A stretch of DNA of 64,000 nt from positions 2,170,001 through 2,234,000 of the forward strand of contig NZ_CP017297.1 of the NCBI RefSeq assembly GCF_001969445.1, written 5' to 3'. The translations under genes and the position numbers were made by a program. The notes below the pieces were generated by a model. The model made no database searches. It saw nothing but the letters and a program-made list of their open reading frames with translations, and was not told where the DNA came from. Below, one piece after another: positions 1 through 64,000 of this stretch; position 1 is the first letter of the stretch, and every line of letters begins with the position of its first letter. The stretch comes from Brachybacterium sp. P6-10-X1 (GTDB lineage Bacteria; Actinomycetota; Actinomycetes; Actinomycetales; Dermabacteraceae).

Positions 1-247
1 GCGCACCCCCGAGGAGAAGTACGTCGACGCCCATCTCGAGGACATCGCCTCCGACCCCCGGGTCTGCGCGGCCCTGCCCGCGGACCAGCCGCTGTACTAC
101 CTGGACCTCGAGGAGCACCGGCTCGGCGGCAACAAGATCGAGGACTCCGGCTACCTGGGCTTCGCGGGCATCACCGAGGAGACGCCCGGCTTCGACCTCG
201 TCCACCAGGTCGGCGACGTGCGCCTGTACGAGATCGACGCCTGCTGA
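1..247 (+). CDS. C-terminal end of an unidentified protein (partial)
   Basis: An open frame enters from the left edge (codons start at base 2) and stops at TGA 245-247, leaving 81 residues. The visible part is acidic and soluble and ends in EIDAC; it has a YYLDLEEHRLGG stretch and a Gly/aromatic-rich segment. There is no membrane helix or motif I can assign. High GC at third positions supports real coding. It lies 29 bases upstream of the aminopeptidase gene on the same strand, so the two may be co-transcribed. I do not recognise the family; the missing N-terminal part would be needed to name it. Confidence 0.6.
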   Translation, partial: RTPEEKYVDAHLEDIASDPRVCAALPADQPLYYLDLEEHRLGGNKIEDSGYLGFAGITEETPGFDLVHQVGDVRLYEIDAC

Positions 248-276
248 GAGCGCTGCGGTGATGGTTCAATGAACGG

Positions 277-1584
277 GTGACTCCGCTCTCCGCCGCCGCG
301 CCCTCGCCCCGTGCCCGCACCACCGCCGAAGACCTCGGGGACTTCGTCACCGCCTCCCCCTCGAGCTTCCACGCCGTGGCCGAGTCGGCCCGCCGGCTCG
401 AGCGGGCCGGCTTCACCGCGCTGGAGGAGACCACCCCCTGGGCCCCGGCCGACGTCGCCGGGAACCGCTACGTGGTCCGCGACGGCTCCCTGATCGCCTG
501 GTCCGCCCCGGCCGGCGCCGATGCCACCACCGGATGGCGGATCGTCGGCTCCCACACCGACTCCCCCGCCCTGAAGCTGAAGCCGAACCCGGAGCTGGGC
601 GCCGAGGGCCTGGCCCAGGTGGGCGTCGAGATCTACGGCGGCCCGCTGCTGAACTCCTGGCTGGACCGGGAGCTGCGCCTGGCCGGGCGGCTCGCCCTGG
701 CCGACGGCACCACCGCCCTGGTGGCCACGCCCGGGATCCTGCGCGTCCCCCAGCTCGCCGTGCACCTGGACCGCGCCGTGAACCAGGACGGGCTGCGCCT
801 GGATCCCCAGCGCCACCTGCAGCCGATCCTCGCCCTCGGCGAGAGCGATGTGATGGAGCTGCTGGCCTCGGAGGCCGGCGTCCGCGCCGCGGACATCGTC
901 GGCTTCGACATCGTCACGGTCGACTCCCAGGCCCCGGCCCTGTTCGGAGCCCACGAGGAGTTCCTGGCCTCCGGCCGGCTCGACAACCTCACCTCCGTCC
1001 ACGCCGAGCTGGAGGCCCTGATCTCGGTCGCGGGCACCGGACCGGAGGCCGGCGCGCCGATCGCGCTGATGGTGGCCAACGACCACGAGGAGGTCGGCTC
1101 CTCCTCCCGCTCCGGGGCCGGCGGCCCCTTCCTCGAGGACGTCCTGGTGCGGATGCACGCGGCACTCGGCGGCGACGAGGCCTCGCGCCGTCAGGTGCTC
1201 GCCTCCTCGATGGTGCTCTCGGCCGACGCCGGCCACGCCGCCCATCCCAACTATCCCGAGCGCCATGACCCGGTCACGCGGCCCCGTCTCGGCGACGGGC
1301 CGATGCTGAAGATCAACGCCCAGCAGCGCTACGCCACCGATGCCGTGGGGATCGCGGCCTTCGTCGCCGCCTGCGAGAGCGCCGGGGTGCCCTACCAGAC
1401 CTTCGTGTCGAACAATGCCATGCCCTGCGGATCCACCATCGGACCGATCACCGCGACCCGGCTCGGGATGACCACCGTCGACGTCGGCCTCACCCTGCTG
1501 TCGATGCATTCGGCCCGGGAGATGTGCGCGAGTGCGGACCCGCTGCTGCTGCAGCAGGCCTGCGCCGCGTTCCTGCGCGGCTGA
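277..1584 (+). CDS. apeB: M18 family aminopeptidase
   Basis: Zinc aminopeptidase of family M18 (aspartyl aminopeptidase/ApeB type), a cytoplasmic dodecamer-forming enzyme that removes N-terminal residues from peptides. The 435-residue length is normal for the family. The metal and catalytic motifs are in order: GSHTDSP (His93), RLDNL, NDHEEVGSSS, and near the C-terminus MHSAREM, whose His is a zinc ligand. The GTG start at 277 is the first that keeps the whole domain; 29 bases separate it from the preceding partial gene. The acyltransferase gene follows 17 bases after the stop. Family is clear; physiological substrate is not. Confidence 0.93.
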   Translation: MTPLSAAAPSPRARTTAEDLGDFVTASPSSFHAVAESARRLERAGFTALEETTPWAPADVAGNRYVVRDGSLIAWSAPAGADATTGWRIVGSHTDSPALKLKPNPELGAEGLAQVGVEIYGGPLLNSWLDRELRLAGRLALADGTTALVATPGILRVPQLAVHLDRAVNQDGLRLDPQRHLQPILALGESDVMELLASEAGVRAADIVGFDIVTVDSQAPALFGAHEEFLASGRLDNLTSVHAELEALISVAGTGPEAGAPIALMVANDHEEVGSSSRSGAGGPFLEDVLVRMHAALGGDEASRRQVLASSMVLSADAGHAAHPNYPERHDPVTRPRLGDGPMLKINAQQRYATDAVGIAAFVAACESAGVPYQTFVSNNAMPCGSTIGPITATRLGMTTVDVGLTLLSMHSAREMCASADPLLLQQACAAFLRG

Positions 1585-1601
1585 CGCGTCCACGCGCCCT
1601 G

Positions 1602-3743
1602 ATGACTCACGACGCTCCGGCGTCCGCCCCCGGGGCCGGCTCCGACGGGCCCGTGCCCGCTCCCGCCCTCTCGACCCACGCCGGGCGGTTCCGGCCCGAG
1701 CTGCACGGGCTGCGCGGGCTGGCGATCGCTCTGGTCGTGCTGTACCACGTGTGGTTCGACCGGGTCTCGGGCGGGGTCGACGTGTTCCTGTTCATCTCCT
1801 CGTTCCTGCTGGTCGGAACGTTCCTGCGGATCATCGACCGGGGCGGCGCGACGAGGCCGCTCGCCTACTGGGCCCGCACCTTCAAGCGTCTGCTGCCGCC
1901 GACGGCGGTGGTCTCGCTGGCAACCCTGGCCGGGGTCTGGCTGATCCTGCCGCCGCAGCGCTGGATGCCCGCCCTGACCGATGCCGCCGGTTCCCTGCTG
2001 CACGTGCAGAACTGGGTGCTGATCCGGCGCGGGGTGGACTACTACGCGGCCGACGCGGCAGGGCCCTCCCCCTTCCAGCACTTCTGGTCGCTGTCCATCC
2101 AAGGGCAGGTGTTCCTGGCCTGGCCGCTGCTGATCGCCCTGGCCGTGGTGGCGGCGCGGCTGCTGCGCCGCCCCGTGCGACCGGTGCTGGCCGTGGTGTT
2201 CGCGGCGGTGCTGGTGGCCTCCTTCGTCTGGTCGGTGCACTCGACCGCCAGCCAGCAGCAGATCGCCTACTTCGACACGTTCACCCGGCTGTGGGAGTTC
2301 GCCGCCGGCAGCCTGCTGGGCCTGCTGCTGCCCTGGTGGGAAGCGCGCAGCGCCACGCGTCGGGCCGGGCGGGGTCGGCATCGCGCGAAGACCCCGGGGG
2401 GTGTGGCGCCGCGGGTGGTGGCGGGCTGGCTGGGGATCGCCGGCCTGGTCTCCTGCGGGCTGCTGATCGACGTGGAGGGGGCTTTCCCCGGATGGATCGC
2501 CGCCTGGCCCCTGGCCGCCGCGGCCCTGGTGCTCGTCGTCGGCACCACCGGCCACCGGCTGTCGGTGGACCATCTGCTCGCCACCGGCCCCGCGAAGGTG
2601 CTCGGGGACATCTCCTACGCCCTGTACCTGGTGCACTGGCCGCTGCTGACCCTGTACCTCGCCCACACCGGGGAACCGCGCGCCGGTCTGCTCGACGGCC
2701 TGGTGCTGATCCTGGTCTCGCTCGCAGCCGCGTGGCTGCTGACCCGATTCGTGGACACCCCGGTCCGGCGCTGGCCCTGGGCCGGTGCCCGGGCCCGACG
2801 CTCCGGCCTGGTCGCCGTCGCCTGCCTGGTGCTCGGCCTCGCCCCGGTGATCGGTGCCCAGCAGTACCTTCTGGCCGGGCAGCGGGCGGCGGAGACCCAG
2901 GCCGCGGCCGACAATCCCGGCGCCCGGGTGCTGGCCGAGGACTACGAGCCCGCGCCCGGGGCGGATCCGTCGGCCGCCGTGATCCCCACCGCGGCCCTGG
3001 TCGGCGAGGACTGGGTCAGCGGGGACGAGGAGTGCACCGAGCAGCTGGCGCCCCGCGGCACGGAGGCCGAGCAGCTCGGCGCCCTGTGCCGCGTCGTGCC
3101 CGGGGAGAGCGTGGACGCCCCGGTGATCGTCAGCGTCGGCGATTCGCGGATGGAGCAGTTCTCCGCGTCCCTGATCGAACTCGCGCAGCGCGAGGGCTGG
3201 ACCCTGGTGACGCTGTGGAAGGGCGGCTGCACCTTCGCCCCGGACGCCGGGATCAGTCCGGACTGCGATGCCTTCTCGCAGGCCGCGGCCGACTATCTCG
3301 ACCGCATCGACCCCGAGGCCGTGGCCCTGGCCACCACCGCCTTCGGCCGCGACGGGACCGAGACCCTCACCCCGGGTATGGACACGACCCTTCCCGCGAT
3401 CACCGGGCGCGGGACCACCGTGCTGGCCGTGCGCGCCCTGCCGCGCTTCACGGAGGACCCGGCCCAGTGCGCGGCCGAGCACGGCCCCGATGCCGCCGCC
3501 TGCGAGGTCCCGCTGCCCGTGCCGCTGACCGAGCAGCGGCCCGACGCGGAGCTGCTGAGCACCGTCGGCGAGAAGGCGGTGCCGGTCGATCCGGTTCCGC
3601 TGGTCTGCCCGGAGGGGACCTGTTCCCCGGTCATCGGCAAGGTGATGGTCTTCCTCGACGGCGACCACCTCACCGGCACCTACGCCGCCACGATGCAGGA
3701 CGGCGTCGACGCCCAGCTGGCCGCGGGCGGCTTCGATTGGTGA
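1602..3743 (+). CDS. Acyltransferase 3 / SGNH membrane acyltransferase (OafA/YrhL type)
   Basis: Integral membrane O-acyltransferase that typically acetylates peptidoglycan, polysaccharide or glycolipid outside the membrane. Of 713 residues, about 1-400 form the multi-helix Acyl_transf_3 domain, starting with the signature HGLRGLAIALVVLYHVWF that carries the family Arg and His. The C-terminal ~220 residues form an extracytoplasmic SGNH esterase-like domain with the GDS block SVGDSRMEQF. I chose ATG 1602, 17 bases after apeB, because an upstream in-frame ATG at 1524 lies inside apeB. The short Pro/Ala-rich N-terminus before the first helix is cytoplasmic. The acceptor cannot be told from sequence. 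Confidence 0.9.
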   Translation: MTHDAPASAPGAGSDGPVPAPALSTHAGRFRPELHGLRGLAIALVVLYHVWFDRVSGGVDVFLFISSFLLVGTFLRIIDRGGATRPLAYWARTFKRLLPPTAVVSLATLAGVWLILPPQRWMPALTDAAGSLLHVQNWVLIRRGVDYYAADAAGPSPFQHFWSLSIQGQVFLAWPLLIALAVVAARLLRRPVRPVLAVVFAAVLVASFVWSVHSTASQQQIAYFDTFTRLWEFAAGSLLGLLLPWWEARSATRRAGRGRHRAKTPGGVAPRVVAGWLGIAGLVSCGLLIDVEGAFPGWIAAWPLAAAALVLVVGTTGHRLSVDHLLATGPAKVLGDISYALYLVHWPLLTLYLAHTGEPRAGLLDGLVLILVSLAAAWLLTRFVDTPVRRWPWAGARARRSGLVAVACLVLGLAPVIGAQQYLLAGQRAAETQAAADNPGARVLAEDYEPAPGADPSAAVIPTAALVGEDWVSGDEECTEQLAPRGTEAEQLGALCRVVPGESVDAPVIVSVGDSRMEQFSASLIELAQREGWTLVTLWKGGCTFAPDAGISPDCDAFSQAAADYLDRIDPEAVALATTAFGRDGTETLTPGMDTTLPAITGRGTTVLAVRALPRFTEDPAQCAAEHGPDAAACEVPLPVPLTEQRPDAELLSTVGEKAVPVDPVPLVCPEGTCSPVIGKVMVFLDGDHLTGTYAATMQDGVDAQLAAGGFDW

Positions 3744-3774
3744 CCCGCACCGGTCCGTGCGACGCCGGGCGCGG

Positions 3775-4053
3775 TCAGGGCCCCTCGACGCCGCGCCGCG
3801 CGATCTCCTCGACCGCGGCCACGGCGGCGCGGGCCCGGCTGACGGCCTGGTGGTCGGGGCCGTGCTCGCGGCGGGCGTCCTTGAGCAGCTCGTCGGCCTG
3901 GTAGAAGGCGTCCTCGAGGTGCCCTGCCTCGGCGGTCGCCTCGGCGAGCTCGGCCCGCAGCTCGACCGCCTCCGGGGTGAGGGACTCGCCGGTCTCGAGC
4001 AGGTCGAGCAGGCGACGGGTGGACTCGTGGATGCGCTGCTGCGGGGTGCTCAT
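3775..4053 (-). CDS. Small helical TPR-like protein
   Basis: A 92-residue, almost wholly helical soluble protein rich in Ala, Glu and Arg. The second half (EHGPDHQAVSRARAAVAAV) resembles one tetratricopeptide repeat of the TPR_12 kind, with a weaker helical pair before it. It starts with ATG at 4053 and converges on the acyltransferase gene, leaving 31 bases between stops. A partner-binding role is plausible from the fold alone. No catalytic motif, no signal peptide. Function unknown. Confidence 0.7.
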   Translation of the reverse strand: MSTPQQRIHESTRRLLDLLETGESLTPEAVELRAELAEATAEAGHLEDAFYQADELLKDARREHGPDHQAVSRARAAVAAVEEIARRGVEGP

Positions 4054-4107
4054 CGTCCGATCCTACGGCCCGCCCCGGCGTCTCGTGGGCGGTAGTCTGG
4101 GCAGGCC

Positions 4108-4515
4108 ATGGAGATCAATCCCTACGAGTCGCGTCTGCGCATGCTGCAGCAGATCGACGGGGTGCAGATGCAGCGCGAGGCGGCCCCGGACGAGGAGACC
4201 GCCGGCTGCCCGGGCTGCCCGTACTTCTGGACCTGCCCGGTCCCGCATCGCGGTGAGGTGGTCTCCGCCCCGCAGGAGATCGAGCCGGCGGACGCCCGGG
4301 ACGTCCTCGGCCCGCGCCGCAGCTACCGCCCGCGCGACGAGTCCGACGTCGGATGGACCGACGACTGGGTCGACGAGGAGGGGCTGCGGATCGAGCGCGA
4401 GGACCTCGAGGATGCGGAGCCGCCCGCATCACCGGAGCCGCGATCCCGTCAGCGCGACCGTCGCGCCGAGCGGGGCCGGCCCCCGCGGCGGGGTCTGTTC
4501 AGGCGTCGGGGCTGA
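4108..4515 (+). CDS. Hypothetical acidic protein with a Cys cluster
   Basis: A 135-residue protein of unknown function. Near residue 34 it carries CPGCPYFWTCPVPH: three Cys and a His in 14 residues, suggestive of a small zinc or iron-sulfur site. The rest is acidic, then turns strongly basic (RSRQRDRRAERGRPPRRG) and is probably disordered. A -10-like TAGTCT at 4093-4098 lies 9 bases before the ATG, so the mRNA may be nearly leaderless. Its stop lies 17 bases inside the convergent hemA gene. Good codon bias supports translation. Confidence 0.7.
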   Translation: MEINPYESRLRMLQQIDGVQMQREAAPDEETAGCPGCPYFWTCPVPHRGEVVSAPQEIEPADARDVLGPRRSYRPRDESDVGWTDDWVDEEGLRIEREDLEDAEPPASPEPRSRQRDRRAERGRPPRRGLFRRRG

Positions 4516-6019
4516 CGCGCCCGCCCGTGCCGGGATCGGCATCGCCCGCGCCCCGGCCGAACCCGGCCGGGCAGTGGTCCTCGCGCAGTGCGAGGCGGGC
4601 GAGGGTCGCGGTGGCGACGGACTCCGAGGCCTGTGCGCCCAGGTCATCGATCCGCGGGGCGTCCGTCCCCGGTGCCCGGTCGGTCAGCTGCGGCGGGACC
4701 GTGCGGTCCACCCGCATCCAGCCGGCCGGGACGACGTCGTCGGAGTCGCTCGTCCCGTCGGCCGTGGTCCCGGAGGAGATGTCGATCCCGAAGATGGTGT
4801 GGAAGGCCTCGACGTAGGCGTCGGCGAAGCCGGCCTCGGCCAGGTGCCGGGCCCGTTCGGCGGGGTGGTGCATGACCTTGGCGAGGATCCTGCGCACGCT
4901 GCGGTCGAGCACGTCGGCGGTCTCCCCCGCGACCTCGCGGCGCAGCCGGTCGATCTCGTCGTCGGCGGCGTCGGCCACCTCGCGGCGCATGGCGGCCATC
5001 GCGGGATCGATGCGGCGCACCTCCTGCTGGGCGCGGAAGGCCTCCGCGGTCTCCTCGACGATCTCGCGCGCCGCGGTCAGCGCCGGGTCGTCGCCGGCCC
5101 CGACCCCGAGCGTGAGGTCGCTCAGCCCCAGCACGGTCACGCCCTTGAGGTGGCGGACCAGCGGGTGCAGGTCGGAGTGCAGGGCGAGGTCCAGCACGAC
5201 GGTGCGTCCGGCGCCGAGGAACTGCTCGGGGAACAGCGAGGTGCCGCGGCCGGAGCAGGCCAGCACCAGGTCCGCCTCGCGCAGCGCGCGGTCCAGGCCG
5301 TCCACGGCGACCACCTCGGCGCCGTGGCGCTCGGCGAAGCCGGCGGCGCGTCCCGAGGGGGAGAACACCCGCAGATCGGTGACGCCGCGCCGGGCCAGCT
5401 CGGCCAGCCCCAGGCGGGCGTAGGCGCCGGTGCCGACGATCAGCACGGTGCGCGACTCGAAGCCCCCGAGCTCGAGCCCGGCCCGCTGCACCGCGACCGC
5501 CGCACCGGAGCGTCCGGCGGCGCCGACGGGGGCCTGGGTCGCGACCCGCTTCGCGCAGCGGAAACCGTGCTGGAAGAGATCGTGGAGCATCGAGGTGGTG
5601 CGGCCGTCGCGGCGGGCGGCCTCGTAGGACTGGCGCACCTGACCGGCGATCTCGGCCTCGCCGAGCACCAGGGAGCGCAGTCCGGAGGTGACCTCGTACA
5701 GGTGCTGCGGGACGGGGGCGTCCATCGCGGCGTCGAAGCACAGCGAGACCACGTCGCGCTCGAGCCCGCTGGTGCGGGCGATCGCGTCGATCACGAGGTC
5801 GATGCCCTCGTGGAAGCGGTCCACGTCGAGGTAGACCTCGAGGCGGTTGCAGGTGCTGACCACCACCTGCCCGGCCACCACCGGGGCGGCGCCGCTCGCC
5901 TCCGCCCGCTCGGTCTGGAGCTGCTCGATGACCGCCGGAAGGGTGCCCGCGTCACGGGTCAGGGCGTCGAGCACCTCGAGATCGAGATGCTCATGGGTGG
6001 CACGGAGGGCGGCGAGCAT
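4499..6019 (-). CDS. hemA: Glutamyl-tRNA reductase
   Basis: NADPH-dependent reduction of glutamyl-tRNA(Glu) to glutamate-1-semialdehyde, the committed step of C5 heme synthesis. Of 506 residues, the N-terminal catalytic domain holds the nucleophile in STCNRLEVY (Cys57), followed by the LVLGEAEIAGQV signature. The middle is a Rossmann NADPH domain (VLIVGTGAYARL) and then a helical dimerisation domain. The tail of roughly 95 residues after about 410 is Asp/Thr/Pro-rich and longer than usual. It reads away from the hemE operon. The -10 box lies 6 bases above the ATG, which fits a leaderless transcript. The 3' end overlaps the convergent small gene by 17 bases. Confidence 0.96.
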   Translation of the reverse strand: MLAALRATHEHLDLEVLDALTRDAGTLPAVIEQLQTERAEASGAAPVVAGQVVVSTCNRLEVYLDVDRFHEGIDLVIDAIARTSGLERDVVSLCFDAAMDAPVPQHLYEVTSGLRSLVLGEAEIAGQVRQSYEAARRDGRTTSMLHDLFQHGFRCAKRVATQAPVGAAGRSGAAVAVQRAGLELGGFESRTVLIVGTGAYARLGLAELARRGVTDLRVFSPSGRAAGFAERHGAEVVAVDGLDRALREADLVLACSGRGTSLFPEQFLGAGRTVVLDLALHSDLHPLVRHLKGVTVLGLSDLTLGVGAGDDPALTAAREIVEETAEAFRAQQEVRRIDPAMAAMRREVADAADDEIDRLRREVAGETADVLDRSVRRILAKVMHHPAERARHLAEAGFADAYVEAFHTIFGIDISSGTTADGTSDSDDVVPAGWMRVDRTVPPQLTDRAPGTDAPRIDDLGAQASESVATATLARLALREDHCPAGFGRGAGDADPGTGGRVSPDA

Positions 6020-6025
6020 GTCCGC

Positions 6026-6054
6026 AGTCTAGGCCCGCCCGCCGACGGGCCGAA
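6026..6054 (-). promoter_or_regulatory. Putative hemA promoter giving a leaderless mRNA
   Basis: On the minus strand, -35-like TTCGGC (6054-6049), a 17-base spacer and -10 TAGACT (6031-6026) end 6 bases before the hemA ATG at 6019. Transcription would start at or next to the A of the ATG, and no Shine-Dalgarno is visible. Confidence 0.5.
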
Positions 6055-6063
6055 GAGGCTGGA

Positions 6064-6091
6064 TCGACCTTTCGGGAAGCATGTGCACAAT
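6064..6091 (+). promoter_or_regulatory. Putative hemE operon promoter
   Basis: TCGACC (6064-6069), a 16-base spacer and CACAAT (6086-6091) precede the ATG at 6101 by 9 bases. This would give a nearly leaderless mRNA for the hemE-hemL operon. The match is weaker than that for hemA and no ribosome site is obvious near 6101. Confidence 0.35.
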
Positions 6092-6100
6092 GGGTGCGTC

Positions 6101-7372
6101 ATGACACAGAACAGCACGTCAGAGCCACCTTATGCCGACATCGCGTCAGATCGATCGCGACGCGTGTCAGAAACCGGGATCGCCGCAGGCCCACGCGGTG
6201 GCAGCACTCCTGACGACTCCGCAGCGGCCGTCTCCCCGACCCTCGACGCAGCCCCCGACGGCGCCTCCGCGCTGCCTCCCGGACATCCCGCCGGACGGTC
6301 CGTCGACGAGGGCGGTGTGGCCGACGCCTCGCTCCTGCGAGAGCTCAGAGGTGACCGAGCAGACACCCCCAGCGTGTGGTTCATGCGACAGGCCGGCCGC
6401 TCCCTGCCGGAGTACCGCGCCCTGCGCGAGGGCACCACGATGCTGGATTCCTGCGTGCGCCCCGAGATGGCCGCGGAGATCACCCTCCAGCCCGTGCGCC
6501 GCCACCGCGTCGACGCCGGAATCTTCTTCTCCGACATCGTGGTCCCCGCCCGCCAGGCAGGTCTCGGCGTCGAGATCCGGCCCGGCGTCGGCCCCGTCTT
6601 CGAGCACCCGATCCGCACCGAGGCCGACGTCGACGCCCTGCCCCCGCTCGACGACGAGTACTCAGCGGCGCTCGAACCGATCCGGGAGGCCGTGCGGCTG
6701 ACCGTCGCCGAGCTCGGCACCACCCCGCTGATCGGTTTCGCCGGCGCCCCCTTCACCGTGGCCAGCTACATGGTCGAGGGAGGTCCCAGCCGCGACCACC
6801 TGCGCACCCGCGCCCTGATGCGCTCCCGGCCCGAGGTGTGGGAGCGTCTGGCGCGCTGGGTCGCCGAGCTCTCGGGCCGCTTCCTGCGCGCCCAGGTGCT
6901 GGCCGGGGCCTCCGCGGTGCAGCTGTTCGACTCCTGGGTGGGTGCTCTCGGCGCCGACATGTACACCGCCCACGTCCAGCCCCATTCGGCCGCCGCGCTC
7001 GCGCGCGTCGCCGACCTGCCGGTCCCGCGCATCCACTTCGGGGTGGGCGCCGCGCACCTGCTGCCCCAGATGTGGGACGCCGGGGCGACCGTGATGGGCG
7101 TGGACCATCGCCTGCGCCTGGACCAGGCGCTCGACGTCCTCCCCGCGGGGGCCCCGATCCAGGGCAACATCGACCCTGCGGTGCTGTTCACCTCCGAGCA
7201 GGCCCGCTTCGCCGAGGCCCGCGACGTGCTGGCGGCCGGGTCCCGGGCGAGCGGGCACGTGGTCAACCTCGGCCACGGCGTCCCGCCGGACACCGATCCG
7301 CAGGTCCTGACCGACCTGGTGAGCTTCCTGCACGAGCAGGACGCGCACGGGACGGACGCGCACCGGGCATGA
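6101..7372 (+). CDS. hemE: Uroporphyrinogen III decarboxylase
   Basis: Decarboxylates the four acetate side chains of uroporphyrinogen III to give coproporphyrinogen III. The core is recognised by FMRQAGRSLPEYR, the GFAGAPFTVASY loop, FDSWVGAL, and NLGHGVPPDTD near the end. From ATG 6101 the protein has 423 residues, about 70 more than usual. That N-terminal stretch is Ser/Pro/Ala-rich and its first ~40 codons use A/T-ending codons unlike the rest. A GTG at 6317, preceded by GAGGG, would give a normal 351-residue enzyme. I keep 6101 because a promoter sits just above it, but the start is open. The stop overlaps hemY by ATGA. Confidence 0.9.
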   Translation: MTQNSTSEPPYADIASDRSRRVSETGIAAGPRGGSTPDDSAAAVSPTLDAAPDGASALPPGHPAGRSVDEGGVADASLLRELRGDRADTPSVWFMRQAGRSLPEYRALREGTTMLDSCVRPEMAAEITLQPVRRHRVDAGIFFSDIVVPARQAGLGVEIRPGVGPVFEHPIRTEADVDALPPLDDEYSAALEPIREAVRLTVAELGTTPLIGFAGAPFTVASYMVEGGPSRDHLRTRALMRSRPEVWERLARWVAELSGRFLRAQVLAGASAVQLFDSWVGALGADMYTAHVQPHSAAALARVADLPVPRIHFGVGAAHLLPQMWDAGATVMGVDHRLRLDQALDVLPAGAPIQGNIDPAVLFTSEQARFAEARDVLAAGSRASGHVVNLGHGVPPDTDPQVLTDLVSFLHEQDAHGTDAHRA

Positions 7373-8838
7373 GCGAGCGCACCCTCGTCGTCGGCGGCGG
7401 CCTCGCGGGGCTGCTGGCCGCCCGTCGCCATCAGCGCGCCGGGCACCGGACGGTGCTGCTCGAGGCCACCGGCACCGCGGGCGGGGCGATCGCAGCGGTC
7501 GAGCTCCCGGGCGAGGACGCCGCCGCGGACCTCGCGCTGAACGCGGGCGCGGAAGCGTACGCCACCGGTTCCGGCGCGGTCGACGCCCTGGTCGCGGAGC
7601 TGGGCCTGGCCGAGCTCGTCGTGGCCCCACGGGAGGGCCTCGGCAGCCGGGTGGTCTCCGACGCCGGGGTGCACCGCGCCCCGGGCGGGTCGCTGCTGGG
7701 CATCCCGGGCCACCCGCTGGCCGCCGACGTCCGTGCCGTGCTCGGCACCCGGGCCGCCCTGCGCGCGAGCCTGGAGCGGTTCCTGCCCGCCCGGGTCGGC
7801 GCCCGGTCCGGCGCGAGCGTCGCCGAGGTGGTCACCCGGCGGCTCGGGCCCGCGGTGCTCGAACGGCTGGTCGCCCCGATCGTCGGCGGGGTGCACTCCG
7901 CCGATCCCGCGACTCTCGAGTTCGCCGCCGGCTCCTCGCAGCTCAGCGCGGGCCTGGCCGAGCACGGCTCCCTGACCGGGGCCGTCCGCCGTCTGCGCGG
8001 GGGCAGCACCGCGAGCGCCGGCACCCGCGTCCACTCCCTCGCCCCCACCCTCGCCGCGCTGCCCGACGCGCTGCGGGACGAGTTCCTCGCGGCCGGCGGC
8101 ATCGTCCGCACCGGAATCACGGCCCGCGCCGTGGAGCGCTCCGGGGCCGACTGGGTGGTGCGCACCGAGCGCGACGAGAGCCTCACGGCGGACCGCCTGG
8201 TCCTCGCCTGCCCGCCCGACACCGCCCACGACCTGCTGGCCACTGCGGGCGGGGACCTCCGCGAGATCGCCGAGGCGATCCCCCAGGCCCCGTCGGCCGC
8301 CGTACGACTGGCCGTGCTGGTGCTCGACGCGCCGGCGCTGGACGCCTTCCCCTCCGGCACCGGCGCCCTGGTCGCGCCGGGCACCGCGGGGATCCGGGCG
8401 AAGGCCCTGACCCACGCGAGCGCCAAGTGGGCCCACGTCCAGCGGCTGGCCCGCACGGCACTGCCGTCGGCCCGGAGCCCGCACGTGGTGCGGCTGTCCT
8501 ACGGTCGTCCCGGGGAGGAGCTGCCGCCGCGCGAGGAGATCGTCGACCTGGCCCTCGCCGACGCCTCCCGGATCCTCGGCACCGAGCTGGGTCCCGAGCA
8601 GCTGCGCGCCGCGCGTGTGATCGACTGGGACCGGGCGATGCGCCAGGCCCGGCCCGGCCATCGCGCCGCCCTCGAGACCCTCGGCGAGCTGCTCACCGCG
8701 CTCCCGGCCGCCCGCACCCTCGAACTCGTCGGCTCCTGGCGGGCCGGCACCGGCATCGACGCGATCGTCCGCGCCGACGCCGCCACCTCGGACTCATCCG
8801 CTCCTGATTCATCCACCCCGGAAGGACCCCGCTCATGA
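7369..8838 (+). CDS. hemY: Coproporphyrinogen III oxidase, HemY/CgoX type
   Basis: FAD flavoprotein that, in Gram-positive bacteria, oxidises coproporphyrinogen III to coproporphyrin III with oxygen. The 489-residue protein opens with the dinucleotide-binding LVVGGGLAGLLAARR and the conserved EATGTAGGAI, and ends with the amine-oxidase block LVGSWRAGTGIDAIV. The coproporphyrin reading rests on its place between hemE and hemQ/hemH; older annotations would say protoporphyrinogen oxidase (hemG/hemY). It starts at ATG 7369, overlapping the hemE stop, and its own stop overlaps hemQ in the same way, so translation is probably coupled along the operon. Confidence 0.93.
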   Translation: MSERTLVVGGGLAGLLAARRHQRAGHRTVLLEATGTAGGAIAAVELPGEDAAADLALNAGAEAYATGSGAVDALVAELGLAELVVAPREGLGSRVVSDAGVHRAPGGSLLGIPGHPLAADVRAVLGTRAALRASLERFLPARVGARSGASVAEVVTRRLGPAVLERLVAPIVGGVHSADPATLEFAAGSSQLSAGLAEHGSLTGAVRRLRGGSTASAGTRVHSLAPTLAALPDALRDEFLAAGGIVRTGITARAVERSGADWVVRTERDESLTADRLVLACPPDTAHDLLATAGGDLREIAEAIPQAPSAAVRLAVLVLDAPALDAFPSGTGALVAPGTAGIRAKALTHASAKWAHVQRLARTALPSARSPHVVRLSYGRPGEELPPREEIVDLALADASRILGTELGPEQLRAARVIDWDRAMRQARPGHRAALETLGELLTALPAARTLELVGSWRAGTGIDAIVRADAATSDSSAPDSSTPEGPRS

Positions 8839-9536
8839 CCGCCCCCGAAGAGCTCGCGAAGACCACCCGCTACACCAGCTACACCGTCTTCCGCCGGATC
8901 TCCGGCCTGACCGAGGACGGCGAGGTCACCACCGAGCAGATCACCGCCGCCCTCGGCGACGTCACCGGACTGATGAGCGCGGAGGGGGCCGAGATCCTGG
9001 GCTTCTACGACGTCTCCGGCTTCCGGGCCGAGGCCGATCTGATGCTCTGGCTCGCCGCCGACGACCCGGCGGCCCTGCAGTCCGCGCTGCGCGAGTTCGA
9101 GCGCTCCCTGCCGGGCACCTGGCTGCACCGCGAGTGGGCCGGCGTCGGCGTGCACCGGATGGCGGAGTTCGCCCGCGGCCACGTGCCCTCCTACATGGTG
9201 CCCGGCAGCGAGCGGAAGGAGTGGATCACCGTCTACCCCTTCGTGCGCAGCTACGACTGGTACCTCCTGCCCGAGGACGAGCGCAACCGGATGCTGCGCG
9301 AGCACGGGATGCTGGGCCGCGAGTACCCGCAGGTGAACGCCAACACGGTGGCGGCCTTCGCCCTCGGCGACTACGAGTGGCTGCTGTCCTTCGAAGCGGA
9401 TGATCTGCACGAGCTGGTCGACATGATGCGCCACCTGCGCTACTCCGACGCCCGTCTGCACGTGCGCGACGAGCTCCCCTTCCACACCGGACGCCGGCTC
9501 GCCGCCCTCGAGGACGTCGCCGAGCTGCTCGCCTGA
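8835..9536 (+). CDS. hemQ: Coproheme decarboxylase (chlorite dismutase family)
   Basis: Last enzyme of the coproporphyrin-dependent pathway: converts coproheme to heme b with hydrogen peroxide. The 233 residues match the family length. The active tyrosine is visible in ITVYPFVRSYDWY (Tyr134) and the proximal heme-ligand histidine in LREHGMLGREY (His157). This gene decides the pathway type, since classical protoporphyrin organisms lack it. It starts at ATG 8835, overlapping hemY, and lies 39 bases upstream of hemH, where a GGAGG-like site precedes the start. Confidence 0.96.
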   Translation: MTAPEELAKTTRYTSYTVFRRISGLTEDGEVTTEQITAALGDVTGLMSAEGAEILGFYDVSGFRAEADLMLWLAADDPAALQSALREFERSLPGTWLHREWAGVGVHRMAEFARGHVPSYMVPGSERKEWITVYPFVRSYDWYLLPEDERNRMLREHGMLGREYPQVNANTVAAFALGDYEWLLSFEADDLHELVDMMRHLRYSDARLHVRDELPFHTGRRLAALEDVAELLA

Positions 9537-9575
9537 GCACCCCGCCATCCACCCGTTCCCGGAGGAACACCACCG

Positions 9576-10760
9576 ATGACCATTCCCCCGCTCGATACGA
9601 CCCAGTACGACGCGATCCTGTTCGCCTCCTTCGGGGGCCCCGAGGGGCAGGAGGACGTGATCCCTTTCCTGCGCAACGTCACCGCCGGCCGCGGCGTGCC
9701 CGATGAGCGTCTCGAGGAGGTCGCCGGCCACTACCGCGCCCTCGGCGGACGCTCCCCCATCACCGCCCAGAACCGCGCGATGATCGCGGCGCTGGAGACG
9801 GAGCTCGCCTCCCGCGAGATCGATCTGCCGATCTACTTCGGCAACCGCAACTGGGAGCCGTACACGGCCGAGGCGATCTCCTCGCTGCACGCCGACGGGC
9901 ACCGCCGCGTGCTCGCCCTGCTCACCAGCGCCTACTCCTCCTACTCCGGATGCCGCCAGTACCGCGAGGACTTCGCGCGTCGCCTGGACCAGGCGGGCCT
10001 GCTGGACGAGGTCACCATCGACAAGACCCGCTCCTACTTCAACCACCCCGGCTTCCTGGCCCCGGTGGTCGACGGGGTGCGAGCGGCGCTGGCCGACCTC
10101 GAGCGCGCCGGGCACGACACCGACCAGGTGCGGGTGCTGTTCTCGACCCACTCGATCCCCACGGCGATGAACGACGCCTCGGGACCGGTCACCCCGGACG
10201 GCCAGGCGCAGGGCGACTGGTACGTGCGCCAGCACCTGGCCGCCTGCCGCTACGTCATGGACCAGCTGCACGACGATCTGCCGGTCGAGCCGGCGTGGGA
10301 GCTGGTCTACCAGTCCCGCTCGGGGTCCCCGCACACCCCATGGCTCGAGCCCGACGTCAACGACGTCATCGAGCGCGTCGCCGAGGACGGCTCCGCCGAG
10401 GCGGTGGTCGTGGTGCCGATCGGCTTCGTCACCGACCACGTCGAGGTGATCTGGGACCTGGACACCGAGGCGAAGGAGACCGCTGAGCAGAAGCAGCTGG
10501 CCTTCCGCCGCGTCGCCACCTCCGGCACCGATCCGCGCTTCATCGCCGCGCTGGCGGACATCGTCGCCGAGCACCTCGACCCCTCGCGGGAGCGGGCGGC
10601 GGTCACCGAGCTCGGGGCGGTCGAGGACGTGTGCGGCCACAACTGCTGCCAGACGGGAGCCGGCACGGCGGTGCCGGCCGAGCAGAGCGTGAACACCCTG
10701 GCCGAGATCGCGGCGCACCTGCGCGAGCGGGAGGCGGCCCCGGCGGGAGCGTCCTCATGA
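9576..10760 (+). CDS. hemH: Coproporphyrin III ferrochelatase
   Basis: Inserts ferrous iron into coproporphyrin III to give coproheme, the substrate of HemQ (also called CpfC). The 394 residues start with the FASFGGPEG block typical of ferrochelatases; the His of FSTHSIP is in place. Cys126 (SGCRQY) and the C-terminal CGHNCC (Cys353, 357, 358) supply the four ligands of the [2Fe-2S] cluster known from actinobacterial ferrochelatases. The last ~30 residues are a loose Ala/Glu tail. The stop overlaps hemC by ATGA. Confidence 0.95.
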   Translation: MTIPPLDTTQYDAILFASFGGPEGQEDVIPFLRNVTAGRGVPDERLEEVAGHYRALGGRSPITAQNRAMIAALETELASREIDLPIYFGNRNWEPYTAEAISSLHADGHRRVLALLTSAYSSYSGCRQYREDFARRLDQAGLLDEVTIDKTRSYFNHPGFLAPVVDGVRAALADLERAGHDTDQVRVLFSTHSIPTAMNDASGPVTPDGQAQGDWYVRQHLAACRYVMDQLHDDLPVEPAWELVYQSRSGSPHTPWLEPDVNDVIERVAEDGSAEAVVVVPIGFVTDHVEVIWDLDTEAKETAEQKQLAFRRVATSGTDPRFIAALADIVAEHLDPSRERAAVTELGAVEDVCGHNCCQTGAGTAVPAEQSVNTLAEIAAHLREREAAPAGASS

Positions 10761-11755
10761 CAGCCGGCTCGGCCCCGCTGCGGATCGGCACCCGCGCCTC
10801 CGCCCTCGCCCTGACCCAGTCGGGACAGGTGGGCGAGGCCCTGGTCGAGAGCACCGGCCGCGAGGTCGAGCTGGTCCACGTGAGCACCCACGGCGACATC
10901 GACCGCACCAGCCCGCTCGCCCAGATCGGCGGCACCGGCGTGTTCGTCACGGCCGTGCGCCAGGCGCTGCTGGACGGCACGGTCGACGTGGTGGTCCATT
11001 CCTGCAAGGACCTGCCCACCGCAGAGCTTCCGGACATCCGCATGGCCTGCATCCCGCCCCGGGAGGACCCCCGCGACGCCCTCTGCGCCCGCGACGGGCT
11101 GCGTCTCGAGGAGCTGCCCGAGGGAGCGAGCGTCGGCACCGGCTCCCCGCGCCGAGCCGCGCAGCTGCTGCGCGCCCGCCCGGATCTGGACGTGCGGGCG
11201 ATCCGCGGCAACGTCGAGACGCGCCTGGCCCGGGCCCTCGGCGAGGACGCGGACCTCGACGCCGTGGTGCTGGCCGCCTCCGGTCTGCAGCGGGTGGGCC
11301 GCGACGCGGTGATCAGCCAGCTGCTGCCGGTGGAGATCATGCTCCCCGCCCCGGCCCAGGGTGCGCTGGCGGTCGAGGCCACCGTCGCCGCCCTGGACGG
11401 TGCCACGGCGGATACCGCCCCGGCCTGGTTCGGGCCGCGGATGGCCGCCGTGGACGACCCGGTCACCCGCGCCGCGGTCACCGCGGAGCGGGCGCTGCTG
11501 CGGGCGCTGGAGGCGGGCTGCTCCGCCCCGGTCGGCGCCTACGGCGAGATCCTCGGGGACAAGCTCCAGCTGCGGGCGCTCGCGATCCGGCCCGACGGCT
11601 CCCACGTGGTCGAGGGCTCGGCACGCGTCGCCTTCGACCCGGCCGAGGACGCCGCCTCCGGACAGCACTCGCTGCCCTTCCGGCTCGGCACCGAGCTCGC
11701 GGCGGACCTGCTCGAGCGCGGCGCCGGGCAGATCCTGGCCGAGGCGAAGGCCTGA
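10757..11755 (+). CDS. hemC: Hydroxymethylbilane synthase (porphobilinogen deaminase)
   Basis: Polymerises four porphobilinogens into hydroxymethylbilane. The 332-residue protein begins with LRIGTRASALALTQS, continues with HSCKDLPT (the catalytic Asp region would follow the family pattern), VGTGSPRRAAQL and IRGNVETRL for cofactor carboxylates. It carries the dipyrromethane-attachment cysteine in LEAGCSAPVGAY (Cys255). ATG 10757 overlaps the hemH stop. Seven bases separate its stop from hemD. Nothing unusual. Confidence 0.96.
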   Translation: MTAGSAPLRIGTRASALALTQSGQVGEALVESTGREVELVHVSTHGDIDRTSPLAQIGGTGVFVTAVRQALLDGTVDVVVHSCKDLPTAELPDIRMACIPPREDPRDALCARDGLRLEELPEGASVGTGSPRRAAQLLRARPDLDVRAIRGNVETRLARALGEDADLDAVVLAASGLQRVGRDAVISQLLPVEIMLPAPAQGALAVEATVAALDGATADTAPAWFGPRMAAVDDPVTRAAVTAERALLRALEAGCSAPVGAYGEILGDKLQLRALAIRPDGSHVVEGSARVAFDPAEDAASGQHSLPFRLGTELAADLLERGAGQILAEAKA

Positions 11756-11762
11756 TCCGCCG

Positions 11763-12536
11763 ATGAGCGCTCCAATGCCGACGTCGTCCCGCCCCGTGCT
11801 GGTCACCCGACCGACCGGGCGCGCGGGCGCGCTGGTGACCCTGCTCGAGCAGCAGGGCCTGGTCGTCGAGCATCGGCCGCTCGTCCGTCTCACGCTCGAG
11901 GGCGGGGCGGAACTCGCCGCGGCGTGCGAGCGGCTCGCCGCCGGGGCGTACACGCACCTGGTGGTCACCTCCCGCACGACGGTCGAGGCGCTCCTGGCCG
12001 CGTCGAGTACGGGAACCGCACCGCGTCTCGTCATCCCGGCGACCACCCAGGTCGTCGCCGTCGGCACCGGAACTGCGGAGGCCCTCGCCGCCGCCGGCGC
12101 CCCGGCCTCCCTGGTCGCGGACGGATCCGGCGCAGCGCTGGTGGAGATGATGCCTCCGGTGGCCGACGGGACGGCCGAGGCGCTGCTGCCCGCCTCGGCG
12201 GCCGCCTCCCCGACCGTGCCCGAGGGGCTGGCGGCGAAGGGCTATCGCCTCGAACAGGTCATCGCGTACCGCCCCGGGACCGTGCCCTTGCCGGCCGCGA
12301 CCGCCGACGCCCTCCGCCGCGGCGAGTACGGTGCGATCGTGCTGACCAGTCCGATGATCGCCCGCGCCGCGGCCGCCGTCGGGGTGCACGGCTCGACCGC
12401 CGTGATCACGATCGGGGGCCCCACCGACGAGGCCGCTCGCGCAGCCGGTCTCCCCACTCCCGTGCAGGCGGAGGCCCCGACCGACGACGCGCTCGTCGGC
12501 GCGGTGCTGTCCGCGCTGGCCTCCCGCCCTTCCTGA
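11763..12536 (+). CDS. hemD: Uroporphyrinogen III synthase
   Basis: Closes hydroxymethylbilane with inversion of ring D to give uroporphyrinogen III. The family is weakly conserved, so the call uses both fold features and position. The 257-residue protein starts with RPVLVTRPTGRAGALV, has the mid-domain VVAVGTGTAEALAAAG, and ends with VITIGGPTDEAARAAG. These match the two-lobed alpha/beta HemD pattern. It sits between hemC and hemB with short gaps (7 and 33 bases). I chose ATG 11763, the first in-frame ATG after the hemC stop. Confidence 0.93.
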   Translation: MSAPMPTSSRPVLVTRPTGRAGALVTLLEQQGLVVEHRPLVRLTLEGGAELAAACERLAAGAYTHLVVTSRTTVEALLAASSTGTAPRLVIPATTQVVAVGTGTAEALAAAGAPASLVADGSGAALVEMMPPVADGTAEALLPASAAASPTVPEGLAAKGYRLEQVIAYRPGTVPLPAATADALRRGEYGAIVLTSPMIARAAAAVGVHGSTAVITIGGPTDEAARAAGLPTPVQAEAPTDDALVGAVLSALASRPS

Positions 12537-12569
12537 ACCGCCCCGCCCCTCCGTCCGAAGGAGTTCCTC

Positions 12570-13598
12570 ATGACCGTCCCGGACCGCTTCGGCCCCACCC
12601 CGATCGACCGCCCCCGTCGGCTGCGATCCACCCCCGCGATGCGCTCGCTGGTGCGTGAACACACCGTGCGTCCCGCGGACCTCGTGCTGCCGATGTTCGT
12701 GCGGGAGGGCGCACGGGAGAACACGCCGATCTCCTCCATGCCCGGCGTCGTCCAGCACACGATGGACTCCCTGGTGCGCGCCGCGGCCGAGGCGACCGAG
12801 GGTGGCGTCGGCGGGGTGATGCTCTTCGGCGTGCCCGAGCACAAGGACGCCGTCGGCTCCGGGGCGACGGATCCGGACGGCATCTTGAATCGAGCGCTGG
12901 CCCGACTGCGCTACGAGCTGGGCGATGACACCGTGATCATGGCGGACCTGTGCCTGGATGAGTTCACCGACCACGGCCACTGCGGGGTGCTCGATACCGA
13001 CGGGCGCGTGGACAACGATGCGACGCTGCTGCGGTACCGCGAGATGGCGCTGGCCCAGGCCGAGGCGGGCGCCCACCTGCTGGGACCCTCGGGGATGATG
13101 GACGGTCAGATCGCCGCGATCCGCGACGCCCTCGATGCCGCCGGGCACCTGGAGACCGCGATCTACGCCTACACCGCGAAGTACGCCTCGGCGTTCTACG
13201 GACCCTTCCGCGAGGCCGTCGACTCCTCGCTGCAGGGCGACCGGCGCACCTATCAGCAGGATCCCGCCAATGGCCAGGAGGCGCTGCGCGAGCTGGAGCT
13301 CGACGTGGCCGAGGGCGCGGACCTGGCGATGGTCAAGCCCGGCCTGCCCTATCTCGACGTACTGCGGGAGGTCGCCGCGGCCTCGCCCGTGCCGGTGGGG
13401 GCCTACCAGGTCTCCGGCGAATACGCGATGATCGAGGCGGCGGCCGCGAACGGCTGGATCGACCGGGACCGCACCGTGCTGGAGTCTCTGCTGGCCTTCC
13501 GCCGCGCGGGCGCCTCGACCGTGCTGACCTACTACGCCGGCGAGGTCGCGGGCTGGTACCGCGACGGCCTGCCCGCCCACCTGCGCGAGTTCCGGTGA
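12570..13598 (+). CDS. hemB: Porphobilinogen synthase (delta-aminolevulinate dehydratase)
   Basis: Condenses two 5-aminolevulinates to porphobilinogen. The 342-residue protein shows the two Schiff-base lysines, Lys204 in AYTAKYAS and Lys256 in [10 protein letters not shown]. The metal loop reads [14 protein letters not shown]: Cys128 and Cys138 are present, but the middle Cys of the classical three-Cys zinc site is Asp130, so the site is of a mixed type. A clear GAAGGAG ribosome site lies upstream of the ATG. It precedes hemL by 61 bases. Confidence 0.96.
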
Positions 13599-13659
13599 CG
13601 CACGCCCCGGCGAACCCTCGCCCCGAGACCGCCCGACCCGACCACCCGAGGAGCACCCG

Positions 13660-14991
13660 ATGACCTCCGCCCATGCCCCTGCCGCTGCCACCACCGCCTC
13701 CGCCGATCTCTTCTCCCGCGCCCAGCAGGTGATCCCCTCGGGCGTGAACTCGCCGGTGCGAGCCTTCGGCTCGGTCGGCGGCACCCCACCGTTCCTCACC
13801 TCCGCACAGGGCGCGCTGCTGCACGACGCCGACGGCCGCGAGTACGTGGACCTGGTCGGGTCGTGGGGGCCGATGATCCTCGGCCACGCTCATGAGCCGG
13901 TCGTCGAGGCGGTGCGCGACGCGGCAGGGCGGGGGCTGTCCTTCGGCGCCCCGCAGTCCGGGGAGGTCGCGCTCGCCGAGGAGGTCGTCTCCCGGATCGC
14001 GCCGGTCGAGCAGCTGCGCCTGGTCAACTCCGGCACCGAGGCGACGATGAGTGCGCTGCGGGTGGCGCGAGCCGCGACCGACCGTGACGTGGTCGTGAAG
14101 TTCGCCGGCTGCTATCACGGGCATGTCGATGCCCTGCTGGCCGAGGCCGGCAGCGGCGTGGCGACCTTCGCGATGCCCGGCTCGGCCGGGGTCACCGCCG
14201 CGACCGCGCGCGACACCGTCGTGCTGCCCTACGGGGATCGTGAGGCCGTCTCGGCCCTGTTCGCCGCGCGGGGCGGGGAGATCGCCGCCGTGATCACGGA
14301 GGCGGCGCCGGCGAACATGGGCGTCGTGCCTCCGCGCGAGGAGGACGGGATCGGCTTCAACCGCTTCCTGGCCGAGACTGCGCACGCCAGCGGCGCCCTG
14401 CTGATCAGCGACGAGGTGCTCACCGGTTTCCGGGCGAGCCGCGAGGGCTACTACGGGGTCGATGGTGACGGCTGGGCCCCTGATCTGATGACGTTCGGCA
14501 AGGTGATCGGCGGCGGCCTGCCGGTCGGCGCCTTCGGAGGCCGGAAGGATCTGATGGGTCTGCTGGCCCCGGCGGGACCGGTCTACCAGGCGGGCACCCT
14601 GTCGGGGAATCCGCTGGCGACGGCCGCAGGTCTGGCCACTTTCGCCGAGCTGGACGAGACGGCATACGCGACCTTGGCCTCGACCTCGCGGGCTCTGCAG
14701 CAGATGGTCGCCGATGCGCTGACCACGGCAGGCGTGCCCCACGTGATCCAGAATGCCGGGACCCTGTTCTCCGTGTTCTTCCGCGAACAGCCGGTGACCG
14801 GCTACGACGACGCGAAGGTGCAGGACACCGCGGCGTTCACCCGGTTCTTCCACGCGATGCTGGATGCTGGTGTGTACCTGCCGCCGTCGGCCTTCGAGGC
14901 CTGGTTCGTCTCGACCGCCCACACCCCGGAGGTGCTGGATCGGATCGCCGACGCGCTGCCGGGTGCCGCGAGAGCCGCCGCGTCGGTCTGA
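13660..14991 (+). CDS. hemL: Glutamate-1-semialdehyde 2,1-aminomutase
   Basis: PLP enzyme converting glutamate-1-semialdehyde (the HemA product) to 5-aminolevulinate. Its 443 residues match the family. Visible blocks are [38 protein letters not shown], the cofactor Asp in [12 protein letters not shown], and the Schiff-base Lys281 in [22 protein letters not shown] precedes the ATG by a good distance. It is the last gene of the heme operon. Its final 190 bases are also read, on the other strand, as the tail of the DUF222/HNH gene. Confidence 0.96.
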
Positions 14992-16865
14992 CCGGGCGGG
15001 GCCCGCGCCCCGTCGATGAGTGATCGGCACCGGGTGCCGGGCCGGGGCCGGGCCGCCTGATCGAGCCCGTCCGGTGCTGCCGGTCGTTCGCGCGGCGCGA
15101 GCCTCGGGGCGGCCGCGGACGTGTCGCCCTGGTCATCGCCCTCCGGCGTGGGCGTGGGGTCCCCGTCGAATCGCAGGCCGGGGTCGGCGCCGGGAACCGC
15201 GTCGATGACGGTCGATCCTCCTGCGGTGACCGCCGGCTCCGTGCGGAGATCCCCGCCAGGGCTCTCGGGCACACCCACGGGTTCTTCGTCGGACGGCCCT
15301 GCCTCGAGAGCTTCCGGGAGGGCTTCCCTCTCGGTGTCATCGCCCGCGATGTCGGTCCGGTCCGTGCCGGATGCCGACGCGGTCTCGTCCACCGGGGAGG
15401 CCGGCGTCTCGACGGGCGCCGTGAAGCGTGCGGCGCCGGTGGTCCGCGTGGTGCCGTTGCGGCTCGTCCAGCGCACCCGGTGGCCGGGCTTGCTTCGATC
15501 ACGCTCGACGGAGGTGGTCTGGTTCTCCTTGTCGTTGCAGTAGGCGCACAGACCCTGCCCGTTGTCGAGGAAGGTGTGGCCACCGGCCGCATGGGGGCGG
15601 ATGTGATCGCTCTGGCGGATCGGTGCATTGCAGTGCGGCCCGCGGCAGATCAGGTCCCGCCAGCGGATGAAGCGCGCCAGACCCTTCGGGAACTCGCGGG
15701 CGACCGACTCGACGGCGACCAGCTCCCCGGTGGTGGGGTGGGTGTACAGCCGTCGCAGGGCCAGGCGGGCGGCGGCGCCGTCGTCGCCGCCGAGCTCGTC
15801 GGCGCCCTGGTCGCTCAGCGCGCGCAGGGGCCCGCGGAGGTCCTCCCGGACGGACTCGGCAGGCACCGGGCCATAGCCCTCGATGTGCGCCGGATCCCCG
15901 CGCTGCGGGTCGAGCAGGGTGCGATCGGTGATGATCACGCCGATGTCCAGGTCGGTGCGGTCCATGCCGTCCTCCGCTCCGAGGAGGGTGTCGACGAAGG
16001 CATCCGCCTGGATCTGCTGGTGCCCGCGCCGATCCCCGGTCGCGCGCAACCGTTCGGCCTCGAGGGAGAGTCGTTTCCGGATCGTGTTCGCCGCCAGGGC
16101 GGGCAGGTGGGCACGGAGGGTCGCCATACCGTTCTGTCCGCGCCGCAGGGTCACGCTGCGGCGCTGCCGGGCGCGGTGATGACGCTTCGCCTCCCCGTCG
16201 GGATCGGCCTCCGCGATGGCGGCCGCGACGGCGCCGTTCCACTGCTCGGACCCGCAGCTGTCCATCTCCGCCAGGCGGGCGCCGAGGATCGCATCGACGT
16301 GCTCGCGCTGAGCAGGCGTGAGCGGTCCGAGCGAGGTGGCGGTGGAACGGGCGCCGGTGGCGGTGAGCCGCCCGGTCGCCATCGCCGTGAGCATCTCCGG
16401 CATCGAGTCGACCAGCCGGCGGGCCGCGGCGAGGGTACGGCTCGCGGTGGCGGGTGCGCGCCGGGTGCTCATCGAGATGTCGCGGGCGGTGGAGTTCTCG
16501 GCCCGGATCTCGGTCGTCGCTTCCGAGGCGGAGGCATCGGCCTCCTGCGCGGCCTCGGCCAGAGCTTCGGCGCGGAGCTCGGCGCGCGTCGCATCGGCGT
16601 GGCCGACCATGGCTCGCATCTCCAGCGCGTCCATCGCAGCGCGCTGTTCCTGCAGGCGCTTGATCACGGCCGAGTACTGGTCCGAGGTGGCCCCGGAGAT
16701 CGTGAAGAGGCCACCGGGATCGGTGGCCAGCTCGGCGAGCAGGAATCCCTGGTCTCCGAGCAGCTCGGCCAGCGCGGCCGGCCCTTGTTCGCGGACGGCA
16801 TCGAGCAGCTGGCGGGTCGGATCCTCGACCCCCGCCGCCTCGAACCCCTGCGCGAAATCCTTCAT
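14802..16865 (-). CDS. DUF222 / HNH endonuclease domain protein (13E12-repeat type)
   Basis: A 687-residue protein of the actinobacterial 13E12/DUF222 family. Residues ~1-380 are the helical DUF222 part. The HNH nuclease module follows at ~403-447: Cys407, Cys412, the SDHIRPH block (Asp420, His421), Asn435 in FLDNGQG, and CAYC (Cys440, Cys443). All metal and catalytic positions look intact, so nuclease activity is plausible; the biological role of this family is unknown. After ~470 the chain is disordered and Pro/Glu/Asp-rich. Its last ~60 codons run antisense through the hemL 3' end, which suggests an ancestral stop was lost. It is a lone gene; such proteins are often multicopy but no second copy is seen here. 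Confidence 0.87.
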
Positions 16866-17377
16866 GTCTCCATCATCCGCTCAGGCGCCGACAATCGAAG
16901 CCTGCGGGAACGAATGTGGAAAACCTCCTTGTGGGGAGGAAGGATGGTGACGTCGAGTCCGACCTTCGAGATGCGCATCTCGAGACGCGAGCGTCGAGCG
17001 GCACGAGTAGTGCTCTCTTCGCAGGTCCCGAAGCCCTTCGCCCCATCAGCGGATCGCACGGCCGAGGGCTCGGCGTCGACGACCACGGCTCATCTCCTGC
17101 CGAATGTGGATGACCACCCCCCCGTGAAGGAAAAGCATGATCGGCGGACGCGATCACACACTTCTGGCGCGGAATTGTGCACGATTCGGAAGACATTGTT
17201 GATAACTGCCCTGTGTGGAGGAAGGTCCGCACCGCGTCGCGCTCCGGATTCCGGCGCGCGAGAGATGGTGAACCTCCTCGACGCCCCGCGTCCCCCTGCG
17301 TCGGTTGATGACGGGACGCTCGACAGCGTCAGGCCCGAGCCTCGAGGATGGAGTCGTGTCGCCGGTCCCCGACGCAT
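16866..17377. other. Intergenic region between the HNH gene and the CAU tRNA
   Basis: About 510 bases with lower GC than the flanks and no convincing gene. Open frames here lack start context and family features. It contains several GTGGA-type elements (around 16914, 17102 and 17216) and a TTGTTGATAAC stretch near 17197. Promoters for the HNH gene (leftward) and the tRNA (rightward) should lie here, but I cannot place them with confidence. Confidence 0.5.
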
Positions 17378-17451
17378 CGCTCCGTAGCTCAGCCCGGGAG
17401 AGCAGCTCCCCCATAAGGAGTGGGTCGCAGGTTCGAATCCTGCCGGAGCGT
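17378..17451 (+). tRNA. Atypical tRNA with CAU anticodon (Met-like)
   Basis: Folds as a full cloverleaf: 7-bp acceptor stem CGCTCCG/CGGAGCG, 4-bp D stem GCTC/GAGC, 5-bp anticodon stem GCTCC/GGAGT (one G-U), loop CCCATAA (17410-17416), 5-base variable loop, and T arm GCAGG-TTCGAAT-CCTGC. The anticodon is CAT at 17412-17414. Odd points are C1:G72, C at position 33 instead of U, a T as discriminator (17451), and no encoded CCA. It lacks the initiator features (C1xA72 mismatch, three G:C pairs in the anticodon stem). The stems are intact, so it may be functional, but identity (Met, Ile2 or a decayed copy) is uncertain. Confidence 0.65.
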
Positions 17452-17494
17452 CGCCCGGTGATCGGGATTGCTCCCGCGGATCAGTGGTCGGCGC

Positions 17495-18013
17495 TCACCT
17501 CGGGACGTTCGCCGTGCTCCGCACCAGCACCGCTCCCTGCTCGTCCCCGCATCCCGAGTCCGAGAACCCCAGAGCCTCGTACAGCCGTCGCGCCCGGTCG
17601 TTCTCCCTGCTCACGTGCAGACTCACCCGATCGACCCCGTATTCACGGGCCCGGTGCAGCAGGGCCTCCATCAGGGCGCGGCCCACACCACGGCCACGCG
17701 CCTCCTGCTCGACCGCGACGACGAGCTCCGGGACGTCCTCGGCGAGGAATCCGGCACGGTGGTCGACGACGGTGAAGAATCGGCACCATGCCGCCCCGAT
17801 CGCTCTCCCCGTGCCGCTGTCACGAGCGATCACCCCGATATCGCCGGCGCGCCGGCCGAAGTCGTCGATGTACGAGTCCGCACCGCACGTCGCCCGGTGC
17901 CGCGTGAAGGAGTCCTCGTCCCACGCCTCGCGCCATCTCCACGCCGCATGGATCGCCCGCTCCAGCACGCCGATGTCGTCGGCCGTCGCGTCGACCAGCA
18001 CGAGCGGACTCAC
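17495..18013 (-). CDS. GNAT family N-acetyltransferase
   Basis: A 172-residue acetyltransferase using acetyl-CoA; the acceptor is unknown. The acetyl-CoA loop reads VEQEARGRGVGRALMEALL (the R/QxxGxG/A pattern), followed by the strand VSLHVSRENDRARRLYEALGF typical of single-domain GNATs. I chose GTG 18013, whose GTGA overlaps the stop of the HIT gene, so the two are translationally coupled. The frame stays open further upstream, but that part is the shadow of the HIT gene. Confidence 0.88.
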   Translation of the reverse strand: MSPLVLVDATADDIGVLERAIHAAWRWREAWDEDSFTRHRATCGADSYIDDFGRRAGDIGVIARDSGTGRAIGAAWCRFFTVVDHRAGFLAEDVPELVVAVEQEARGRGVGRALMEALLHRAREYGVDRVSLHVSRENDRARRLYEALGFSDSGCGDEQGAVLVRSTANVPR

Positions 18014-18468
18014 CGCGCGACCCCGTCCCGCAGCGCGGGGAGCCAATCCCCCGGGAGCTCGTGCGCCGACCGTCCTTCCGGCCACGTCTCGAGCCCGTCT
18101 CCGTCCCAGCGCGGGACGACGTGCAGGTGCAGATGGCCCACGGACTGCCCCGCCGCCGCTCCGCTGGCATGGAGGACGTTGACGCCGGCCGCTCCGAGAA
18201 CCGCCTGCATGCCGCGGGCGAGAGCCTGGGCACACGAGGTGACGGCCTGCAGGACGTCGGCCGGCGCATCCTGCATCCCGATCACGTGCGCCTGGGAGAT
18301 GACCAGGCAGTGTCCCGGAGCCAGACTGCTGTCCGGCAGCGGGAGCAGCGCCGACGCCCGGTCCCCTCGGTGGACCCATGCGGCGGTCCCGCGCCCCTCC
18401 AGCAGCGCGCAGAACACGCAGGGTCCGCCGTCGGCCGACGGAGGGGGCTGAGAGGATCGGCGCTCCAT
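18010..18468 (-). CDS. HIT domain hydrolase
   Basis: Histidine-triad nucleotide hydrolase or transferase acting on nucleoside phosphoramidates or dinucleoside polyphosphates. The 152 residues include an N-terminal CVFCALLEG (two Cys that, with later His, often bind zinc) and the triad QSVGHLHLHVVPR. ATG 18468 gives a standard HIT length. It lies upstream of, and overlaps, the GNAT gene. It diverges from the pentapeptide-like gene, with 39 bases between start codons. Confidence 0.9.
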   Translation of the reverse strand: MERRSSQPPPSADGGPCVFCALLEGRGTAAWVHRGDRASALLPLPDSSLAPGHCLVISQAHVIGMQDAPADVLQAVTSCAQALARGMQAVLGAAGVNVLHASGAAAGQSVGHLHLHVVPRWDGDGLETWPEGRSAHELPGDWLPALRDGVAR

Positions 18469-18507
18469 CGTCCCAGGCTCGCACGACAAGACCTCCCGAG
18501 GAGTCCC

Positions 18508-19170
18508 ATGCGCCCCCGCTCCACCACCCGCCGACCCGTCCTCGAGCGGCTCGTGCTGCCCGAGCTGCAGGATCTCGAGGCCGACGAGCTGCACGCCCAG
18601 GGCACGTACGACGCCGTGCGGGTCACCGGCGGAGATCTCTCCGGCCGCGATCTGACCGGCGCCACCTTCACCGAGTGCGAGCTGCTCGGCGTCACCGCCC
18701 ACGAGGCGGTCCTGCAGCACGCCCGGCTGATCGAGACCCGGATCGACCGGCTGAATGCGCCGGTCCTGAACGCCACGCGCTCCACCTGGCGGGACGTGGA
18801 GCTGACCGGTTCCCGGATCGGCGCGCTGGACATCGACGACACGGAGGTGCGGCAGGCCCGCCTCGTCGGCAGCAAGCTCGACTGGCTGAATCTGCGCGCC
18901 TCCACCCTCGAGGACGTGCTGTTCGAGGACTGCACGATCGAGGAGCTCGACCTCACCGGGGCGACCGCGGCCCGTGTCGCCTTCGTGAACTGCCGCGCCG
19001 GCAGCGTCTCCCTCGCCCACGCGCGGCTGGCGGACGTGGACCTGCGGGGTCTCGAGATGGGCGCGATCGGCAACCTCGAGGGGATGAAGGGGGCGACGCT
19101 CGACGCCCAGCAGGTCGCGGTGCTGGCCCCTGCGTTCGCACATCACCTGGGGATCCGCGTCGAGGGGTGA
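18508..19170 (+). CDS. Pentapeptide-repeat-like beta-helix protein
   Basis: A 220-residue protein built mainly of degenerate A(D/N)LxX repeats, for example GGDLSGRDLTGATFTECEL and later TLEDVLFEDCTIEELDLTGA. These should stack into a right-handed quadrilateral beta helix. There is no signal peptide or membrane segment. Some pentapeptide proteins shield DNA gyrase, but nothing here points to that, and the family is mostly of unknown function. GAGGAG lies 6 bases before ATG 18508. Confidence 0.82.
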   Translation: MRPRSTTRRPVLERLVLPELQDLEADELHAQGTYDAVRVTGGDLSGRDLTGATFTECELLGVTAHEAVLQHARLIETRIDRLNAPVLNATRSTWRDVELTGSRIGALDIDDTEVRQARLVGSKLDWLNLRASTLEDVLFEDCTIEELDLTGATAARVAFVNCRAGSVSLAHARLADVDLRGLEMGAIGNLEGMKGATLDAQQVAVLAPAFAHHLGIRVEG

Positions 19171-19251
19171 TCATCGGTCCCTCCCCGGGCCCCTCGCCCG
19201 CCCCCGTACTACGCTGGCGCCGAGCTCATACCCCGACGAAGGAGTCGCCCG

Positions 19252-19608
19252 ATGCCCGGGATCCGTGCCCTCACCCTCCTCGTGGAGGATCCGTCCGCCG
19301 CCGCCATCTCCCTGCGCGACGTCGCGGGCTGGAGCATCGAGGCCGACTTCGGCAGCTTCGCCTCGCTGACCGCACCGGACAGCATCCCGCTGTGGCTCAA
19401 CGCCCCGGGGGACGGCGAGGAGCCTTCGCGCGGGATCGTCCTCCACATGGTCTGCGAGGACGTCGACGCGGCCTTCGGGCAGGCTGTCTCCCGGGGCGCC
19501 GCCGCCGTTCGGGAACCGACGGACATGGACTTCGGGGAGCGCTCGGCCTGCGTGCGGATCGCTGCCGTTCCCGGCATCACGATCGACTTCTCGCGTCCGC
19601 TGACCTGA
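19252..19608 (+). CDS. VOC superfamily (glyoxalase-like) protein
   Basis: A 118-residue single-domain vicinal-oxygen-chelate protein. It has the paired beta-alpha-beta-beta-beta modules: IRALTLLVEDPSAAAISL at the start and GIVLHMVCEDVDAAFGQAV in the middle. The His of VLHMVCED and the Glu of REPTDMDFGE are at places that often bind metal in the family. GAAGGAG lies 8 bases before ATG 19252. Substrate unknown. Confidence 0.82.
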   Translation: MPGIRALTLLVEDPSAAAISLRDVAGWSIEADFGSFASLTAPDSIPLWLNAPGDGEEPSRGIVLHMVCEDVDAAFGQAVSRGAAAVREPTDMDFGERSACVRIAAVPGITIDFSRPLT

Positions 19609-19691
19609 CCCGTCCGGCCCGCTCCCGCCCCCGCGCAGCAGAACGCGGGCCGAGGTGATCCCCGACCCGCGCCTGATGCGCGATCGTACGC

Positions 19692-20216
19692 TCAGCGGCG
19701 GCCGCTGACCCGCTGCTTCTTCGAACTGATCTCCCCCGTGTTGAAGCCCGCGAGGTGCAGCCCGCCGTGGAAGCGGGCGTGCTCGATCTTCACGCAGCGG
19801 TCCATCACGACGTCCAGGCCGGCGCCCTCGGCGAGCGCGGCGGCCTCCTCGTTCCACGATCCCAGCTGCAGCCACAGCGCTCCCGCGCCGACGTCCACGG
19901 CCTCCTGCGCCACGCCCGGCAGGTCGGCGTCCTTGCGGAAGACGTCCACCAGGTCGGGGACCACCGGGAGGTCGGCGAGCGAGTCGTGGGCGGGCCGGCC
20001 CAGGATGGTCTCGGCCCGGGGGTTGACGAAGTACACCTCGTAGGGCGAGCTGGAGAGCAGGTAGGTCGCCACGAAGTAACTGGCCCGCGCCGGATTCGCG
20101 GAGGCGCCGACGATCGCGATCGAGCGAGCGCGGCGCAGGATCCCGAGCCGCTCCGGGGCCGACGGGCCCTGCCAGGTCCGCTGAACCTGCTGGGTCTGCT
20201 GTGCCGTATCCGTCAT
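19692..20216 (-). CDS. CoA-binding (YccU-like) protein, last gene of the sulfur operon
   Basis: A 174-residue CoA-binding Rossmann protein: SIAIVGASANPARAS near the start, then FVNPRAETILGRPAH and DVVMDRCVKIEHAR, the usual YccU blocks. These single-domain proteins are frequent next to O-acetylhomoserine sulfhydrylase in Actinobacteria, but their task is not established. ATG 20216 overlaps the metY-like stop as ATGA. The first ~22 residues (QQTQQVQ...GPSAPER) closely resemble the N-terminus of the preceding sulfhydrylase, which is unusual for unrelated enzymes. Confidence 0.85.
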   Translation of the reverse strand: MTDTAQQTQQVQRTWQGPSAPERLGILRRARSIAIVGASANPARASYFVATYLLSSSPYEVYFVNPRAETILGRPAHDSLADLPVVPDLVDVFRKDADLPGVAQEAVDVGAGALWLQLGSWNEEAAALAEGAGLDVVMDRCVKIEHARFHGGLHLAGFNTGEISSKKQRVSGRR

Positions 20217-21601
20217 CGCTGCACTCCCGTCGCGGCCGTGATCGCCTGGTCGAGGTCCCACAGGATGTCCTCGATGTCCTCGAGGCCCACGGAGATCCGG
20301 ATCAGGTCCGGGCGCACCCCGCCCTCGAGGAGCTGCTGCTCGGACAGCTGCTGATGGGTGGTCGAGGCCGGGTGGATCACCAGGGTGCGGGCATCGCCGA
20401 TGTTCGCCAGATGCGAGGCGAGCTGCAGATTCTCCATCACGGCCTCGCCGGTGGCGCGGGCCGCGGCGGCCTGCTCCTCGTCGCCGGCGAACTCCCCGGC
20501 CGGCTCGACCCCGAAGGCGAAGACGGCACCGGGGCCCAGCGGCAGGTATCGCGCAGCGCGCTCATGATGCGGATGTGAATCCAGTCCGGCCCAGGTCACG
20601 TAGGACACCCGCGGATCCGTCTCGAGCCACTGCGCCACCGCCCTCGCCCCGGCGAGGTGGGCGTCCATGCGCTGCGGGAGCGTCTCGACGCCCTGCAGCA
20701 GCTGGAAGGCGGCCTGCGCGGACAGCGAGGGCCCGATGTCGCGCAGCTGCTCGGAGCGCAGCTTGGTGAGGAAGCCGTACTCGCCGAAGTTGTCCCACCA
20801 CCTGATGTCGCCGTAGGACGCCACCGGCTCGGTCATCGAGGGGAACTTCCCATTGCCCCAGTCGAAGCGGCCGGACTCGACGACCACGCCGCCGAGGGTG
20901 GTGCCGTGCCCGCCCAGGAACTTGGTGGCGGAGTGGATGACGATGTCCGCCCCGTGCTCGAGCGGTCGCACCAGGTACGGGGTCGCCAGGGTCGCGTCGA
21001 CCACCAGCGGCACGCCGTGCTCGTGCGCCACGGCGGCGAGGCCTTCGAGGTCGGCGATCTCGCCGGAGGGGTTGCCGATCACCTCGACGTAGAGCACCTT
21101 GGTCTCCTCGCGGAAGGCCGCGCGGAAGTCCGCCGGGTCCGAGGAGGCGACGAAGCCGGTCTCCACCCCGAAGCGGCGCAGGGTCACGTCGAGCTGGGTG
21201 ACGGTTCCCCCGTACAGCTGCGCGGAGGAGACCACATGATCGCCGGCACCGACCAGCGCCGCGAAGGTGATGAACTCGGCGCTCATCCCCGAGGCGGTCG
21301 CGACCGCGCCGATGCCGCCCTCGAGGGAGGCGATGCGCTCCTCGAAGGCCGCGACGGTGGGATTGCCGATGCGGGAGTAGATGTTGCCGTACTTCTGCAG
21401 GGCGAACAGGTTCGCCGCGTCGGCCGCATCGTCGAAGACGAAGGACGTGGTCTGGTAGATCGGCACCGCCCGGGAGCCGTGCTGGGCGTCGGGCGTGCCG
21501 CCCGCGTGCAGGGCGCGGGTGCGGAAGCCGAAGCTGCGCTCCGGGGCCGACGGCACCGCGGGCGACGGCACCTGCTGGGTCTGTGGGGTCGTCTCGCTCA
21601 C
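20213..21601 (-). CDS. metY: O-acetylhomoserine sulfhydrylase
   Basis: PLP enzyme forming homocysteine from O-acetylhomoserine and sulfide. The 462-residue protein shows TRALHAGGTPD, the PLP phosphate region YSRIGNPTV, and the Schiff-base Lys227 in IHSATKFLGGHGTTLGG. The ending IRISVGLEDIEDILWDL is typical of the Cys/Met metabolism PLP family. GTG 21601 overlaps the sfnG stop. Placed after a sulfone monooxygenase, it would fix the sulfur released from organosulfur compounds as methionine. Residues 8-22 share a peptide with the next gene product. Confidence 0.93.
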   Translation of the reverse strand: MSETTPQTQQVPSPAVPSAPERSFGFRTRALHAGGTPDAQHGSRAVPIYQTTSFVFDDAADAANLFALQKYGNIYSRIGNPTVAAFEERIASLEGGIGAVATASGMSAEFITFAALVGAGDHVVSSAQLYGGTVTQLDVTLRRFGVETGFVASSDPADFRAAFREETKVLYVEVIGNPSGEIADLEGLAAVAHEHGVPLVVDATLATPYLVRPLEHGADIVIHSATKFLGGHGTTLGGVVVESGRFDWGNGKFPSMTEPVASYGDIRWWDNFGEYGFLTKLRSEQLRDIGPSLSAQAAFQLLQGVETLPQRMDAHLAGARAVAQWLETDPRVSYVTWAGLDSHPHHERAARYLPLGPGAVFAFGVEPAGEFAGDEEQAAAARATGEAVMENLQLASHLANIGDARTLVIHPASTTHQQLSEQQLLEGGVRPDLIRISVGLEDIEDILWDLDQAITAATGVQR

Positions 21602-22836
21602 GCGGCCACCCCTGCCGTGGCCGGGTGGTCCGCCGGCAGCGTCTCGGCGGTCGCGGTCGCGGCCTCGTCGGCGCTGACGCCCGGGGCGACGGGCAGCAGC
21701 TCGGTGTTCAGCTCGGTGCCGCGGGTGCGGGCGAGGTCCTCCTCCTTCTCCCGCACGATCGGCAGCACGTCCCGACCGAAGGCGGCGACCTCCTCCTGGA
21801 AGTGGAGGTAGCAGGTCAGCATGAGGTTCACACCCACCTTCTTGTACTCGATGATGCGGTCGGCGATCTCCTCGGGGGTGCCGATGAGGCGGGTCTTGAA
21901 GCCGTCGTTGTACTGCACGAGATCCTCGAAGGACGAGCCGGCCCACATGCCCTTGCCGTCGGAGGTGGAGGCCCCGGCCTCCTGCACGGACTTCTGGAAG
22001 CCCTCGACGGCCGGGCGATGCGCCTTGGCGACGATCTCGCGAAGGGTCTCCTCCGCCTCGGCGCGGGACTCGCGGGCGATGACGAAGCCGTTCAGGCCGA
22101 ACCTCGGCTGCCGACCGGCCTGCTGCGCCGACGCCAGCACCCCGGCGACGTTCTCCTCGTAGCCCTCGAGCGTGCGGCCGTTGGAGAAGTACCAGTCGGC
22201 GACGCGACCTGCCGCGGCCTGCGCGGCGGTGGAGTTGCCGCCGAAGAAGATCTCCGGGTGGGGGCGGCCGGGGACGTCGACGGGCCCCGGGTTCAGGGTG
22301 AAGTCGTCGATCGAGTAGTACGTCCCGTCCTGGGAGTACCCGCTCTCGGTGAGCAGGCCGCGCAGGGCGCTGATGAACTCCTCGGTGCGCACGTAGCGCT
22401 CGTCGTGCTCGAGCCAGGGCAGCCCGAACTTCACGAACTCGTCCTTCAGCCAGCCGGAGACGATGTTGACGGCCGCGCGGCCCCCCGAGATCTGGTCGGC
22501 GGTGATCAGCCACTTGGCGAGCACGCCGGGGTGCCACATGCCGGGGTGGAAGGCGGCGATCACGCGCAGGCGCTGGGTGGCCGCGAGGAGGGCGAGGGAG
22601 AAGGCGGAGGCCTCGTGCTGCTTGTCCGCACCGTAGCTGGCGGCATAGCGGGTCTGGGTCAGGGCGTACTCGAAGCCGGAGTCCTCCGCGATCCGGGCGA
22701 GGCGGGAGTTGTAGGGCAGCTGCCAGTCGGTGCGCTGCTCGATCGTGGAGACGACGAGGCCGCCGGAGACGTTCGGCACCCAGTAGGCGAACTTCAGCGG
22801 GGTCTCGAAGGTCGAGGTGGGGACGGTGATGCTCAT
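21598..22836 (-). CDS. sfnG: FMNH2-dependent dimethylsulfone monooxygenase (SfnG-like)
   Basis: Bacterial luciferase-like flavin monooxygenase. The N-terminus FAYWVPNVSGGLVVSTIEQR is close to SfnG, which cleaves dimethylsulfone to methanesulfinate and formaldehyde. Other blocks: GFEYALTQTR, HPGMWHPGVLAK and RAAVNIVSGWLKDEF, with LEHDERY further on. The 412 residues are ~40 longer than usual because of an Ala/Thr/Glu-rich tail. It needs reduced flavin, but no flavin reductase is encoded in this window. It lies 53 bases after the acyl-CoA synthetase and overlaps metY. A related LLM sulfonate oxygenase is the alternative. Confidence 0.85.
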   Translation of the reverse strand: MSITVPTSTFETPLKFAYWVPNVSGGLVVSTIEQRTDWQLPYNSRLARIAEDSGFEYALTQTRYAASYGADKQHEASAFSLALLAATQRLRVIAAFHPGMWHPGVLAKWLITADQISGGRAAVNIVSGWLKDEFVKFGLPWLEHDERYVRTEEFISALRGLLTESGYSQDGTYYSIDDFTLNPGPVDVPGRPHPEIFFGGNSTAAQAAAGRVADWYFSNGRTLEGYEENVAGVLASAQQAGRQPRFGLNGFVIARESRAEAEETLREIVAKAHRPAVEGFQKSVQEAGASTSDGKGMWAGSSFEDLVQYNDGFKTRLIGTPEEIADRIIEYKKVGVNLMLTCYLHFQEEVAAFGRDVLPIVREKEEDLARTRGTELNTELLPVAPGVSADEAATATAETLPADHPATAGVAA

Positions 22837-22889
22837 GGGTCCTCCAGGGTCGGGGTCGGTCGGGTCGGGGTCGATCGGGTCGGGGTCGG

Positions 22890-25031
22890 TCAGCTCTGCG
22901 GGGCGACGGCGGGGTCCTCGGTGGGGAGAGCGGCGAGGACTGCGGCGACGGCGTCGACGGCCTCGGGGTTCTGCAGGGAGGTGATGTCCCCCAGCGGCTG
23001 CGGCTCGCGCCCCGCGCGGCGAGCCCGCTCGGCGTGGACCAGCTGGGCGAGCAGGCGGCGCATGATCTTGCCGGAGCGCGTCTTGGGCAGGTCCGGCACC
23101 TCGAGGATGTGCTTCGGCGTGGCGATCGGCCCGATCTCGCGGGCCGCCCGGGCGCGCAGCGCGGCCGGATCCAGCACGGCGGCGACCGGTGCAGTCCCGC
23201 CCGGTGCCGTCCCGCCCGGCGGCACCCCGTCTCCGCCGCTGGGCACGACGAACACCGCCACGGCCTGGCCGGTCAGGGCGTCGTCCACCCCGGCGGCGCC
23301 GGCCTCGGCGACCGACGGGTCAGCCACCAGCGCGGATTCGATCTCGATGGTGGACAAGCGGTGTCCGGAGACGTTCACGACGTCGTCCAGGCGGCCGAGG
23401 ATCCAGAAGCAGCCGTCGGCGTCGACCGTGGCGGAGTCGCCCGCCACGTAGAACCCTCCGTGCTCTCCGCAGCCGGCGTAGTCCTTCCAGTAGGAGTCGC
23501 GATAGCGCTCCGGGTCGCCCCACACGGTGCGGGCCATCCCGGGCCAGGGCCGACGGGCCACCAGCGTGCCGGCCACGCCCGGCGGCTGCTCGGCGCCGGT
23601 CGCGTCCACCACGGCCAGGTCGATGCCAGGCAGCGGCACGGTCGCCGAGCCGGGCTTCAAGGTCGTCACACCCGGCAGCGGGGCGAGCATGGCGGCGCCG
23701 GTCTCGGACTGCCACCAGGTGTCGATGATCGGCAGCTCGCCGCGGCCGAAGGTGCGGTGGAACCACACCCAGGCCTCGGGGTTGATGGCCTCGCCGACGG
23801 TGCCCAGCAGCCGCAGCGAGGACAGGTCGTGGCCGGCCGGCAGCTCGCTGCCGAACCAGGACATGAAGGTGCGGATCAGGGTGGGCGCGGTGTAGTAGAC
23901 GGTGACCCCGTAGCGCTCGATGATCTCCAGGTGCCGCTCGCGGGTGGGTTCGCCCGGGGTCCCCTCGTAGATCACCTGGGTGAGGCCGTTGCTGAGCGGG
24001 CCGTAGATCTCGTAGGTGTGGGCGGTGACCCAGGCGAGGTCCGCGGTGCACCAGTGGACGTCCTCGGGCTTCGCGTCGAAGTGGGCCCAGTGCGCCCAGG
24101 AGGCGTGGGCGAGGTAGCCCCCTGCGGTGTGCACGAGACCCTTGGGCTTCCCGGTGGTGCCGGAGGTGTAGATGATGAACAGCGGATGCTCGGCGTCGAA
24201 GGCCTCCGGCTCGTGGATCTCGGAGGCGACGCCCACGGTCTCGTGCCACCACACGTCCCGGCCCGCGGTCCAGGCGATGTCGCCCCCGGTGCGGCGCACC
24301 ACCAGCACGTGCTCGAGGTGCTCGAGGTCGCGGGCGGCCTCGTCGGCGGCGGACTTCACCTCCACGGCCCTCCCCCGGCGGAACTGTCCGTCGGAGGTGA
24401 CCAGGAGCTTCGCGCGGGTGTCCTGGAGCCGGAAGCGCACGGCCTCGGCGCTGAAGCCGCCGAAGACGAGGGAGTGCACGGCGCCGATCCGGGCGCAGGC
24501 GAGCGCGATGACGACGGTCTCGACCAGCACCGGGAGGTAGACGACGACGCGGTCGCCGGGACCGATGCCGAGGTCGGTGAGAGCGTTCGCGGCTCGGCTC
24601 ACCCGGTCTTGGAGGTCCGCGTAGGTGACGGACTCGCGGTCCCCTCCCTCGCCCTCGAAGTGCAGGGCGACCCGGGTGCCGTTGCCGGCACGGACATGAC
24701 GGTCCACGCAGTTCTCGGCGACGTTCACGCGACCTCCGACGAACCAGCGGGCGGCGGGCACGCTCAGCGCACCGGTGCCGGCCTCGGGGGTCGGCGGGTC
24801 CCACTCGTGGGCGGTGTGCCACGGGGTGCGCCACTCCAGGCGCCGCGCGGCGTCGGCCCAGAAGGCGATCGGATCGGCCGACGCCGTCTCGTAGATGCCC
24901 GCGTCGACGTTCGCCCGCGCGGTGACCGCGGCGGGCGGCGGGTAGCTGCGCGCTTCGACCAGCCGCGCCTCGGAGCCGGCCGAGGCGTCGGCGACAGCAG
25001 CGTCGGCGATGGCAGCGTCGGCGAGGGTCAT
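22890..25031 (-). CDS. Acetyl-CoA synthetase-like AMP-forming acyl-CoA synthetase
   Basis: Activates a short carboxylic acid with ATP and CoA. The 713-residue protein follows the AcsA pattern: FGGFSAEAVRFRLQDTRAK, the P-loop IYTSGTTGKPKGLVHT, DTWWQSETGAAML, the hinge GRLDDVVNVSGHRLST, and the catalytic, acetylatable Lys in PKTRSGKIMRRLL. A Gly/Pro-rich insert (GGDGVPPGGTAPGG) sits in the C-terminal domain. It is strange to find it inside an organosulfur operon, between a sulfonate-type permease (ATGA overlap) and sfnG. It may use an acid released from a transported sulfur compound, or acetate for O-acetylhomoserine supply; both are inference. Confidence 0.88.
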   Translation of the reverse strand: MTLADAAIADAAVADASAGSEARLVEARSYPPPAAVTARANVDAGIYETASADPIAFWADAARRLEWRTPWHTAHEWDPPTPEAGTGALSVPAARWFVGGRVNVAENCVDRHVRAGNGTRVALHFEGEGGDRESVTYADLQDRVSRAANALTDLGIGPGDRVVVYLPVLVETVVIALACARIGAVHSLVFGGFSAEAVRFRLQDTRAKLLVTSDGQFRRGRAVEVKSAADEAARDLEHLEHVLVVRRTGGDIAWTAGRDVWWHETVGVASEIHEPEAFDAEHPLFIIYTSGTTGKPKGLVHTAGGYLAHASWAHWAHFDAKPEDVHWCTADLAWVTAHTYEIYGPLSNGLTQVIYEGTPGEPTRERHLEIIERYGVTVYYTAPTLIRTFMSWFGSELPAGHDLSSLRLLGTVGEAINPEAWVWFHRTFGRGELPIIDTWWQSETGAAMLAPLPGVTTLKPGSATVPLPGIDLAVVDATGAEQPPGVAGTLVARRPWPGMARTVWGDPERYRDSYWKDYAGCGEHGGFYVAGDSATVDADGCFWILGRLDDVVNVSGHRLSTIEIESALVADPSVAEAGAAGVDDALTGQAVAVFVVPSGGDGVPPGGTAPGGTAPVAAVLDPAALRARAAREIGPIATPKHILEVPDLPKTRSGKIMRRLLAQLVHAERARRAGREPQPLGDITSLQNPEAVDAVAAVLAALPTEDPAVAPQS

Positions 25032-25876
25032 GTCCACCTCTTCAGCAGCTTCTTCTCGGCCAGCCCGAGCAGGGCGTTGGACAGCGAACCCAGCACGGCC
25101 AGCAGCACGATGGTCAGCAGGATCCGGTCCACGCGGCCGGTGGTCTGGGAGTCGTTGAGCAGGAATCCCAGGCCCATCGAGGAAGCGATCAGCTCGGCGG
25201 CGACCAGGAACAGCCAGGCCTGGGCCAGCGCGAGCCGCAGGCCGGAGACGACCGAAGGCAGCACGGCGGGCAGCTGGATGGTGCGGAACAGGGACCAGCC
25301 GCGCAGGCCGAAGCAGCGCCCGGCCTCCACCAGGTGGGGGTCGATGTGGCGCAGGGCGGCGGCCACGGTGGTGAACACGGGGAAGAAGGCGCCGATCGCG
25401 ATCAGCGTGACCTTCGATTCCTCCCCGATCTGCAGCCACAGGATCAGCAGCGGCACCCAGGCGAGCGAGGGCACCGCGCGCAGGGCGGAGAGGGTCGGGT
25501 TCAGCAGCGCATCGCCCGCGCGGGACAGGCCCACCACCGCGGCGACCGCGAGACCGGCGACGGCCCCGGCCGCGAAGCCGATCAGCACGCGCTGGACGGA
25601 GATGGCGATGTGCAGGCCCAGCTCGCCCTGCTCGATCAGCTGCGCCCCGGCGCGGACCACGGCCAGCGGGCCGGGCAGGCGGTAGGCGGGGACCAGGCCG
25701 CTGGCGGTGGAGACCTGCCAGGCGACCAGGATCAGCAGCGGCAGCACGGCGCCGGCGGCGAGCCGGGTGCCGGGGCGGTCCCAGAAGCCGATGCGCCGCC
25801 CGACGGGCCCGGCCGGCGCGTCGGATCCGGCCACCGCGTCAGAACCCCTTGTGTCCGGCTCGACGGCGGTGCTCAC
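25028..25876 (-). CDS. ssuC: ABC transporter permease, sulfonate/nitrate/taurine type
   Basis: Membrane subunit of an SsuABC-type importer. The 282 residues carry about six helices and the coupling loop with the EAA-like motif EAGRCFGLRGWSLFRTIQLP. It overlaps the binding-protein gene upstream (25873-25876) and the synthetase downstream. Substrate class is inferred from the SfnG and MetY neighbours. Confidence 0.9.
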   Translation of the reverse strand: MSTAVEPDTRGSDAVAGSDAPAGPVGRRIGFWDRPGTRLAAGAVLPLLILVAWQVSTASGLVPAYRLPGPLAVVRAGAQLIEQGELGLHIAISVQRVLIGFAAGAVAGLAVAAVVGLSRAGDALLNPTLSALRAVPSLAWVPLLILWLQIGEESKVTLIAIGAFFPVFTTVAAALRHIDPHLVEAGRCFGLRGWSLFRTIQLPAVLPSVVSGLRLALAQAWLFLVAAELIASSMGLGFLLNDSQTTGRVDRILLTIVLLAVLGSLSNALLGLAEKKLLKRWT

Positions 25877-26901
25877 TGCTGCTCCGCCGCGGCGGTCGCG
25901 AAGTCGGCGTGGACGATGGAGGAGACCGCCTCGGCCAGGGCATCGGTCCCGCCCGCGATGTCCCCGGAGTCCGCGAGCATCGGCGAGATCGCCTCGAGCA
26001 CCGCCCGCTGGTCATCGCCCGGGACGCCGCTGACGTCCAGGTTGGAGCGCTGCTGGATCACGGTGGTGGCGATCTCGAGGTCGATCCCGGCCGCGTCGGC
26101 CAGCAGCTGCGCGGTGGCGTCGAGGTTCTGCAGCGCCCAGGTGCGGGCCTGCTCGTAGGCGTCGACCACCACCTGGGCGACGTCGGCGTGGTTGTCGATG
26201 AAGTCCTCGGTGGCGTTGAGGAACCCGTAGGTGTTGAAGTCGACGTTGCGGTAGACCAGCTGGGCTCCGGACTCCACCTCGGCGGCGGCCATGATCGGGT
26301 CCAGCCCGGCCCAGGCATCCACGGAGCCGCCGTCCAGGGCCGCGCGTCCGTCGGCGTGCTGGAGCAGCTGGATCGTGACGTCGTCCACGGTGAGGCCGGC
26401 TTCGGCCAGGGCCTGGACCAGGAAGAAGTAGGGGTCGGTGCCCTTGGTGGCGGCGACGGAGCGCCCGGCGAGGTCGGCCGGGCCGGTGATGTCGCTGTCG
26501 GGGCCGACGACGAGCGCCGACCACTCGGGCTGGGAGTAGATGTCGATGACCTTGATCGGGGAGCCGTTGGCGCGGGCCAGCAGCGCGGCCGATCCGGCGG
26601 TGGAGGCGACGTCGGCCGATCCTGAGCGCAGCAGCTCATTGGCCTTGTTGGAGCCGGCCGACTGCACCCACGACACGGTCACCGAGTCGCCCAGGGCGGT
26701 CTCGATCAGCTTCTGGTCGCGGATCATCAGGCTGAGCGGGTTGTAGGTGGCCCAGTCGATCGTGAGCTCGCCGGTCGACCACTGCCCGCCGCCGGTGGAC
26801 TGCTGTGCGCCCTCTCCGGGGACGCAGGAGGCCAGGCCCATCCCGGCCACGGCGGAGAGGCCGAGGGCGGTGGCGGTGCGGCGGCTGATGCGGTGGGTCA
26901 T
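25873..26901 (-). CDS. ssuA: ABC transporter substrate-binding lipoprotein, sulfonate type
   Basis: Extracytoplasmic binding protein of 342 residues. A twin-arginine-like start (HRISRRTATALGLS) leads into a lipobox GLASC, so it is probably a lipoprotein, possibly Tat-exported. The mature part has the SsuA/TauA pattern: ANELLRSGSADVASTAGSAA, DLAGRSVAATKGTDPYFF and DGRAALDGGSVDAWAGLDP. It overlaps the ATPase gene stop and the permease start. It probably binds an alkylsulfonate or related organosulfur compound. Confidence 0.9.
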   Translation of the reverse strand: MTHRISRRTATALGLSAVAGMGLASCVPGEGAQQSTGGGQWSTGELTIDWATYNPLSLMIRDQKLIETALGDSVTVSWVQSAGSNKANELLRSGSADVASTAGSAALLARANGSPIKVIDIYSQPEWSALVVGPDSDITGPADLAGRSVAATKGTDPYFFLVQALAEAGLTVDDVTIQLLQHADGRAALDGGSVDAWAGLDPIMAAAEVESGAQLVYRNVDFNTYGFLNATEDFIDNHADVAQVVVDAYEQARTWALQNLDATAQLLADAAGIDLEIATTVIQQRSNLDVSGVPGDDQRAVLEAISPMLADSGDIAGGTDALAEAVSSIVHADFATAAAEQQ

Positions 26902-27800
26902 GAGGGGTTCTCCGTGGTGGTGGGCTCGGCGGTGCGGGGGGCGGCAGGAGCTGCCTGCGGGGACCGGACGCCGAGGCCGGTGAGCAGCTCGACGCGGAGG
27001 GCTGCCAGGGCATGATCGGCGCGGTCACGGGGACGCTCCCCGGGCACGTCGACGGTGCGGGCGAGCGAGGAGGCGCTCGGCTCCTCGCGCAGGGAACGCA
27101 GCAGCAGGACGCGGTCGGCGAGGTGGAGAGCCTCCTCGACGTCATGGGTGACCACGAGGATCGTGGTGGGCTCGGCGGCGTGGATCTCCAGCAGCAGGTC
27201 CTGCATGCGCAGCCGGGTCAGGGCGTCCAGCGCGCCGAAGGGCTCGTCCAGCAGGAGCACCTCGGGACTGCGCGCCAGCGCCCGGGCCAGCGAGGCGCGC
27301 TGGGCCATGCCGCCGGAGACCTCGCGGGGCCGCTGGGCGGCGGCGTGCTCGAGGCCGACGAGCCGCAGCAGGTGCCGCACCCGCTCGCGACCTGCCTGCC
27401 GGGCGGTGCCGCGCGGCAGGCCCAGGGCCACGTTCTGCTCGAGGGTGCGCCAGGGCAGCAGGCGCGGCTCCTGGAAGGCGACCGCGGTGCGCTCGTCGGT
27501 GCCGCGGATCGCGGCGGCTCCGATGCGGATCGCCCCGTCGCTGGGGGCGTCGAGCCCGGCGACCAGGCGCAGCAGCGTGGACTTGCCGCAGCCGGAGGGG
27601 CCGACGACCGCGACGATCTCCCCCGAGTCGAGCTCGACGTCGAGATCGCGCAGCACGACCTGGCGGCCCTGCGGGGATTCGAAGGAGCGGGCGACCTGGT
27701 CCAGGCGCACGCCGTGCGGGCGCGGCGGCGGGCCTCCGGGACGCTCCCCAGGGGCAGAGCGCGCGTCGGGGATCGGGTCGGCGGACACCGTGCTGGTCAT
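26898..27800 (-). CDS. ssuB: ABC transporter ATPase, sulfonate type
   Basis: Nucleotide-binding subunit, 300 residues. Walker A VGPSGCGKST, Q-loop FQEPRLLPW, signature VSGGMAQRASLARAL, Walker B VLLLDEPFGALD and the switch His in THDVEE are intact. The SsuB/TauB-like ATPases share the RLLPW stretch. I chose ATG 27800 because GAAGGA stands 7 bases before it; longer in-frame starts fall in the promoter region. First gene of the minus-strand sulfur operon. Confidence 0.92.
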   Translation of the reverse strand: MTSTVSADPIPDARSAPGERPGGPPPRPHGVRLDQVARSFESPQGRQVVLRDLDVELDSGEIVAVVGPSGCGKSTLLRLVAGLDAPSDGAIRIGAAAIRGTDERTAVAFQEPRLLPWRTLEQNVALGLPRGTARQAGRERVRHLLRLVGLEHAAAQRPREVSGGMAQRASLARALARSPEVLLLDEPFGALDALTRLRMQDLLLEIHAAEPTTILVVTHDVEEALHLADRVLLLRSLREEPSASSLARTVDVPGERPRDRADHALAALRVELLTGLGVRSPQAAPAAPRTAEPTTTENPS

Positions 27801-27803
27801 GCA

Positions 27804-27846
27804 GGCATCCTTCTGCCGACGGGGCGCTGCACGCCAGCACCCCGTC
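27804..27846 (-). promoter_or_regulatory. Inverted repeats around the ssuB ribosome site
   Basis: GGCA-TCCTTC-TGCC (27804-27817, plus-strand reading) puts the Shine-Dalgarno GAAGGA in the loop of a 4-bp hairpin. Next to it, 27818-27829 pairs with 27835-27846 (12 bp, one wobble). In RNA these could hide the ribosome site. If transcription starts near 27837, the longer repeat would only act as DNA. Confidence 0.3.
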
Positions 27847-27872
27847 ATACGCCGAAACATTCTCGGCCAGAA
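27844..27872 (-). promoter_or_regulatory. Putative promoter and operator of the sulfur operon
   Basis: On the minus strand, TTCTGG (27872-27867), a 17-base spacer and TATGAC (27849-27844). The spacer is almost filled by the palindrome GCCGA-N7-TCGGC (27851-27867), a position where a repressor would block RNA polymerase. Transcription would start near 27837. The regulator is not encoded next door. Confidence 0.4.
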
Positions 27873-28304
27873 GGACCGCTGTGGACGGGCCGGGCCCGCA
27901 CGACGCGAGAGCTGGCTCACATCAGCGGGGGGCACCCCTCGGCCCGCGGACCCGACGCCGTCGGTCCGCAGGATCCCGTCCTGCTGCGCGCCGAGGTGTT
28001 CGACGGGGTGACCCTGACCCTCCGGGAGTGGCGTGCGCCATCCCGGAAGGTCAAACCGACCCCGGTTCGGTGACCCACGTCCTCTCAGGCGTCAATGCTC
28101 CGTAAATCCCGCCGCCCGACTCGTTCAAGCCGGTACCGGGGCCCTGTGGGCGACTCCTACGGTGGATCTCGCATCGCCCGAACGGCCGGTCGATCGGCTC
28201 GGCACCACCCCGTTCCGACCCGCGACCTCTCGCCGACCGATGCCACGGACCACAGACCAGCGCTCGATCTCGCCACATGAGATCGAAAGGAATGATTCGC
28301 ACTC
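27873..28304. other. Divergent intergenic region between ssuB and the NlpC/P60 gene
   Basis: Apart from the GNAT remnant it holds a 27-base inverted repeat, 28021-28047 (arms TCCGGGAGTGGCG / CGCCATCCCGGA, one bulge). A hairpin at 27946-27969 (GCGGACC/GGTCCGC) lies nearby. I find no riboswitch core of the SAM or c-di-AMP classes and no intact gene. The NlpC promoter should lie in 28050-28290 but is not evident. Confidence 0.5.
27946..28010 (-). pseudogene. Fragment of a RimJ-type GNAT gene in the sulfur-operon leader
   Basis: Reading the minus strand across this stretch gives VEHLGAQQDGILRTD, nearly the same as VERLGAQQDGILRAH in the complete GNAT gene at 29223-29864. The DNA agrees at about 28 of 30 bases over the core (27967-27996 against 29335-29364) and less outside. 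There is no start and no complete domain, so it is a remnant. Part of it also forms a hairpin (27946-27969). Confidence 0.45.
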
Positions 28305-29126
28305 ATGGCACGACAGAACACCCACCGCGCCCACGGCCGCGCCGTCACTCCCCTCGCGACCTCCCACCGCGCCGCCCGCGGTCTCGGCGGAAGCGCCGTC
28401 CTGGGCGCCGTCCTCGTCGGCACCGCCTTCACCGGCGGCTCCGCCGCGATGGCGAACGACCAGGGTCTCGTCGGCGGCGACGAGGCGCCCAGCAGCTCCC
28501 AGTCCGCCCCCGCGCAGGATTCCGCCGACACCGGCCAGGAGACCCTGCGCCAGGGCGACTCCGGCGAGGCCGTCGAGGCGCTGCAGGACGCGCTCAACGC
28601 CGAAGGGGCCGACCTGCCCGAGACCGGGTACTTCGGCTCCATGACGCACGAAGCGGTCACGAGCTTCCAGACCGAGCAGGGCCTCGAGGTCGACGGCGTG
28701 GTGGGACCCGAGACCCACGGCGCGCTCGACGGCGACTCCGCCGAGACGGGCACGGCCTCCGCCGCGGGCGCGACCGCGGTGCCGACCTCCGACGGCAGCA
28801 GCTCGATCGTCGACGCCGCCCGCTCGGCGATCGGCACCCCGTACTCCTGGGGCGGCGACTCGATGAGCGGCATGGACTGCTCGGGCCTGGTGGCCTACGC
28901 CTACGAGGCCGCCGGCATCGACGTGCCGCGCACCTCCGGCGCACAGGCCGAGCAGGGACGCAGCATCTCAGAGGCCGAGGCCCAGCCCGGCGACCTCGTG
29001 ACCTACCCGGGCCACATCGCGATCTACGCCGGCGACGGCAAGATCATCGACGCGTCCGGCTCCCAGGGCGAGGTCGTCGAGCGCGACATCTGGGGCAGCC
29101 CGACCGGGTTCGTCACCTACCGCTGA
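28305..29126 (+). CDS. Secreted NlpC/P60 peptidoglycan hydrolase with peptidoglycan-binding domain
   Basis: A 273-residue exported endopeptidase of the cell wall. Residues ~1-50 form a signal peptide with a long basic start and a hydrophobic GGSAVLGAVLVGTAF stretch. A peptidoglycan-binding domain follows (LRQGDSGEAVEALQDAL...VVGPETHGAL). After a Ser/Thr linker comes the NlpC/P60 domain with the nucleophile in MDCSGLVAY and the His in YPGHIAIY. The ATG at 28305 is 13 bases from an AAAGGA site, rather far. It stands alone and is followed by a strong hairpin. Confidence 0.92.
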   Translation: MARQNTHRAHGRAVTPLATSHRAARGLGGSAVLGAVLVGTAFTGGSAAMANDQGLVGGDEAPSSSQSAPAQDSADTGQETLRQGDSGEAVEALQDALNAEGADLPETGYFGSMTHEAVTSFQTEQGLEVDGVVGPETHGALDGDSAETGTASAAGATAVPTSDGSSSIVDAARSAIGTPYSWGGDSMSGMDCSGLVAYAYEAAGIDVPRTSGAQAEQGRSISEAEAQPGDLVTYPGHIAIYAGDGKIIDASGSQGEVVERDIWGSPTGFVTYR

Positions 29127-29152
29127 TCGATCCCCCGGCCCCAGCGGCCGCA

Positions 29153-29200
29153 CGCCCGAGGCCCGGTCCCGCCTGCGCGGGGCCGGGCCTCGGGCGTTCG
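29153..29200. terminator. Strong bidirectional hairpin terminator
   Basis: CGCCCGAGGCCCGG (29153-29166) pairs perfectly with CCGGGCCTCGGGCG (29183-29196), a 14-bp stem with a 16-base loop. It lies between the convergent NlpC/P60 and GNAT genes. There is only a short TTCG after it, as often in high-GC Gram-positives. Confidence 0.75.
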
Positions 29201-29222
29201 TGGCACGTCGGCCACACCGTGA

Positions 29223-29864
29223 TCAACTGCGCAGGCGGTGCTCCAGCGACGCCCTCACGCCCGACCACTCGTCCGCGAGGATCGAGTAGACCACGGTGTG
29301 GCGCAGGGTCCCGTCGGGCATGATCCGGTGCGCCCGCAGGATGCCGTCCTGCTGGGCGCCGAGCCGCTCCACGGCGCGACGGGACGCGATGTTCAGATGG
29401 TGGACCCGGAACTCCACGCCGAGACAGCCGAGCTGTTCGAAGGCATGTGTCAGGAGCACCAGCTTCACCGCGGCGTTCAGCCCGGTGCGGTGCACGGACC
29501 CCGCCAGATAGGTGGAGCCGATCTCGAGGCGGCGGTCGCGCACCGAGATGTTCAGGAACGTGGTGTGCCCGACGACCCGGTCGCTCGCACGATCGACCAC
29601 GGCCCAGGAGACCGTCCTGCCCGCCTCGTCCGAGGCACGCTGGGCCGCGACCGCGCCGGCGACCTGCTCGGGTGAGGGAACATGGGGCGCATACGGGATC
29701 CGCCAGATCTCCCCGTCGGCCACGACCTCGCGCAGGCCCTGGACGTGCTGCGGTCCGAGCGGCTCGAGCCGCACCCGATCGCTGACGAGGACCACCCCGC
29801 GGGGCTGGTCCATCGCACCGGTGGGGACGGAGGCGGTGGCGGGGATCGGGGTCGTGGTGCTCAC
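29223..29864 (-). CDS. GNAT acetyltransferase, RimJ/RimL type, coupled to sqdX
   Basis: A 213-residue acetyltransferase of the Acetyltransf_3 group: VRLEPLGPQHVQGLREV at the start, then FLNISVRDRRLEIGSTYL and ERLGAQQDGILRAHRI with TVVYSILADEW at the end. GTG 29864 overlaps the glycosyltransferase stop (GTGA), which implies coupled translation with the sulfolipid genes. RimJ-type enzymes acetylate protein N-termini or amines. A role in modifying the sulfolipid head is only a guess from position. A fragment with nearly identical sequence lies at 27946-28010. Confidence 0.85.
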   Translation of the reverse strand: MSTTTPIPATASVPTGAMDQPRGVVLVSDRVRLEPLGPQHVQGLREVVADGEIWRIPYAPHVPSPEQVAGAVAAQRASDEAGRTVSWAVVDRASDRVVGHTTFLNISVRDRRLEIGSTYLAGSVHRTGLNAAVKLVLLTHAFEQLGCLGVEFRVHHLNIASRRAVERLGAQQDGILRAHRIMPDGTLRHTVVYSILADEWSGVRASLEHRLRS

Positions 29865-30979
29865 CGGTGCTTCTCGATCGCCATCTCGTAGTAGCGCAGC
29901 AGATCGTCGGAGGCGTTCTCCCAGGAGAACTTCTCCGCCTCCGCGCGGGCGGCCTCGCGGATGCGTCCGCGCAGCGCGCCGTCCCCGAGACGGGTCAGCG
30001 CCGCATCCAGGCTCGCCTCGTCCCCGGAATCGAACAGCAGCCCGTTCTCCCCATCGGTGACCTGCTCCATCGTCGGCCCCGAGCGGGCGGCGACCACCGG
30101 GAGCCCGGAGGCCATGCCCTCGAGGATCACCAGGCCCAGGGTCTCGGTGACCGAGGGGAACACGAAGGCGTCGGAGCTGGCGAAGGCGCTGGCGAGCTCC
30201 TCGCCGTCCATGAAACCGGGGAACAGCGTCGCGGTGCCGGCGAAGTGCCGCTCGAGCTCCGCGCGGTAGGGGCCGTCCCCCACGATCGCCAGGGCCACGT
30301 CGTCACGGCGCTCCATCATCGGCCGCAGGGTGTGGATCTCCTTCTCCGCGGCCAGCCGGCCCACGAAGACCAGCAGCTTCTTCTCCGGATGCCCCTCGGT
30401 CAGGCGCTCGCGCATCGACTCCGCGGCGAAGCGGGGATGGAAGGTCTCCGTGTCCACCCCGCGCCGCACCACGTGCAGGTCGCGCAGCCCCTTCTCGGCG
30501 AGCTCCGCGCGCATCGTCTCGGAGGTGGCGATGTTGACGTCGGCCAGCGCGTGGTTGCGCTTGATCTGCCACCACACGGGCCGCTTCCCCCAGCGATAGG
30601 CCTTGTACAGGTCCAGGTAGCGCGGGATGTGCGTGTGATAGCTCGCCACCAGCGGGATCCGCTGCCGGTGCGCGGCGAACGCGCCCGAGGAGGCCAGCAG
30701 CAACGGCTGGGCCGCGTGCACCACGTCCGGGTGGAAGCCGCGGATGATGCCGTCCACGGTGGGGTGGGGCAGGGTGAAACGGCGATGCTTGTAGAACGGC
30801 AGCGTCACCGGACGGATGCCCACCACCCTGGCCCCGTGGTACTCGGACACGCCGAGCGCAGGGGCGATCACCATGACCTCGTGTCCGAGGTCGGTGAACC
30901 GGTCGACGGCGTGGCGCAGGCGCGTCACCACGCCGTCGACGGACGGCACGAAGGTCTCCGTGACGATCGCGATCTTCAC
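29861..30979 (-). CDS. sqdX: Sulfoquinovosyl transferase-like GT4 glycosyltransferase
   Basis: GT-B glycosyltransferase of family 4, 372 residues. The start MKIAIVTETFVPSVDGVVTR and the block IPLVASYHTHIPRYLDLY are those of SqdX, which moves sulfoquinovose from its UDP form to diacylglycerol. The nucleotide-sugar part has FVGRLAAEKEI and the EX7E motif in SVTETLGLVILEGMASG. It lies 10 bases after sqdB and overlaps the GNAT gene. Mannosyltransferases such as MgtA are close relatives; the adjacent sqdB decides for the SqdX reading. Confidence 0.85.
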   Translation of the reverse strand: MKIAIVTETFVPSVDGVVTRLRHAVDRFTDLGHEVMVIAPALGVSEYHGARVVGIRPVTLPFYKHRRFTLPHPTVDGIIRGFHPDVVHAAQPLLLASSGAFAAHRQRIPLVASYHTHIPRYLDLYKAYRWGKRPVWWQIKRNHALADVNIATSETMRAELAEKGLRDLHVVRRGVDTETFHPRFAAESMRERLTEGHPEKKLLVFVGRLAAEKEIHTLRPMMERRDDVALAIVGDGPYRAELERHFAGTATLFPGFMDGEELASAFASSDAFVFPSVTETLGLVILEGMASGLPVVAARSGPTMEQVTDGENGLLFDSGDEASLDAALTRLGDGALRGRIREAARAEAEKFSWENASDDLLRYYEMAIEKHR

Positions 30980-30989
30980 GGAAGGGTTC

Positions 30990-32216
<1,227 letters not shown>

Positions 32217-32285
32217 TCACGATAGTGCAGGTCGGGTGCCGCTCAAAGATGAGGAACACCCGCGTGAACAGCGAAGGAACCCGCC

Positions 32286-33260
32286 ATGACGAACGCCTAC
32301 GACGACAGCTCGCCGGAGAGTTCCCTCACGGCGGACGCCACTCTAGCCCGCACGGCTGAAGCTCCGGTGGGCGACCGGGCGCGGCTCCCGCGTCCGGAGG
32401 CCCCGGCCCCCCGTCCGCTGCCGGACACCAGCACGCGTGTGCTGGTGATGGGCATCGTCAACCGCACCAGGGACTCCTTCTTCGACGAGGGCCGCACCTG
32501 GGCTCTGGAGACCGCGGTCGCCGCCGGTCTCGAGGCTGCTGCGGCGGGCGCCGACATCATCGACGTGGGCGGCGTGAAGTTCGCCCCGGGCGCGCCGCTG
32601 CCGGCAGCCGAGGAGATCGACCGCGTGGTCCCGGTGCTCCGGGCGCTGCGCCGCGAGCTGCCCGTGCACGTGCTGCTGTCGGTGGACACCTTCCATGCCT
32701 CCGTCGCCGCGGCGAGCATCGAGGTGGGGGCGGACCTGATCAACGACACCACCGGGCTGTCGGACCCCGACATGGCCTCGACCGTCGCCCGCACGGGGGC
32801 TTCGCTGGTGATCACGCACTCGCTGGCCCACCCTCGGCAGGAGTACCCCCGGCCGCGGTACGAGGACGTCGTCGAGGAGGTGCGGGACTTCCTCGCCGCC
32901 CGCCTGGAACGGGCGCTCGAGGCCGGCGTCCCGCGCGGGAGGATCGTCCTCGACCCCGGACCGGATCTCAACAAGAACACCCTGCAGACCCTGGAGCTGC
33001 TGCGTGACTGGTCCGAGTACACCTCCCTCGGGCTGCCGGTGCTGGCGGCGCTGTCCCGCAAGGACGTGATCGGCGAGTCGCTGGGTCTGGCCAAGGAGGA
33101 GCGGCTGGAGGGCTCGCTCGCCGCGGCCGCCTGGGCCATGCGCCAGGGTGCCCGCGTCCTGCGGGTCCACGACGTCGCCGCCACCGTGCGCATGGTGCGC
33201 ATGCTCGAGGTCCTGTCCGGCTGGCGCGAGCCCGCCGGCCCGCTGATCCACAACATGTGA
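32286..33260 (+). CDS. Dihydropteroate synthase homolog, FolP2-like
   Basis: TIM-barrel protein of 324 residues related to dihydropteroate synthase. The first motif reads MGIVNRTRDSFFDEG, where true FolP has MGVLNVTPDSFSDGG; the Arg and the changed loop are those of mycobacterial FolP2 (Rv1207-like), which is reported not to make dihydropteroate. Other blocks: GADIIDVGGVKF, LSVDTFHASVAAASIEVGAD, IVLDPGPDLNKNT and LAALSRKDVIGE. The N-terminal ~45 residues are disordered. GAAGGAAC precedes ATG 32286. It diverges from sqdB. No other folate gene is adjacent except a PabA-like protein far away. Confidence 0.85.
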   Translation: MTNAYDDSSPESSLTADATLARTAEAPVGDRARLPRPEAPAPRPLPDTSTRVLVMGIVNRTRDSFFDEGRTWALETAVAAGLEAAAAGADIIDVGGVKFAPGAPLPAAEEIDRVVPVLRALRRELPVHVLLSVDTFHASVAAASIEVGADLINDTTGLSDPDMASTVARTGASLVITHSLAHPRQEYPRPRYEDVVEEVRDFLAARLERALEAGVPRGRIVLDPGPDLNKNTLQTLELLRDWSEYTSLGLPVLAALSRKDVIGESLGLAKEERLEGSLAAAAWAMRQGARVLRVHDVAATVRMVRMLEVLSGWREPAGPLIHNM

Positions 33261-33298
33261 GCGGCGGGGCGCCGCGGCTCGACGGTCCTCCCCGCCGC
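33261..33298. terminator. Candidate terminator between convergent genes
   Basis: GCGGCGGGG (33261-33269) pairs with CCCCGCCGC (33290-33298), a perfect 9-bp stem with a 20-base loop, directly after the FolP2-like stop and before the mannosidase stop. Confidence 0.5.
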
Positions 33299-33305
33299 CC
33301 CGAGC

Positions 33306-36300
33306 TCAGCGGCGGGCGATGCGCAGGGTCTTGATCTCGAAGGGCCGGAAGGTCAGCCGCACGGCGCCGCCCTCGTCCTGACCCACGGCGGACAGATGTG
33401 CCGGGGCGTCGTCGGCGAAGGGCCGTTCGAGCAGGTCCACCACGGCGACGTCTCCCTCGTCCAGGGCCGCATCGAGCCGGACGGTCGCGCGGGAGCGGAT
33501 CCCCTGCGACTCGTACAGGCGCACCACGAGATCGCCGGAGCGGTCCTCGGCGAGCTTCATGGTCTCCACCAGCACGCTCGAGGGCTCGGCGCTGACCAGC
33601 GGCTGCGCGACGGCGGCGGCGACGGCGGCGTTCACCCGCCGCTCGGGCAGATTGATCCGATACCCCTCCTCGACGGCTCCGGTGATCGAGGTGCCGGGCC
33701 GGACGGCCACCCGCAGCGAGTACGTCCCGTGGTCGGCGCCGGGGTCCGGGTACTCGGGGGCGCGCACCAGGGTCAGGCGCGCGGTCGTGGTGGTGCCGCC
33801 GTCGGACTCGCGCACCGTGCGCAGCACGTCGTGCCCGTAGGTGGAGTCGTTGGCGATCGCCACCCCGTAATCCCCTTCGGCCAGGTGCACCCAGCGGTGC
33901 GCGCAGGTCTCGAAGCGGGCGGCGTCCCAGGAGGTGTTCACCGGGATCGGACGGTCGATGTGGCCGAACTGGATCTCGCTGCTGAGGTGGGAGGCTCGCA
34001 CGTCCAGGCCGAAGGCGAGCTTGAGGGCCTTCTTGCGCTCGCGCCAGTCGATGTCGTGGCCGATCTCGAGGGAGACGTCGCCCGGGCGCAGCACGTAGGT
34101 CTTCACGATGGTCGACCCGGCTCCGGTGACCCCGGAGGTCGCGGCCCCCTCGCCCTGGGCGGTGGTGTAGGTGAAGGCGACCCGCACCCCCGCGCCCTCC
34201 TCGCTGACCTCGACGTCGGTGGGGGCCTCGAGATCGCGCACCACGTGGCGGTAGAACTCGTCGATGTCCCAGGCGTCCCAGGCGTTGGGGGTGTCACGGT
34301 GCAGCTGCAGCAGGGCGCCGCGGGAACCGGGGGCGATGGCCTCGCGACCGCCGGCGCGGTCCACCAGCGAGGTGATCGCCCCGGTCGCGTCGAGCACGGC
34401 CCGCAGCGCAGCGTTCTCGATGGTGATGGTGCCGCCCTCGCGGAACACCACCACGCCCTCGGGACCGGTGCTGGCCGTGCCTGCCGCATAGGCGGGCACC
34501 CCGCGGCGGGGCACCGGGGCGGTGTTCAGCAGCACCGGGGGCTCGCAGCCGGTGGTCGCTCCCCCGTCCGCGTCCCCGGGGCTCGCGCCGCCGGTCTCCG
34601 CGAGCGCGGCGAGCGCCCCGGCGATGATCTCCTCGGCGCGCTCGGCGGTCGCGGCATGGCCCCGCTCGGCCTCGCGGTGGACCCAGGCGATCGAGGAGCC
34701 GGGCAGGATGTCGTGGAACTGCCCCAGCAGAGTGTTCTCCCACAGCGCCTCGAGCTCGTCGTGCGGGTACTCGACGCCGGCGCGGATCGCGGCCAGGGAG
34801 GCCAGGAACTCCGCCTCGTGCAGCGCGTGCTCGCTGCGCCGGTTGCCCTGCTTGGTCCCGAGCTGTGCCGAGTAGGTGCCGCGGTGGAGCTCGAGGTACA
34901 GCTCTCCGTTCCACACCGGAGCGTCCTCGTACTCGTCCCGGGCTCGCTCGAAGAAGTCCTCGGCAGTGCCGAACTCGACCTTCGGCGAGCCCTCGAGATC
35001 GGCGGCGCGGCGCCCGGCTGCCATCATCTCGCGGGTCGGTCCGCCGCCGCCGTCGCCCCAGCCGAACAGGTCCAGGCCGATCGTGGAGCGGCCCTTCTCC
35101 TTGAAGTTGCGCTCGAAGTAGGCCAGCTCCTGGCCCGAGAGCATCCCGTTGTAGGTGTCGGCCGGCGGGAAGTGGGTGAACACGCTGGTGCCGTCGATGC
35201 CCTCCCAGCGGAAGGTGTGGTGGGGGAAGGTGTTGACCTGGTTCCAGGACACCTTCTGGGTCAGGAAGAACTCCTGACCGGCCAGGGCTGCGATCTGCGG
35301 CAGCGCGGCGGAGTAGCCGAAGGAGTCCGGCAGCCAGGTCTCCCGCGTCTCGACCCCGAAATTCTCCAGGAAGAACCGTTTGCCGGCGATGAACTGGCGG
35401 GCCATGGCCTCGGAGCCGGGCATGTTGGTGTCGGACTCGACCCACATGCCGCCCACCGGCACGAAGCGGCCCTCGGCGACGTGGCCGCGGATCCGTTCGA
35501 ACAGCTCCGGGTAGCGGTCCTTCAGCCACGCGTACTGCTGCGCGGAGGAGGCGGAGAAGGTGACGTCGGGGTCGTTCTCGATCAGCGCGGCGACGTTGGA
35601 GAAGGTGCGGGCCACCTTGCGGACGGTCTCCCGCACCGGCCACAGCCAGGCCGAGTCGATGTGGGCGTGCCCCGTGGCCAGCACGGTGAGCGCGGACCGG
35701 TTCGCCGGGCGCTCCAGGGCCGGGCGCAGCACCGCCCGGGCGGCCTCGGCGGTGCCGGGCATGTCGTCGGGGTCGGCGACGTCGCAGGCGGCCTCCAGGG
35801 CGCGCAGGATCTCGTGACGGCGCGGGCTGGTCCCGGGCAGCTCGATCATCAGTCCGGTCAGTGCCCGGAAGTCCTCCGCGAGCTCCCAGATCCGCACGTC
35901 GCGGCGGGCGAGGTGGAGCTCCGTGATCGAGTACAGCTCCTCGTCGCCCACGGTGGCGAGGTCGCCGAGCGGGGTGGGTTCGAAGGTCCAGCCACCGGCG
36001 ACCTGCGGGTTCGCGGCGCATTCGAGGTAGTAGTCCAGCTCCTCGCCCGGGGTGACCGGGAGGTAGCGGTTGTCGGGGTTGATGGCCTTGACCGGCACTC
36101 CGTCCGGGGTGAACACCAGCGCCTCGGCCTGGAAGCCGGGCTGGCCGGTGAAGGCGAGGTCGACCAGCAGCTCCGGGGCGGAGGACTCATCGAGCGCCCA
36201 GTCGGCGGGGACGGTGCCGGTCACGTGCAGCCAGGTGGTGGACCAGGCCCGCCCCAGCGGCGCCCCCACCTCGAGCGGCTCGTACTGCGCGGCCCGCTCG

Positions 36301-36449
36301 ATGATCGCCTCCCGGGGCGGGATCGGCTCCCCGGCGAGCCGGTGAGCGCTCAGATGCACCGGGGCGGTCTCCTGGTAGATCCGCGGGACCAGGTGGTCCT
36401 GGGTGAAGCGGCGGATCCGGGACTCGGTCAGTTCCCTGTCATCGAACAT
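33306..36449 (-). CDS. GH38 alpha-mannosidase
   Basis: Zinc-dependent retaining alpha-mannosidase, 1047 residues, a normal family length. An N-terminal accessory region comes first (to ~250). The catalytic domain shows HAHIDSAWLWPVRETVRK (zinc His and Asp) and the nucleophile Asp in WVESDTNMPGSEA; EFFLTQKVSWNQ and the FTHFPPADTYN loop follow. Beta-sandwich domains fill the second half. There is no signal peptide, so it is cytoplasmic and probably recycles mannosides or lipomannan fragments. I chose ATG 36449 because GAGGAG lies 8 bases before it; the longer in-frame start at 36566 overlaps the promoter. Confidence 0.93.
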   Translation of the reverse strand: MFDDRELTESRIRRFTQDHLVPRIYQETAPVHLSAHRLAGEPIPPREAIIERAAQYEPLEVGAPLGRAWSTTWLHVTGTVPADWALDESSAPELLVDLAFTGQPGFQAEALVFTPDGVPVKAINPDNRYLPVTPGEELDYYLECAANPQVAGGWTFEPTPLGDLATVGDEELYSITELHLARRDVRIWELAEDFRALTGLMIELPGTSPRRHEILRALEAACDVADPDDMPGTAEAARAVLRPALERPANRSALTVLATGHAHIDSAWLWPVRETVRKVARTFSNVAALIENDPDVTFSASSAQQYAWLKDRYPELFERIRGHVAEGRFVPVGGMWVESDTNMPGSEAMARQFIAGKRFFLENFGVETRETWLPDSFGYSAALPQIAALAGQEFFLTQKVSWNQVNTFPHHTFRWEGIDGTSVFTHFPPADTYNGMLSGQELAYFERNFKEKGRSTIGLDLFGWGDGGGGPTREMMAAGRRAADLEGSPKVEFGTAEDFFERARDEYEDAPVWNGELYLELHRGTYSAQLGTKQGNRRSEHALHEAEFLASLAAIRAGVEYPHDELEALWENTLLGQFHDILPGSSIAWVHREAERGHAATAERAEEIIAGALAALAETGGASPGDADGGATTGCEPPVLLNTAPVPRRGVPAYAAGTASTGPEGVVVFREGGTITIENAALRAVLDATGAITSLVDRAGGREAIAPGSRGALLQLHRDTPNAWDAWDIDEFYRHVVRDLEAPTDVEVSEEGAGVRVAFTYTTAQGEGAATSGVTGAGSTIVKTYVLRPGDVSLEIGHDIDWRERKKALKLAFGLDVRASHLSSEIQFGHIDRPIPVNTSWDAARFETCAHRWVHLAEGDYGVAIANDSTYGHDVLRTVRESDGGTTTTARLTLVRAPEYPDPGADHGTYSLRVAVRPGTSITGAVEEGYRINLPERRVNAAVAAAVAQPLVSAEPSSVLVETMKLAEDRSGDLVVRLYESQGIRSRATVRLDAALDEGDVAVVDLLERPFADDAPAHLSAVGQDEGGAVRLTFRPFEIKTLRIARR

Positions 36450-36555
36450 CTGGGCGGCTCCTCGGGCGCTCGTGGCGCGGCGTGCGTCGGACTGGTCGGG
36501 GTCACGGTCCCCGACCGATGCCTCCACGGCGGCGGGGGCCGTCTCCGTCCGCTCG

Positions 36556-36585
36556 ACTGTAGCCACCGCCCGAGGCGCACGTCAC
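36556..36585 (-). promoter_or_regulatory. Putative promoter of the alpha-mannosidase gene
   Basis: On the minus strand, GTGACG (36585-36580), 18 bases and TACAGT (36561-36556). Transcription would begin about 100 bases before the ATG. The 9-base repeat array lies just upstream. Confidence 0.4.
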
Positions 36586-36600
36586 CTCGCCCGGTCGTGC

Positions 36601-36645
36601 CGGACACGTCGGACACGTCGGACACGTCGGACACATGGGACACGT
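36601..36645. repeat. Five tandem 9-base repeats (CGGACACGT)
   Basis: Five adjoining copies of CGGACACGT: three exact, the fourth CGGACACAT, the fifth GGGACACGT; an isolated CGGACACGC follows at 36655-36663. They lie about 50-95 bases above the predicted start of mannosidase transcription, where an activator array could sit. Confidence 0.75.
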
Positions 36646-36784
36646 GGGAGGTGCCGGACACGCCGGCCCTTCTCGCCGATTCCACTGATCCGACCCGCCG
36701 AAGGAACGCATCGGTGGAACGGGCAGGCGTGTCGTCCTCACACGGGCTCGGCGCCCACCCCCCGGCGAGCGGAGGTCGCGGGAC

Positions 36785-37594
36785 TCACCGTGCGTGGGCC
36801 TCCAGCACCGCATCGCCCAGGCGGGGCAGGACCTCGCGGTGGGCGTCGCAGAAATCGTGGGCGCTGCCGATCACCAGGGCGAGGTCAGCCTCGGGGTCGA
36901 CCCAGAACGCGGTCCCGCGCATGCCGAAGTGACCGACCGTCGCCGGGGAGTTGTGCGTCGCGGTCCAGTGCGGGGACTTGGTCCCCCGCACCTCGAACCC
37001 CAGTCCGAAGGGATTCGGCGTCTGCTTGCCGAAGCCGGGCATGATGCCCACCAGCTCGGGGAACTGGGCGGTGGTCAGCTCGCGGTACCACGGGGGGTCC
37101 AGCAGCGTCGGCCGCAGCACCTCGGCGGCGAGGAGGGCCAGATCCGCGATGGGGCCGACGGCGCCCACCGACGGCGAGCCGCCCCAGTCCAGGCGGCTCA
37201 TCCCCAGCGGGTCGGCGACCTTCTCCTGGACCCAGTCGCCGATGTCATGGCCGGTGGCGCGCTCGAGGTGGCGGGCGGCCTCGTCGATGCCGTAATTGGA
37301 GTAGTGGCGGCGCAGACCGGGGGCCTGCAGAGTCCGCGCGGACTCGTAGAAGTACCCGGAGGCATGAGCGAGCAGATGGCGCAGCGTGGAGCCCTCGGGG
37401 CCGGCCGGGTCGTCGAGGCCCACGCGCCCCTCCTGCAGCGCGACGGCCGCGCCGACACCGGTGAGGGTCTTGGTGACCGAGCGCCAGGGCCGGGGCAGGT
37501 CCACGTCCCCGCGCTGCTCACGCACACCCTCGGGGCCCAGCACGACCGCGCAGGCCTCGAAGCCGAGCTCGTCGAGCGTCGCGAGAGCGCTCAT
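36785..37594 (-). CDS. Beta-lactamase-fold serine hydrolase (second of a tandem pair)
   Basis: Class C beta-lactamase/PBP4-type serine hydrolase of 269 residues without signal peptide, thus cytoplasmic. The nucleophile motif is SVTK (Ser39, Lys42) and the second motif is YSN (Tyr98, Asn100). The late HFGMRGTAFWVDP stretch takes the place of the HxG motif. ATG 37594 overlaps the stop of its neighbour as ATGA. The two proteins resemble each other along their length (HLLAH, SNxG, KSPHWT, TVGHFG, FWVDP), so they arose by duplication. Substrate unknown; an esterase or peptidase role is possible. Confidence 0.87.
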   Translation of the reverse strand: MSALATLDELGFEACAVVLGPEGVREQRGDVDLPRPWRSVTKTLTGVGAAVALQEGRVGLDDPAGPEGSTLRHLLAHASGYFYESARTLQAPGLRRHYSNYGIDEAARHLERATGHDIGDWVQEKVADPLGMSRLDWGGSPSVGAVGPIADLALLAAEVLRPTLLDPPWYRELTTAQFPELVGIMPGFGKQTPNPFGLGFEVRGTKSPHWTATHNSPATVGHFGMRGTAFWVDPEADLALVIGSAHDFCDAHREVLPRLGDAVLEAHAR

Positions 37595-38421
37595 CGCGCC
37601 GAGCCGTCGCCGTGGCGCTCGAGGATCGCGTCGGTCAGGCCCGGCCAGATCCGCACGTGCGTCGCGCCGAAGGGCTCGGCGCCGAGGAAGGCGGCCGTCA
37701 GACCGGCGTCGGGGTCGACCCAGAGGAAGGAGCCGGACTGGCCGAAGTGCCCGACGGTGCGCGGACTCGTCCTCTCGCCGGTCCAGTGCGGCGACTTGCC
37801 GTCGCGGATCTCGAACCCGAGGCCCCAGTCGTTGGGCTGCTGGCGGCCGTAGCCGGGCAGGATGCCGTCCAGGCCCGGGAACTGCACGCTGGTCGCCTCG
37901 CGCCACAGCTCGGTGGAGATCAGGGTGGGGGCGAGCAGCTCGCGGCCGACGGCGAGCAGGTCGCGGATGCTGCCGCGGTATCCGGCCGCCGGGGAGCCGG
38001 TCGCCTCGAGGTCCCGCAGCGCGAGGCCCTGGACCACCGTCTGCTCCATCCAGTCCTCGAACTCGTACCCGGTGGCGTCCTCCAGGTGGGCGGCGAGCAC
38101 CTCGAAGCCGGTGTTGGAGTAGATGCGCCGGGCCCCGACGGCGCTGACGGGCTCCCGACCGTCGAAGGCATATCCGGCGGTGTGGGCCAGCAGGTGGCGC
38201 ACCGTGGCGCCCTCCCGGCCGGCGGGCTCGGCGAGGTCGAGCAGTCCGCGGTCCACGGCGATCAGCACCCCGAGGGCGGCCAGCGGCTTGGAGACGCTGG
38301 CCAGGTCCCAGACCCGACCCGGCTCCCCCTGGACGCACAGGGTGCGCTCGGCGTCGGACACCCCCATGGCGTGCTCGAACGGGACGTCGACGGGGATCTC
38401 GGGCAGGGTCTCGCTCTCCAC
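37591..38421 (-). CDS. Beta-lactamase-fold serine hydrolase (first of a tandem pair)
   Basis: Paralog of the next gene, 276 residues. Motifs are SVSK (Ser42, Lys45) and YSN (Tyr101, Asn103), then KSPHWTGERTSPRTVGHFG near the C-terminus. No signal peptide. The start is uncertain: GTG 38421 is the first possible codon, but GGAGG touches it directly, and the ATG encoding MGVSDAERT, 18 codons later, is an alternative. A -10-like CATATT lies just above the GTG. Function unknown, perhaps on the same compound as its neighbour. Confidence 0.85.
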   Translation of the reverse strand: MESETLPEIPVDVPFEHAMGVSDAERTLCVQGEPGRVWDLASVSKPLAALGVLIAVDRGLLDLAEPAGREGATVRHLLAHTAGYAFDGREPVSAVGARRIYSNTGFEVLAAHLEDATGYEFEDWMEQTVVQGLALRDLEATGSPAAGYRGSIRDLLAVGRELLAPTLISTELWREATSVQFPGLDGILPGYGRQQPNDWGLGFEIRDGKSPHWTGERTSPRTVGHFGQSGSFLWVDPDAGLTAAFLGAEPFGATHVRIWPGLTDAILERHGDGSAR

Positions 38422-38650
38422 ACCTCCAAATATGGCACAGGCCGACGAGCAGGGCACGGGCCGGTCTCCCGTCCGAGGGCCGACCCTCGTCACGGCCCGG
38501 GCGGGGACGCCTTTACGAGACCTGCACGATTCCCTTGCCACCCCCACCGCCCTGTCGCCGGTTCGATGACCTGGCCACGCGCTACGATCGGGAGGGCGAA
38601 CAGCCCCGTCGGCCGTCGGGGCGCAGGCACAGCGACAGCGAAGGACCACC

Positions 38651-39382
38651 GTGGGGATCTTGGATCGGATCGAGCGCGGGCTCGACCGCGGCGTGACGAG
38701 CGTGTTCTCGCCCGGTCGCGGCCAGCTGAAGCCGCTCGACCTCGCACAGGGGCTCAAGCGCGAATGCGACGACCAGATCCAGGTGCTCGACCGCACCCGG
38801 ACCCTGGCCCCGAACGTCTACACCATCTACCTGCACTCGCAGGACCACGAGCGCTTCGCCTCCTGGCAGGACACCCTGCTCGACGAGCTCCAGCGGGTGC
38901 TCATGGAACATGCGGAGAAGCAGCGCTACATGTTCGTCGGCGGGGTCCACGTGGACCTCGCGGCCGACGACGAGGTGCGCGCGGGCCGGTTCGAGACCGA
39001 GTCCCGCACCGAGCGCGGCAGCGTGGCCCCCGCGACGGGCGCGGCCCGCACCGAGTCCGGCGGCAGCCCGATCGTCGAGATCGACGGCCAGCAGTACCTC
39101 CTGACCGGCCCCGTCACCGTGATCGGGCGCGGCGGCGACGCGGACATCATCCTCGAGGACACCGGGGTCTCCCGCCACCACCTCGAGCTGCGCACCGATG
39201 CGTCCGTCGGGAACGAGCCCGCCGGCGGCCTGGTGGCCACCGACCTCGGTTCCACCAACGGCACCTTCGTCGACGGCGAGCGCATCACCACGCCCGTGGC
39301 CCTGCAGGACCGCTCCCTGATCAAGATCGGCCGCACCCGGCTGACCGTGCTGCTCCCGGCGGCCGGTCCGGTCACCTGGTGA
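38651..39382 (+). CDS. fhaA: FHA domain protein FhaA (DUF3662 + FHA)
   Basis: Phosphothreonine-binding adaptor of cell wall synthesis. The 243 residues consist of an N-terminal DUF3662 domain (GILDRIERGLDRGVTSVF to ~120), a short linker and a C-terminal FHA domain with TVIGRGGDADI, SRHH and DLGSTNGTFVDG. In mycobacteria FhaA binds the phosphorylated MviN/MurJ pseudokinase. The linker here is shorter than in Mycobacterium. GTG 38651 follows GAAGGA. It opens the conserved fhaA-fhaB-pstP-rodA-pbpA-pknA-pknB operon; TACGAT at 38583-38588 may be its -10 box. Confidence 0.93.
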   Translation: MGILDRIERGLDRGVTSVFSPGRGQLKPLDLAQGLKRECDDQIQVLDRTRTLAPNVYTIYLHSQDHERFASWQDTLLDELQRVLMEHAEKQRYMFVGGVHVDLAADDEVRAGRFETESRTERGSVAPATGAARTESGGSPIVEIDGQQYLLTGPVTVIGRGGDADIILEDTGVSRHHLELRTDASVGNEPAGGLVATDLGSTNGTFVDGERITTPVALQDRSLIKIGRTRLTVLLPAAGPVTW

Positions 39383-39389
39383 GCGCCCG

Positions 39390-39917
39390 ATGAGCGAACT
39401 GACCCTCGTCGCACTCCGCCTGGGATTCGTCCTGGCGCTGTGGGTGTTCGTGATCGTGGTGGTCCTGGTGCTGCGCAACGACCTGTTCGGCACCACGGTG
39501 GTCAACCGTTCCAGCCGTGACCCCCGGCGCGAGCAGCGGCCCGCCTCGGGGCCGGTCGGCGGGACCGCCGGCTCGTCGGGCACCGACCCGGCGGCGCTGC
39601 GCACCGATCCGGAGGCCACCGCCACCGCGATGGTGGTCACGGCGGGCCCGCTGCGCGGCACCTCGCTGACGCTGGGCTCCACCCCGATCCTCATCGGCCG
39701 CGCACCGGAGTGCACCCTCGTGCTCGATGACGACTACGCCTCCAACCGTCATGCGCGCGTGTTCCAGCGCGAGGGCGAATGGATCGTGGAGGACCTCGGG
39801 TCCACCAACGGCACCCTGGTGTCGGGGCGACGGATCGAGGGGGCCGTGCCGTTCCGGCCCGGTGCCCAGGTGCGGATCGGCCGCACCGAGATCGAGCTGA
39901 GACGAGGTCCGCGATGA
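39390..39917 (+). CDS. fhaB: Membrane-anchored FHA protein FhaB (FipA)
   Basis: A 175-residue protein with an N-terminal membrane helix (LGFVLALWVFVIVVVLVL), a charged linker and a C-terminal FHA domain: ILIGRAPECTLVLDDDYASN, RHARV, DLGSTNGTLVSG. In mycobacteria it is a kinase substrate linked to septal and wall synthesis. It lies 7 bases after fhaA, and its stop overlaps pstP as ATGA. Confidence 0.93.
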   Translation: MSELTLVALRLGFVLALWVFVIVVVLVLRNDLFGTTVVNRSSRDPRREQRPASGPVGGTAGSSGTDPAALRTDPEATATAMVVTAGPLRGTSLTLGSTPILIGRAPECTLVLDDDYASNRHARVFQREGEWIVEDLGSTNGTLVSGRRIEGAVPFRPGAQVRIGRTEIELRRGPR

Positions 39918-41239
39918 GCATCGCCCTGCGGTACGCCGCCCGCTCCGACGTCGGCCTCGTGCGGTCCAACAACCAGGACTCCGGGTACGCGGGCAGTCAC
40001 CTGCTGGTCGTGGCCGACGGCATGGGCGGCCACGCCGGCGGCGACGTCGCCTCCTCCGTGGCGATCGGCCGACTGGCCCGGCTGGACTCCGAGACCCCGG
40101 CCTCGGACATCGTCGCCACCCTCGAGGAATCGGTGCTCGACGCCAATCAGGAGATCCTGCGCCGCGCCCGCGACGAGCCCCAGCTGCGTGGTCTGGGCAC
40201 CACCATCACCGCGATGCTGCGCGCCGAGGGCAAGTTCGCCCTCGCCCACATCGGCGACTCCCGCGCCTATCTGCTGCGCGAGGAGGAGACCATCCAGGTC
40301 ACCAAGGACCACACCTTCGTCCAGCGCCTCCTGGACGAGGGCCGGCTGACCGAGGAGGAGGCCGAGCGCCACCCCCAGCGGTCGGTGCTGATGCGGGTGC
40401 TCGGCGACGTCGACGCCGATCCGGAGCTGGACCTCTCGCTGCGCCCCGCCCACCCGGGCGACCGGTGGATGCTGTGCTCGGACGGGCTGTCCGGCCTGGT
40501 CTCGCTGGACACCATCGATGCGACGCTGAAGGCCTTCGAGGATCCCGGCGAGTGCGCCGACGAGCTGATCCAACTGGCGCTGAAGGGCGGCGGCCCCGAC
40601 AACATCACCTGCCTCATCGCCGACGTCGTCGACCTCGACGACCTCCCCCGCGGCGAGGAGGCCCCCTCCACGTCCCCACAGATCGTCGGCTCGGCGGCCC
40701 GCACCCGGCACCAGCCGACCGCCGCCTCCGGCCCGGCAGCGAAGGCCGCCGCGCTGACCCGCGACGAGTCCGACGCCCCCTACCAGGACGAGGACTTCTC
40801 CGAGGACGAGCCGCCGCGCCGCAGCCCGTGGCCCGCGCTGGTGGCCGTGACGCTGCTGGTGGCTCTGCTCGGCGGGGTGCTGTGGGCCGGCTATGCCTGG
40901 TCGCAGCGCCAGTTCTTCGTCGGCACCGACGGCACCAACGTGGTGCTCTACCAGGGACTGTCGCAGGACCTGGGCCCGATCTCGCTGTCGGAGCCGGTGG
41001 AGGTCACGGACATCTCCCTCGAGGACCTCCCCGAGGTCACCCGGCAGCAGGTGGAACGGACCATCTCCGCGGACGACCGCGAGTCCGCGGAGGCGATCGT
41101 CGAGCGCCTGGACCAGGCTGCCCTGGCGGACCGGCCCCCGGAGGCCACGGATCCGGCGCCGTCCGACGGCGGCGGTGAACCCTCCGACGGCGGCGGCACG
41201 GACGGGACCGGGGCCTCCGACGGCGGCGAGGACTCGTAG
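39914..41239 (+). CDS. pstP: PP2C-type Ser/Thr phosphatase
   Basis: Metal-dependent protein phosphatase that reverses PknA/PknB signalling. Residues ~1-240 are the PP2C domain with NNQDS, VVADGMGGHAGGD, IGDSRAYLL and the GGPDNIT metal site. A membrane helix follows at ~318 (ALVAVTLLVALLGGVLWAGY), then an extracellular region ending in a Gly/Ser/Asp tail. The 441 residues are slightly shorter than mycobacterial PstP. It overlaps fhaB and, by one base, the GTG of rodA. Confidence 0.94.
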   Translation: MSIALRYAARSDVGLVRSNNQDSGYAGSHLLVVADGMGGHAGGDVASSVAIGRLARLDSETPASDIVATLEESVLDANQEILRRARDEPQLRGLGTTITAMLRAEGKFALAHIGDSRAYLLREEETIQVTKDHTFVQRLLDEGRLTEEEAERHPQRSVLMRVLGDVDADPELDLSLRPAHPGDRWMLCSDGLSGLVSLDTIDATLKAFEDPGECADELIQLALKGGGPDNITCLIADVVDLDDLPRGEEAPSTSPQIVGSAARTRHQPTAASGPAAKAAALTRDESDAPYQDEDFSEDEPPRRSPWPALVAVTLLVALLGGVLWAGYAWSQRQFFVGTDGTNVVLYQGLSQDLGPISLSEPVEVTDISLEDLPEVTRQQVERTISADDRESAEAIVERLDQAALADRPPEATDPAPSDGGGEPSDGGGTDGTGASDGGEDS

Positions 41240-42666
41240 TGGCCACGATCGTCTCCTACACCGCCCGCCCGCGCCGCGTCATCCAGGCGGTGCTGTTGGC
41301 ATTCGCCGTGGTCATCGGCGTGGGGGCCTATGCGCTGGTGCACCTGGGCCGCTTCGACGAGCTGCCGGGGAACCTGATGCAGTACGGCATCGGCGCGGCG
41401 CTGCTCGCCCTGGCGCTGCAGATCGTGGTCATGTGGCGCACGCCCTACGCGGACCCGGTGATCCTCCCCCTGGTGGTGCTGCTAAACCTGCTGGGCATCG
41501 CCGTGATCGAGAGCGTGCACGCCGCGAACGAGATCTACGGACTGCGCACCTCCGCCAGCGCGGACCGGCAGATGCTGTGGGCGATCGTCGGGACGCTGCT
41601 GTGCATCGCGGTGGTGGTGCTCCTGCGCGACCACCGCCGGCTGCGCCGCTACACCTGGATCAGCGCCGTGGTCGGGGCGGTCCTGCTGCTGATGCCGCTG
41701 GTGCCCGGGCTCGGCTCGGCCCGCAACGGCTCGCGGATCTGGATCTCGATCGCCGGCAACAGCTTCCAGCCCGCGGAGCTGGCGAAGATCGCCTTCGCGA
41801 TCTTCTTCGCCGGGTACCTGGTCTCCCGCCGCGACACGCTGGCCCTGGCCGGCCCCAAGGTGCTCGGCATCCACCTGCCGCGCTGGTCGGACTTCGGCCC
41901 CATCCTGGTGGCCTGGGGATTCGCCATGGCGGTGCTGGTGTTCCAGACCGACCTGGGCACCTCGCTGATGTTCTTCGGCCTGTTCGTGGTGATGCTGTAC
42001 GTGGCCACCGACCGGCTCAGCTGGCTGGTGATCGGGGCGGTCATGTTCCTGCCCCCGGCGGTGTTCGCGGCCACCCAGATGGGTCACGTCCGCACCCGCA
42101 TCACCTGCTGGCTGGATCCGCTGGCCAGCGAGAACTTCTCCACCTGCGGCCAGATCAACCAGGGCCTGTTCGGCCTCGCCAACGGCGGTCTGACCGGGGC
42201 GGGCCTGGGTGAGGGGCGCCCGGACGTGGTGCCCCATGCGGAGTCCGACTTCATCTTCACCTCCTTCGCCGAGGAGCTCGGCATGGTGGGGGCCTTCGCC
42301 CTGCTGCTGCTGTACCTGCTGCTGGTCCAGCGCGCGGTCCGCGCGGCCGTCGGCATCTCCGACGGCTTCGGCACCCTGCTGGCGGGCGGCCTCGGCTTCG
42401 TGATCGCCCTGCAGGTGTTCGTCGTCGTCGGCGGCGTCACCCGGGTGATCCCGCTGACCGGCCTGACACTGCCCTTCCTCGCCGCCGGCGGCAGCTCGCT
42501 GGTGTGCAACTGGATCATCGCCGGCATCCTGGTGCGCCTCTCGGACGCCGCCCGTCGGCCCGCCGCCCGGCAGGTCCCCGGCTCCCCCGGCGGGGTCGGC
42601 GTCGGCGGTGGCGGCGGAGGTGGTGCCGGCGGCGCCGGCCGACCGGCTTCGGAGGTGACGGCATGA
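41239..42666 (+). CDS. rodA: RodA/FtsW family SEDS glycosyltransferase
   Basis: Peptidoglycan polymerase with about ten membrane helices, 475 residues. SEDS blocks are visible: GSRIWISIAGNSFQPAELAK, VFQTDLGTSLMFF (with the catalytic-region Asp) and GFVIALQVFVVVGGVTRVIP, followed by GLTLPFLAAGGSS. The C-terminal tail is Gly-rich and cytoplasmic. GTG 41239 shares a base with the pstP stop, and its stop overlaps pbpA. It works with the transpeptidase encoded next in cell elongation. Confidence 0.94.
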   Translation: MATIVSYTARPRRVIQAVLLAFAVVIGVGAYALVHLGRFDELPGNLMQYGIGAALLALALQIVVMWRTPYADPVILPLVVLLNLLGIAVIESVHAANEIYGLRTSASADRQMLWAIVGTLLCIAVVVLLRDHRRLRRYTWISAVVGAVLLLMPLVPGLGSARNGSRIWISIAGNSFQPAELAKIAFAIFFAGYLVSRRDTLALAGPKVLGIHLPRWSDFGPILVAWGFAMAVLVFQTDLGTSLMFFGLFVVMLYVATDRLSWLVIGAVMFLPPAVFAATQMGHVRTRITCWLDPLASENFSTCGQINQGLFGLANGGLTGAGLGEGRPDVVPHAESDFIFTSFAEELGMVGAFALLLLYLLLVQRAVRAAVGISDGFGTLLAGGLGFVIALQVFVVVGGVTRVIPLTGLTLPFLAAGGSSLVCNWIIAGILVRLSDAARRPAARQVPGSPGGVGVGGGGGGGAGGAGRPASEVTA

Positions 42667-44108
42667 ACAAGCCCCTGCGTCATGTGTGGCTGGTGGTCAG
42701 CGTGCTCTTCGTGCTGCTGTTCACGTCGACCACGTACTTCCAGGTCATCGCCCAGGACCGGCTCAACGCCAACGGGCAGAACCTGCGCACCACCTACAAC
42801 GAGTACGGCCGCCACCGCGGGCCGATCGTCGTGGACGGGGACCCGATCGCCACCTCCACCGCCTCGGGAGACACCTACGGCTACCTGCGCAGCTACGATC
42901 CCGGCGCGATGTACGCCCCGGTGACCGGCTACTACTCGGTGGTCTACGGCTTCTCCGGCATCGAGCGCGCCCTGAACGACACGCTCTCGGGCGAGGCCGA
43001 CGCCCTGTTCTACCACCGCATCTCCGCGATCCTCTCGGGCGAGCAGGGACGGGGCGCGACCGTCGAGCTCACCCTCGACTCCGCCGCGCAGGAGGCCGCC
43101 TGGGAGGCGCTGGACGGACGCCGCGGCTCGGTCGTCGCCCTGGACCCGGAGACGGGTGCGATCCTGGCCATGGTCTCCTCCCCCAGCTACGACCCCAACC
43201 GGCTGGCCTCGCACGACACCGCCGCGGTGCAGGACGCCTGGGCGGCGCTGAACGAGGACCCCGACCGCCCCCTGACCAACCGGGCGATCGGCGGGGACCT
43301 GTACCCCCCGGGCTCGGCGTTCAAGCTGGTCACAGCCGCGGCCGCGCTCGAGACCGGGGACTACACGGCCGATACGGTCATCCCCGGTCCCGGCACGTAC
43401 CAGCTGCCGAACTCCTCGGCGGTGATGAACAACCACGCCGCAGGCGGCACCGAACCCTGCGGTCCGAATGACGAGTCCACCCTCGCCGAGGCGCTGCGCC
43501 AGTCCTGCAACACCTCCTTCGCCCAGCTCGGGGTGTCCCTCGGGGAGGACCAGCTGCGGCAGACGGCCCAGGAGTTCGGTTTCGGCCAGAGCATGGAGAT
43601 CCCGCTGTCGGTGACCCCGTCCTCGATCGGCAGCGATCTGGACGACGCCCAGCTGGCGACCACCTCGATCGGCCAGTACGAGGACCGGGTCACGCCGCTG
43701 CAGATGGCGATGGTGGCCGGGGCGATGGCCAACGACGGCGTGGTGATGGAACCGCAGCTGGTCAGCGCGGTGCGCACCAACGATCTGTCGACGGTGGCGG
43801 AGCTGAGCCCGACCGAGCTGGGCCAGCCGCTGAGCGCCTCGAACGCCGCGCAGATGCGCCAGATGATGGTCGGCGTGGTCGAGGACGGCACCGGCACGGC
43901 CGCCGCGGTCGACGGGGTCGAGGTCGGCGGGAAGACCGGCACCGCCGAGTGGGGCGAGGACCGGGCGCCGCATTCGTGGTTCGTCGGATACGGGCAGCAG
44001 GAGGACCAGAAGATCGCGGTCGCGGTCCTGGTCGAAGAGGGCGGATACGGGTCGCGCACGGCGGCACCGATCTCGCAGGACGTCATGGAGGCGGTGTTCA
44101 CGCAATGA
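42663..44108 (+). CDS. pbpA: Class B penicillin-binding protein PbpA
   Basis: Monofunctional D,D-transpeptidase partner of RodA, 481 residues. One N-terminal helix (VWLVVSVLFVLLF) anchors it outside the membrane. Transpeptidase motifs are SAFK (Ser218, Lys221), SCN (Ser281, Asn283) and KTGT (Lys424). The N-terminal pedestal is short, as usual in actinobacterial PbpA. It overlaps rodA and pknA by ATGA. Confidence 0.95.
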   Translation: MNKPLRHVWLVVSVLFVLLFTSTTYFQVIAQDRLNANGQNLRTTYNEYGRHRGPIVVDGDPIATSTASGDTYGYLRSYDPGAMYAPVTGYYSVVYGFSGIERALNDTLSGEADALFYHRISAILSGEQGRGATVELTLDSAAQEAAWEALDGRRGSVVALDPETGAILAMVSSPSYDPNRLASHDTAAVQDAWAALNEDPDRPLTNRAIGGDLYPPGSAFKLVTAAAALETGDYTADTVIPGPGTYQLPNSSAVMNNHAAGGTEPCGPNDESTLAEALRQSCNTSFAQLGVSLGEDQLRQTAQEFGFGQSMEIPLSVTPSSIGSDLDDAQLATTSIGQYEDRVTPLQMAMVAGAMANDGVVMEPQLVSAVRTNDLSTVAELSPTELGQPLSASNAAQMRQMMVGVVEDGTGTAAAVDGVEVGGKTGTAEWGEDRAPHSWFVGYGQQEDQKIAVAVLVEEGGYGSRTAAPISQDVMEAVFTQ

Positions 44109-45595
44109 GGACCGAGGCGGGGCTGGTGCTCGAAGGGCGCTACGAACTCACGTCCCTGATCGCCACCGGCGGCATGGGGCAGGTCTGGAAGGGCCGCGAC
44201 CAGGAGCTGGAGCGCGACGTGGCCATCAAGGTGCTGCGCGAGGAGTACGCGGGCGACGAGGGCTTCCTCAAGCGGTTCCGGGCGGAGGCCCGCCACACCG
44301 CGGCCCTCTCGCACGACGCGATCGCGGCCCTGTACGACTACGGGGAGCTCGACGGGCGCGCCTACATCGTCATGGAGCTCTGCCCGGGACGTCCGCTGTC
44401 GGACATCATCGAGGAGAACACCGGCGGGCTGCCCGAGAAGCGGGTCGTCTCCATCCTCGTCGAGCTGGCCCGTGCGCTGGACGCCGCCCATTCCAAGGGT
44501 GTCGTCCACCGTGATGTGAAGCCGGAGAACGTGCTGGTCGACGAAGAGAACGACTGGTCCATGAAGATCACCGACTTCGGGATCGCCCGCAGCAAGGACC
44601 AGGCGCGGCTGACCAAGACCGGGCTGGTGATGGGCACCGCCCAGTACCTCTCCCCCGAGCAGGCGATGGGCAAGCAGGCCACCTCGCTGTCGGACATCTA
44701 CGCGCTGGGGATCGTGGCCTACGAGATGCTGGTGGGGCACCGCCCCTTCACCGGCTCCAGTCAGGTCGAGATCGCGATGGCCCAGGTCAAGCAGCAGCCG
44801 CCGGAGCTGCCGGAGACGCTCAGCGCGGATCTGCGCCAGCTGGTGATGATGACCCTGGCCAAGGCCCCGGCGAACCGTCCCCGCTCGGCGGCGGCGGTGG
44901 CCCGGATCCTCGAGGCGATCCAGCGCGGCGTCGAGCCCCGCTTCACGACCGGGGCGATCCCCCTCACCCGCGTCGAGGACCACGACTGGACGGGGGAGAA
45001 TGCCGTGCGGTCCCCCGGCTCGGGCCACGGCTCCGGTCCCGAGCGCGAGCGGCCCGGGGCCTCGCCGACCGGGACCCGGACGGCCGCCATGCCGCTGCCG
45101 ATGTCCGGTCGTGGGCGCGGCGTCCGTCACCGCTCGGGCGCCTCGGCGGCCTCCGGCGGTTCGGCGCTGTCGGGACCGTCGGCGCCCTCGGCGAGGTCGG
45201 CCGCCTCCCCGGCGCCGCCGCCGGGTACCCCGCGCACGGCATCGGCGGAGCACTCGGCCGCGAGTCCCGCGGCGGGACGTTCCCGCCGTCCGACGGCCGG
45301 CGGTCCGGAGCGGGCCACGGCGCCCGGCGCCCTGGGCGACGTGGACACCGCCGCCTCGGAGCGCACGGTCCGCGGGACGTCGACGGGTCGCACCCTCGGC
45401 CCGTTCACCCTGCCCGGCCTGGTGCTGCTGATCCTGCTGGTGCTGGTGATCGCGGTGGCCGTGGCGGGCGGTCTGGGATGGCTGCCCCTGGGGGCGCTGG
45501 GCGTGGATCACCCCGGCACCGGGGACGCGGCCTCAGCACGTACGATGATCGAATCGGTCGGTGTCGACCACGGCACGAGGACAGGTGTTCAGTGA
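44105..45595 (+). CDS. pknA: Ser/Thr protein kinase PknA-like
   Basis: Hanks-type receptor kinase of 496 residues. The kinase domain (~12-275) has the Gly loop ATGGMGQVWKG, Lys42 in VAIKVL, the catalytic Asp137 in HRDVKPEN, DFG at 157 and the P+1 loop GTAQYLSPEQA. A long Ala/Ser/Pro/Arg linker leads to one membrane helix near 440-465 (LVLLILLVLVIAVAVAGG) and a short outer tail without sensor domain, as in PknA. It phosphorylates division and wall proteins. GTGA overlap with pknB. Confidence 0.93.
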   Translation: MRTEAGLVLEGRYELTSLIATGGMGQVWKGRDQELERDVAIKVLREEYAGDEGFLKRFRAEARHTAALSHDAIAALYDYGELDGRAYIVMELCPGRPLSDIIEENTGGLPEKRVVSILVELARALDAAHSKGVVHRDVKPENVLVDEENDWSMKITDFGIARSKDQARLTKTGLVMGTAQYLSPEQAMGKQATSLSDIYALGIVAYEMLVGHRPFTGSSQVEIAMAQVKQQPPELPETLSADLRQLVMMTLAKAPANRPRSAAAVARILEAIQRGVEPRFTTGAIPLTRVEDHDWTGENAVRSPGSGHGSGPERERPGASPTGTRTAAMPLPMSGRGRGVRHRSGASAASGGSALSGPSAPSARSAASPAPPPGTPRTASAEHSAASPAAGRSRRPTAGGPERATAPGALGDVDTAASERTVRGTSTGRTLGPFTLPGLVLLILLVLVIAVAVAGGLGWLPLGALGVDHPGTGDAASARTMIESVGVDHGTRTGVQ

Positions 45596-47799
45596 GCGAA
45601 GAGAACGTGGTCCTGGAGGGCCGCTACACCCTGGGGAAGATCCTCGGGACCGGCGGCATGGCCGAGGTGTTCCTGGCGGAGGACACCCGCCTTCACCGCA
45701 CGGTCGCCGTCAAGGTGCTGCGCTCGGACCTCGCCCGCGATGCGAACTTCCAGGAGAGGTTCCGCCGCGAGGCCCACAGCGCCGCCGCCCTGAACCATCC
45801 GTCGATCGTCGCGGTCTACGACACCGGCGAGGAGCATCAGAGGACGGTCACCGGCGCGGACGTCACCATCCCGTACATCGTGATGGAGTACGTGCACGGC
45901 ACCACCCTGCGCGAGCACATCGATCCCGAGAACCCGATGGGCGCCCGCAAGGCCGGGGAGATCATGGTCGCGCTGCTGAGCGCCTTGGAGTACTCGCACC
46001 GGGCCGGGATCGTCCACCGCGACATCAAGCCCGGCAACGTGATGATCAACGACGCCGGCGCGGTCAAGGTGATGGACTTCGGCATCGCCCGGGCGATCGC
46101 GGACGCCACCAGCGCGATGACCGCCACCCAGGCCGTCATGGGAACCGCCCAGTACCTCTCCCCCGAGCAGGCCCGCGGCCAGCTGGTCGATGCCCGCTCC
46201 GACATCTACTCCGCCGCCTGCGTGATGTACGAGCTGATGACGGGCCGTCCGCCGTTCACCGGCGACACCCCGGTCTCCATCGCCTACCAGCACGTGCGGG
46301 AGCAGCCGCAGCCCCCGTCGGCGTACAACCCGTCGATCACCCCGGAGCTGGACGCGGTGATCCTCACCGGTCTCGCCAAGGACCGCGAGGAGCGCTATCC
46401 GAGCGCGGTCGCCTTCTCGCGCGACATCGCCGCCGTGGTCGCCGGGCGCACCCCGGCCCTCGTCGGCGGAGCGGTCCCGGCCGGTGCCGACGGGCAGGCG
46501 ACGACCGTGCTGGACCCGATGGACGACGCCACCGAGGCACTGCCGGCGATGGCGGGCGTCGGCGCCGCGGGCGCCGGGGCACGGGCCTCCGAGTGGTCCA
46601 CGGACCCGACTCCGATCGCCACCGGGGCGGGGTCGCCGCACTCCCCCGACGAGGTCGAGCACGAGCCCGAGCGCAAGCGTCCCTGGTGGCTGATCATCCT
46701 GGTGATCGTCGCCGTGCTGGCGCTGATCGGTGCCGCGCTGGCCGTCCTGCGTCCCTGGGACACCGGGCCGGAGATGGTGCCGGTCCCGGAGCTGGCCGGA
46801 CAGACCGAGGAGGACGCGAGCTCGCTGCTCGACGACGCCGGCCTCGAGGGGGAGTTCACCTCGGCCGAGTCCCAGGACGTCGACGAGGGCGTGGTCATCG
46901 AGTCCACCCCCGGAGAGGGTGAGGAGGTCGCCGTCGGCTCCACCGTCGAGGTGACCGTCTCGGCCGGCCCGGAGGCGGTGACCGTCCCCGACGACCTGGT
47001 GGGCATGACGCGCGATGAGGCCGAGAGCGCTCTCGCGGACGTCGGCCTCGTGATGGTCGAGGGGGAGCCGGAGGATGCTCCGCAGGAGAAGGGCACCGTC
47101 ACCGGCGCCACCCCGCAGGGCGGCGCCAGTGCGGAGAAGGGCTCCGAGGTCGAGGTGCGCTTCGCCTCGGGCGATGTCGAGGTGCCCAATGTCGAGGGCA
47201 CCGACGTCGACCAGGCCACCGAGACCCTCGAGGGCTCCGGTTTCGAGGTGCCCGAGCCCTCCGAGAAGGAGACCACCGACGCCGATCCCGGGACCGTGCT
47301 CAGCCAGACCCCGACGGCCGACAGCGGCACCGCCCCCTACGGCTCCACCGTCTCGCTGGTGGTGGCGGCGGCCCCGGGTCCGGTGACGGTCCCGAACGTC
47401 ACCGGGCACACCCTCTCCGAGGCCCAGAAGACCCTCGGGGACGCCGGCTTCGGCATCGACACCCAGCAGGAGGCCTCCGACTCCGTGGAGGAGGGCCGCG
47501 TGATCCGGACCGAACCCGGCGCGAACGAGAAGGCCGAACGGGGATCCACGGTCAACATCGTGGTCTCCAGCGGGCCGGAGGACTCCCCGACGCCGACGGA
47601 TTCGCCCAGCGACGCGCCCGGTGAGACGCCCAGCGATGCACCGAGCGAGAGCCCGACGCCCAGCGAGACCCCGTCGGACGAGCCCAGCGACCCTCCCAGC
47701 GATAACGGAGGCGGCGCGAACGGCAACGCCGACGGCACCGCGAACGGAGCTGCGAACGGCAGTGCCGGCGACCGCGGGACGGGGAACGGGAATGACTGA
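45592..47799 (+). CDS. pknB: Ser/Thr protein kinase PknB with PASTA domains
   Basis: Receptor kinase of 735 residues sensing muropeptides or lipid II. The kinase domain (~10-275) has GTGGMAEVFLAE, Lys41, HRDIKPGN (Asp144), DFG (162) and an activation loop with Thr residues before GTAQYLSPEQA. One membrane helix lies near 363-385 (WWLIILVIVAVLALIGAALA). Four PASTA repeats follow (~395-665), then a low-complexity tail of Asp/Ser/Pro/Thr and Gly/Asn repeats. GTG 45592 overlaps pknA; the stop overlaps the amidotransferase gene by 8 bases. Confidence 0.95.
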   Translation: MSEENVVLEGRYTLGKILGTGGMAEVFLAEDTRLHRTVAVKVLRSDLARDANFQERFRREAHSAAALNHPSIVAVYDTGEEHQRTVTGADVTIPYIVMEYVHGTTLREHIDPENPMGARKAGEIMVALLSALEYSHRAGIVHRDIKPGNVMINDAGAVKVMDFGIARAIADATSAMTATQAVMGTAQYLSPEQARGQLVDARSDIYSAACVMYELMTGRPPFTGDTPVSIAYQHVREQPQPPSAYNPSITPELDAVILTGLAKDREERYPSAVAFSRDIAAVVAGRTPALVGGAVPAGADGQATTVLDPMDDATEALPAMAGVGAAGAGARASEWSTDPTPIATGAGSPHSPDEVEHEPERKRPWWLIILVIVAVLALIGAALAVLRPWDTGPEMVPVPELAGQTEEDASSLLDDAGLEGEFTSAESQDVDEGVVIESTPGEGEEVAVGSTVEVTVSAGPEAVTVPDDLVGMTRDEAESALADVGLVMVEGEPEDAPQEKGTVTGATPQGGASAEKGSEVEVRFASGDVEVPNVEGTDVDQATETLEGSGFEVPEPSEKETTDADPGTVLSQTPTADSGTAPYGSTVSLVVAAAPGPVTVPNVTGHTLSEAQKTLGDAGFGIDTQQEASDSVEEGRVIRTEPGANEKAERGSTVNIVVSSGPEDSPTPTDSPSDAPGETPSDAPSESPTPSETPSDEPSDPPSDNGGGANGNADGTANGAANGSAGDRGTGNGND

Positions 47800-48484
47800 G
47801 CCGGGGACGTCCGCCGCGGGCGGGACCGGGACGAGCGCGCCCGGCGCGCGCGTCCTCGTGATCGACAACTACGACAGCTTCGTCTACACGATCGTCGGCT
47901 ACCTGCAGCAGATGGGCGCGCAGACCGTGGTGGTGCGCAATGACGAGGTGCCCGCGGACGCTGCGGGAGGTGTCGACCTGAGCGGCTTCGACGGGGTCCT
48001 GGTCTCCCCCGGCCCCGGCACCCCCAGCACCGCCGGGCGTTCGCTCGAGGTGATCGGGGCCTGCGCCGAGCACGCCGTTCCGCTGCTCGGGGTGTGCCTG
48101 GGTCACCAGGCGCTCGGCCAGTACTTCGGAGCCACCGTGGGGCACGCCCCGCAGCTCATGCACGGCCGCACCAGCGAGCTCACGCACGACGGCAGGAGCG
48201 TGTTCGCCGCCGCCCCGTCGCCGATGATCGCGACCCGGTACCACTCGCTCACGGTCGACCCGGCCACGATCCCTGCCTGCCTCGACGTCACCGCTCGCAC
48301 CGCCGACGGGATGATCATGGGGCTCGCGCACAGGGAGCTGCCGCTGCACGGCGTGCAGTTCCACCCGGAGTCGGTGCTGACCGAGAACGGCCACCTGATG
48401 CTCGCCCACTTCCTCGAGCTGTGCGACGGACGCGACGCCGTCGTGCGCTCCAAGGGGCTCGTGCCTCTGATGACCGCGGGCTGA
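47792..48484 (+). CDS. pabA: Glutamine amidotransferase, component II of aminodeoxychorismate/anthranilate synthase
   Basis: Class I amidotransferase of 230 residues that supplies ammonia to a chorismate-using synthase. RVLVIDNYDSFVY opens the domain; the nucleophile is Cys102 in LLGVCLGHQALG, and the His/Glu pair is in VQFHPESVL. No component I gene is nearby. In Mycobacterium a trpG/pabA-like gene holds this same place next to pknB. Which synthase it serves (folate or tryptophan) is not visible. ATG 47792 lies 8 bases inside the pknB end. Confidence 0.9.
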   Translation: MTEPGTSAAGGTGTSAPGARVLVIDNYDSFVYTIVGYLQQMGAQTVVVRNDEVPADAAGGVDLSGFDGVLVSPGPGTPSTAGRSLEVIGACAEHAVPLLGVCLGHQALGQYFGATVGHAPQLMHGRTSELTHDGRSVFAAAPSPMIATRYHSLTVDPATIPACLDVTARTADGMIMGLAHRELPLHGVQFHPESVLTENGHLMLAHFLELCDGRDAVVRSKGLVPLMTAG

Positions 48485-48550
48485 CCCGAGGGCCGCGGGC
48501 GATGCCGTGAGGTCACTCCGTGCGCCGACTCCGGCCGGTCGGGACGACGG

Positions 48551-48733
48551 TCAGGGTGCCGGCGTCCCGCCCCCCGCCCCGCCGACCAGGCCGTCGTTCA
48601 GCGGCAGGTAGGGGGCGATGGCGGGGAACACCCAGCCGAACAGCACCACCACCAGCGCGGCCAGCACGACCACGACGAGCAGGATCCGCGCCCACAGCGG
48701 ACCCGGCAGGTGACGGAAGAGCCAGGCGTACAT
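48551..48733 (-). CDS. Small single-helix membrane protein
   Basis: A 60-residue protein: a short amphipathic start (YAWLFRHLPGP), one strong membrane helix (ILLVVVVLAALVVVLFGWVF) and a Pro/Gly-rich tail. Small proteins of this kind follow the sortase gene in many actinobacterial division loci; function unknown. Its ATG overlaps the sortase stop by one base, and it faces the amidotransferase gene. Confidence 0.75.
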   Translation of the reverse strand: MYAWLFRHLPGPLWARILLVVVVLAALVVVLFGWVFPAIAPYLPLNDGLVGGAGGGTPAP

Positions 48734-49479
48734 CAGTTCTCCTCCGTCGACGCGAGCGCTTCGGGGATGCCGTCGTCGCGATCCGTCCAGTAGGCGAATT
48801 CGGCGTGGACGATGTACCGCTCGCGGGCGGAGTACATCGGATGGCAGGCGGTCAAGGTCATCATCGACTCGGTGGGCTCGACCCCGATCCGTCCGGGCGT
48901 CGGGGCGATCACCTCGACGGCGCTCGGATCCACGATCAGGGACTCGGTCACCTCGTAGACGTAGAAGGCGTCGGCCGTCTCGACGACGATCGGATCATCG
49001 GTCTCCAGCGCTGCGATGTCCTCGAAGACCCGTCCGTAGGTGTTGCGGTGGCCGGCCACCGAGAAGTTCCCGACCTGACCGGGCAGAGCCGTCTCGGGGT
49101 AATGCCCGGCACCCTTGACGTTCAGGACCTTCTCCAAGCTCACCCCCTCGGCGAGCGGGAAGCGCTCACGGTCGAAGGCCGGCACGTGCATGGTGGCCCA
49201 GACCTTCGTGTCCCCGAGCGTGTCGGGCACGGGCGGCGGCCCGTCCTGAGCAGGGGCGATGCGCTCCTCGTCCACGTTCCCCCACTCGTCCTCCAGACCC
49301 GCGATGATGCCGGACTGCTCACGGTCGGCCACGACATCGGTCCACCACAGCTGCCAGACCAGGAAGAGCAGCAGCAGAGCGCCCAGAGTGATGAGCAGTT
49401 CGCCGAGGACCCCGATCACCCGGCCGAGCACGGTGGCGCCGCGGGAGCGGGCGCGGTGGGCGGCGCGCGCGGCCATCAT
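48733..49479 (-). CDS. Class E sortase
   Basis: Membrane transpeptidase that attaches surface proteins to peptidoglycan, 248 residues. An N-terminal helix (VLGELLITLGALLLLFLVW) anchors it. The catalytic His is in VAGHRNTYG, the Cys in TLTACHP, the Arg in ARERYIVHAEF. Class E is inferred from overall pattern and from its place beside DUF881, crgA and pknB. ATG 49479 overlaps the DUF881 stop; a second ATG follows at once. No LAxTG-type substrate is seen in the window. Confidence 0.92.
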   Translation of the reverse strand: MMAARAAHRARSRGATVLGRVIGVLGELLITLGALLLLFLVWQLWWTDVVADREQSGIIAGLEDEWGNVDEERIAPAQDGPPPVPDTLGDTKVWATMHVPAFDRERFPLAEGVSLEKVLNVKGAGHYPETALPGQVGNFSVAGHRNTYGRVFEDIAALETDDPIVVETADAFYVYEVTESLIVDPSAVEVIAPTPGRIGVEPTESMMTLTACHPMYSARERYIVHAEFAYWTDRDDGIPEALASTEEN

Positions 49480-50201
49480 CCGGCCTGCGCCGTCTCGAGG
49501 GTCAGGGAGCCCTCGAAGGCGGGAAGGGTGGTCTCCTCGAGGGTCCTGATCTGCTCGCCGAGACCGACGAGATCGACCCATTCGCGGTAGATCTGCACGC
49601 CGGAGGCGTCGTCGAGGGCGGCGAGCATCTGCTCGGTGGGTCCGATGACGGTGATGACGAAGGGTGGGGAGTACACGCGCCCCTCGAGCAGGAGGGTGTT
49701 GCCGGCGCAGCGGAAAGCACTGTCGGCCACGACTCTCTGGTCCTGCAGCATCATCGCCTCGGCACCGCCCGCCCAGAGGGCATTGATGTAGGACTCCATG
49801 TCCTGCTGGTGGACGACGAGGTCGTCGGGCTCGACATCGTCCATGGCGCCGAGCGTACCCGTCGGCGCGTCGGTCAGGGTGATCTCCAGGGCCGGACCGC
49901 TGACCTCGCTCAGGCCGACGGCTCCCGCCATTTGGGCGCTGCGCTCCTGGACAGCGGCGTCCCCGCCGGCGGCGGACAGCTCATCGATCTCGGCACGCTT
50001 GTCGGCCACCTCGTCGGTGAGCCGTTCGATGGTGCGGCCCCTCTCGGTCAGCACGCTGACCACGTCGCCGCTCTCGTCGCGGATGGACCCGCCCCCGGAG
50101 ATCCGGGCGGTGGTCGCGAACAGCACGCCGCACAGCACCATCACGAGCGCGACGCCGACACGGCGGCGGGGACCGCGGTATCGCCCGGCGTCCTCTGCCA
50201 T
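49476..50201 (-). CDS. DUF881 family membrane protein
   Basis: A 241-residue protein with one N-terminal helix (VGVALVMVLCGVLFATTA), a coiled-coil stretch (~45-75) and an extracytoplasmic DUF881 domain with ALEITLTDAP, DLVVHQQDMESYINALW and the late ISxx-like VITVIGP. The family is common in Actinobacteria and Firmicutes near division genes; its role is unknown. I prefer ATG 50201 over GTG 50207 because GAGG stands 7 bases before the ATG but only one base before the GTG. Confidence 0.87.
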   Translation of the reverse strand: MAEDAGRYRGPRRRVGVALVMVLCGVLFATTARISGGGSIRDESGDVVSVLTERGRTIERLTDEVADKRAEIDELSAAGGDAAVQERSAQMAGAVGLSEVSGPALEITLTDAPTGTLGAMDDVEPDDLVVHQQDMESYINALWAGGAEAMMLQDQRVVADSAFRCAGNTLLLEGRVYSPPFVITVIGPTEQMLAALDDASGVQIYREWVDLVGLGEQIRTLEETTLPAFEGSLTLETAQAG

Positions 50202-50315
50202 GCTCACACCTCGCTTCGCGTGCTCGTCCGACGACCATTACCCTAGGCCAAGGTCCGCATCGGCGGGCCCGTGCGCCACGCCGCACGACAGGCCGCTTCG
50301 AGGGAGCACCGTTTC

Positions 50316-50978
50316 ATGGCCAAGAGCAGGAAGAAGTCGTCGGCGCAGGCCGCGTCGAAGGCCACGGCCGGGACGACGGCCGCCCAGCCCGGGGCGGACG
50401 ATCTCGACGACCTCTCCCCCGACTCCGCCGACGCCGCGGCCGGGGACGACGCCCAGAGCACCGCCACGGATGCCGAGGAGACGGGGACGGACGGCACCGC
50501 GCCGAGCGACCCTGCGGAGAGCGGATCCGGCGGGAGCGGTTCCACGACAGAGAGCACAACGCGCGCTTCCGGCAAGGATCCCGTCGCGCGGACGAAGGGT
50601 GCCGGCAAGGACACCGTCGCGGCGAAGGGCTCGGGCAAGGGCAAGGGCTCGAAGGCCGCGACGTCCGGCAAGGGCTCTGCCGGCGCCGCGGGCAGCGAGG
50701 TCAGCGAGAAGGCGAAGGACGCCACCCGCGCCGGGTCGCCGAAGAAGGCCGCGGCGGCGGAGTCCGCGCGGACGACGGGGCGGCGGGTCGCCGCCGAGGC
50801 GCCGAACCCCGCCTGGCTCGCCCCCACCGCCGTCGTGCTCCTCCTCGTGGGCCTGGCCTACCTGGTCGCCTTCTACCTCTCGGCCGGCGCGCTGCCGCTG
50901 CCGATCGGGGACTGGAACCTCGCCGCAGGATTCGGCGTGATGCTCGTCGGCGGCGGCATGCTCATGTTCTGGAAGTAG
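50316..50978 (+). CDS. crgA: Cell division protein CrgA with a long N-terminal extension
   Basis: CrgA is a small membrane protein that coordinates septum and wall enzymes. The C-terminal ~80 residues hold the domain with two helices (APTAVVLLLVGLAYLVAFYL and FGVMLVGGGMLMFW) and the NPAWLAP lead-in. Ahead of it lie ~140 residues of low complexity rich in Ala, Lys, Ser, Thr, Gly and Asp, whereas typical CrgA is under 100 residues. ATG 50316 is followed by the normal MAKSRKK beginning, so the extension is an insertion between the start and the membrane part. It diverges from the DUF881 gene. Confidence 0.88.
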   Translation: MAKSRKKSSAQAASKATAGTTAAQPGADDLDDLSPDSADAAAGDDAQSTATDAEETGTDGTAPSDPAESGSGGSGSTTESTTRASGKDPVARTKGAGKDTVAAKGSGKGKGSKAATSGKGSAGAAGSEVSEKAKDATRAGSPKKAAAAESARTTGRRVAAEAPNPAWLAPTAVVLLLVGLAYLVAFYLSAGALPLPIGDWNLAAGFGVMLVGGGMLMFWK

Positions 50979-51138
50979 GATCCGGCGCTCGCGAGGGGAC
51001 GCCCTCGACCGGCCGAGATCCCGCGCGATGGGGAGTTCTCCCCACCGCGGATCTCGTCGTGCCCAGGTACGCTGGACCCGTCGTCGCCCGCGGTCCGGGC
51101 GCGCCGCGGTCCACAGATCCTGACCCGACGGGGGAACC

Positions 51139-52152
51139 ATGAACACCATCTCGGCTCGGCGCCGGCTTCTGGCCGCGCTCGTCCTGCCGTTCGTCCTGCT
51201 GCTGGCCGGGTGCGGGCGCCTCAGCGCTGACTTCGACATCAAGGACGTCGACACCATCGCCATCGCGATGGACTTCGGCCTGGACAAGAACGTCCTCGAG
51301 ACCATGGGGGAGAGCTTCGACTCCCCGGACGCGATGTGCGATGACCTGATGGGGGACATGAACGACGACCTCCTGTCCGCCCCGGTCGAGGCCTACGAGG
51401 ACGGCGACATCTGGGGCTGCCGCATCTCCGGCACCAGCACCCGCGCGGACTTCGGGGAGGGCCTCGACCTGACCGAGCAGGACGGCGAGTACCACTTCGT
51501 CATGGATCTCGGATCCGAGGGCATCAACCAGTCGGACCTCGACACACTGGGCTCGATGTACGGCATCGACGTCTCGGCCTTCGAGTTCGAGGTCACGTTC
51601 ACCTTCCCGGGCAAGGTCCTGGAGTCCCAGGGCGGGACCATCGACGGCAGCACCGTCACCTACACCGACGTCGTCGAGTTCTCCCAGGGCGTGGACATCA
51701 CCGCCGAGGCCGGTGGCTTCCCCTGGATCGTCGTGATCATCATCGTGGTGGTCGTCGGGTTCTTCCTGCTGCTCGCGATCGCGGCGGTCATCTTCTTCGT
51801 GATCCGTGCCCGCCGGAACAAGGGCGGCTCCAGCGGCCCCGGCGGCTCCGCCATGAACGCCCCGGCGGCCTTCGGCGGTGCGGCCGGTGCGGCCTCGATG
51901 TCCTCCGGCAGCGCTCCGCCCGCGCCCCCGCAGGGAGGCCAGCCGTGGGGGCAGGGCACACCTCCTCCTCCCGCCGCGCCCCAAGGAGACCAGGGCCAGC
52001 CGTGGGGCCAGCCTCCGCAGCCGGGACAGCAGGGCGGTCAGGATCAGCAGGGGCAGAGCTGGAACCAGCCGCCGCAGCCCGGCCAGCAGGACGGCGGCGC
52101 CCAGCCGCCGCAGGATCCCTGGAGCCGTCCGCCGCAGCCTCCGGGACAGTGA
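51139..52152 (+). CDS. LppM-like lipoprotein with membrane helix and Pro/Gln tail
   Basis: A 337-residue protein of the LppM (DUF3153) group. A signal peptide ends in the lipobox LLAGC. The exported domain (~27-195) is followed by a strong membrane helix (WIVVIIIVVVVGFFLLLAIA) and then a cytoplasmic tail of repeated Pro/Gln/Gly units such as QPPQPGQQ. The LppM domain is thought to bind lipid-like ligands in mycobacteria; the role here is unknown. It is a single gene, with tRNA-Arg downstream. Confidence 0.85.
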   Translation: MNTISARRRLLAALVLPFVLLLAGCGRLSADFDIKDVDTIAIAMDFGLDKNVLETMGESFDSPDAMCDDLMGDMNDDLLSAPVEAYEDGDIWGCRISGTSTRADFGEGLDLTEQDGEYHFVMDLGSEGINQSDLDTLGSMYGIDVSAFEFEVTFTFPGKVLESQGGTIDGSTVTYTDVVEFSQGVDITAEAGGFPWIVVIIIVVVVGFFLLLAIAAVIFFVIRARRNKGGSSGPGGSAMNAPAAFGGAAGAASMSSGSAPPAPPQGGQPWGQGTPPPPAAPQGDQGQPWGQPPQPGQQGGQDQQGQSWNQPPQPGQQDGGAQPPQDPWSRPPQPPGQ

Positions 52153-52207
52153 TCCGCGGGTCGGCGCGCCCCTCCAGGACCGTGTGAGCAGGGTCATGAC
52201 CCCTGGA

Positions 52208-52236
52208 TTGGCGCCCACCTGGGCCGAGCATTAGAC
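52208..52236 (+). promoter_or_regulatory. Promoter of tRNA-Arg
   Basis: TTGGCG (52208-52213), a 17-base spacer and TTAGAC (52231-52236) lie about 25 bases before the tRNA 5' end. This is among the best consensus matches in the window. Confidence 0.6.
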
Positions 52237-52260
52237 TCGAGCAGGTCGGAACGCCGACAA

Positions 52261-52333
52261 GCGCCCGTAGCTTAACGGATAGAGCATCTGACTACGGATC
52301 AGAAGGTTGGGGGTTCGAATCCCTCCGGGCGCA
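52261..52333 (+). tRNA. tRNA-Arg (ACG)
   Basis: A normal 73-base cloverleaf: acceptor GCGCCCG/CGGGCGC, D arm GCTT...GAGC (one G-U), anticodon stem TCTGA/TCAGA with loop CTACGGA, T arm with TTCGAAT, discriminator A. The ACG anticodon is edited to ICG and reads CGU, CGC and CGA. CCA is not encoded. Confidence 0.95.
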
Positions 52334-52342
52334 CTTTTGTGG

Positions 52343-52387
52343 ACGAAGCCCCTCACAGCATCGAATCGATGCGGTGAGGGGCTTCGT
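52343..52387. terminator. Very long hairpin after tRNA-Arg
   Basis: ACGAAGCCCCTCAC-A-GCATCGA (52343-52364) pairs with TCGATGC-G-GTGAGGGGCTTCGT (52366-52387): 21 base pairs with one internal A/G mismatch and a one-base centre, so in RNA the last pairs would open to form a loop. It probably ends tRNA transcription; the size is unusual. Short GC repeats (GTCGGGCACG and GTCGTGC) fill the next ~150 bases up to the ArsR gene stop. Confidence 0.6.
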
Positions 52388-52549
52388 CGTGCAGGTCGTG
52401 CGCGGACGTGCGGGTCGTGCGCGCAGTACGGCCTGACGCGTCGGATACGGGGACCCATAGCGACGCGTCGGACGGCAAGCCCGGGCGCCGTCGGGCACGG
52501 GCACCGTCGGGCACGAGGGCCGTCGGCACGAGGAGAGCGACACTGCCGC

Positions 52550-52897
52550 TCAGTAGCTGTGCGGGTCCAGTTCTCTGGCCGCCCCCGTGACGTGCTCGGC
52601 ATGCGAGAGGGTCTCGGTCAGCAGGCGGCGCACGTGCTGGTCCCTGGCACGGTAGTAGGCGAAGGTGCCCTCCTTGCGGCTCTCCACCAGCCCCGACAAC
52701 CGCAGCTTCGCCAGATGCTGGCTGACCGCTGCGGGCGTCGCCCCGACGGCTTCGGCGAGCGCATTGACGCTGGACTCCCCCTGGAACAGCGCCCAGAGGA
52801 TCTTCACCCGCGTCGGATCCGAGAGCATGCGGAAGGTGCTCGCGGCGATCTGCGCATGCTCCTCGTCGGGAACGGCACGCACGGGCTCCTCATGCAT
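52550..52897 (-). CDS. ArsR/SmtB-family metal sensor, CzrA-like
   Basis: Winged-helix repressor of 115 residues. MLSDPTRVKILWAL opens the HTH domain and GATPAAVSQHLAKLRLSGLVES holds the recognition helix. The C-terminal helix carries the SmtB/CzrA alpha-5 zinc/cobalt site, Asp-x-His-x10-His-x2-His, in ARDQHVRRLLTETLSHAEH. It diverges from a CDF exporter and should repress it until metal binds. I chose ATG 52897; an upstream ATG at 52930 is possible but lies inside the exporter promoter. Confidence 0.9.
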   Translation of the reverse strand: MHEEPVRAVPDEEHAQIAASTFRMLSDPTRVKILWALFQGESSVNALAEAVGATPAAVSQHLAKLRLSGLVESRKEGTFAYYRARDQHVRRLLTETLSHAEHVTGAARELDPHSY

Positions 52898-52917
52898 GCC
52901 CCCATCGTACGGGGAAC

Positions 52918-52947
52918 TTGCTATCTGCATGCTTGCGCGGATACATT
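52918..52947 (+). promoter_or_regulatory. Leaderless promoter of the CDF exporter, overlapping ArsR operator region
   Basis: TTGCTA (52918-52923), 18 bases, TACATT (52942-52947), then 6 bases to the GTG at 52954, so the start codon is probably the transcript 5' end. The spacer includes an imperfect TATC...GATA symmetric element (52922-52943) that may be the operator for the divergent ArsR protein. Confidence 0.5.
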
Positions 52948-52953
52948 GCTACG

Positions 52954-54000
52954 GTGAACGGCACCCCAGGCACCCACCCGACCGTGCACGGCGACGTCCG
53001 TGCCCACGTCGACGAGCACGGACATGACCACACGCACCACGGCCTCCGGAGCCGACTACGCCACGCGCTGATCCCCCACAGCCACGATCACGGCGAGGCC
53101 ATCCGCACTGCCGAGGAGGCCAGCGCGATCGGTCTGCGCGCAGCCTGGATCAGCCTCGCCGGCATGGGGGCCACCGCGGCGCTGCAGATCGTGATCGTCG
53201 CGCTCAGCGGCTCCGTGGCGCTGCTCGCCGACACCCTGCACAATCTCGGTCATCTCGCCACGACGCTCCCGCTGATCATCGCCTTCCGCCTGGGCCGCCG
53301 GAGCCCGACCCGCCGGTACAGCTACGGCTTCCGGCGGGCGGAGGACCTGGCGGGCCTGCTGATCGGAGCCGTCATCGCGCTCTCGGCCGGACTGATCGTC
53401 TGGGAGTCCGTGCGCTCGCTGGCCGGCACCCGGGACATGACCCATCTGGGCTGGGTGCTGGCCGCCGCCCTGGTCGGTGCCGCCGGCAACGAACTGGTGG
53501 CGATCTACCGCATCCGTGCGGGCCGACGCATCGGCTCCGCCGCCCTGATCGCCGAGGGGCAGCACGCCCGCACGGACGCCCTGACCTCGCTCGCCGTGGC
53601 GATCGGTGTGATCGGGGCCTGGCTCGGCCTGCCGTGGATGGACCCGGTCATCGGCCTGCTGATCGCCGCGGTCGTGGTCGCCGTGCTGATCGCGTCGATG
53701 CGCACCGTCGTCGGACGGCTGATGGACGGCATCGATCCGGCGCTCCTGGAACAGATCGAGACCGTGGCCGCGACCGTCCCCGGCGTGCTCACGGCCGACG
53801 AGGTGCGGGCCCGCTGGATCGGCCATCGTCTCGAGGCCGAGCTGCGGCTGGTGCTTACCGCGGACCTCGAGCTCACCGCCGCGGACGAGATCGCGACCTG
53901 CGTCGAGACCGCGCTGCACCACGAGCTGCCCCATCTCGAGCGGGTCCTCGTGCGCACCGTCGGCCGAGCCGCTCCGGAGCGGTCCACGAACCGTCGGTGA
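52954..54000 (+). CDS. Cation diffusion facilitator metal exporter
   Basis: CDF-family proton-coupled exporter of 348 residues, with six helices and a cytoplasmic C-terminal domain. A His-rich N-terminus (DEHGHDHTHHG, then PHSHDHG) is typical for zinc carriers. The TM5 half of the transport site is His204-x3-Asp208 (HARTD). The TM2 half reads LADTLHNLGH, i.e. His96-x3-His100, where most zinc CDFs have His-x3-Asp. GTG 52954 fits the leaderless promoter. Zinc or cobalt is the likely substrate, given the CzrA-type site in the divergent regulator. Confidence 0.92.
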   Translation: MNGTPGTHPTVHGDVRAHVDEHGHDHTHHGLRSRLRHALIPHSHDHGEAIRTAEEASAIGLRAAWISLAGMGATAALQIVIVALSGSVALLADTLHNLGHLATTLPLIIAFRLGRRSPTRRYSYGFRRAEDLAGLLIGAVIALSAGLIVWESVRSLAGTRDMTHLGWVLAAALVGAAGNELVAIYRIRAGRRIGSAALIAEGQHARTDALTSLAVAIGVIGAWLGLPWMDPVIGLLIAAVVVAVLIASMRTVVGRLMDGIDPALLEQIETVAATVPGVLTADEVRARWIGHRLEAELRLVLTADLELTAADEIATCVETALHHELPHLERVLVRTVGRAAPERSTNRR

Positions 54001-54128
54001 CAGGACAGAGGGCCGCAGGGGAGCGACATGACGGACCGGGCCGGGTGCGGCGGACGATGCCGGGGCGGACGGGGCGATGGGACCGACGGCCTAGCATGTC
54101 CTCGACCCCGCAGCCCAGGAGGACACCG

Positions 54129-56003
54129 ATGCCCACCTTCACCGCTCCCGGCGAGTTCACCACGCGTCCCACTCTCCGCGGGACCTTCGGCATGGTCGCC
54201 TCCACCCACTGGCTCGCCTCCTCCTCGGCGCAGTCGGTGCTCGAACGCGGTGGGAACGCCTTCGACGCCGCGGTGGCGGGTGCCTTCGTGCTGCACGTGG
54301 TCGAGCCGCATCTGAACGGCCCCGGTGGTGACATGACCGGCGTGTTCGCCACCGCCGAGGAGCCCGGGCGGCCCGTGGTGCTGATGGGGCAGGGCGCCGC
54401 CCCGGCAGGTGCCACGGCCGAGCATTACCTCGCGGAGGGACTGGACCTGGTGCCCGGGGCCGGCGCCCTGGCGGCCGCCGTGCCCGCCGCGGTCGATGCG
54501 TGGTTGCTGCTTCTGCAGGAGCACGGGACCTGGGAGGTGGCCGACGTGCTCGAGTACGCGATCGACTACGCCGAGGACGGCCACCCGGTCCTGGAGCGGG
54601 TGTGCCATCAGATCGCAGCGGTCGCGAAGCTGTTCACCGCGCACTGGCCCACCTCCGCGGCGCGCTGGATGCCGCAGGGCCGCGTGCCCCGCCCCGGCGA
54701 CCGGATCACCGCGCCCGAGTACGCCCAGGTGCTGCGGGAGCTGATCGCGGCGGGCGATGCGGTCGGCGAGGACGTCCCCGACCCACGGGCGGCACGGGTC
54801 GCCGCGGCCCGCACCGAGTGGCGCACGGGACGGGTCGCCGACGAGGCCGCCGCCTTCGCCGCCTCCGCGCACCGGCACTCCGACGGCGCCGACCATGCCG
54901 GGGTGATCACCGCTGCCGACTTCGCCGGCTCCTCGGCGTCCTTCGAGGACGCCGCCACGCTCTCCTTCCGCGGATACACGATCGCCAAGACGGGACCCTG
55001 GGGGCAGGGACCGGTGCTGCTGCAGACCCTCGCGATCCTCGAGGGCCTGCCCGACGACCATCTCGATCCGTCCACCGAGCTCGGTGCCCACACCGTGCTG
55101 GAAGCGCTCAAGCTCGCCTATGCGGACCGCGACGCCCACTACGGGGATGCCCGGGAGGTGGATCTCTCGGTGCTGCTGAGCGAGGACTACGCCGCCCGGC
55201 GTCGCACGCTGATCGGGCCTCGGGCGTCCCACGAGTTCCGGCCCGGCCGCCTCGACGGCGCATCCGGCTGGAACCCGACGGTGCGCACCGCCGCGGAGCA
55301 GGCGGCGCGGTCCGGGCACGACCCGTCGGCGGCCGGCGGCGGGGAGCCCACCGTCCCGGCCGCGCGCGATGCGACCGCGGCCGGGGACCCCGGTGCCGAT
55401 GCCGACGGCAGCGTGCGCGGGGACACCTGCCACCTGGACGTCGTCGACCGATTCGGGAACATGATCTCCGCGACGCCCTCGGGCGGCTGGCTGCAGTCCT
55501 CCCCCACGATCCCCGGCCTCGGATTCTGCTTGGGCACGCGACTGCAGATGACCTGGCTGGAGGAGGGCTCGCCCTCGGCGCTCACCCCGGGACGTCGCCC
55601 GCGCACCACGCTGACCCCGACCCTGGTGCTGCAGGACGACGAGCCGGTGATGGCCCTCGGCTCCCCCGGCGGAGATCAGCAGGACCAGTGGCAGCTGCTG
55701 CTGATCCTGCGCGTGCTGGTGGGCGGATGGTCCCCACAGGCCGCGATCGATGCGCCGGCACTGCACAGCACAGCGGTCGCCGGCTCGTTCTGGCCGCGCA
55801 CCTGGGAACCGGGCGGGGCAGTGGTGGAGGACCGTCTCGGCGAGGAGGTCATCACGGCGCTCGAGCGCCGCGGGCACCGCATCACCCGCGCCGGTGACTG
55901 GTCGCTGGGGCGCCTGTCCTGCGTCCTGCGCGATCCGGCCACCGGCGTGCTCGGCGCCGCCGCCAACCCGCGTGGTGCCCAGGGGTACGCGGTCGGCCGC
56001 TGA
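54129..56003 (+). CDS. Gamma-glutamyltransferase family protein
   Basis: Ntn-hydrolase proenzyme of 624 residues that hydrolyses or transfers gamma-glutamyl groups. The N-terminal part has ASTHWLASSSAQSVLERGGNAFD and HLNGPGGDMTG, as in the GGT large subunit. Self-cleavage should occur before the Thr in RGDTCHLDVVDRFGN; the following residue is Cys rather than the usual Thr. Later come TPSGGW and LGSPGGDQQ for substrate contacts. There is no signal peptide, so it belongs to the cytoplasmic YwrD-like branch. The stretch just before the cleavage site is longer and more Ala/Gly-rich than usual. It stands alone, with AGGAGG before the ATG. Confidence 0.92.
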   Translation: MPTFTAPGEFTTRPTLRGTFGMVASTHWLASSSAQSVLERGGNAFDAAVAGAFVLHVVEPHLNGPGGDMTGVFATAEEPGRPVVLMGQGAAPAGATAEHYLAEGLDLVPGAGALAAAVPAAVDAWLLLLQEHGTWEVADVLEYAIDYAEDGHPVLERVCHQIAAVAKLFTAHWPTSAARWMPQGRVPRPGDRITAPEYAQVLRELIAAGDAVGEDVPDPRAARVAAARTEWRTGRVADEAAAFAASAHRHSDGADHAGVITAADFAGSSASFEDAATLSFRGYTIAKTGPWGQGPVLLQTLAILEGLPDDHLDPSTELGAHTVLEALKLAYADRDAHYGDAREVDLSVLLSEDYAARRRTLIGPRASHEFRPGRLDGASGWNPTVRTAAEQAARSGHDPSAAGGGEPTVPAARDATAAGDPGADADGSVRGDTCHLDVVDRFGNMISATPSGGWLQSSPTIPGLGFCLGTRLQMTWLEEGSPSALTPGRRPRTTLTPTLVLQDDEPVMALGSPGGDQQDQWQLLLILRVLVGGWSPQAAIDAPALHSTAVAGSFWPRTWEPGGAVVEDRLGEEVITALERRGHRITRAGDWSLGRLSCVLRDPATGVLGAAANPRGAQGYAVGR

Positions 56004-56018
56004 CCGGGCCCCGGGACC

Positions 56019-57263
56019 TCACTGGGCGGCGGCGAGAGCCTCCCGCACCGAGCTCCACGACTGCATGAGGTCGCGGGCCCGCGGGTCCGTCTCGGCGGCG
56101 ATGGCCTCGACGCGAGCCTGCTCGAGCAGGTCGTCGATCTCCACCCGTTCTCCGCGGTCGACGGAGGCGACGGCCGCCTCGACCATGGCGAAGCTGAGCA
56201 GGTTCTCGTGGACCTCGCACATCGGGGTGCGTCCCTCGCGCAGGGCGCTGACGCACTCGATGAGGGACGCGGCGATCTGGTCCGGCTCCGGATCCGATTC
56301 GGCGTCGACCGCGGCCTGCAGCCGGGCCGTCTCCTCCGCGTCCTCGGTGCCGAGGACCGGGGCGTTCGTGCCGTCCCAGGTGGCCGAGCCCTGCTGGGCC
56401 CCGATCCGCCATTCGCTGTTCCAGTAGGTCGGCAGCCCGCGGGCGTTCCAGGTGCCGTTGTAGACGAACAGCGAGCCGTCGGACATCTCGAAGGTCGCCG
56501 TGACCGTCGCGTCGTGGCTGTAGACGCTCCACTCGGGCTGAGCGCCCCGAGCGGTGACCGCCACCGGATCCGCATCCATCACGTAGCGGGCGGTGTCGAA
56601 GGCGTGGATGCCCATGTCCCGCAGAAGCGGGTGCAGCTGCGTGCGCCGGTACCCCTCCATCTCCGTGAACAGGGAGAAGAAGGCACTGGTGAGGACCGTC
56701 GGCCCGTGGGCCGCGACGAAACTGCGCAGCTGGCGCACCTGGCGGAAGAAGCGCCGGGACTGGGAGACCATGAACGGCACCCCGGTCAGCTCGGTGTGCG
56801 CCACCAGGCTCAGCGCCTCGGGCAGCGTCTCGGTGACCGGCTTCTCCCCGAGCACCGGGATCCCGGCGTGCAGCGCCTTGCGGGTGACCGGGTGGTGAGC
56901 CACGGGCACGGTCGGGTCGATGAGCAGATCGGCGCCGAGCTCGAAGGCCAGGTCGACCCCGTCGGTACCAGCCGCGACGGCCGAGGGATCCGCGACCCCG
57001 GACTGTTCGATGACCCTCTGCGGGGCGCCCTCGACGAGGTCCGCCACGCCCACCAGCTCGGCGACGTCGCTGGCGACCACCTCGCGAGCCCACCAGCCGC
57101 CCATCCCGCCGGCGCCGACCACGACCACCCGGGCAGGGCGGTCCGCCGGCAGGCGGGGGAAGTCGGTCAGATGCGGGGCGAGGGTGGGCGCGGCGGCCGT
57201 GTCGGTCCCGTCGGCGATCGCGAGATCGGCGGTGCGTGCGGCGATATCGACGTCAGATGACAC
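56019..57263 (-). CDS. Gfo/Idh/MocA family oxidoreductase
   Basis: NAD(P)-dependent sugar or inositol oxidoreductase, 414 residues. The Rossmann motif is VVVVGAGGMGGWWAREV, the catalytic Lys lies in GEKPVTETL, and DMGIHAFDTARY carries the substrate Asp/His. GTG 57263 overlaps the ThuA gene by 11 bases, so the pair is one operon. Such pairs take part in disaccharide or inositol breakdown; the exact sugar is not evident and no transporter is nearby. Confidence 0.9.
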   Translation of the reverse strand: MSSDVDIAARTADLAIADGTDTAAAPTLAPHLTDFPRLPADRPARVVVVGAGGMGGWWAREVVASDVAELVGVADLVEGAPQRVIEQSGVADPSAVAAGTDGVDLAFELGADLLIDPTVPVAHHPVTRKALHAGIPVLGEKPVTETLPEALSLVAHTELTGVPFMVSQSRRFFRQVRQLRSFVAAHGPTVLTSAFFSLFTEMEGYRRTQLHPLLRDMGIHAFDTARYVMDADPVAVTARGAQPEWSVYSHDATVTATFEMSDGSLFVYNGTWNARGLPTYWNSEWRIGAQQGSATWDGTNAPVLGTEDAEETARLQAAVDAESDPEPDQIAASLIECVSALREGRTPMCEVHENLLSFAMVEAAVASVDRGERVEIDDLLEQARVEAIAAETDPRARDLMQSWSSVREALAAAQ

Positions 57264-58026
57264 GGGTGACCGCCTCCGGACCTTCGCCGCGGAACCAGTC
57301 GCGCGGTGCGTTGGCGATCTTGACGGGCTCCGCGGCCCGGTCCTCGGGACGGGCCCAGACCACGGCGTTGGCGAGCACGCGGCGGATCTCCGCCTGGCGG
57401 TAGACGGGGTACTCCTGGTCGCCGGGGCTGAAGTAGAACACCTTGCCCTTTCCGCGGCGGAAGGCGGCGCCGGAGCGGAACACCTCGCCGCCGGCGAAGG
57501 AGGAGACGAACACGAGCTCGTCGGGGGCGGGGATGTCGAACATCTCGCCGTACATCTCCTGCTCGGGGACCACGATCGGGTGCGGGACGCCGCGGGCGAT
57601 GGGGTGGGAGCCGTTGACGGTCCAGACCCGCTCCTCCTCGCCGTCGTTGCGCCAGAGCAGGGAGCAGGTGGTGCCCATCAGCGCCTTGAACGGCTTGGAG
57701 TAGTGGGCCGAGTGCAGCGGGATCAGGCCCATGCCCTCATGGACGCGGCGGACCACGCGATCGCTGATCTCATCGGGGACGTCGGCATGGGCCATGTGGC
57801 CCCACCAGGTCAGCACGTCGGTCTCGGCGAGGGCCTCCTCGGACAGCGAGTGGTCGATGTCGTCGAGCAGGGCGATGCGCACCTCGGCGTCGACGCCGTC
57901 GGCGGCCAGCTGCTCGCGCAGGCCGTCGGCGATGACGGTGTGCATGCCCTCGGGGTAGACCTCCTGCACCTTCGGGTCGACCTTCTCGTGCCTGTTCTCG
58001 CCGAACACGGCGATACGCAGTGTCAT
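57253..58026 (-). CDS. ThuA domain protein
   Basis: A 257-residue protein with the ThuA-like class I amidotransferase-type fold: TLRIAVFGENRHE at the start, DVLTWWGHMAHADV, GLIPLHSAHYSKPF, and KGKVFYFSPGDQEYP near the end. ThuA in rhizobia helps convert trehalose-type disaccharides to 3-keto forms with an oxidoreductase partner. The overlapping Gfo/Idh gene fits that. ATG 58026 has AAAGGA 5 bases upstream. Confidence 0.9.
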   Translation of the reverse strand: MTLRIAVFGENRHEKVDPKVQEVYPEGMHTVIADGLREQLAADGVDAEVRIALLDDIDHSLSEEALAETDVLTWWGHMAHADVPDEISDRVVRRVHEGMGLIPLHSAHYSKPFKALMGTTCSLLWRNDGEEERVWTVNGSHPIARGVPHPIVVPEQEMYGEMFDIPAPDELVFVSSFAGGEVFRSGAAFRRGKGKVFYFSPGDQEYPVYRQAEIRRVLANAVVWARPEDRAAEPVKIANAPRDWFRGEGPEAVTRVI

Positions 58027-58556
58027 TGCAGTCCTTTGCTGGATGGGGAATGCGCTGCGGGCGACCCCAGCAGCGCGGTCCGTCCATCGTAGAGGCGCAT
58101 TCCCACGATGGAAGCCCCCGCTGCGCGACGCGCCGGAATCAGTCGCGAGGTGCCGCTGACTCGGCACGGGGCCGAGGGCCGGGAGGGACGGGACGGCAGC
58201 ACCGCCCGCCCGAGCGAGCTCAGCCCGACGAGCCCCGAGATCCGTTCCCCGCACGCACTCCCACGGGCCCGAGCTCCGTCCCCGCCATGCACCCGCGATC
58301 CATCTCTGCGCAGACGGTGCCAAAGCCAGCGGAAGCACCGGGAACGCAGAGCTCGCCCGGGTGAGCTCGACCGAACTGTGACCCGCCTGTGACGTACTAC
58401 TCATCGGTAGCGGGTTACTGTCGTCGTCAGGTTCCCTCAATGGCGAGGGAACCTCTCGCGCGTTCGGGTCCCGGAGCGCGAGAGAAGCCCGGACCATGCT
58501 CGCACGGGAGACCTGCACGCACGGGAAGGGTCTGGTGCCCGGACGCGCGGTGCCGC
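58027..58556. other. Intergenic region with nested inverted repeats and tandem hairpins
   Basis: 530 bases upstream of thuA. Close to the gene, GGGAATGCGC (58046-58055) mirrors GCGCATTCCC (58095-58104), and CCATCGT (58084-58090) mirrors ACGATGG (58105-58111); these may be operators for a sugar regulator. At the far end two perfect hairpins adjoin: 58429-58438 with 58445-58454, and 58453-58461 with 58476-58484. CTGTGAC occurs twice near 58375-58392. No gene seen. Confidence 0.55.
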
Positions 58557-58991
58557 TCAGCTGCCCGGGAGACCTCGCACCGCCAGCAGTCGACCCGTCC
58601 GATCCAGTTCCGCCTCCAGGGCGCGCGCCGTCGCCGCATGCACCCGCAGCGCCCGGGCGCGTCCGAGCGATCCGCCGAGCCACCGCCCCTCCCCCGCGCC
58701 CCACGTGTAACGGGCCACCGTCCTGCCCTCGGCCTCGGCGTCGCCCTCGCTCCCGGCCCTGCGCCCGGACCCGGTCAGCGCGACCTGCGCGGTCAGGAAG
58801 AACCTCCGACCGGCGAGTCCGCCCAGCAGCAGGGTCCGACGACGGCTGCCGCACTCGTAGTCGACCCGACCTTCACCGCGCGGGCGAGGGCGCCATCCTC
58901 GGCCGACGAAGAACGTCTCGACGAGCACCCCGACGACCTCGCTGTCGCCGCGCACGACGAGCTCCATGCCCCCGGGCCGGTCGATGCTCAT
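58557..58991 (-). CDS. Hypothetical protein downstream of a histidine phosphatase
   Basis: A 144-residue protein I do not recognise. It is basic, Arg/Gly-rich and mixed beta/alpha, with VDYECGSRRRTLLLGGLAGRR in the middle and an Ala/Arg helix near the C-terminus. ATG 58991 overlaps the upstream stop (ATGA), so it is expressed with the phosphatase; a start at the ninth residue (MELVVRG) is possible. Coding is supported by codon bias and by the coupling. Confidence 0.65.
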   Translation of the reverse strand: MSIDRPGGMELVVRGDSEVVGVLVETFFVGRGWRPRPRGEGRVDYECGSRRRTLLLGGLAGRRFFLTAQVALTGSGRRAGSEGDAEAEGRTVARYTWGAGEGRWLGGSLGRARALRVHAATARALEAELDRTGRLLAVRGLPGS

Positions 58992-59755
58992 GGAGCCGCC
59001 CCCGGCGCCCCCTCGTCGGCATCGCGGCGCGTCGGGATCCGGCCGTCGGCCCGGCGATCCGACGGGGTGCCGTCATCGGCGACGCCGTGTCCCGGGGTTC
59101 CGTCGTGTCCCGGGGTTCCGTCGTGTCCCGAGGTCACGTCGACCGTCGGGGTCCCCTCGCCCACCGACGTGTCCACGAGCCGCGCGTCGCCGAGCCGTCG
59201 CAGTTCGGCGTTGCCCAGGTGCGGGACGTCGCGGTGGTCGTGGGGATCCACGCCCGCCCTGACGGCGAGCGCGATCTGCAGGACGTCCCCGTGGGCGACC
59301 AGGACCACCGGGACGTCGACGTCCGGCGCGTCGACCTCCCGCAGCACCTGCCCGATGCGCCTCGCCACGTCCTGGACCGGCTCGACCCCGCCCTCGTGGG
59401 CGCCGCGCTCCCGGTCCACGGCCCACACCTGCTCGTAGGCGCTCGCGGGACCGTCGTCGTGGATCCCGAAGCTGCGTTCCCGCAGCCGCGGATCCAGGCG
59501 CGGGTCCTGCGCTCCGAGGACGCCCGCGAACTCCTCTGCGGTCTGGCGAGCGCGGGCGAAATCGCTGGAGAGGACGAGTGCATCGGCCCCCAGTCCCTGC
59601 TCGAGCCCTCGGCGTCCCGCCTGTCGGGCCTGTTCACGGCCGCGCGACGTGAGGCCGACCTCGACCAGGGCGCGAGTCCCCGGAGCCGAGACGATCAGCC
59701 CGTCGACGTTCGCCGTGGACTCGCCGTGCCGCAGCACCCAGATGTCGTTGTTCAT
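58988..59755 (-). CDS. Histidine phosphatase (phosphoglycerate mutase-like)
   Basis: Phosphatase of 255 residues with the phosphohistidine motif LRHGESTAN at the start, SSDFARARQTAEEF, the acid region RERSFG, and the second His in VVLVAHGDVLQI. Broad-specificity phosphatases and mutase-like enzymes share this pattern, so the substrate is open. The last ~60 residues are a disordered tail with GHDGTP repeats, coded by an 18-base tandem repeat. GAGGGAG lies before ATG 59755. Confidence 0.88.
   Translation of the reverse strand: MNNDIWVLRHGESTANVDGLIVSAPGTRALVEVGLTSRGREQARQAGRRGLEQGLGADALVLSSDFARARQTAEEFAGVLGAQDPRLDPRLRERSFGIHDDGPASAYEQVWAVDRERGAHEGGVEPVQDVARRIGQVLREVDAPDVDVPVVLVAHGDVLQIALAVRAGVDPHDHRDVPHLGNAELRRLGDARLVDTSVGEGTPTVDVTSGHDGTPGHDGTPGHGVADDGTPSDRRADGRIPTRRDADEGAPGAAP
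59087..59140. repeat. 18-base tandem repeat inside the histidine phosphatase gene
   Basis: Copies at 59087-59104 and 59105-59122 are identical (GTGTCCCGGGGTTCCGTC); the third, 59123-59140, has diverged. As multiples of three they repeat GHDGTP in the protein tail without shifting the frame. Confidence 0.8.
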
Positions 59756-59864
59756 CGCTCCCTCGTCCTGGATCGGAGCCGGGAGAGCACCGCCGCACGG
59801 CACGCTCCCGGCTCCTCGCCTCGGTCCGCCCTGTTCAGGGAGGTGGTGGCTGTGCCCGGGGTGC

Positions 59865-61571
59865 TCAGGGAGTCGTGACCTTGCCCGGGTTCAGGTTCCG
59901 GCCCGGGTCGTTGTCGGCCAGCAGACCCTTGACGATGCGCACACCGACCCCACCGATGTCCTCGGTGATCCACGGCTGGTGCTCGATGCCCACCGCATGG
60001 TGATGGGAGACCGTCGATCCCAGATCCACGAAGGCCTGCTGCACCGCGTTCTTGGCCGCGTAGTACTGCGCCAGCGCCTGCTCGTCGGACGAGTACGGGA
60101 AGGCGAAGGTGAAGTAGAGGCACGCGCCGGAGTGGTAGCTGTGCGACATGTGGCAGAACATGAAGCCCGGCAGTCCCTGCTCCTCCTGCACCGCGTAGAA
60201 CGCGTCATAGACCGCTGAATGGACCTCGTTGATGTTCGACCAGGTCGCCCCGGTGTCGCAGACGTCGCCGAAGACCTGGTAGTTCAGCAGGAAGTCGCGC
60301 AGGTAGGGGGTGTCGAACTTCTTCTGGTCGTAGATCGCGCCGGGCCCCGCGCCGAGGGTGATGCCGCCGGCCTTCTTCACGATCTTCTTCACGAGCGATT
60401 TCTGCTGCTCGACCGACTCCTTGGAGCCCTCGAAGCACACGTAGGAGATCGACATCTCGTTGGTCGTGTCCCACCCCTTCGAACGCAGGTAGGAGAACAG
60501 GCCGTCCTGCACCTTCGCGGCGACCTTCCCCTTGGTCGAGGTGGGCTCCTTGACCATGGACAGGCTGAACTCGGTCTCCGGACCGTCGGAGAGCCGGGTG
60601 AAGGTCGGGGTGACGTCGGTGGAGCGGGCGATGGCGTGCATGCCGCGGATGCCGTGCTCCCAGTCGGGGTACATGTAGGCGATCACCTGGCGGACCGGGG
60701 AGATGCGGTGGACCTGCACGGTCACCTCGGTGATCACGCCGAGCCGTCCTTCGCTGCCCAGGATCATCTCGTGCACGGACGGGCCGGAGTCGCGGCCCGG
60801 GATCGCCTTGGTGACCGCCGTGCCGTCGGGGTGGACCATGCGCAGGCCGCGCGCGATGTCCTCGATGTCGCCGTACTTGTCCGACTGCATGCCCGAGGAG
60901 CGGGTCGCGGCCCAGCCGCCGAGGGTGGAGTAGGTGAAGGAGTCCGGGAAATGGCCGACGGTCCAGCCCAGGTCGTTCAGCTGCTCCTCGAGGTCCGGTC
61001 CGTACACGCCGGCCTCCACCCGGGCCAGGCCCGCGGTGTCGTCGATCTCCAGGACCTCCCGCATCCGGCCGAGGTTCATCGTCAGCACGGGGCGCTGCTC
61101 GTCGACGTCGGGCGTGACGGAACCGGAGATGCACGAGCCGCCGCCGTAGGGGATCAGCACCAGATCCTCATCCAGCACGATCCGCAGGACCTGGGCGACC
61201 TCGTCCTCGGAGTTCGGATAGACCACCGCGTCGACGAGACGGGCGAAGTCGCCGGCGCGCACGCGGAACAGATCCGGCAGCGAGCGGCCGAAGGAGTGCA
61301 CGACGCGGTACTCGTCGTCATCGGCCAGGTTCTCCTCGCCGACGACGCCGACGAGCTGTGTGCGCACCGCGTCCGGCAGACGACCGGCCGGCACCTCGAA
61401 ATCCGCCAGCTCCGGTTCGACGGGCTGCTTGGAGTCCAGGTCGACGCCGACCTTGTTCCGCGCCAGCGCGGGGAAGGCGGGCTTGTTGTCATAGCGGAAG
61501 GTGACGTCGTCCAGTCCCCACCCCCACCACTTGTGCCGCTTGACCTCGCGGGCGCTGAGCCGATCGCTCAT
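59865..61571 (-). CDS. Alkyl-DHAP synthase-like FAD oxidase (AGPS family)
   Basis: FAD protein of 568 residues whose pattern follows alkyldihydroxyacetonephosphate synthase, the enzyme that makes the ether bond by swapping acyl for a fatty alcohol. Shared with AGPS: the start KWWGWG, the FAD loop PYGGGSCISGSVTP, the block STLGGWAATRSSGMQSDKYG, EMILGSEGRLGVITEV, the active Tyr region GACLYFTFAF, and SHHHAVG. One difference: the Arg in the mammalian CRVT motif is His here (CHMSHSY). A related FAD-linked oxidase acting on another hydroxy acid is the alternative. ATG 61571 overlaps the PlsC gene. Confidence 0.82.
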   Translation of the reverse strand: MSDRLSAREVKRHKWWGWGLDDVTFRYDNKPAFPALARNKVGVDLDSKQPVEPELADFEVPAGRLPDAVRTQLVGVVGEENLADDDEYRVVHSFGRSLPDLFRVRAGDFARLVDAVVYPNSEDEVAQVLRIVLDEDLVLIPYGGGSCISGSVTPDVDEQRPVLTMNLGRMREVLEIDDTAGLARVEAGVYGPDLEEQLNDLGWTVGHFPDSFTYSTLGGWAATRSSGMQSDKYGDIEDIARGLRMVHPDGTAVTKAIPGRDSGPSVHEMILGSEGRLGVITEVTVQVHRISPVRQVIAYMYPDWEHGIRGMHAIARSTDVTPTFTRLSDGPETEFSLSMVKEPTSTKGKVAAKVQDGLFSYLRSKGWDTTNEMSISYVCFEGSKESVEQQKSLVKKIVKKAGGITLGAGPGAIYDQKKFDTPYLRDFLLNYQVFGDVCDTGATWSNINEVHSAVYDAFYAVQEEQGLPGFMFCHMSHSYHSGACLYFTFAFPYSSDEQALAQYYAAKNAVQQAFVDLGSTVSHHHAVGIEHQPWITEDIGGVGVRIVKGLLADNDPGRNLNPGKVTTP

Positions 61572-62452
61572 GCGGGTCCCTCCTCGTCCCGGACTCCGGC
61601 GCCCAGGACCTCGTCGTGATGCTCGTCGTACAGGTTCTTCACGCGCTCGCGGATGCGCTCGGAGAACGCCACCGCGGATTCGTGCTCGTGGGAGATCATC
61701 GGGTCGCCGAACACCACGGCGACCGGGGGGCGGCCCTTGGTCGGCCAGCTGCGGCCCTTCGGCATCGCCTCGTACCCGCCGATGATGGCCGCCGGGACCA
61801 CGGGCACGCCGACGCCGATGGCGAGCGCGGCGGCGCCGGGCTTGAAGTCGGCCATCTTCCCCGTCGTCTGGCGGCCGCCCTCGGGGAACACCAGGATCGG
61901 GACCCCGGAGCGCAGCAGCTTGCGGGAGGTGCCCGAGTGCTTGCGCGACCCCCCGCGGTCGATCGGGAAGGCGTTCATCATCAGGCGCACGAAGATCCGG
62001 CGATGCCAGTGGTCGAACCAGTAGTCCGTGGCCACGCCCGTGCACAGGAACCGCCCCTGGGTCCAGGGCAGGCTCATCGCCAGCAGCGGGCCGTCCACGT
62101 GGCTGGTGTGGTTGGCGACCAGCACGAACGGCCCGCGAATGCTCTTGACCCGCCGGTGCGTCTTCACCTGCGGGGTCACGGCGGAGTTCACCACCGCCCG
62201 GAAGATCACGCGCTGGAGGACGAAGCGCACACCAGCGCGCCAGGTGGAGCGGTACTTCGCCAGTTCCCCCTGGGGCTTCTCCCAGCCCTCGCCGCGGGAC
62301 CGGGCCGAGAGCGAATCCATCAGCCGCCTGCCGGGGCCGGGTTCGTTGCCCCCGGCGGGGTGCTTCCTCGCGTCGCCGGCGTGCTGCCGCTCGTCGGAGA
62401 ACTGCTCGTCGGGATGCTGTTCGCCGGGATCCGTGGGGTCCTGAGGGCTCAT
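61568..62452 (-). CDS. PlsC-type acyltransferase
   Basis: Glycerolipid acyltransferase of 294 residues. The catalytic HX4D motif is NHTSHVD; the glycerol-phosphate motif is FPEGGRQT, with VVPAAIIGGYEAMP after it. The N-terminal ~75 residues are polar and Asp/Glu/His-rich. It normally acylates lysophosphatidate, but beside an AGPS-like gene it could instead acylate DHAP or alkyl-glycerol phosphate. It lies 4 bases after the SDR gene and overlaps the AGPS-like gene. Confidence 0.9.
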   Translation of the reverse strand: MSPQDPTDPGEQHPDEQFSDERQHAGDARKHPAGGNEPGPGRRLMDSLSARSRGEGWEKPQGELAKYRSTWRAGVRFVLQRVIFRAVVNSAVTPQVKTHRRVKSIRGPFVLVANHTSHVDGPLLAMSLPWTQGRFLCTGVATDYWFDHWHRRIFVRLMMNAFPIDRGGSRKHSGTSRKLLRSGVPILVFPEGGRQTTGKMADFKPGAAALAIGVGVPVVPAAIIGGYEAMPKGRSWPTKGRPPVAVVFGDPMISHEHESAVAFSERIRERVKNLYDEHHDEVLGAGVRDEEGPA

Positions 62453-62456
62453 CCGA

Positions 62457-63233
62457 TCACTTCTCCCTGCTGCGGCGGTGGCTGAGCACGGCGCTGAGGG
62501 AAGCCACCACCCCGCGCGGCGTGGTGCGCAGCACTGCGGCGATCAGCTTCCAGCGCTTGGACGGGATGGAGACCGGCTTGCCGCGGGCCACATCGCGCAG
62601 GCAGTCGGCGACCAGACGATCCGCGTCCAGCCACAGCACACCGGGGATCGAGGAGCCCTTGATGCCCGCGCGGTTGTGGAACTCGGTGCGCACCCATCCC
62701 GGCATCAGGGCCGTGACCTGCACGCCGCTGCCGTCGAGCTGCACCCCGAGGGACTCGGAGTAGTTGCCCACCCAGGCCTTGATGGCCGAGTAGTTGTTCT
62801 GGGTGACCAGGGCGCTGACCGAGCCGACGTTGATGATCCAGCCTCGGCCCCGCCGGCCCATTCCGCGTCCGGCCGCTCCACCGAGCTTCAGCACGGCGCG
62901 GATCATCACCTCGAAGCCGCGGTCGTGCGCGGTGAGGTCCTCCTCGAGCAGGCTCGCCCTCACCGAGAAGCCCGCGTTGTTCACCAGCACGTCGACCGGG
63001 TCGGCGTCGGTCTCGAGGCGGTCCGCCACCCGCTGCTGCGCCGCACGGTCCGAGAGGTCCGCCACCAGGGTCTCGACCTCGACGCCGTACGCGTCGCGCA
63101 GCTGGGTGGCACTGTCGTCCAGGCGGTCCGCATCGCGCGCGACCAGCACCAGCGCTGCTCCGCGGGCTGCGAAAGCTCGTGCGAAAGCGGCCCCGATGCC
63201 CGCGGTGCCACCGGTGATGAGGGCCCTATGCAT
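62457..63233 (-). CDS. Short-chain dehydrogenase/reductase
   Basis: NAD(P)-dependent SDR of 258 residues. Cofactor motif TGGTAGIGAAFARAF and NNAG are present; the catalytic Ser-Tyr-Lys are in GSVSALVTQNNYSAIKAW. The C-terminus is basic with RTTPRGVVASLSAVL, perhaps membrane-associated. First gene of the operon with PlsC and AGPS-like genes, so a lipid ketone such as alkyl- or acyl-DHAP is an attractive substrate (inference). A TATCGT at 63246-63241 lies 7 bases before the ATG, fitting a leaderless mRNA. Confidence 0.88.
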   Translation of the reverse strand: MHRALITGGTAGIGAAFARAFAARGAALVLVARDADRLDDSATQLRDAYGVEVETLVADLSDRAAQQRVADRLETDADPVDVLVNNAGFSVRASLLEEDLTAHDRGFEVMIRAVLKLGGAAGRGMGRRGRGWIINVGSVSALVTQNNYSAIKAWVGNYSESLGVQLDGSGVQVTALMPGWVRTEFHNRAGIKGSSIPGVLWLDADRLVADCLRDVARGKPVSIPSKRWKLIAAVLRTTPRGVVASLSAVLSHRRSREK

Positions 63234-63411
63234 GGCGGCTACGATACACTAGCGCCGCCCTGACCAGCGCAGGAATGACCCCTGGTGAGGTGGCCTCGAG
63301 GCGCGTGGATCGCGACCGGGGCCCCGACCTTCCCGGCTCCTGCCGCCCGGCCCGTCTGCTGCCCCCGCCCCCGCCTCCACCGCTTGCCGCACCCGTCCAC
63401 AGAGGGATCCC

Positions 63412-64000
63412 ATGTCGAACAGCTCCACGTCCGCCGACCCGTCCGCCGCCCCCGGCGGGCCCCGAGACGGGGACCGACGGATCCTGCTGACCGGCGTCAC
63501 CGGATTCCTGGGGCAGGCGGTCCTGCGCTCCCTGCTGGAGACCACCGAGGGGACCCACGTCACCGCCGTCGTGCGGCCCAAGGGTTCGCTCACCGGGCGC
63601 AAGCGCCTCGAACAGCTGCTGCGCAAGCCGATCTTCTCCTCCTGGTCCGACGCGCTCAGCGCCGACGGGAGCGACGGCAAGGCCGTCGTGAAGGCCGCGT
63701 TCGACGAGCGGGTCGAGGTCCTCGAGGGCGATCTCACCGATATGCCAGCGATCGAGGCGCCGCTGGACGTCGTCATCCACTCGGCCTCCTCCGTCTCCTT
63801 CGACCCGCCGATCGACGACGCCTTCCGCACCAACGTCGGCGGCGCCCAGAACCTGTACGAGGCGCTGCTGGCCTCCGGGCAGGACCCGCACGTCATCCAC
63901 GTCTCCACCGCCTATGTCGGCGGCATCGCCAAGGGCCTGCGCCAGGAGGGGCCGCTGCAGACGGACGTCGACTGGCGCGCCGAGTACCGGGCGGCCCTCG
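63412..64000 (+). CDS. Fatty acyl-CoA reductase-like protein (partial)
   Basis: The first 196 codons of a gene that runs off the right edge. After ~20 disordered residues comes the NAD-binding-4 (male sterility) domain: ILLTGVTGFLGQAVLRSLLE, RVEVLEGDLTD, DVVIHSASSVSFD, NVGGAQNLYEAL and HVSTAYVGG. This domain is found in fatty acyl-CoA reductases and in terminal reductase domains. It diverges from the SDR-PlsC-AGPS operon with 178 bases between. If a fatty acyl reductase, it would provide the fatty alcohol for AGPS. Confidence 0.8.
   Translation, partial: MSNSSTSADPSAAPGGPRDGDRRILLTGVTGFLGQAVLRSLLETTEGTHVTAVVRPKGSLTGRKRLEQLLRKPIFSSWSDALSADGSDGKAVVKAAFDERVEVLEGDLTDMPAIEAPLDVVIHSASSVSFDPPIDDAFRTNVGGAQNLYEALLASGQDPHVIHVSTAYVGGIAKGLRQEGPLQTDVDWRAEYRAAL

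Follow-up and report, generated by a model that had tools for sequence, protein, structure and literature searches.

A conserved actinobacterial gene cluster that probably encodes a DHAP-route module for alkyl ether lipids

Animals make ether lipids by a peroxisomal pathway comprising FAR1, GNPAT, AGPS, and acyl/alkyl-DHAP reductase, and CarF/TMEM189 (PEDS1) carries out the O2-dependent conversion of alkyl to alkenyl ethers. Among bacteria, the excerpted text of a 2022 review describes myxobacteria as exceptional among aerobes in having plasmalogens (PMC9131029). According to the same excerpt, the Myxococcus xanthus operon MXAN_1676–1674 encodes an AGPS, an NAD-dependent epimerase/dehydratase, and a fatty acyl-CoA reductase (FAR) domain joined in one protein with an acyltransferase domain of the GNPAT-like kind, while the elb cluster includes HAD-like ElbB. 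The main contribution there comes from ElbD, and disruption of the AGPS gene made only a small difference; the vinyl ether is made by CarF, and the excerpt does not mention a ferritin-like protein pair (PMC9131029). The anaerobic PlsA/PlsR pathway is likewise a bacterial plasmalogen route and, in the portion of the source consulted, is reported in some Actinobacteria; it starts from a diacyl lipid, whose sn-1 acyl chain it reduces (PMC9702350), unlike the DHAP route considered here. Dimethyl acetals, regarded as an indicator of vinyl ethers (PMC7472656), have been reported, in the sections of the papers at hand, from aerobic Subtercola, Frigoribacterium, and Kineococcus (PMC7472656, PMC5945732, PMC12823222), and the Kineococcus authors called their own finding surprising at first sight (PMC7472656). 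The excerpt giving the Frigoribacterium record does not report them from two other species of that genus, and a comparison of F. faeni with Glaciihabitans makes no mention of them in its excerpted text (PMC7033078). The literature examined, in the parts available, names no gene behind the actinobacterial dimethyl acetals, and the open-access titles and abstract openings listed described neither an AGPS cluster from Actinobacteria nor a vinyl-ether enzyme of the ferritin-like kind. Likewise, an ether-lipid or other lipid record for Brachybacterium was absent from the literature matches listed, and the excerpts searched held no enzyme assay for any protein of the cluster described below.

The present study suggests that Brachybacterium sp. 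P6-10-X1 and many of its relatives carry a module of this kind. The window analysed is a stretch of 64,000 nucleotides of NZ_CP017297.1 (GCF_001969445.1), positions 2,170,001–2,234,000 of the forward strand, and we consider it probable, at roughly 80%, that the locus near its end is a DHAP-route alkyl-ether-lipid module, forming the opening steps of an aerobic ether-lipid route analogous to the animal peroxisomal pathway. Its features, in window coordinates, are as follows.

59865..61571, minus strand: AGPS-type flavoprotein of 568 aa, proposed alkyl-DHAP synthase, assigned from PDB matches and active-site residues
61568..62452, minus strand: PlsC/AGPAT-type acyltransferase of 294 aa, PF01553, proposed DHAP acyltransferase or sn-2 acyltransferase
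62457..63233, minus strand: classical SDR of 258 aa, PF00106, proposed alkyl-DHAP reductase
63234..63411, no strand: divergent intergenic region of 178 bp between the SDR and reductase genes, defined by coordinates, with promoters presumed
63412..64000, plus strand: N-terminal part of a fatty acyl-CoA reductase, the gene running on past the window end

An earlier note, made from the sequence alone, had placed four genes here, three overlapping or nearly touching and the fourth divergent, and this layout stands. The three minus-strand genes form a tightly packed operon that begins with the SDR gene, continues with the acyltransferase gene, and ends with the AGPS gene: the SDR stop lies 4 bp from the acyltransferase start, and the acyltransferase stop overlaps the AGPS start by 4 bp (a common ATGA). 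The reductase start (63412) lies 178 bp from that of the SDR gene, in divergent orientation. Scans found no match to a sigma-70-type promoter within 58800–64000 and no terminator.

Judged by sequence, the flavoprotein is a relative of AGPS with AGPS active-site residues and not a D-lactate or glycolate oxidase, as the earlier description of it as alkyl-DHAP synthase-like had anticipated. It contains PF01565 and PF02913, and in phmmer searches it matched Dictyostelium ADPS (2uuu) at 346 bits over residues 61–564 and AGPS (4bby) at 288 bits over residues 31–556, whereas the next family, D-lactate dehydrogenase, reached 81 bits over residues 113–295 only. Residues R326, R425, Y486, and H523–H525 are identical in 25 of 25 aligned sequences and T216 in 24 of 25; counting along the phmmer alignment maps T216, R326, R425, Y486, and H523–H525, in that order, to T309, R419, R515, Y578, and H615–H617 of guinea-pig AGPS, which we take to be catalytic and substrate residues. 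More distant actinobacterial AGPS homologues (33–38% identical in the order-level sample) are homologous over most of their length, and because one of these, the example checked, keeps identical active-site residues, the residues are not diagnostic of the orthologue group and were dropped as a discriminator.

The earlier assignment of the divergent gene as a fatty acyl-CoA reductase also held beyond the window end. The full protein of 761 aa (L005:5412–7697 in the host genome) matches a solved fatty acyl-CoA reductase (7eoz) at 159 bits over residues 20–516 and NAD_binding_4 (PF07993) at 158 bits over residues 26–347, with a YTFTK motif at 264; a Sterile domain match is weak (31.4 bits, below the cut-off of 35.4). 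Its C-terminal region (residues 548–732) is a HAD domain of the HAD-IB type (PF12710, 120 bits) with DLDGT and GDSHAD motifs.

The other two enzymes fit the animal pathway less closely. The acyltransferase (PF01553, 74 bits) carries NHTSHVD at 114 and FPEG at 189, the former an instance of the NHxSxxD motif that we take to be of the PlsC type, and its sole PDB match (E <= 0.001) is a 1-acyl-G3P acyltransferase (5kym, 56 bits); it is therefore PlsC/AGPAT-like and not GNPAT-like, and identity with GNPAT was rejected, although use of DHAP as a substrate by such a protein is possible. The SDR matches its family model (PF00106, 126 bits; NNAG at 85 and YSAIK at 148), and the assignment goes only to superfamily level: its PDB matches are other SDRs, and of 213 matching NCBIfam models the 25 listed all stay below their cut-offs, the best being mycolate reductase (157 bits, cut-off 380). 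The earlier note had read the locus as holding a homolog for each peroxisomal step. Its observation of a four-gene locus and its reductase and AGPS calls are borne out, and its idea of a joint pathway is supported, but the one-to-one correspondence is not: the acyltransferase is of another type than the animal enzyme to which it had been likened, the SDR is a match at superfamily level that could not be tied to DHRS7B, and four uncut related loci have no acyltransferase match.

Conservation of the four-gene set in related genomes, which the earlier note had named as a check, was found. Gene counts were taken from tblastn because the ORF caller merged or mis-called overlapping frames, and related loci were represented by the best 80 of 289 matches; 72 of these carry all four genes, so that the arrangement is not due to chance. 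The acyltransferase is present in 75 of the 80 loci, and L050, L058, L072, and L081, four loci uncut at that place, have no match to it; seven proteins neighbouring the SDR–AGPS pair in these four loci and in L069 include no alternative acyltransferase, their matches being MFS, DUF1846, HipA, endonuclease/phosphatase-type, TENA/THI-4, and aminotransferase proteins, with one protein lacking a match. The HAD domain was matched in 76 of the 80 loci, and the reductase was without a match in four, two ending at contig ends (L030, L059) and two uncut (L069, L078). In Jiangella, Ruania, Occultella, Georgenia, and Segeticoccus loci, the genes are co-directional in the order reductase–SDR–acyltransferase–AGPS.

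Co-occurrence across genomes lends the joint pathway further support. In a phylum-wide sample, AGPS (E <= 1e-60) was found in 48 of 296 genomes, only two of them above 600 bits; because this covered the orthologue group too sparsely, a sample of 248 genomes of the order was used. With a threshold of at least 560 bits, an AGPS orthologue is present in 55 of these, and the reductase occurs in all 55 versus 6 of the 193 others (by genus, 15 of 15 versus 3 of 70), counts in which genomes of the same clade are not independent and absences come from a first-pass search. The two genes lie within 10 kb of each other in 39 of the 55 genomes and are unlinked in 16. Genomes having only a distant AGPS (230–390 bits) differ from this group in that just 1 of 16 has the reductase. 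Among the 61 reductases, 22 show just 42–45% identity, and an AGPS orthologue is missing from 6 of the genomes that encode these 22.

New here is a putative diiron protein, c4a, with a ligand-poor paralogue, c4b. By tblastn, 26 of the 80 loci have one or both of these genes next to the reductase gene; two Frigoribacterium loci (L083, L085) hold the complete set and both diiron-type genes, and a Glaciihabitans locus (L084) also holds the full set. In the Brachybacterium genome the pair is unlinked, about 1.1 Mb from the AGPS locus. Both this pair and the HAD fusion of the reductase are located outside the window. Diiron proteins of this kind are marked by six ligands spaced as E, ExxH, E, ExxH. 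All 22 aligned c4a sequences show this pattern, which in L083 numbering comprises E45, E77, H80, E141, E171, and H174, whereas c4b is a paralogue without several of the metal ligands (L049:3–224, a c4a fragment cut at a contig end, was left out of the c4b count). A profile comparison (hhalign E 5e-5, probability 67%) aligns five of the ligand positions with those of acyl-ACP desaturases, PF03405 is above cut-off in one of four c4a copies scanned and has no match in the Brachybacterium genome, and no convincing PDB relative of c4a emerged (DesA2 at E 0.011). Acyl-ACP desaturases are the nearest relatives of c4a found by profile, though the relation is weak, and the pair resembles the ferritin/acyl-ACP-desaturase group; no function was found on record for the c4a family. 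An AGPS orthologue is present in 31 of the 35 genomes with the diiron-type protein, three of the remaining four belonging to one genus, and 24 of the 55 AGPS-orthologue genomes gave no match to the protein. Within Brachybacterium, c4a is present in 13 of the 17 genomes of the order-level sample.

Neither of the described vinyl-ether systems was detected beside the module. CarF/PEDS1 (PF10520) is absent from the Brachybacterium genome and was over cut-off in 0 of 248 genomes, with one sub-threshold match (G503), in a search that had no positive control genome and whose sensitivity is thus unproven. PF09989 proteins, presumably of the PlsA type, occur in 32 of the 248 genomes, none of which is among the 55 that have an AGPS orthologue.

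Building on the family relations of the flavoprotein and the reductase, the conserved gene order, the co-occurrence, the catalytic residues, and the diiron-type ligand pattern, all read directly from sequence, we infer a scheme in which every enzyme activity, the substrates of the acyltransferase, SDR, and HAD domain, and the entire diiron step are predictions. The reductase would convert acyl-CoA to a long-chain, probably branched, alcohol, and the acyltransferase would place an acyl chain onto DHAP. The AGPS-type flavoenzyme would then exchange this chain for the alcohol, yielding alkyl-DHAP, which the SDR would reduce to 1-alkyl-G3P as an entry to phospholipid synthesis. The HAD domain at the end of the reductase probably removes phosphate from one of the intermediates. 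In many lineages, and from an unlinked position in the Brachybacterium genome, c4a and its ligand-poor paralogue would desaturate the alkyl chain beside the ether oxygen to give plasmalogens. The proposed chemistry runs in an order like that of the animal pathway, with which the AGPS and reductase are homologous, but the bacterial genes are clustered, the acyltransferase is of the PlsC/AGPAT type, the reductase is fused to HAD, and no CarF/PEDS1 was detected. The reaction proposed for the c4a/c4b pair is that of CarF/PEDS1, carried out by ferritin/acyl-ACP-desaturase-like proteins instead. The Myxococcus operon offers a bacterial likeness in its AGPS, FAR, acyltransferase, and epimerase/dehydratase components and, through ElbB, in a HAD-like protein, but the fusion partner of its FAR differs, as described in the excerpt of PMC9131029.

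Several other readings bear on parts of this scheme. A reading of the flavoprotein as a D-2-hydroxyacid (lactate/glycolate) oxidase, with four genes that form no pathway, is highly improbable: the FAD_binding_4 domain is common to both families and the glcD model gives 123 bits (cut-off 568), but the solved AGPS structures match far better and over most of the length, the AGPS residues are conserved, and the orthologue accompanies the reductase in 55 of 55 genomes. We regard it as nearly an even bet that the acyltransferase acts at sn-2 of alkyl-G3P, with acyl-DHAP supplied by an acyltransferase encoded elsewhere. Its PlsC/AGPAT-type motifs and best match, and the four loci that lack it with none among the scanned neighbours, agree with this placement, whereas the 4 bp that its gene shares with the AGPS gene and its presence in 75 of 80 loci fit a step immediately preceding AGPS equally well. 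HAD-IB phosphatases act on many different substrates, and no evidence here fixes that of the fused domain; its conserved motifs and its occurrence in 76 of 80 loci would also suit the removal of phosphate to give an alkyl-diacylglycerol or alkylglycerol storage lipid in place of a phospholipid. The dimethyl acetals of relatives cannot separate the two kinds of lipid, and we judge a neutral product to be unlikely, even though the elb operon also encodes a HAD-like protein and Myxococcus makes an alkyl-diacylglycerol, according to the excerpt of PMC9131029.

The cluster may make saturated alkyl ether lipids only, with the diiron-type pair acting elsewhere, for example in mid-chain desaturation of acyl or alkyl groups or in deformylation of the reductase-made aldehyde to hydrocarbons; this is a real possibility, though somewhat short of even odds. 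The 24 AGPS-orthologue genomes without a diiron-type match, and the four with the protein but no orthologue, favour such a separation, as does the weak profile relationship to acyl-ACP desaturases, which act on acyl-ACPs. Against it stand the dimethyl acetals reported, in the excerpts at hand, from aerobic Frigoribacterium, a genus represented here by two loci with the pair, and the searches for PF10520 (248 genomes, no positive control) and PF09989 (55 genomes), which left no other vinyl-ether candidate. More tentatively still, we propose that aerobic Actinobacteria possess their own plasmalogen route, in which a DHAP-type module is joined to a two-subunit diiron vinyl-ether enzyme unrelated to CarF/PEDS1 and PlsA/PlsR, with one proposed active subunit and one whose ligands have been lost.

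If the DHAP-route reading is correct, an animal-type route to ether lipids would be common in one order of the Actinobacteria, and the module offers a candidate for each step, one of them from a protein family with no function found. If the plasmalogen proposal also holds, the route would be a third way to vinyl-ether lipids and would account for the dimethyl acetals of aerobic Subtercola, Frigoribacterium, and Kineococcus. Furthermore, the module would bear on the origin of the animal pathway and would add a possibly soluble vinyl-ether desaturase.

The fatty acyl-CoA reductase, SDR, acyltransferase and alkyl-DHAP synthase (AGPS)-like genes at the end of the window appear, from their sequences, to form a module that operates like the early part of animal ether-lipid synthesis. 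They lie on the single contig of a 4.39 Mb genome:

62457-63233, minus strand: SDR (proposed alkyl-DHAP reductase), first of three consecutive genes at the window end
61568-62452, minus strand: acyltransferase, between the SDR and AGPS-like genes
59865-61571, minus strand: AGPS-like flavoprotein, last of the three
63412 onward, extending beyond the window: fatty acyl-CoA reductase-HAD, divergent from the other three

The SDR and acyltransferase genes are separated by 4 bp, and the acyltransferase and AGPS genes overlap by 4 bp (ATGA). Downstream of the AGPS gene, after a gap of 61 bp, lies a gene (58988-59803, minus strand) that resembles, by eye, a histidine phosphatase (RHGES motif); its cluster has members in 11 loci, that of the window and those of Brachybacterium.

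In phmmer searches of the PDB, residues 61-564 of the flavoprotein matched Dictyostelium ADPS (346 bits) and residues 31-556 matched peroxisomal AGPS 4bby (288 bits), and the next family, D-lactate dehydrogenase, reached 81 bits over residues 113-295 only. Counted along the phmmer alignment, 4bby T309, R419, R515, Y578 and H615-H617, which we take to be functional residues, correspond to window T216, R326, R425, Y486 and H523-H525. T216 is identical in 24 of 25 aligned sequences (the window flavoprotein and 24 relatives 50-78% identical to it) and the others in all 25. The closest named relatives, in Brachybacterium, are up to 91% identical at full length, and the window's genome holds no second flavoprotein match of such strength, the next scoring 69 bits. 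The complete reductase gene, read in the genome, encodes 761 residues in which a fatty acyl-CoA reductase is fused to a HAD-IB domain; residues 20-516 match a fatty acyl-CoA reductase of known structure (159 bits). The acyltransferase is PlsC/AGPAT-like, and the SDR is of classical type, its best curated model being mycolate reductase, at a score below that model's cut-off. On these match scores the predicted AGPS and reductase family assignments are firm, while the acyltransferase and SDR are assigned to their pathway steps by context; the alkyl-DHAP step itself is predicted with high confidence.

Conservation of the locus was assessed by tblastn of the window proteins against the best 80 of 289 relatives from a scan of named genomes, all Actinobacteria by their titles and, as closest relatives, not independent. 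The complete four-gene set is present in 72 of these 80 loci, the acyltransferase in 75, the SDR in 79 (including one cut at a contig end and one not adjacent), and the reductase and HAD in 76. Two loci with misses (L030, L059) lie at contig ends, and two from Microlunatus (L069, L078) have no reductase inside the locus. Four others (L050, L058, L072, L081), which come from Nigerium, a Propionibacterium MAG and two Propioniciclava, have no acyltransferase match between SDR and AGPS and retain reductase-HAD, SDR and AGPS. All four genes are co-directional in Jiangella, Ruania, Occultella, Georgenia and Segeticoccus. The genes of L040 (Kocuria sp. 36) are closer to Brevibacterium than to other Kocuria in identity and layout, and its Kocuria label may be wrong.

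Across an order sample of 248 genomes (≥90% complete), in which absences rest on a first pass that scored only the best candidates, 55 genomes have an AGPS orthologue (≥560 bits), a further 16 have a distant AGPS only, and 61 have the reductase. The reductase occurs in 55/55 AGPS-orthologue genomes versus 6/193 others (Fisher P 9e-49, by genome, ignoring shared ancestry), and, with kinship treated at genus level only, in 15/15 genera with an orthologue versus 3/70 without (P 4.5e-14). The high-scoring reductases (39 genomes, ≥750 bits) all lie within 10 kb of AGPS. The low-scoring group (22 genomes, 554-601 bits) comprises 16 genomes with an unlinked AGPS orthologue and six without one; it too is tied to AGPS, though in few genera. 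Among the 16 genomes with only a distant AGPS, one has the reductase. These distant proteins form a second group (e.g., G237:C2:320649, L102), with the same active-site residues in one example checked.

In 26 of the 80 loci, the reductase is adjoined by one or both of a putative diiron protein, c4a, and its ligand-poor paralogue, c4b (hhalign E 3e-49); both are complete in 24. These loci come from Brevibacterium, some Kocuria, Streptomyces and Actinacidiphila, Occultella, Ruania, Phytoactinopolyspora, Frigoribacterium and Glaciihabitans. In the window's genome the pair lies outside the window, separated from the AGPS gene by about 1.1 Mb:

G000:C1:3339574-3340359: c4a
G000:C1:3339574-3341152 (L089:5575-7153): c4a and a c4b match side by side, the latter directly upstream of c4a

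The ferritin-like pattern of c4a (E45, E77xxH80, E141, E171xxH174; numbering of Frigoribacterium locus L083) has all six residues in 22/22 aligned copies. Four of four copies scanned matched the Pfam acyl-ACP desaturase family at E 9e-4 or better, one of them above cut-off, and a c4a profile aligned with ten actinobacterial acyl-ACP desaturases, five ligand positions falling in register (E 5e-5, probability 67%); an AGPS alignment, as control, scored 0.4% probability. A PDB profile search with c4a gave no convincing relative, PF03405 had no match anywhere in the window's genome, and no NCBIfam model matched that genome's c4a at or above cut-off. None of 18 aligned c4b copies has H at position 80 or E at 171, and just two have E at 77; c4b probably binds no metal.

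c4a occurs in 35/248 genomes and was not found in 24 of the 55 AGPS-orthologue genomes. Of the 35, 31 also carry an AGPS orthologue, which lies within 12 kb of c4a in 14 genomes and is unlinked in 17. By genus, an orthologue is present in 10/11 with c4a versus 5/74 without (P 1e-8). The four genomes with c4a and no AGPS orthologue are G298 and three of one genus, where the pair (G206:C1:3105980, G512:C1:1927076, G237:C1:2795819) occurs with AGPS orthologue and reductase both absent at the cut-offs used; G237 carries a distant AGPS. There the pair is either a relic or has a second role. In two genomes of genus g233 (G372:C1:137871, G442:C27:16737), c4a is 75-76% identical to the window's and AGPS only 51-52%, which hints that c4a may have moved laterally between lineages already holding the AGPS module.

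We propose that the pair would convert the module's product to a vinyl ether; the grounds are the position of its genes, their co-occurrence with the AGPS orthologue, the ligand pattern of c4a, and lipids reported for a single genus that can be linked to loci here. Vinyl ethers could also come from known routes. CarF/PEDS1 (PF10520) was over cut-off in 0/248 genomes, with control genomes giving no match either. PF09989, presumably a domain of PlsA-type proteins, was found in 32/248 genomes and in four control genomes, and in 0/55 AGPS-orthologue genomes (depletion P 2e-4) and 0/35 c4a genomes.

In four Subtercola species, dimethyl acetals, taken as a sign of vinyl ethers (PMC7472656), amount to ~21-29% of peak area, as summed here from Table 2 of PMC5945732 (three columns there come from earlier papers); the same source gives little for Agreia and none for Frondihabitans. 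According to an excerpt of PMC12823222, Frigoribacterium strain D8 and F. faeni contain anteiso-15:0 aldehyde/dimethyl acetal, which is not reported there for two other Frigoribacterium species; an excerpt of PMC7033078 comparing F. faeni with Glaciihabitans leaves dimethyl acetals unmentioned. In Kineococcus, anteiso-15:0 dimethyl acetal was at first sight surprising to the authors, who also note that the MIDI system had labelled its peak 14:0 2-OH (excerpt of PMC7472656). Of these genera, only Frigoribacterium has lipid records that can be tied to loci in this analysis. L083 and L085, from strains other than those analyzed for lipids, carry reductase, SDR, acyltransferase, AGPS, c4a and c4b. 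No lipid record for Brachybacterium was found among the papers listed.

The closest precedent, as outlined in part of PMC9131029, is the Myxococcus MXAN_1676-1674 operon, and the locus is thus a variant of something known. The diiron-type pair, if confirmed, would be new.
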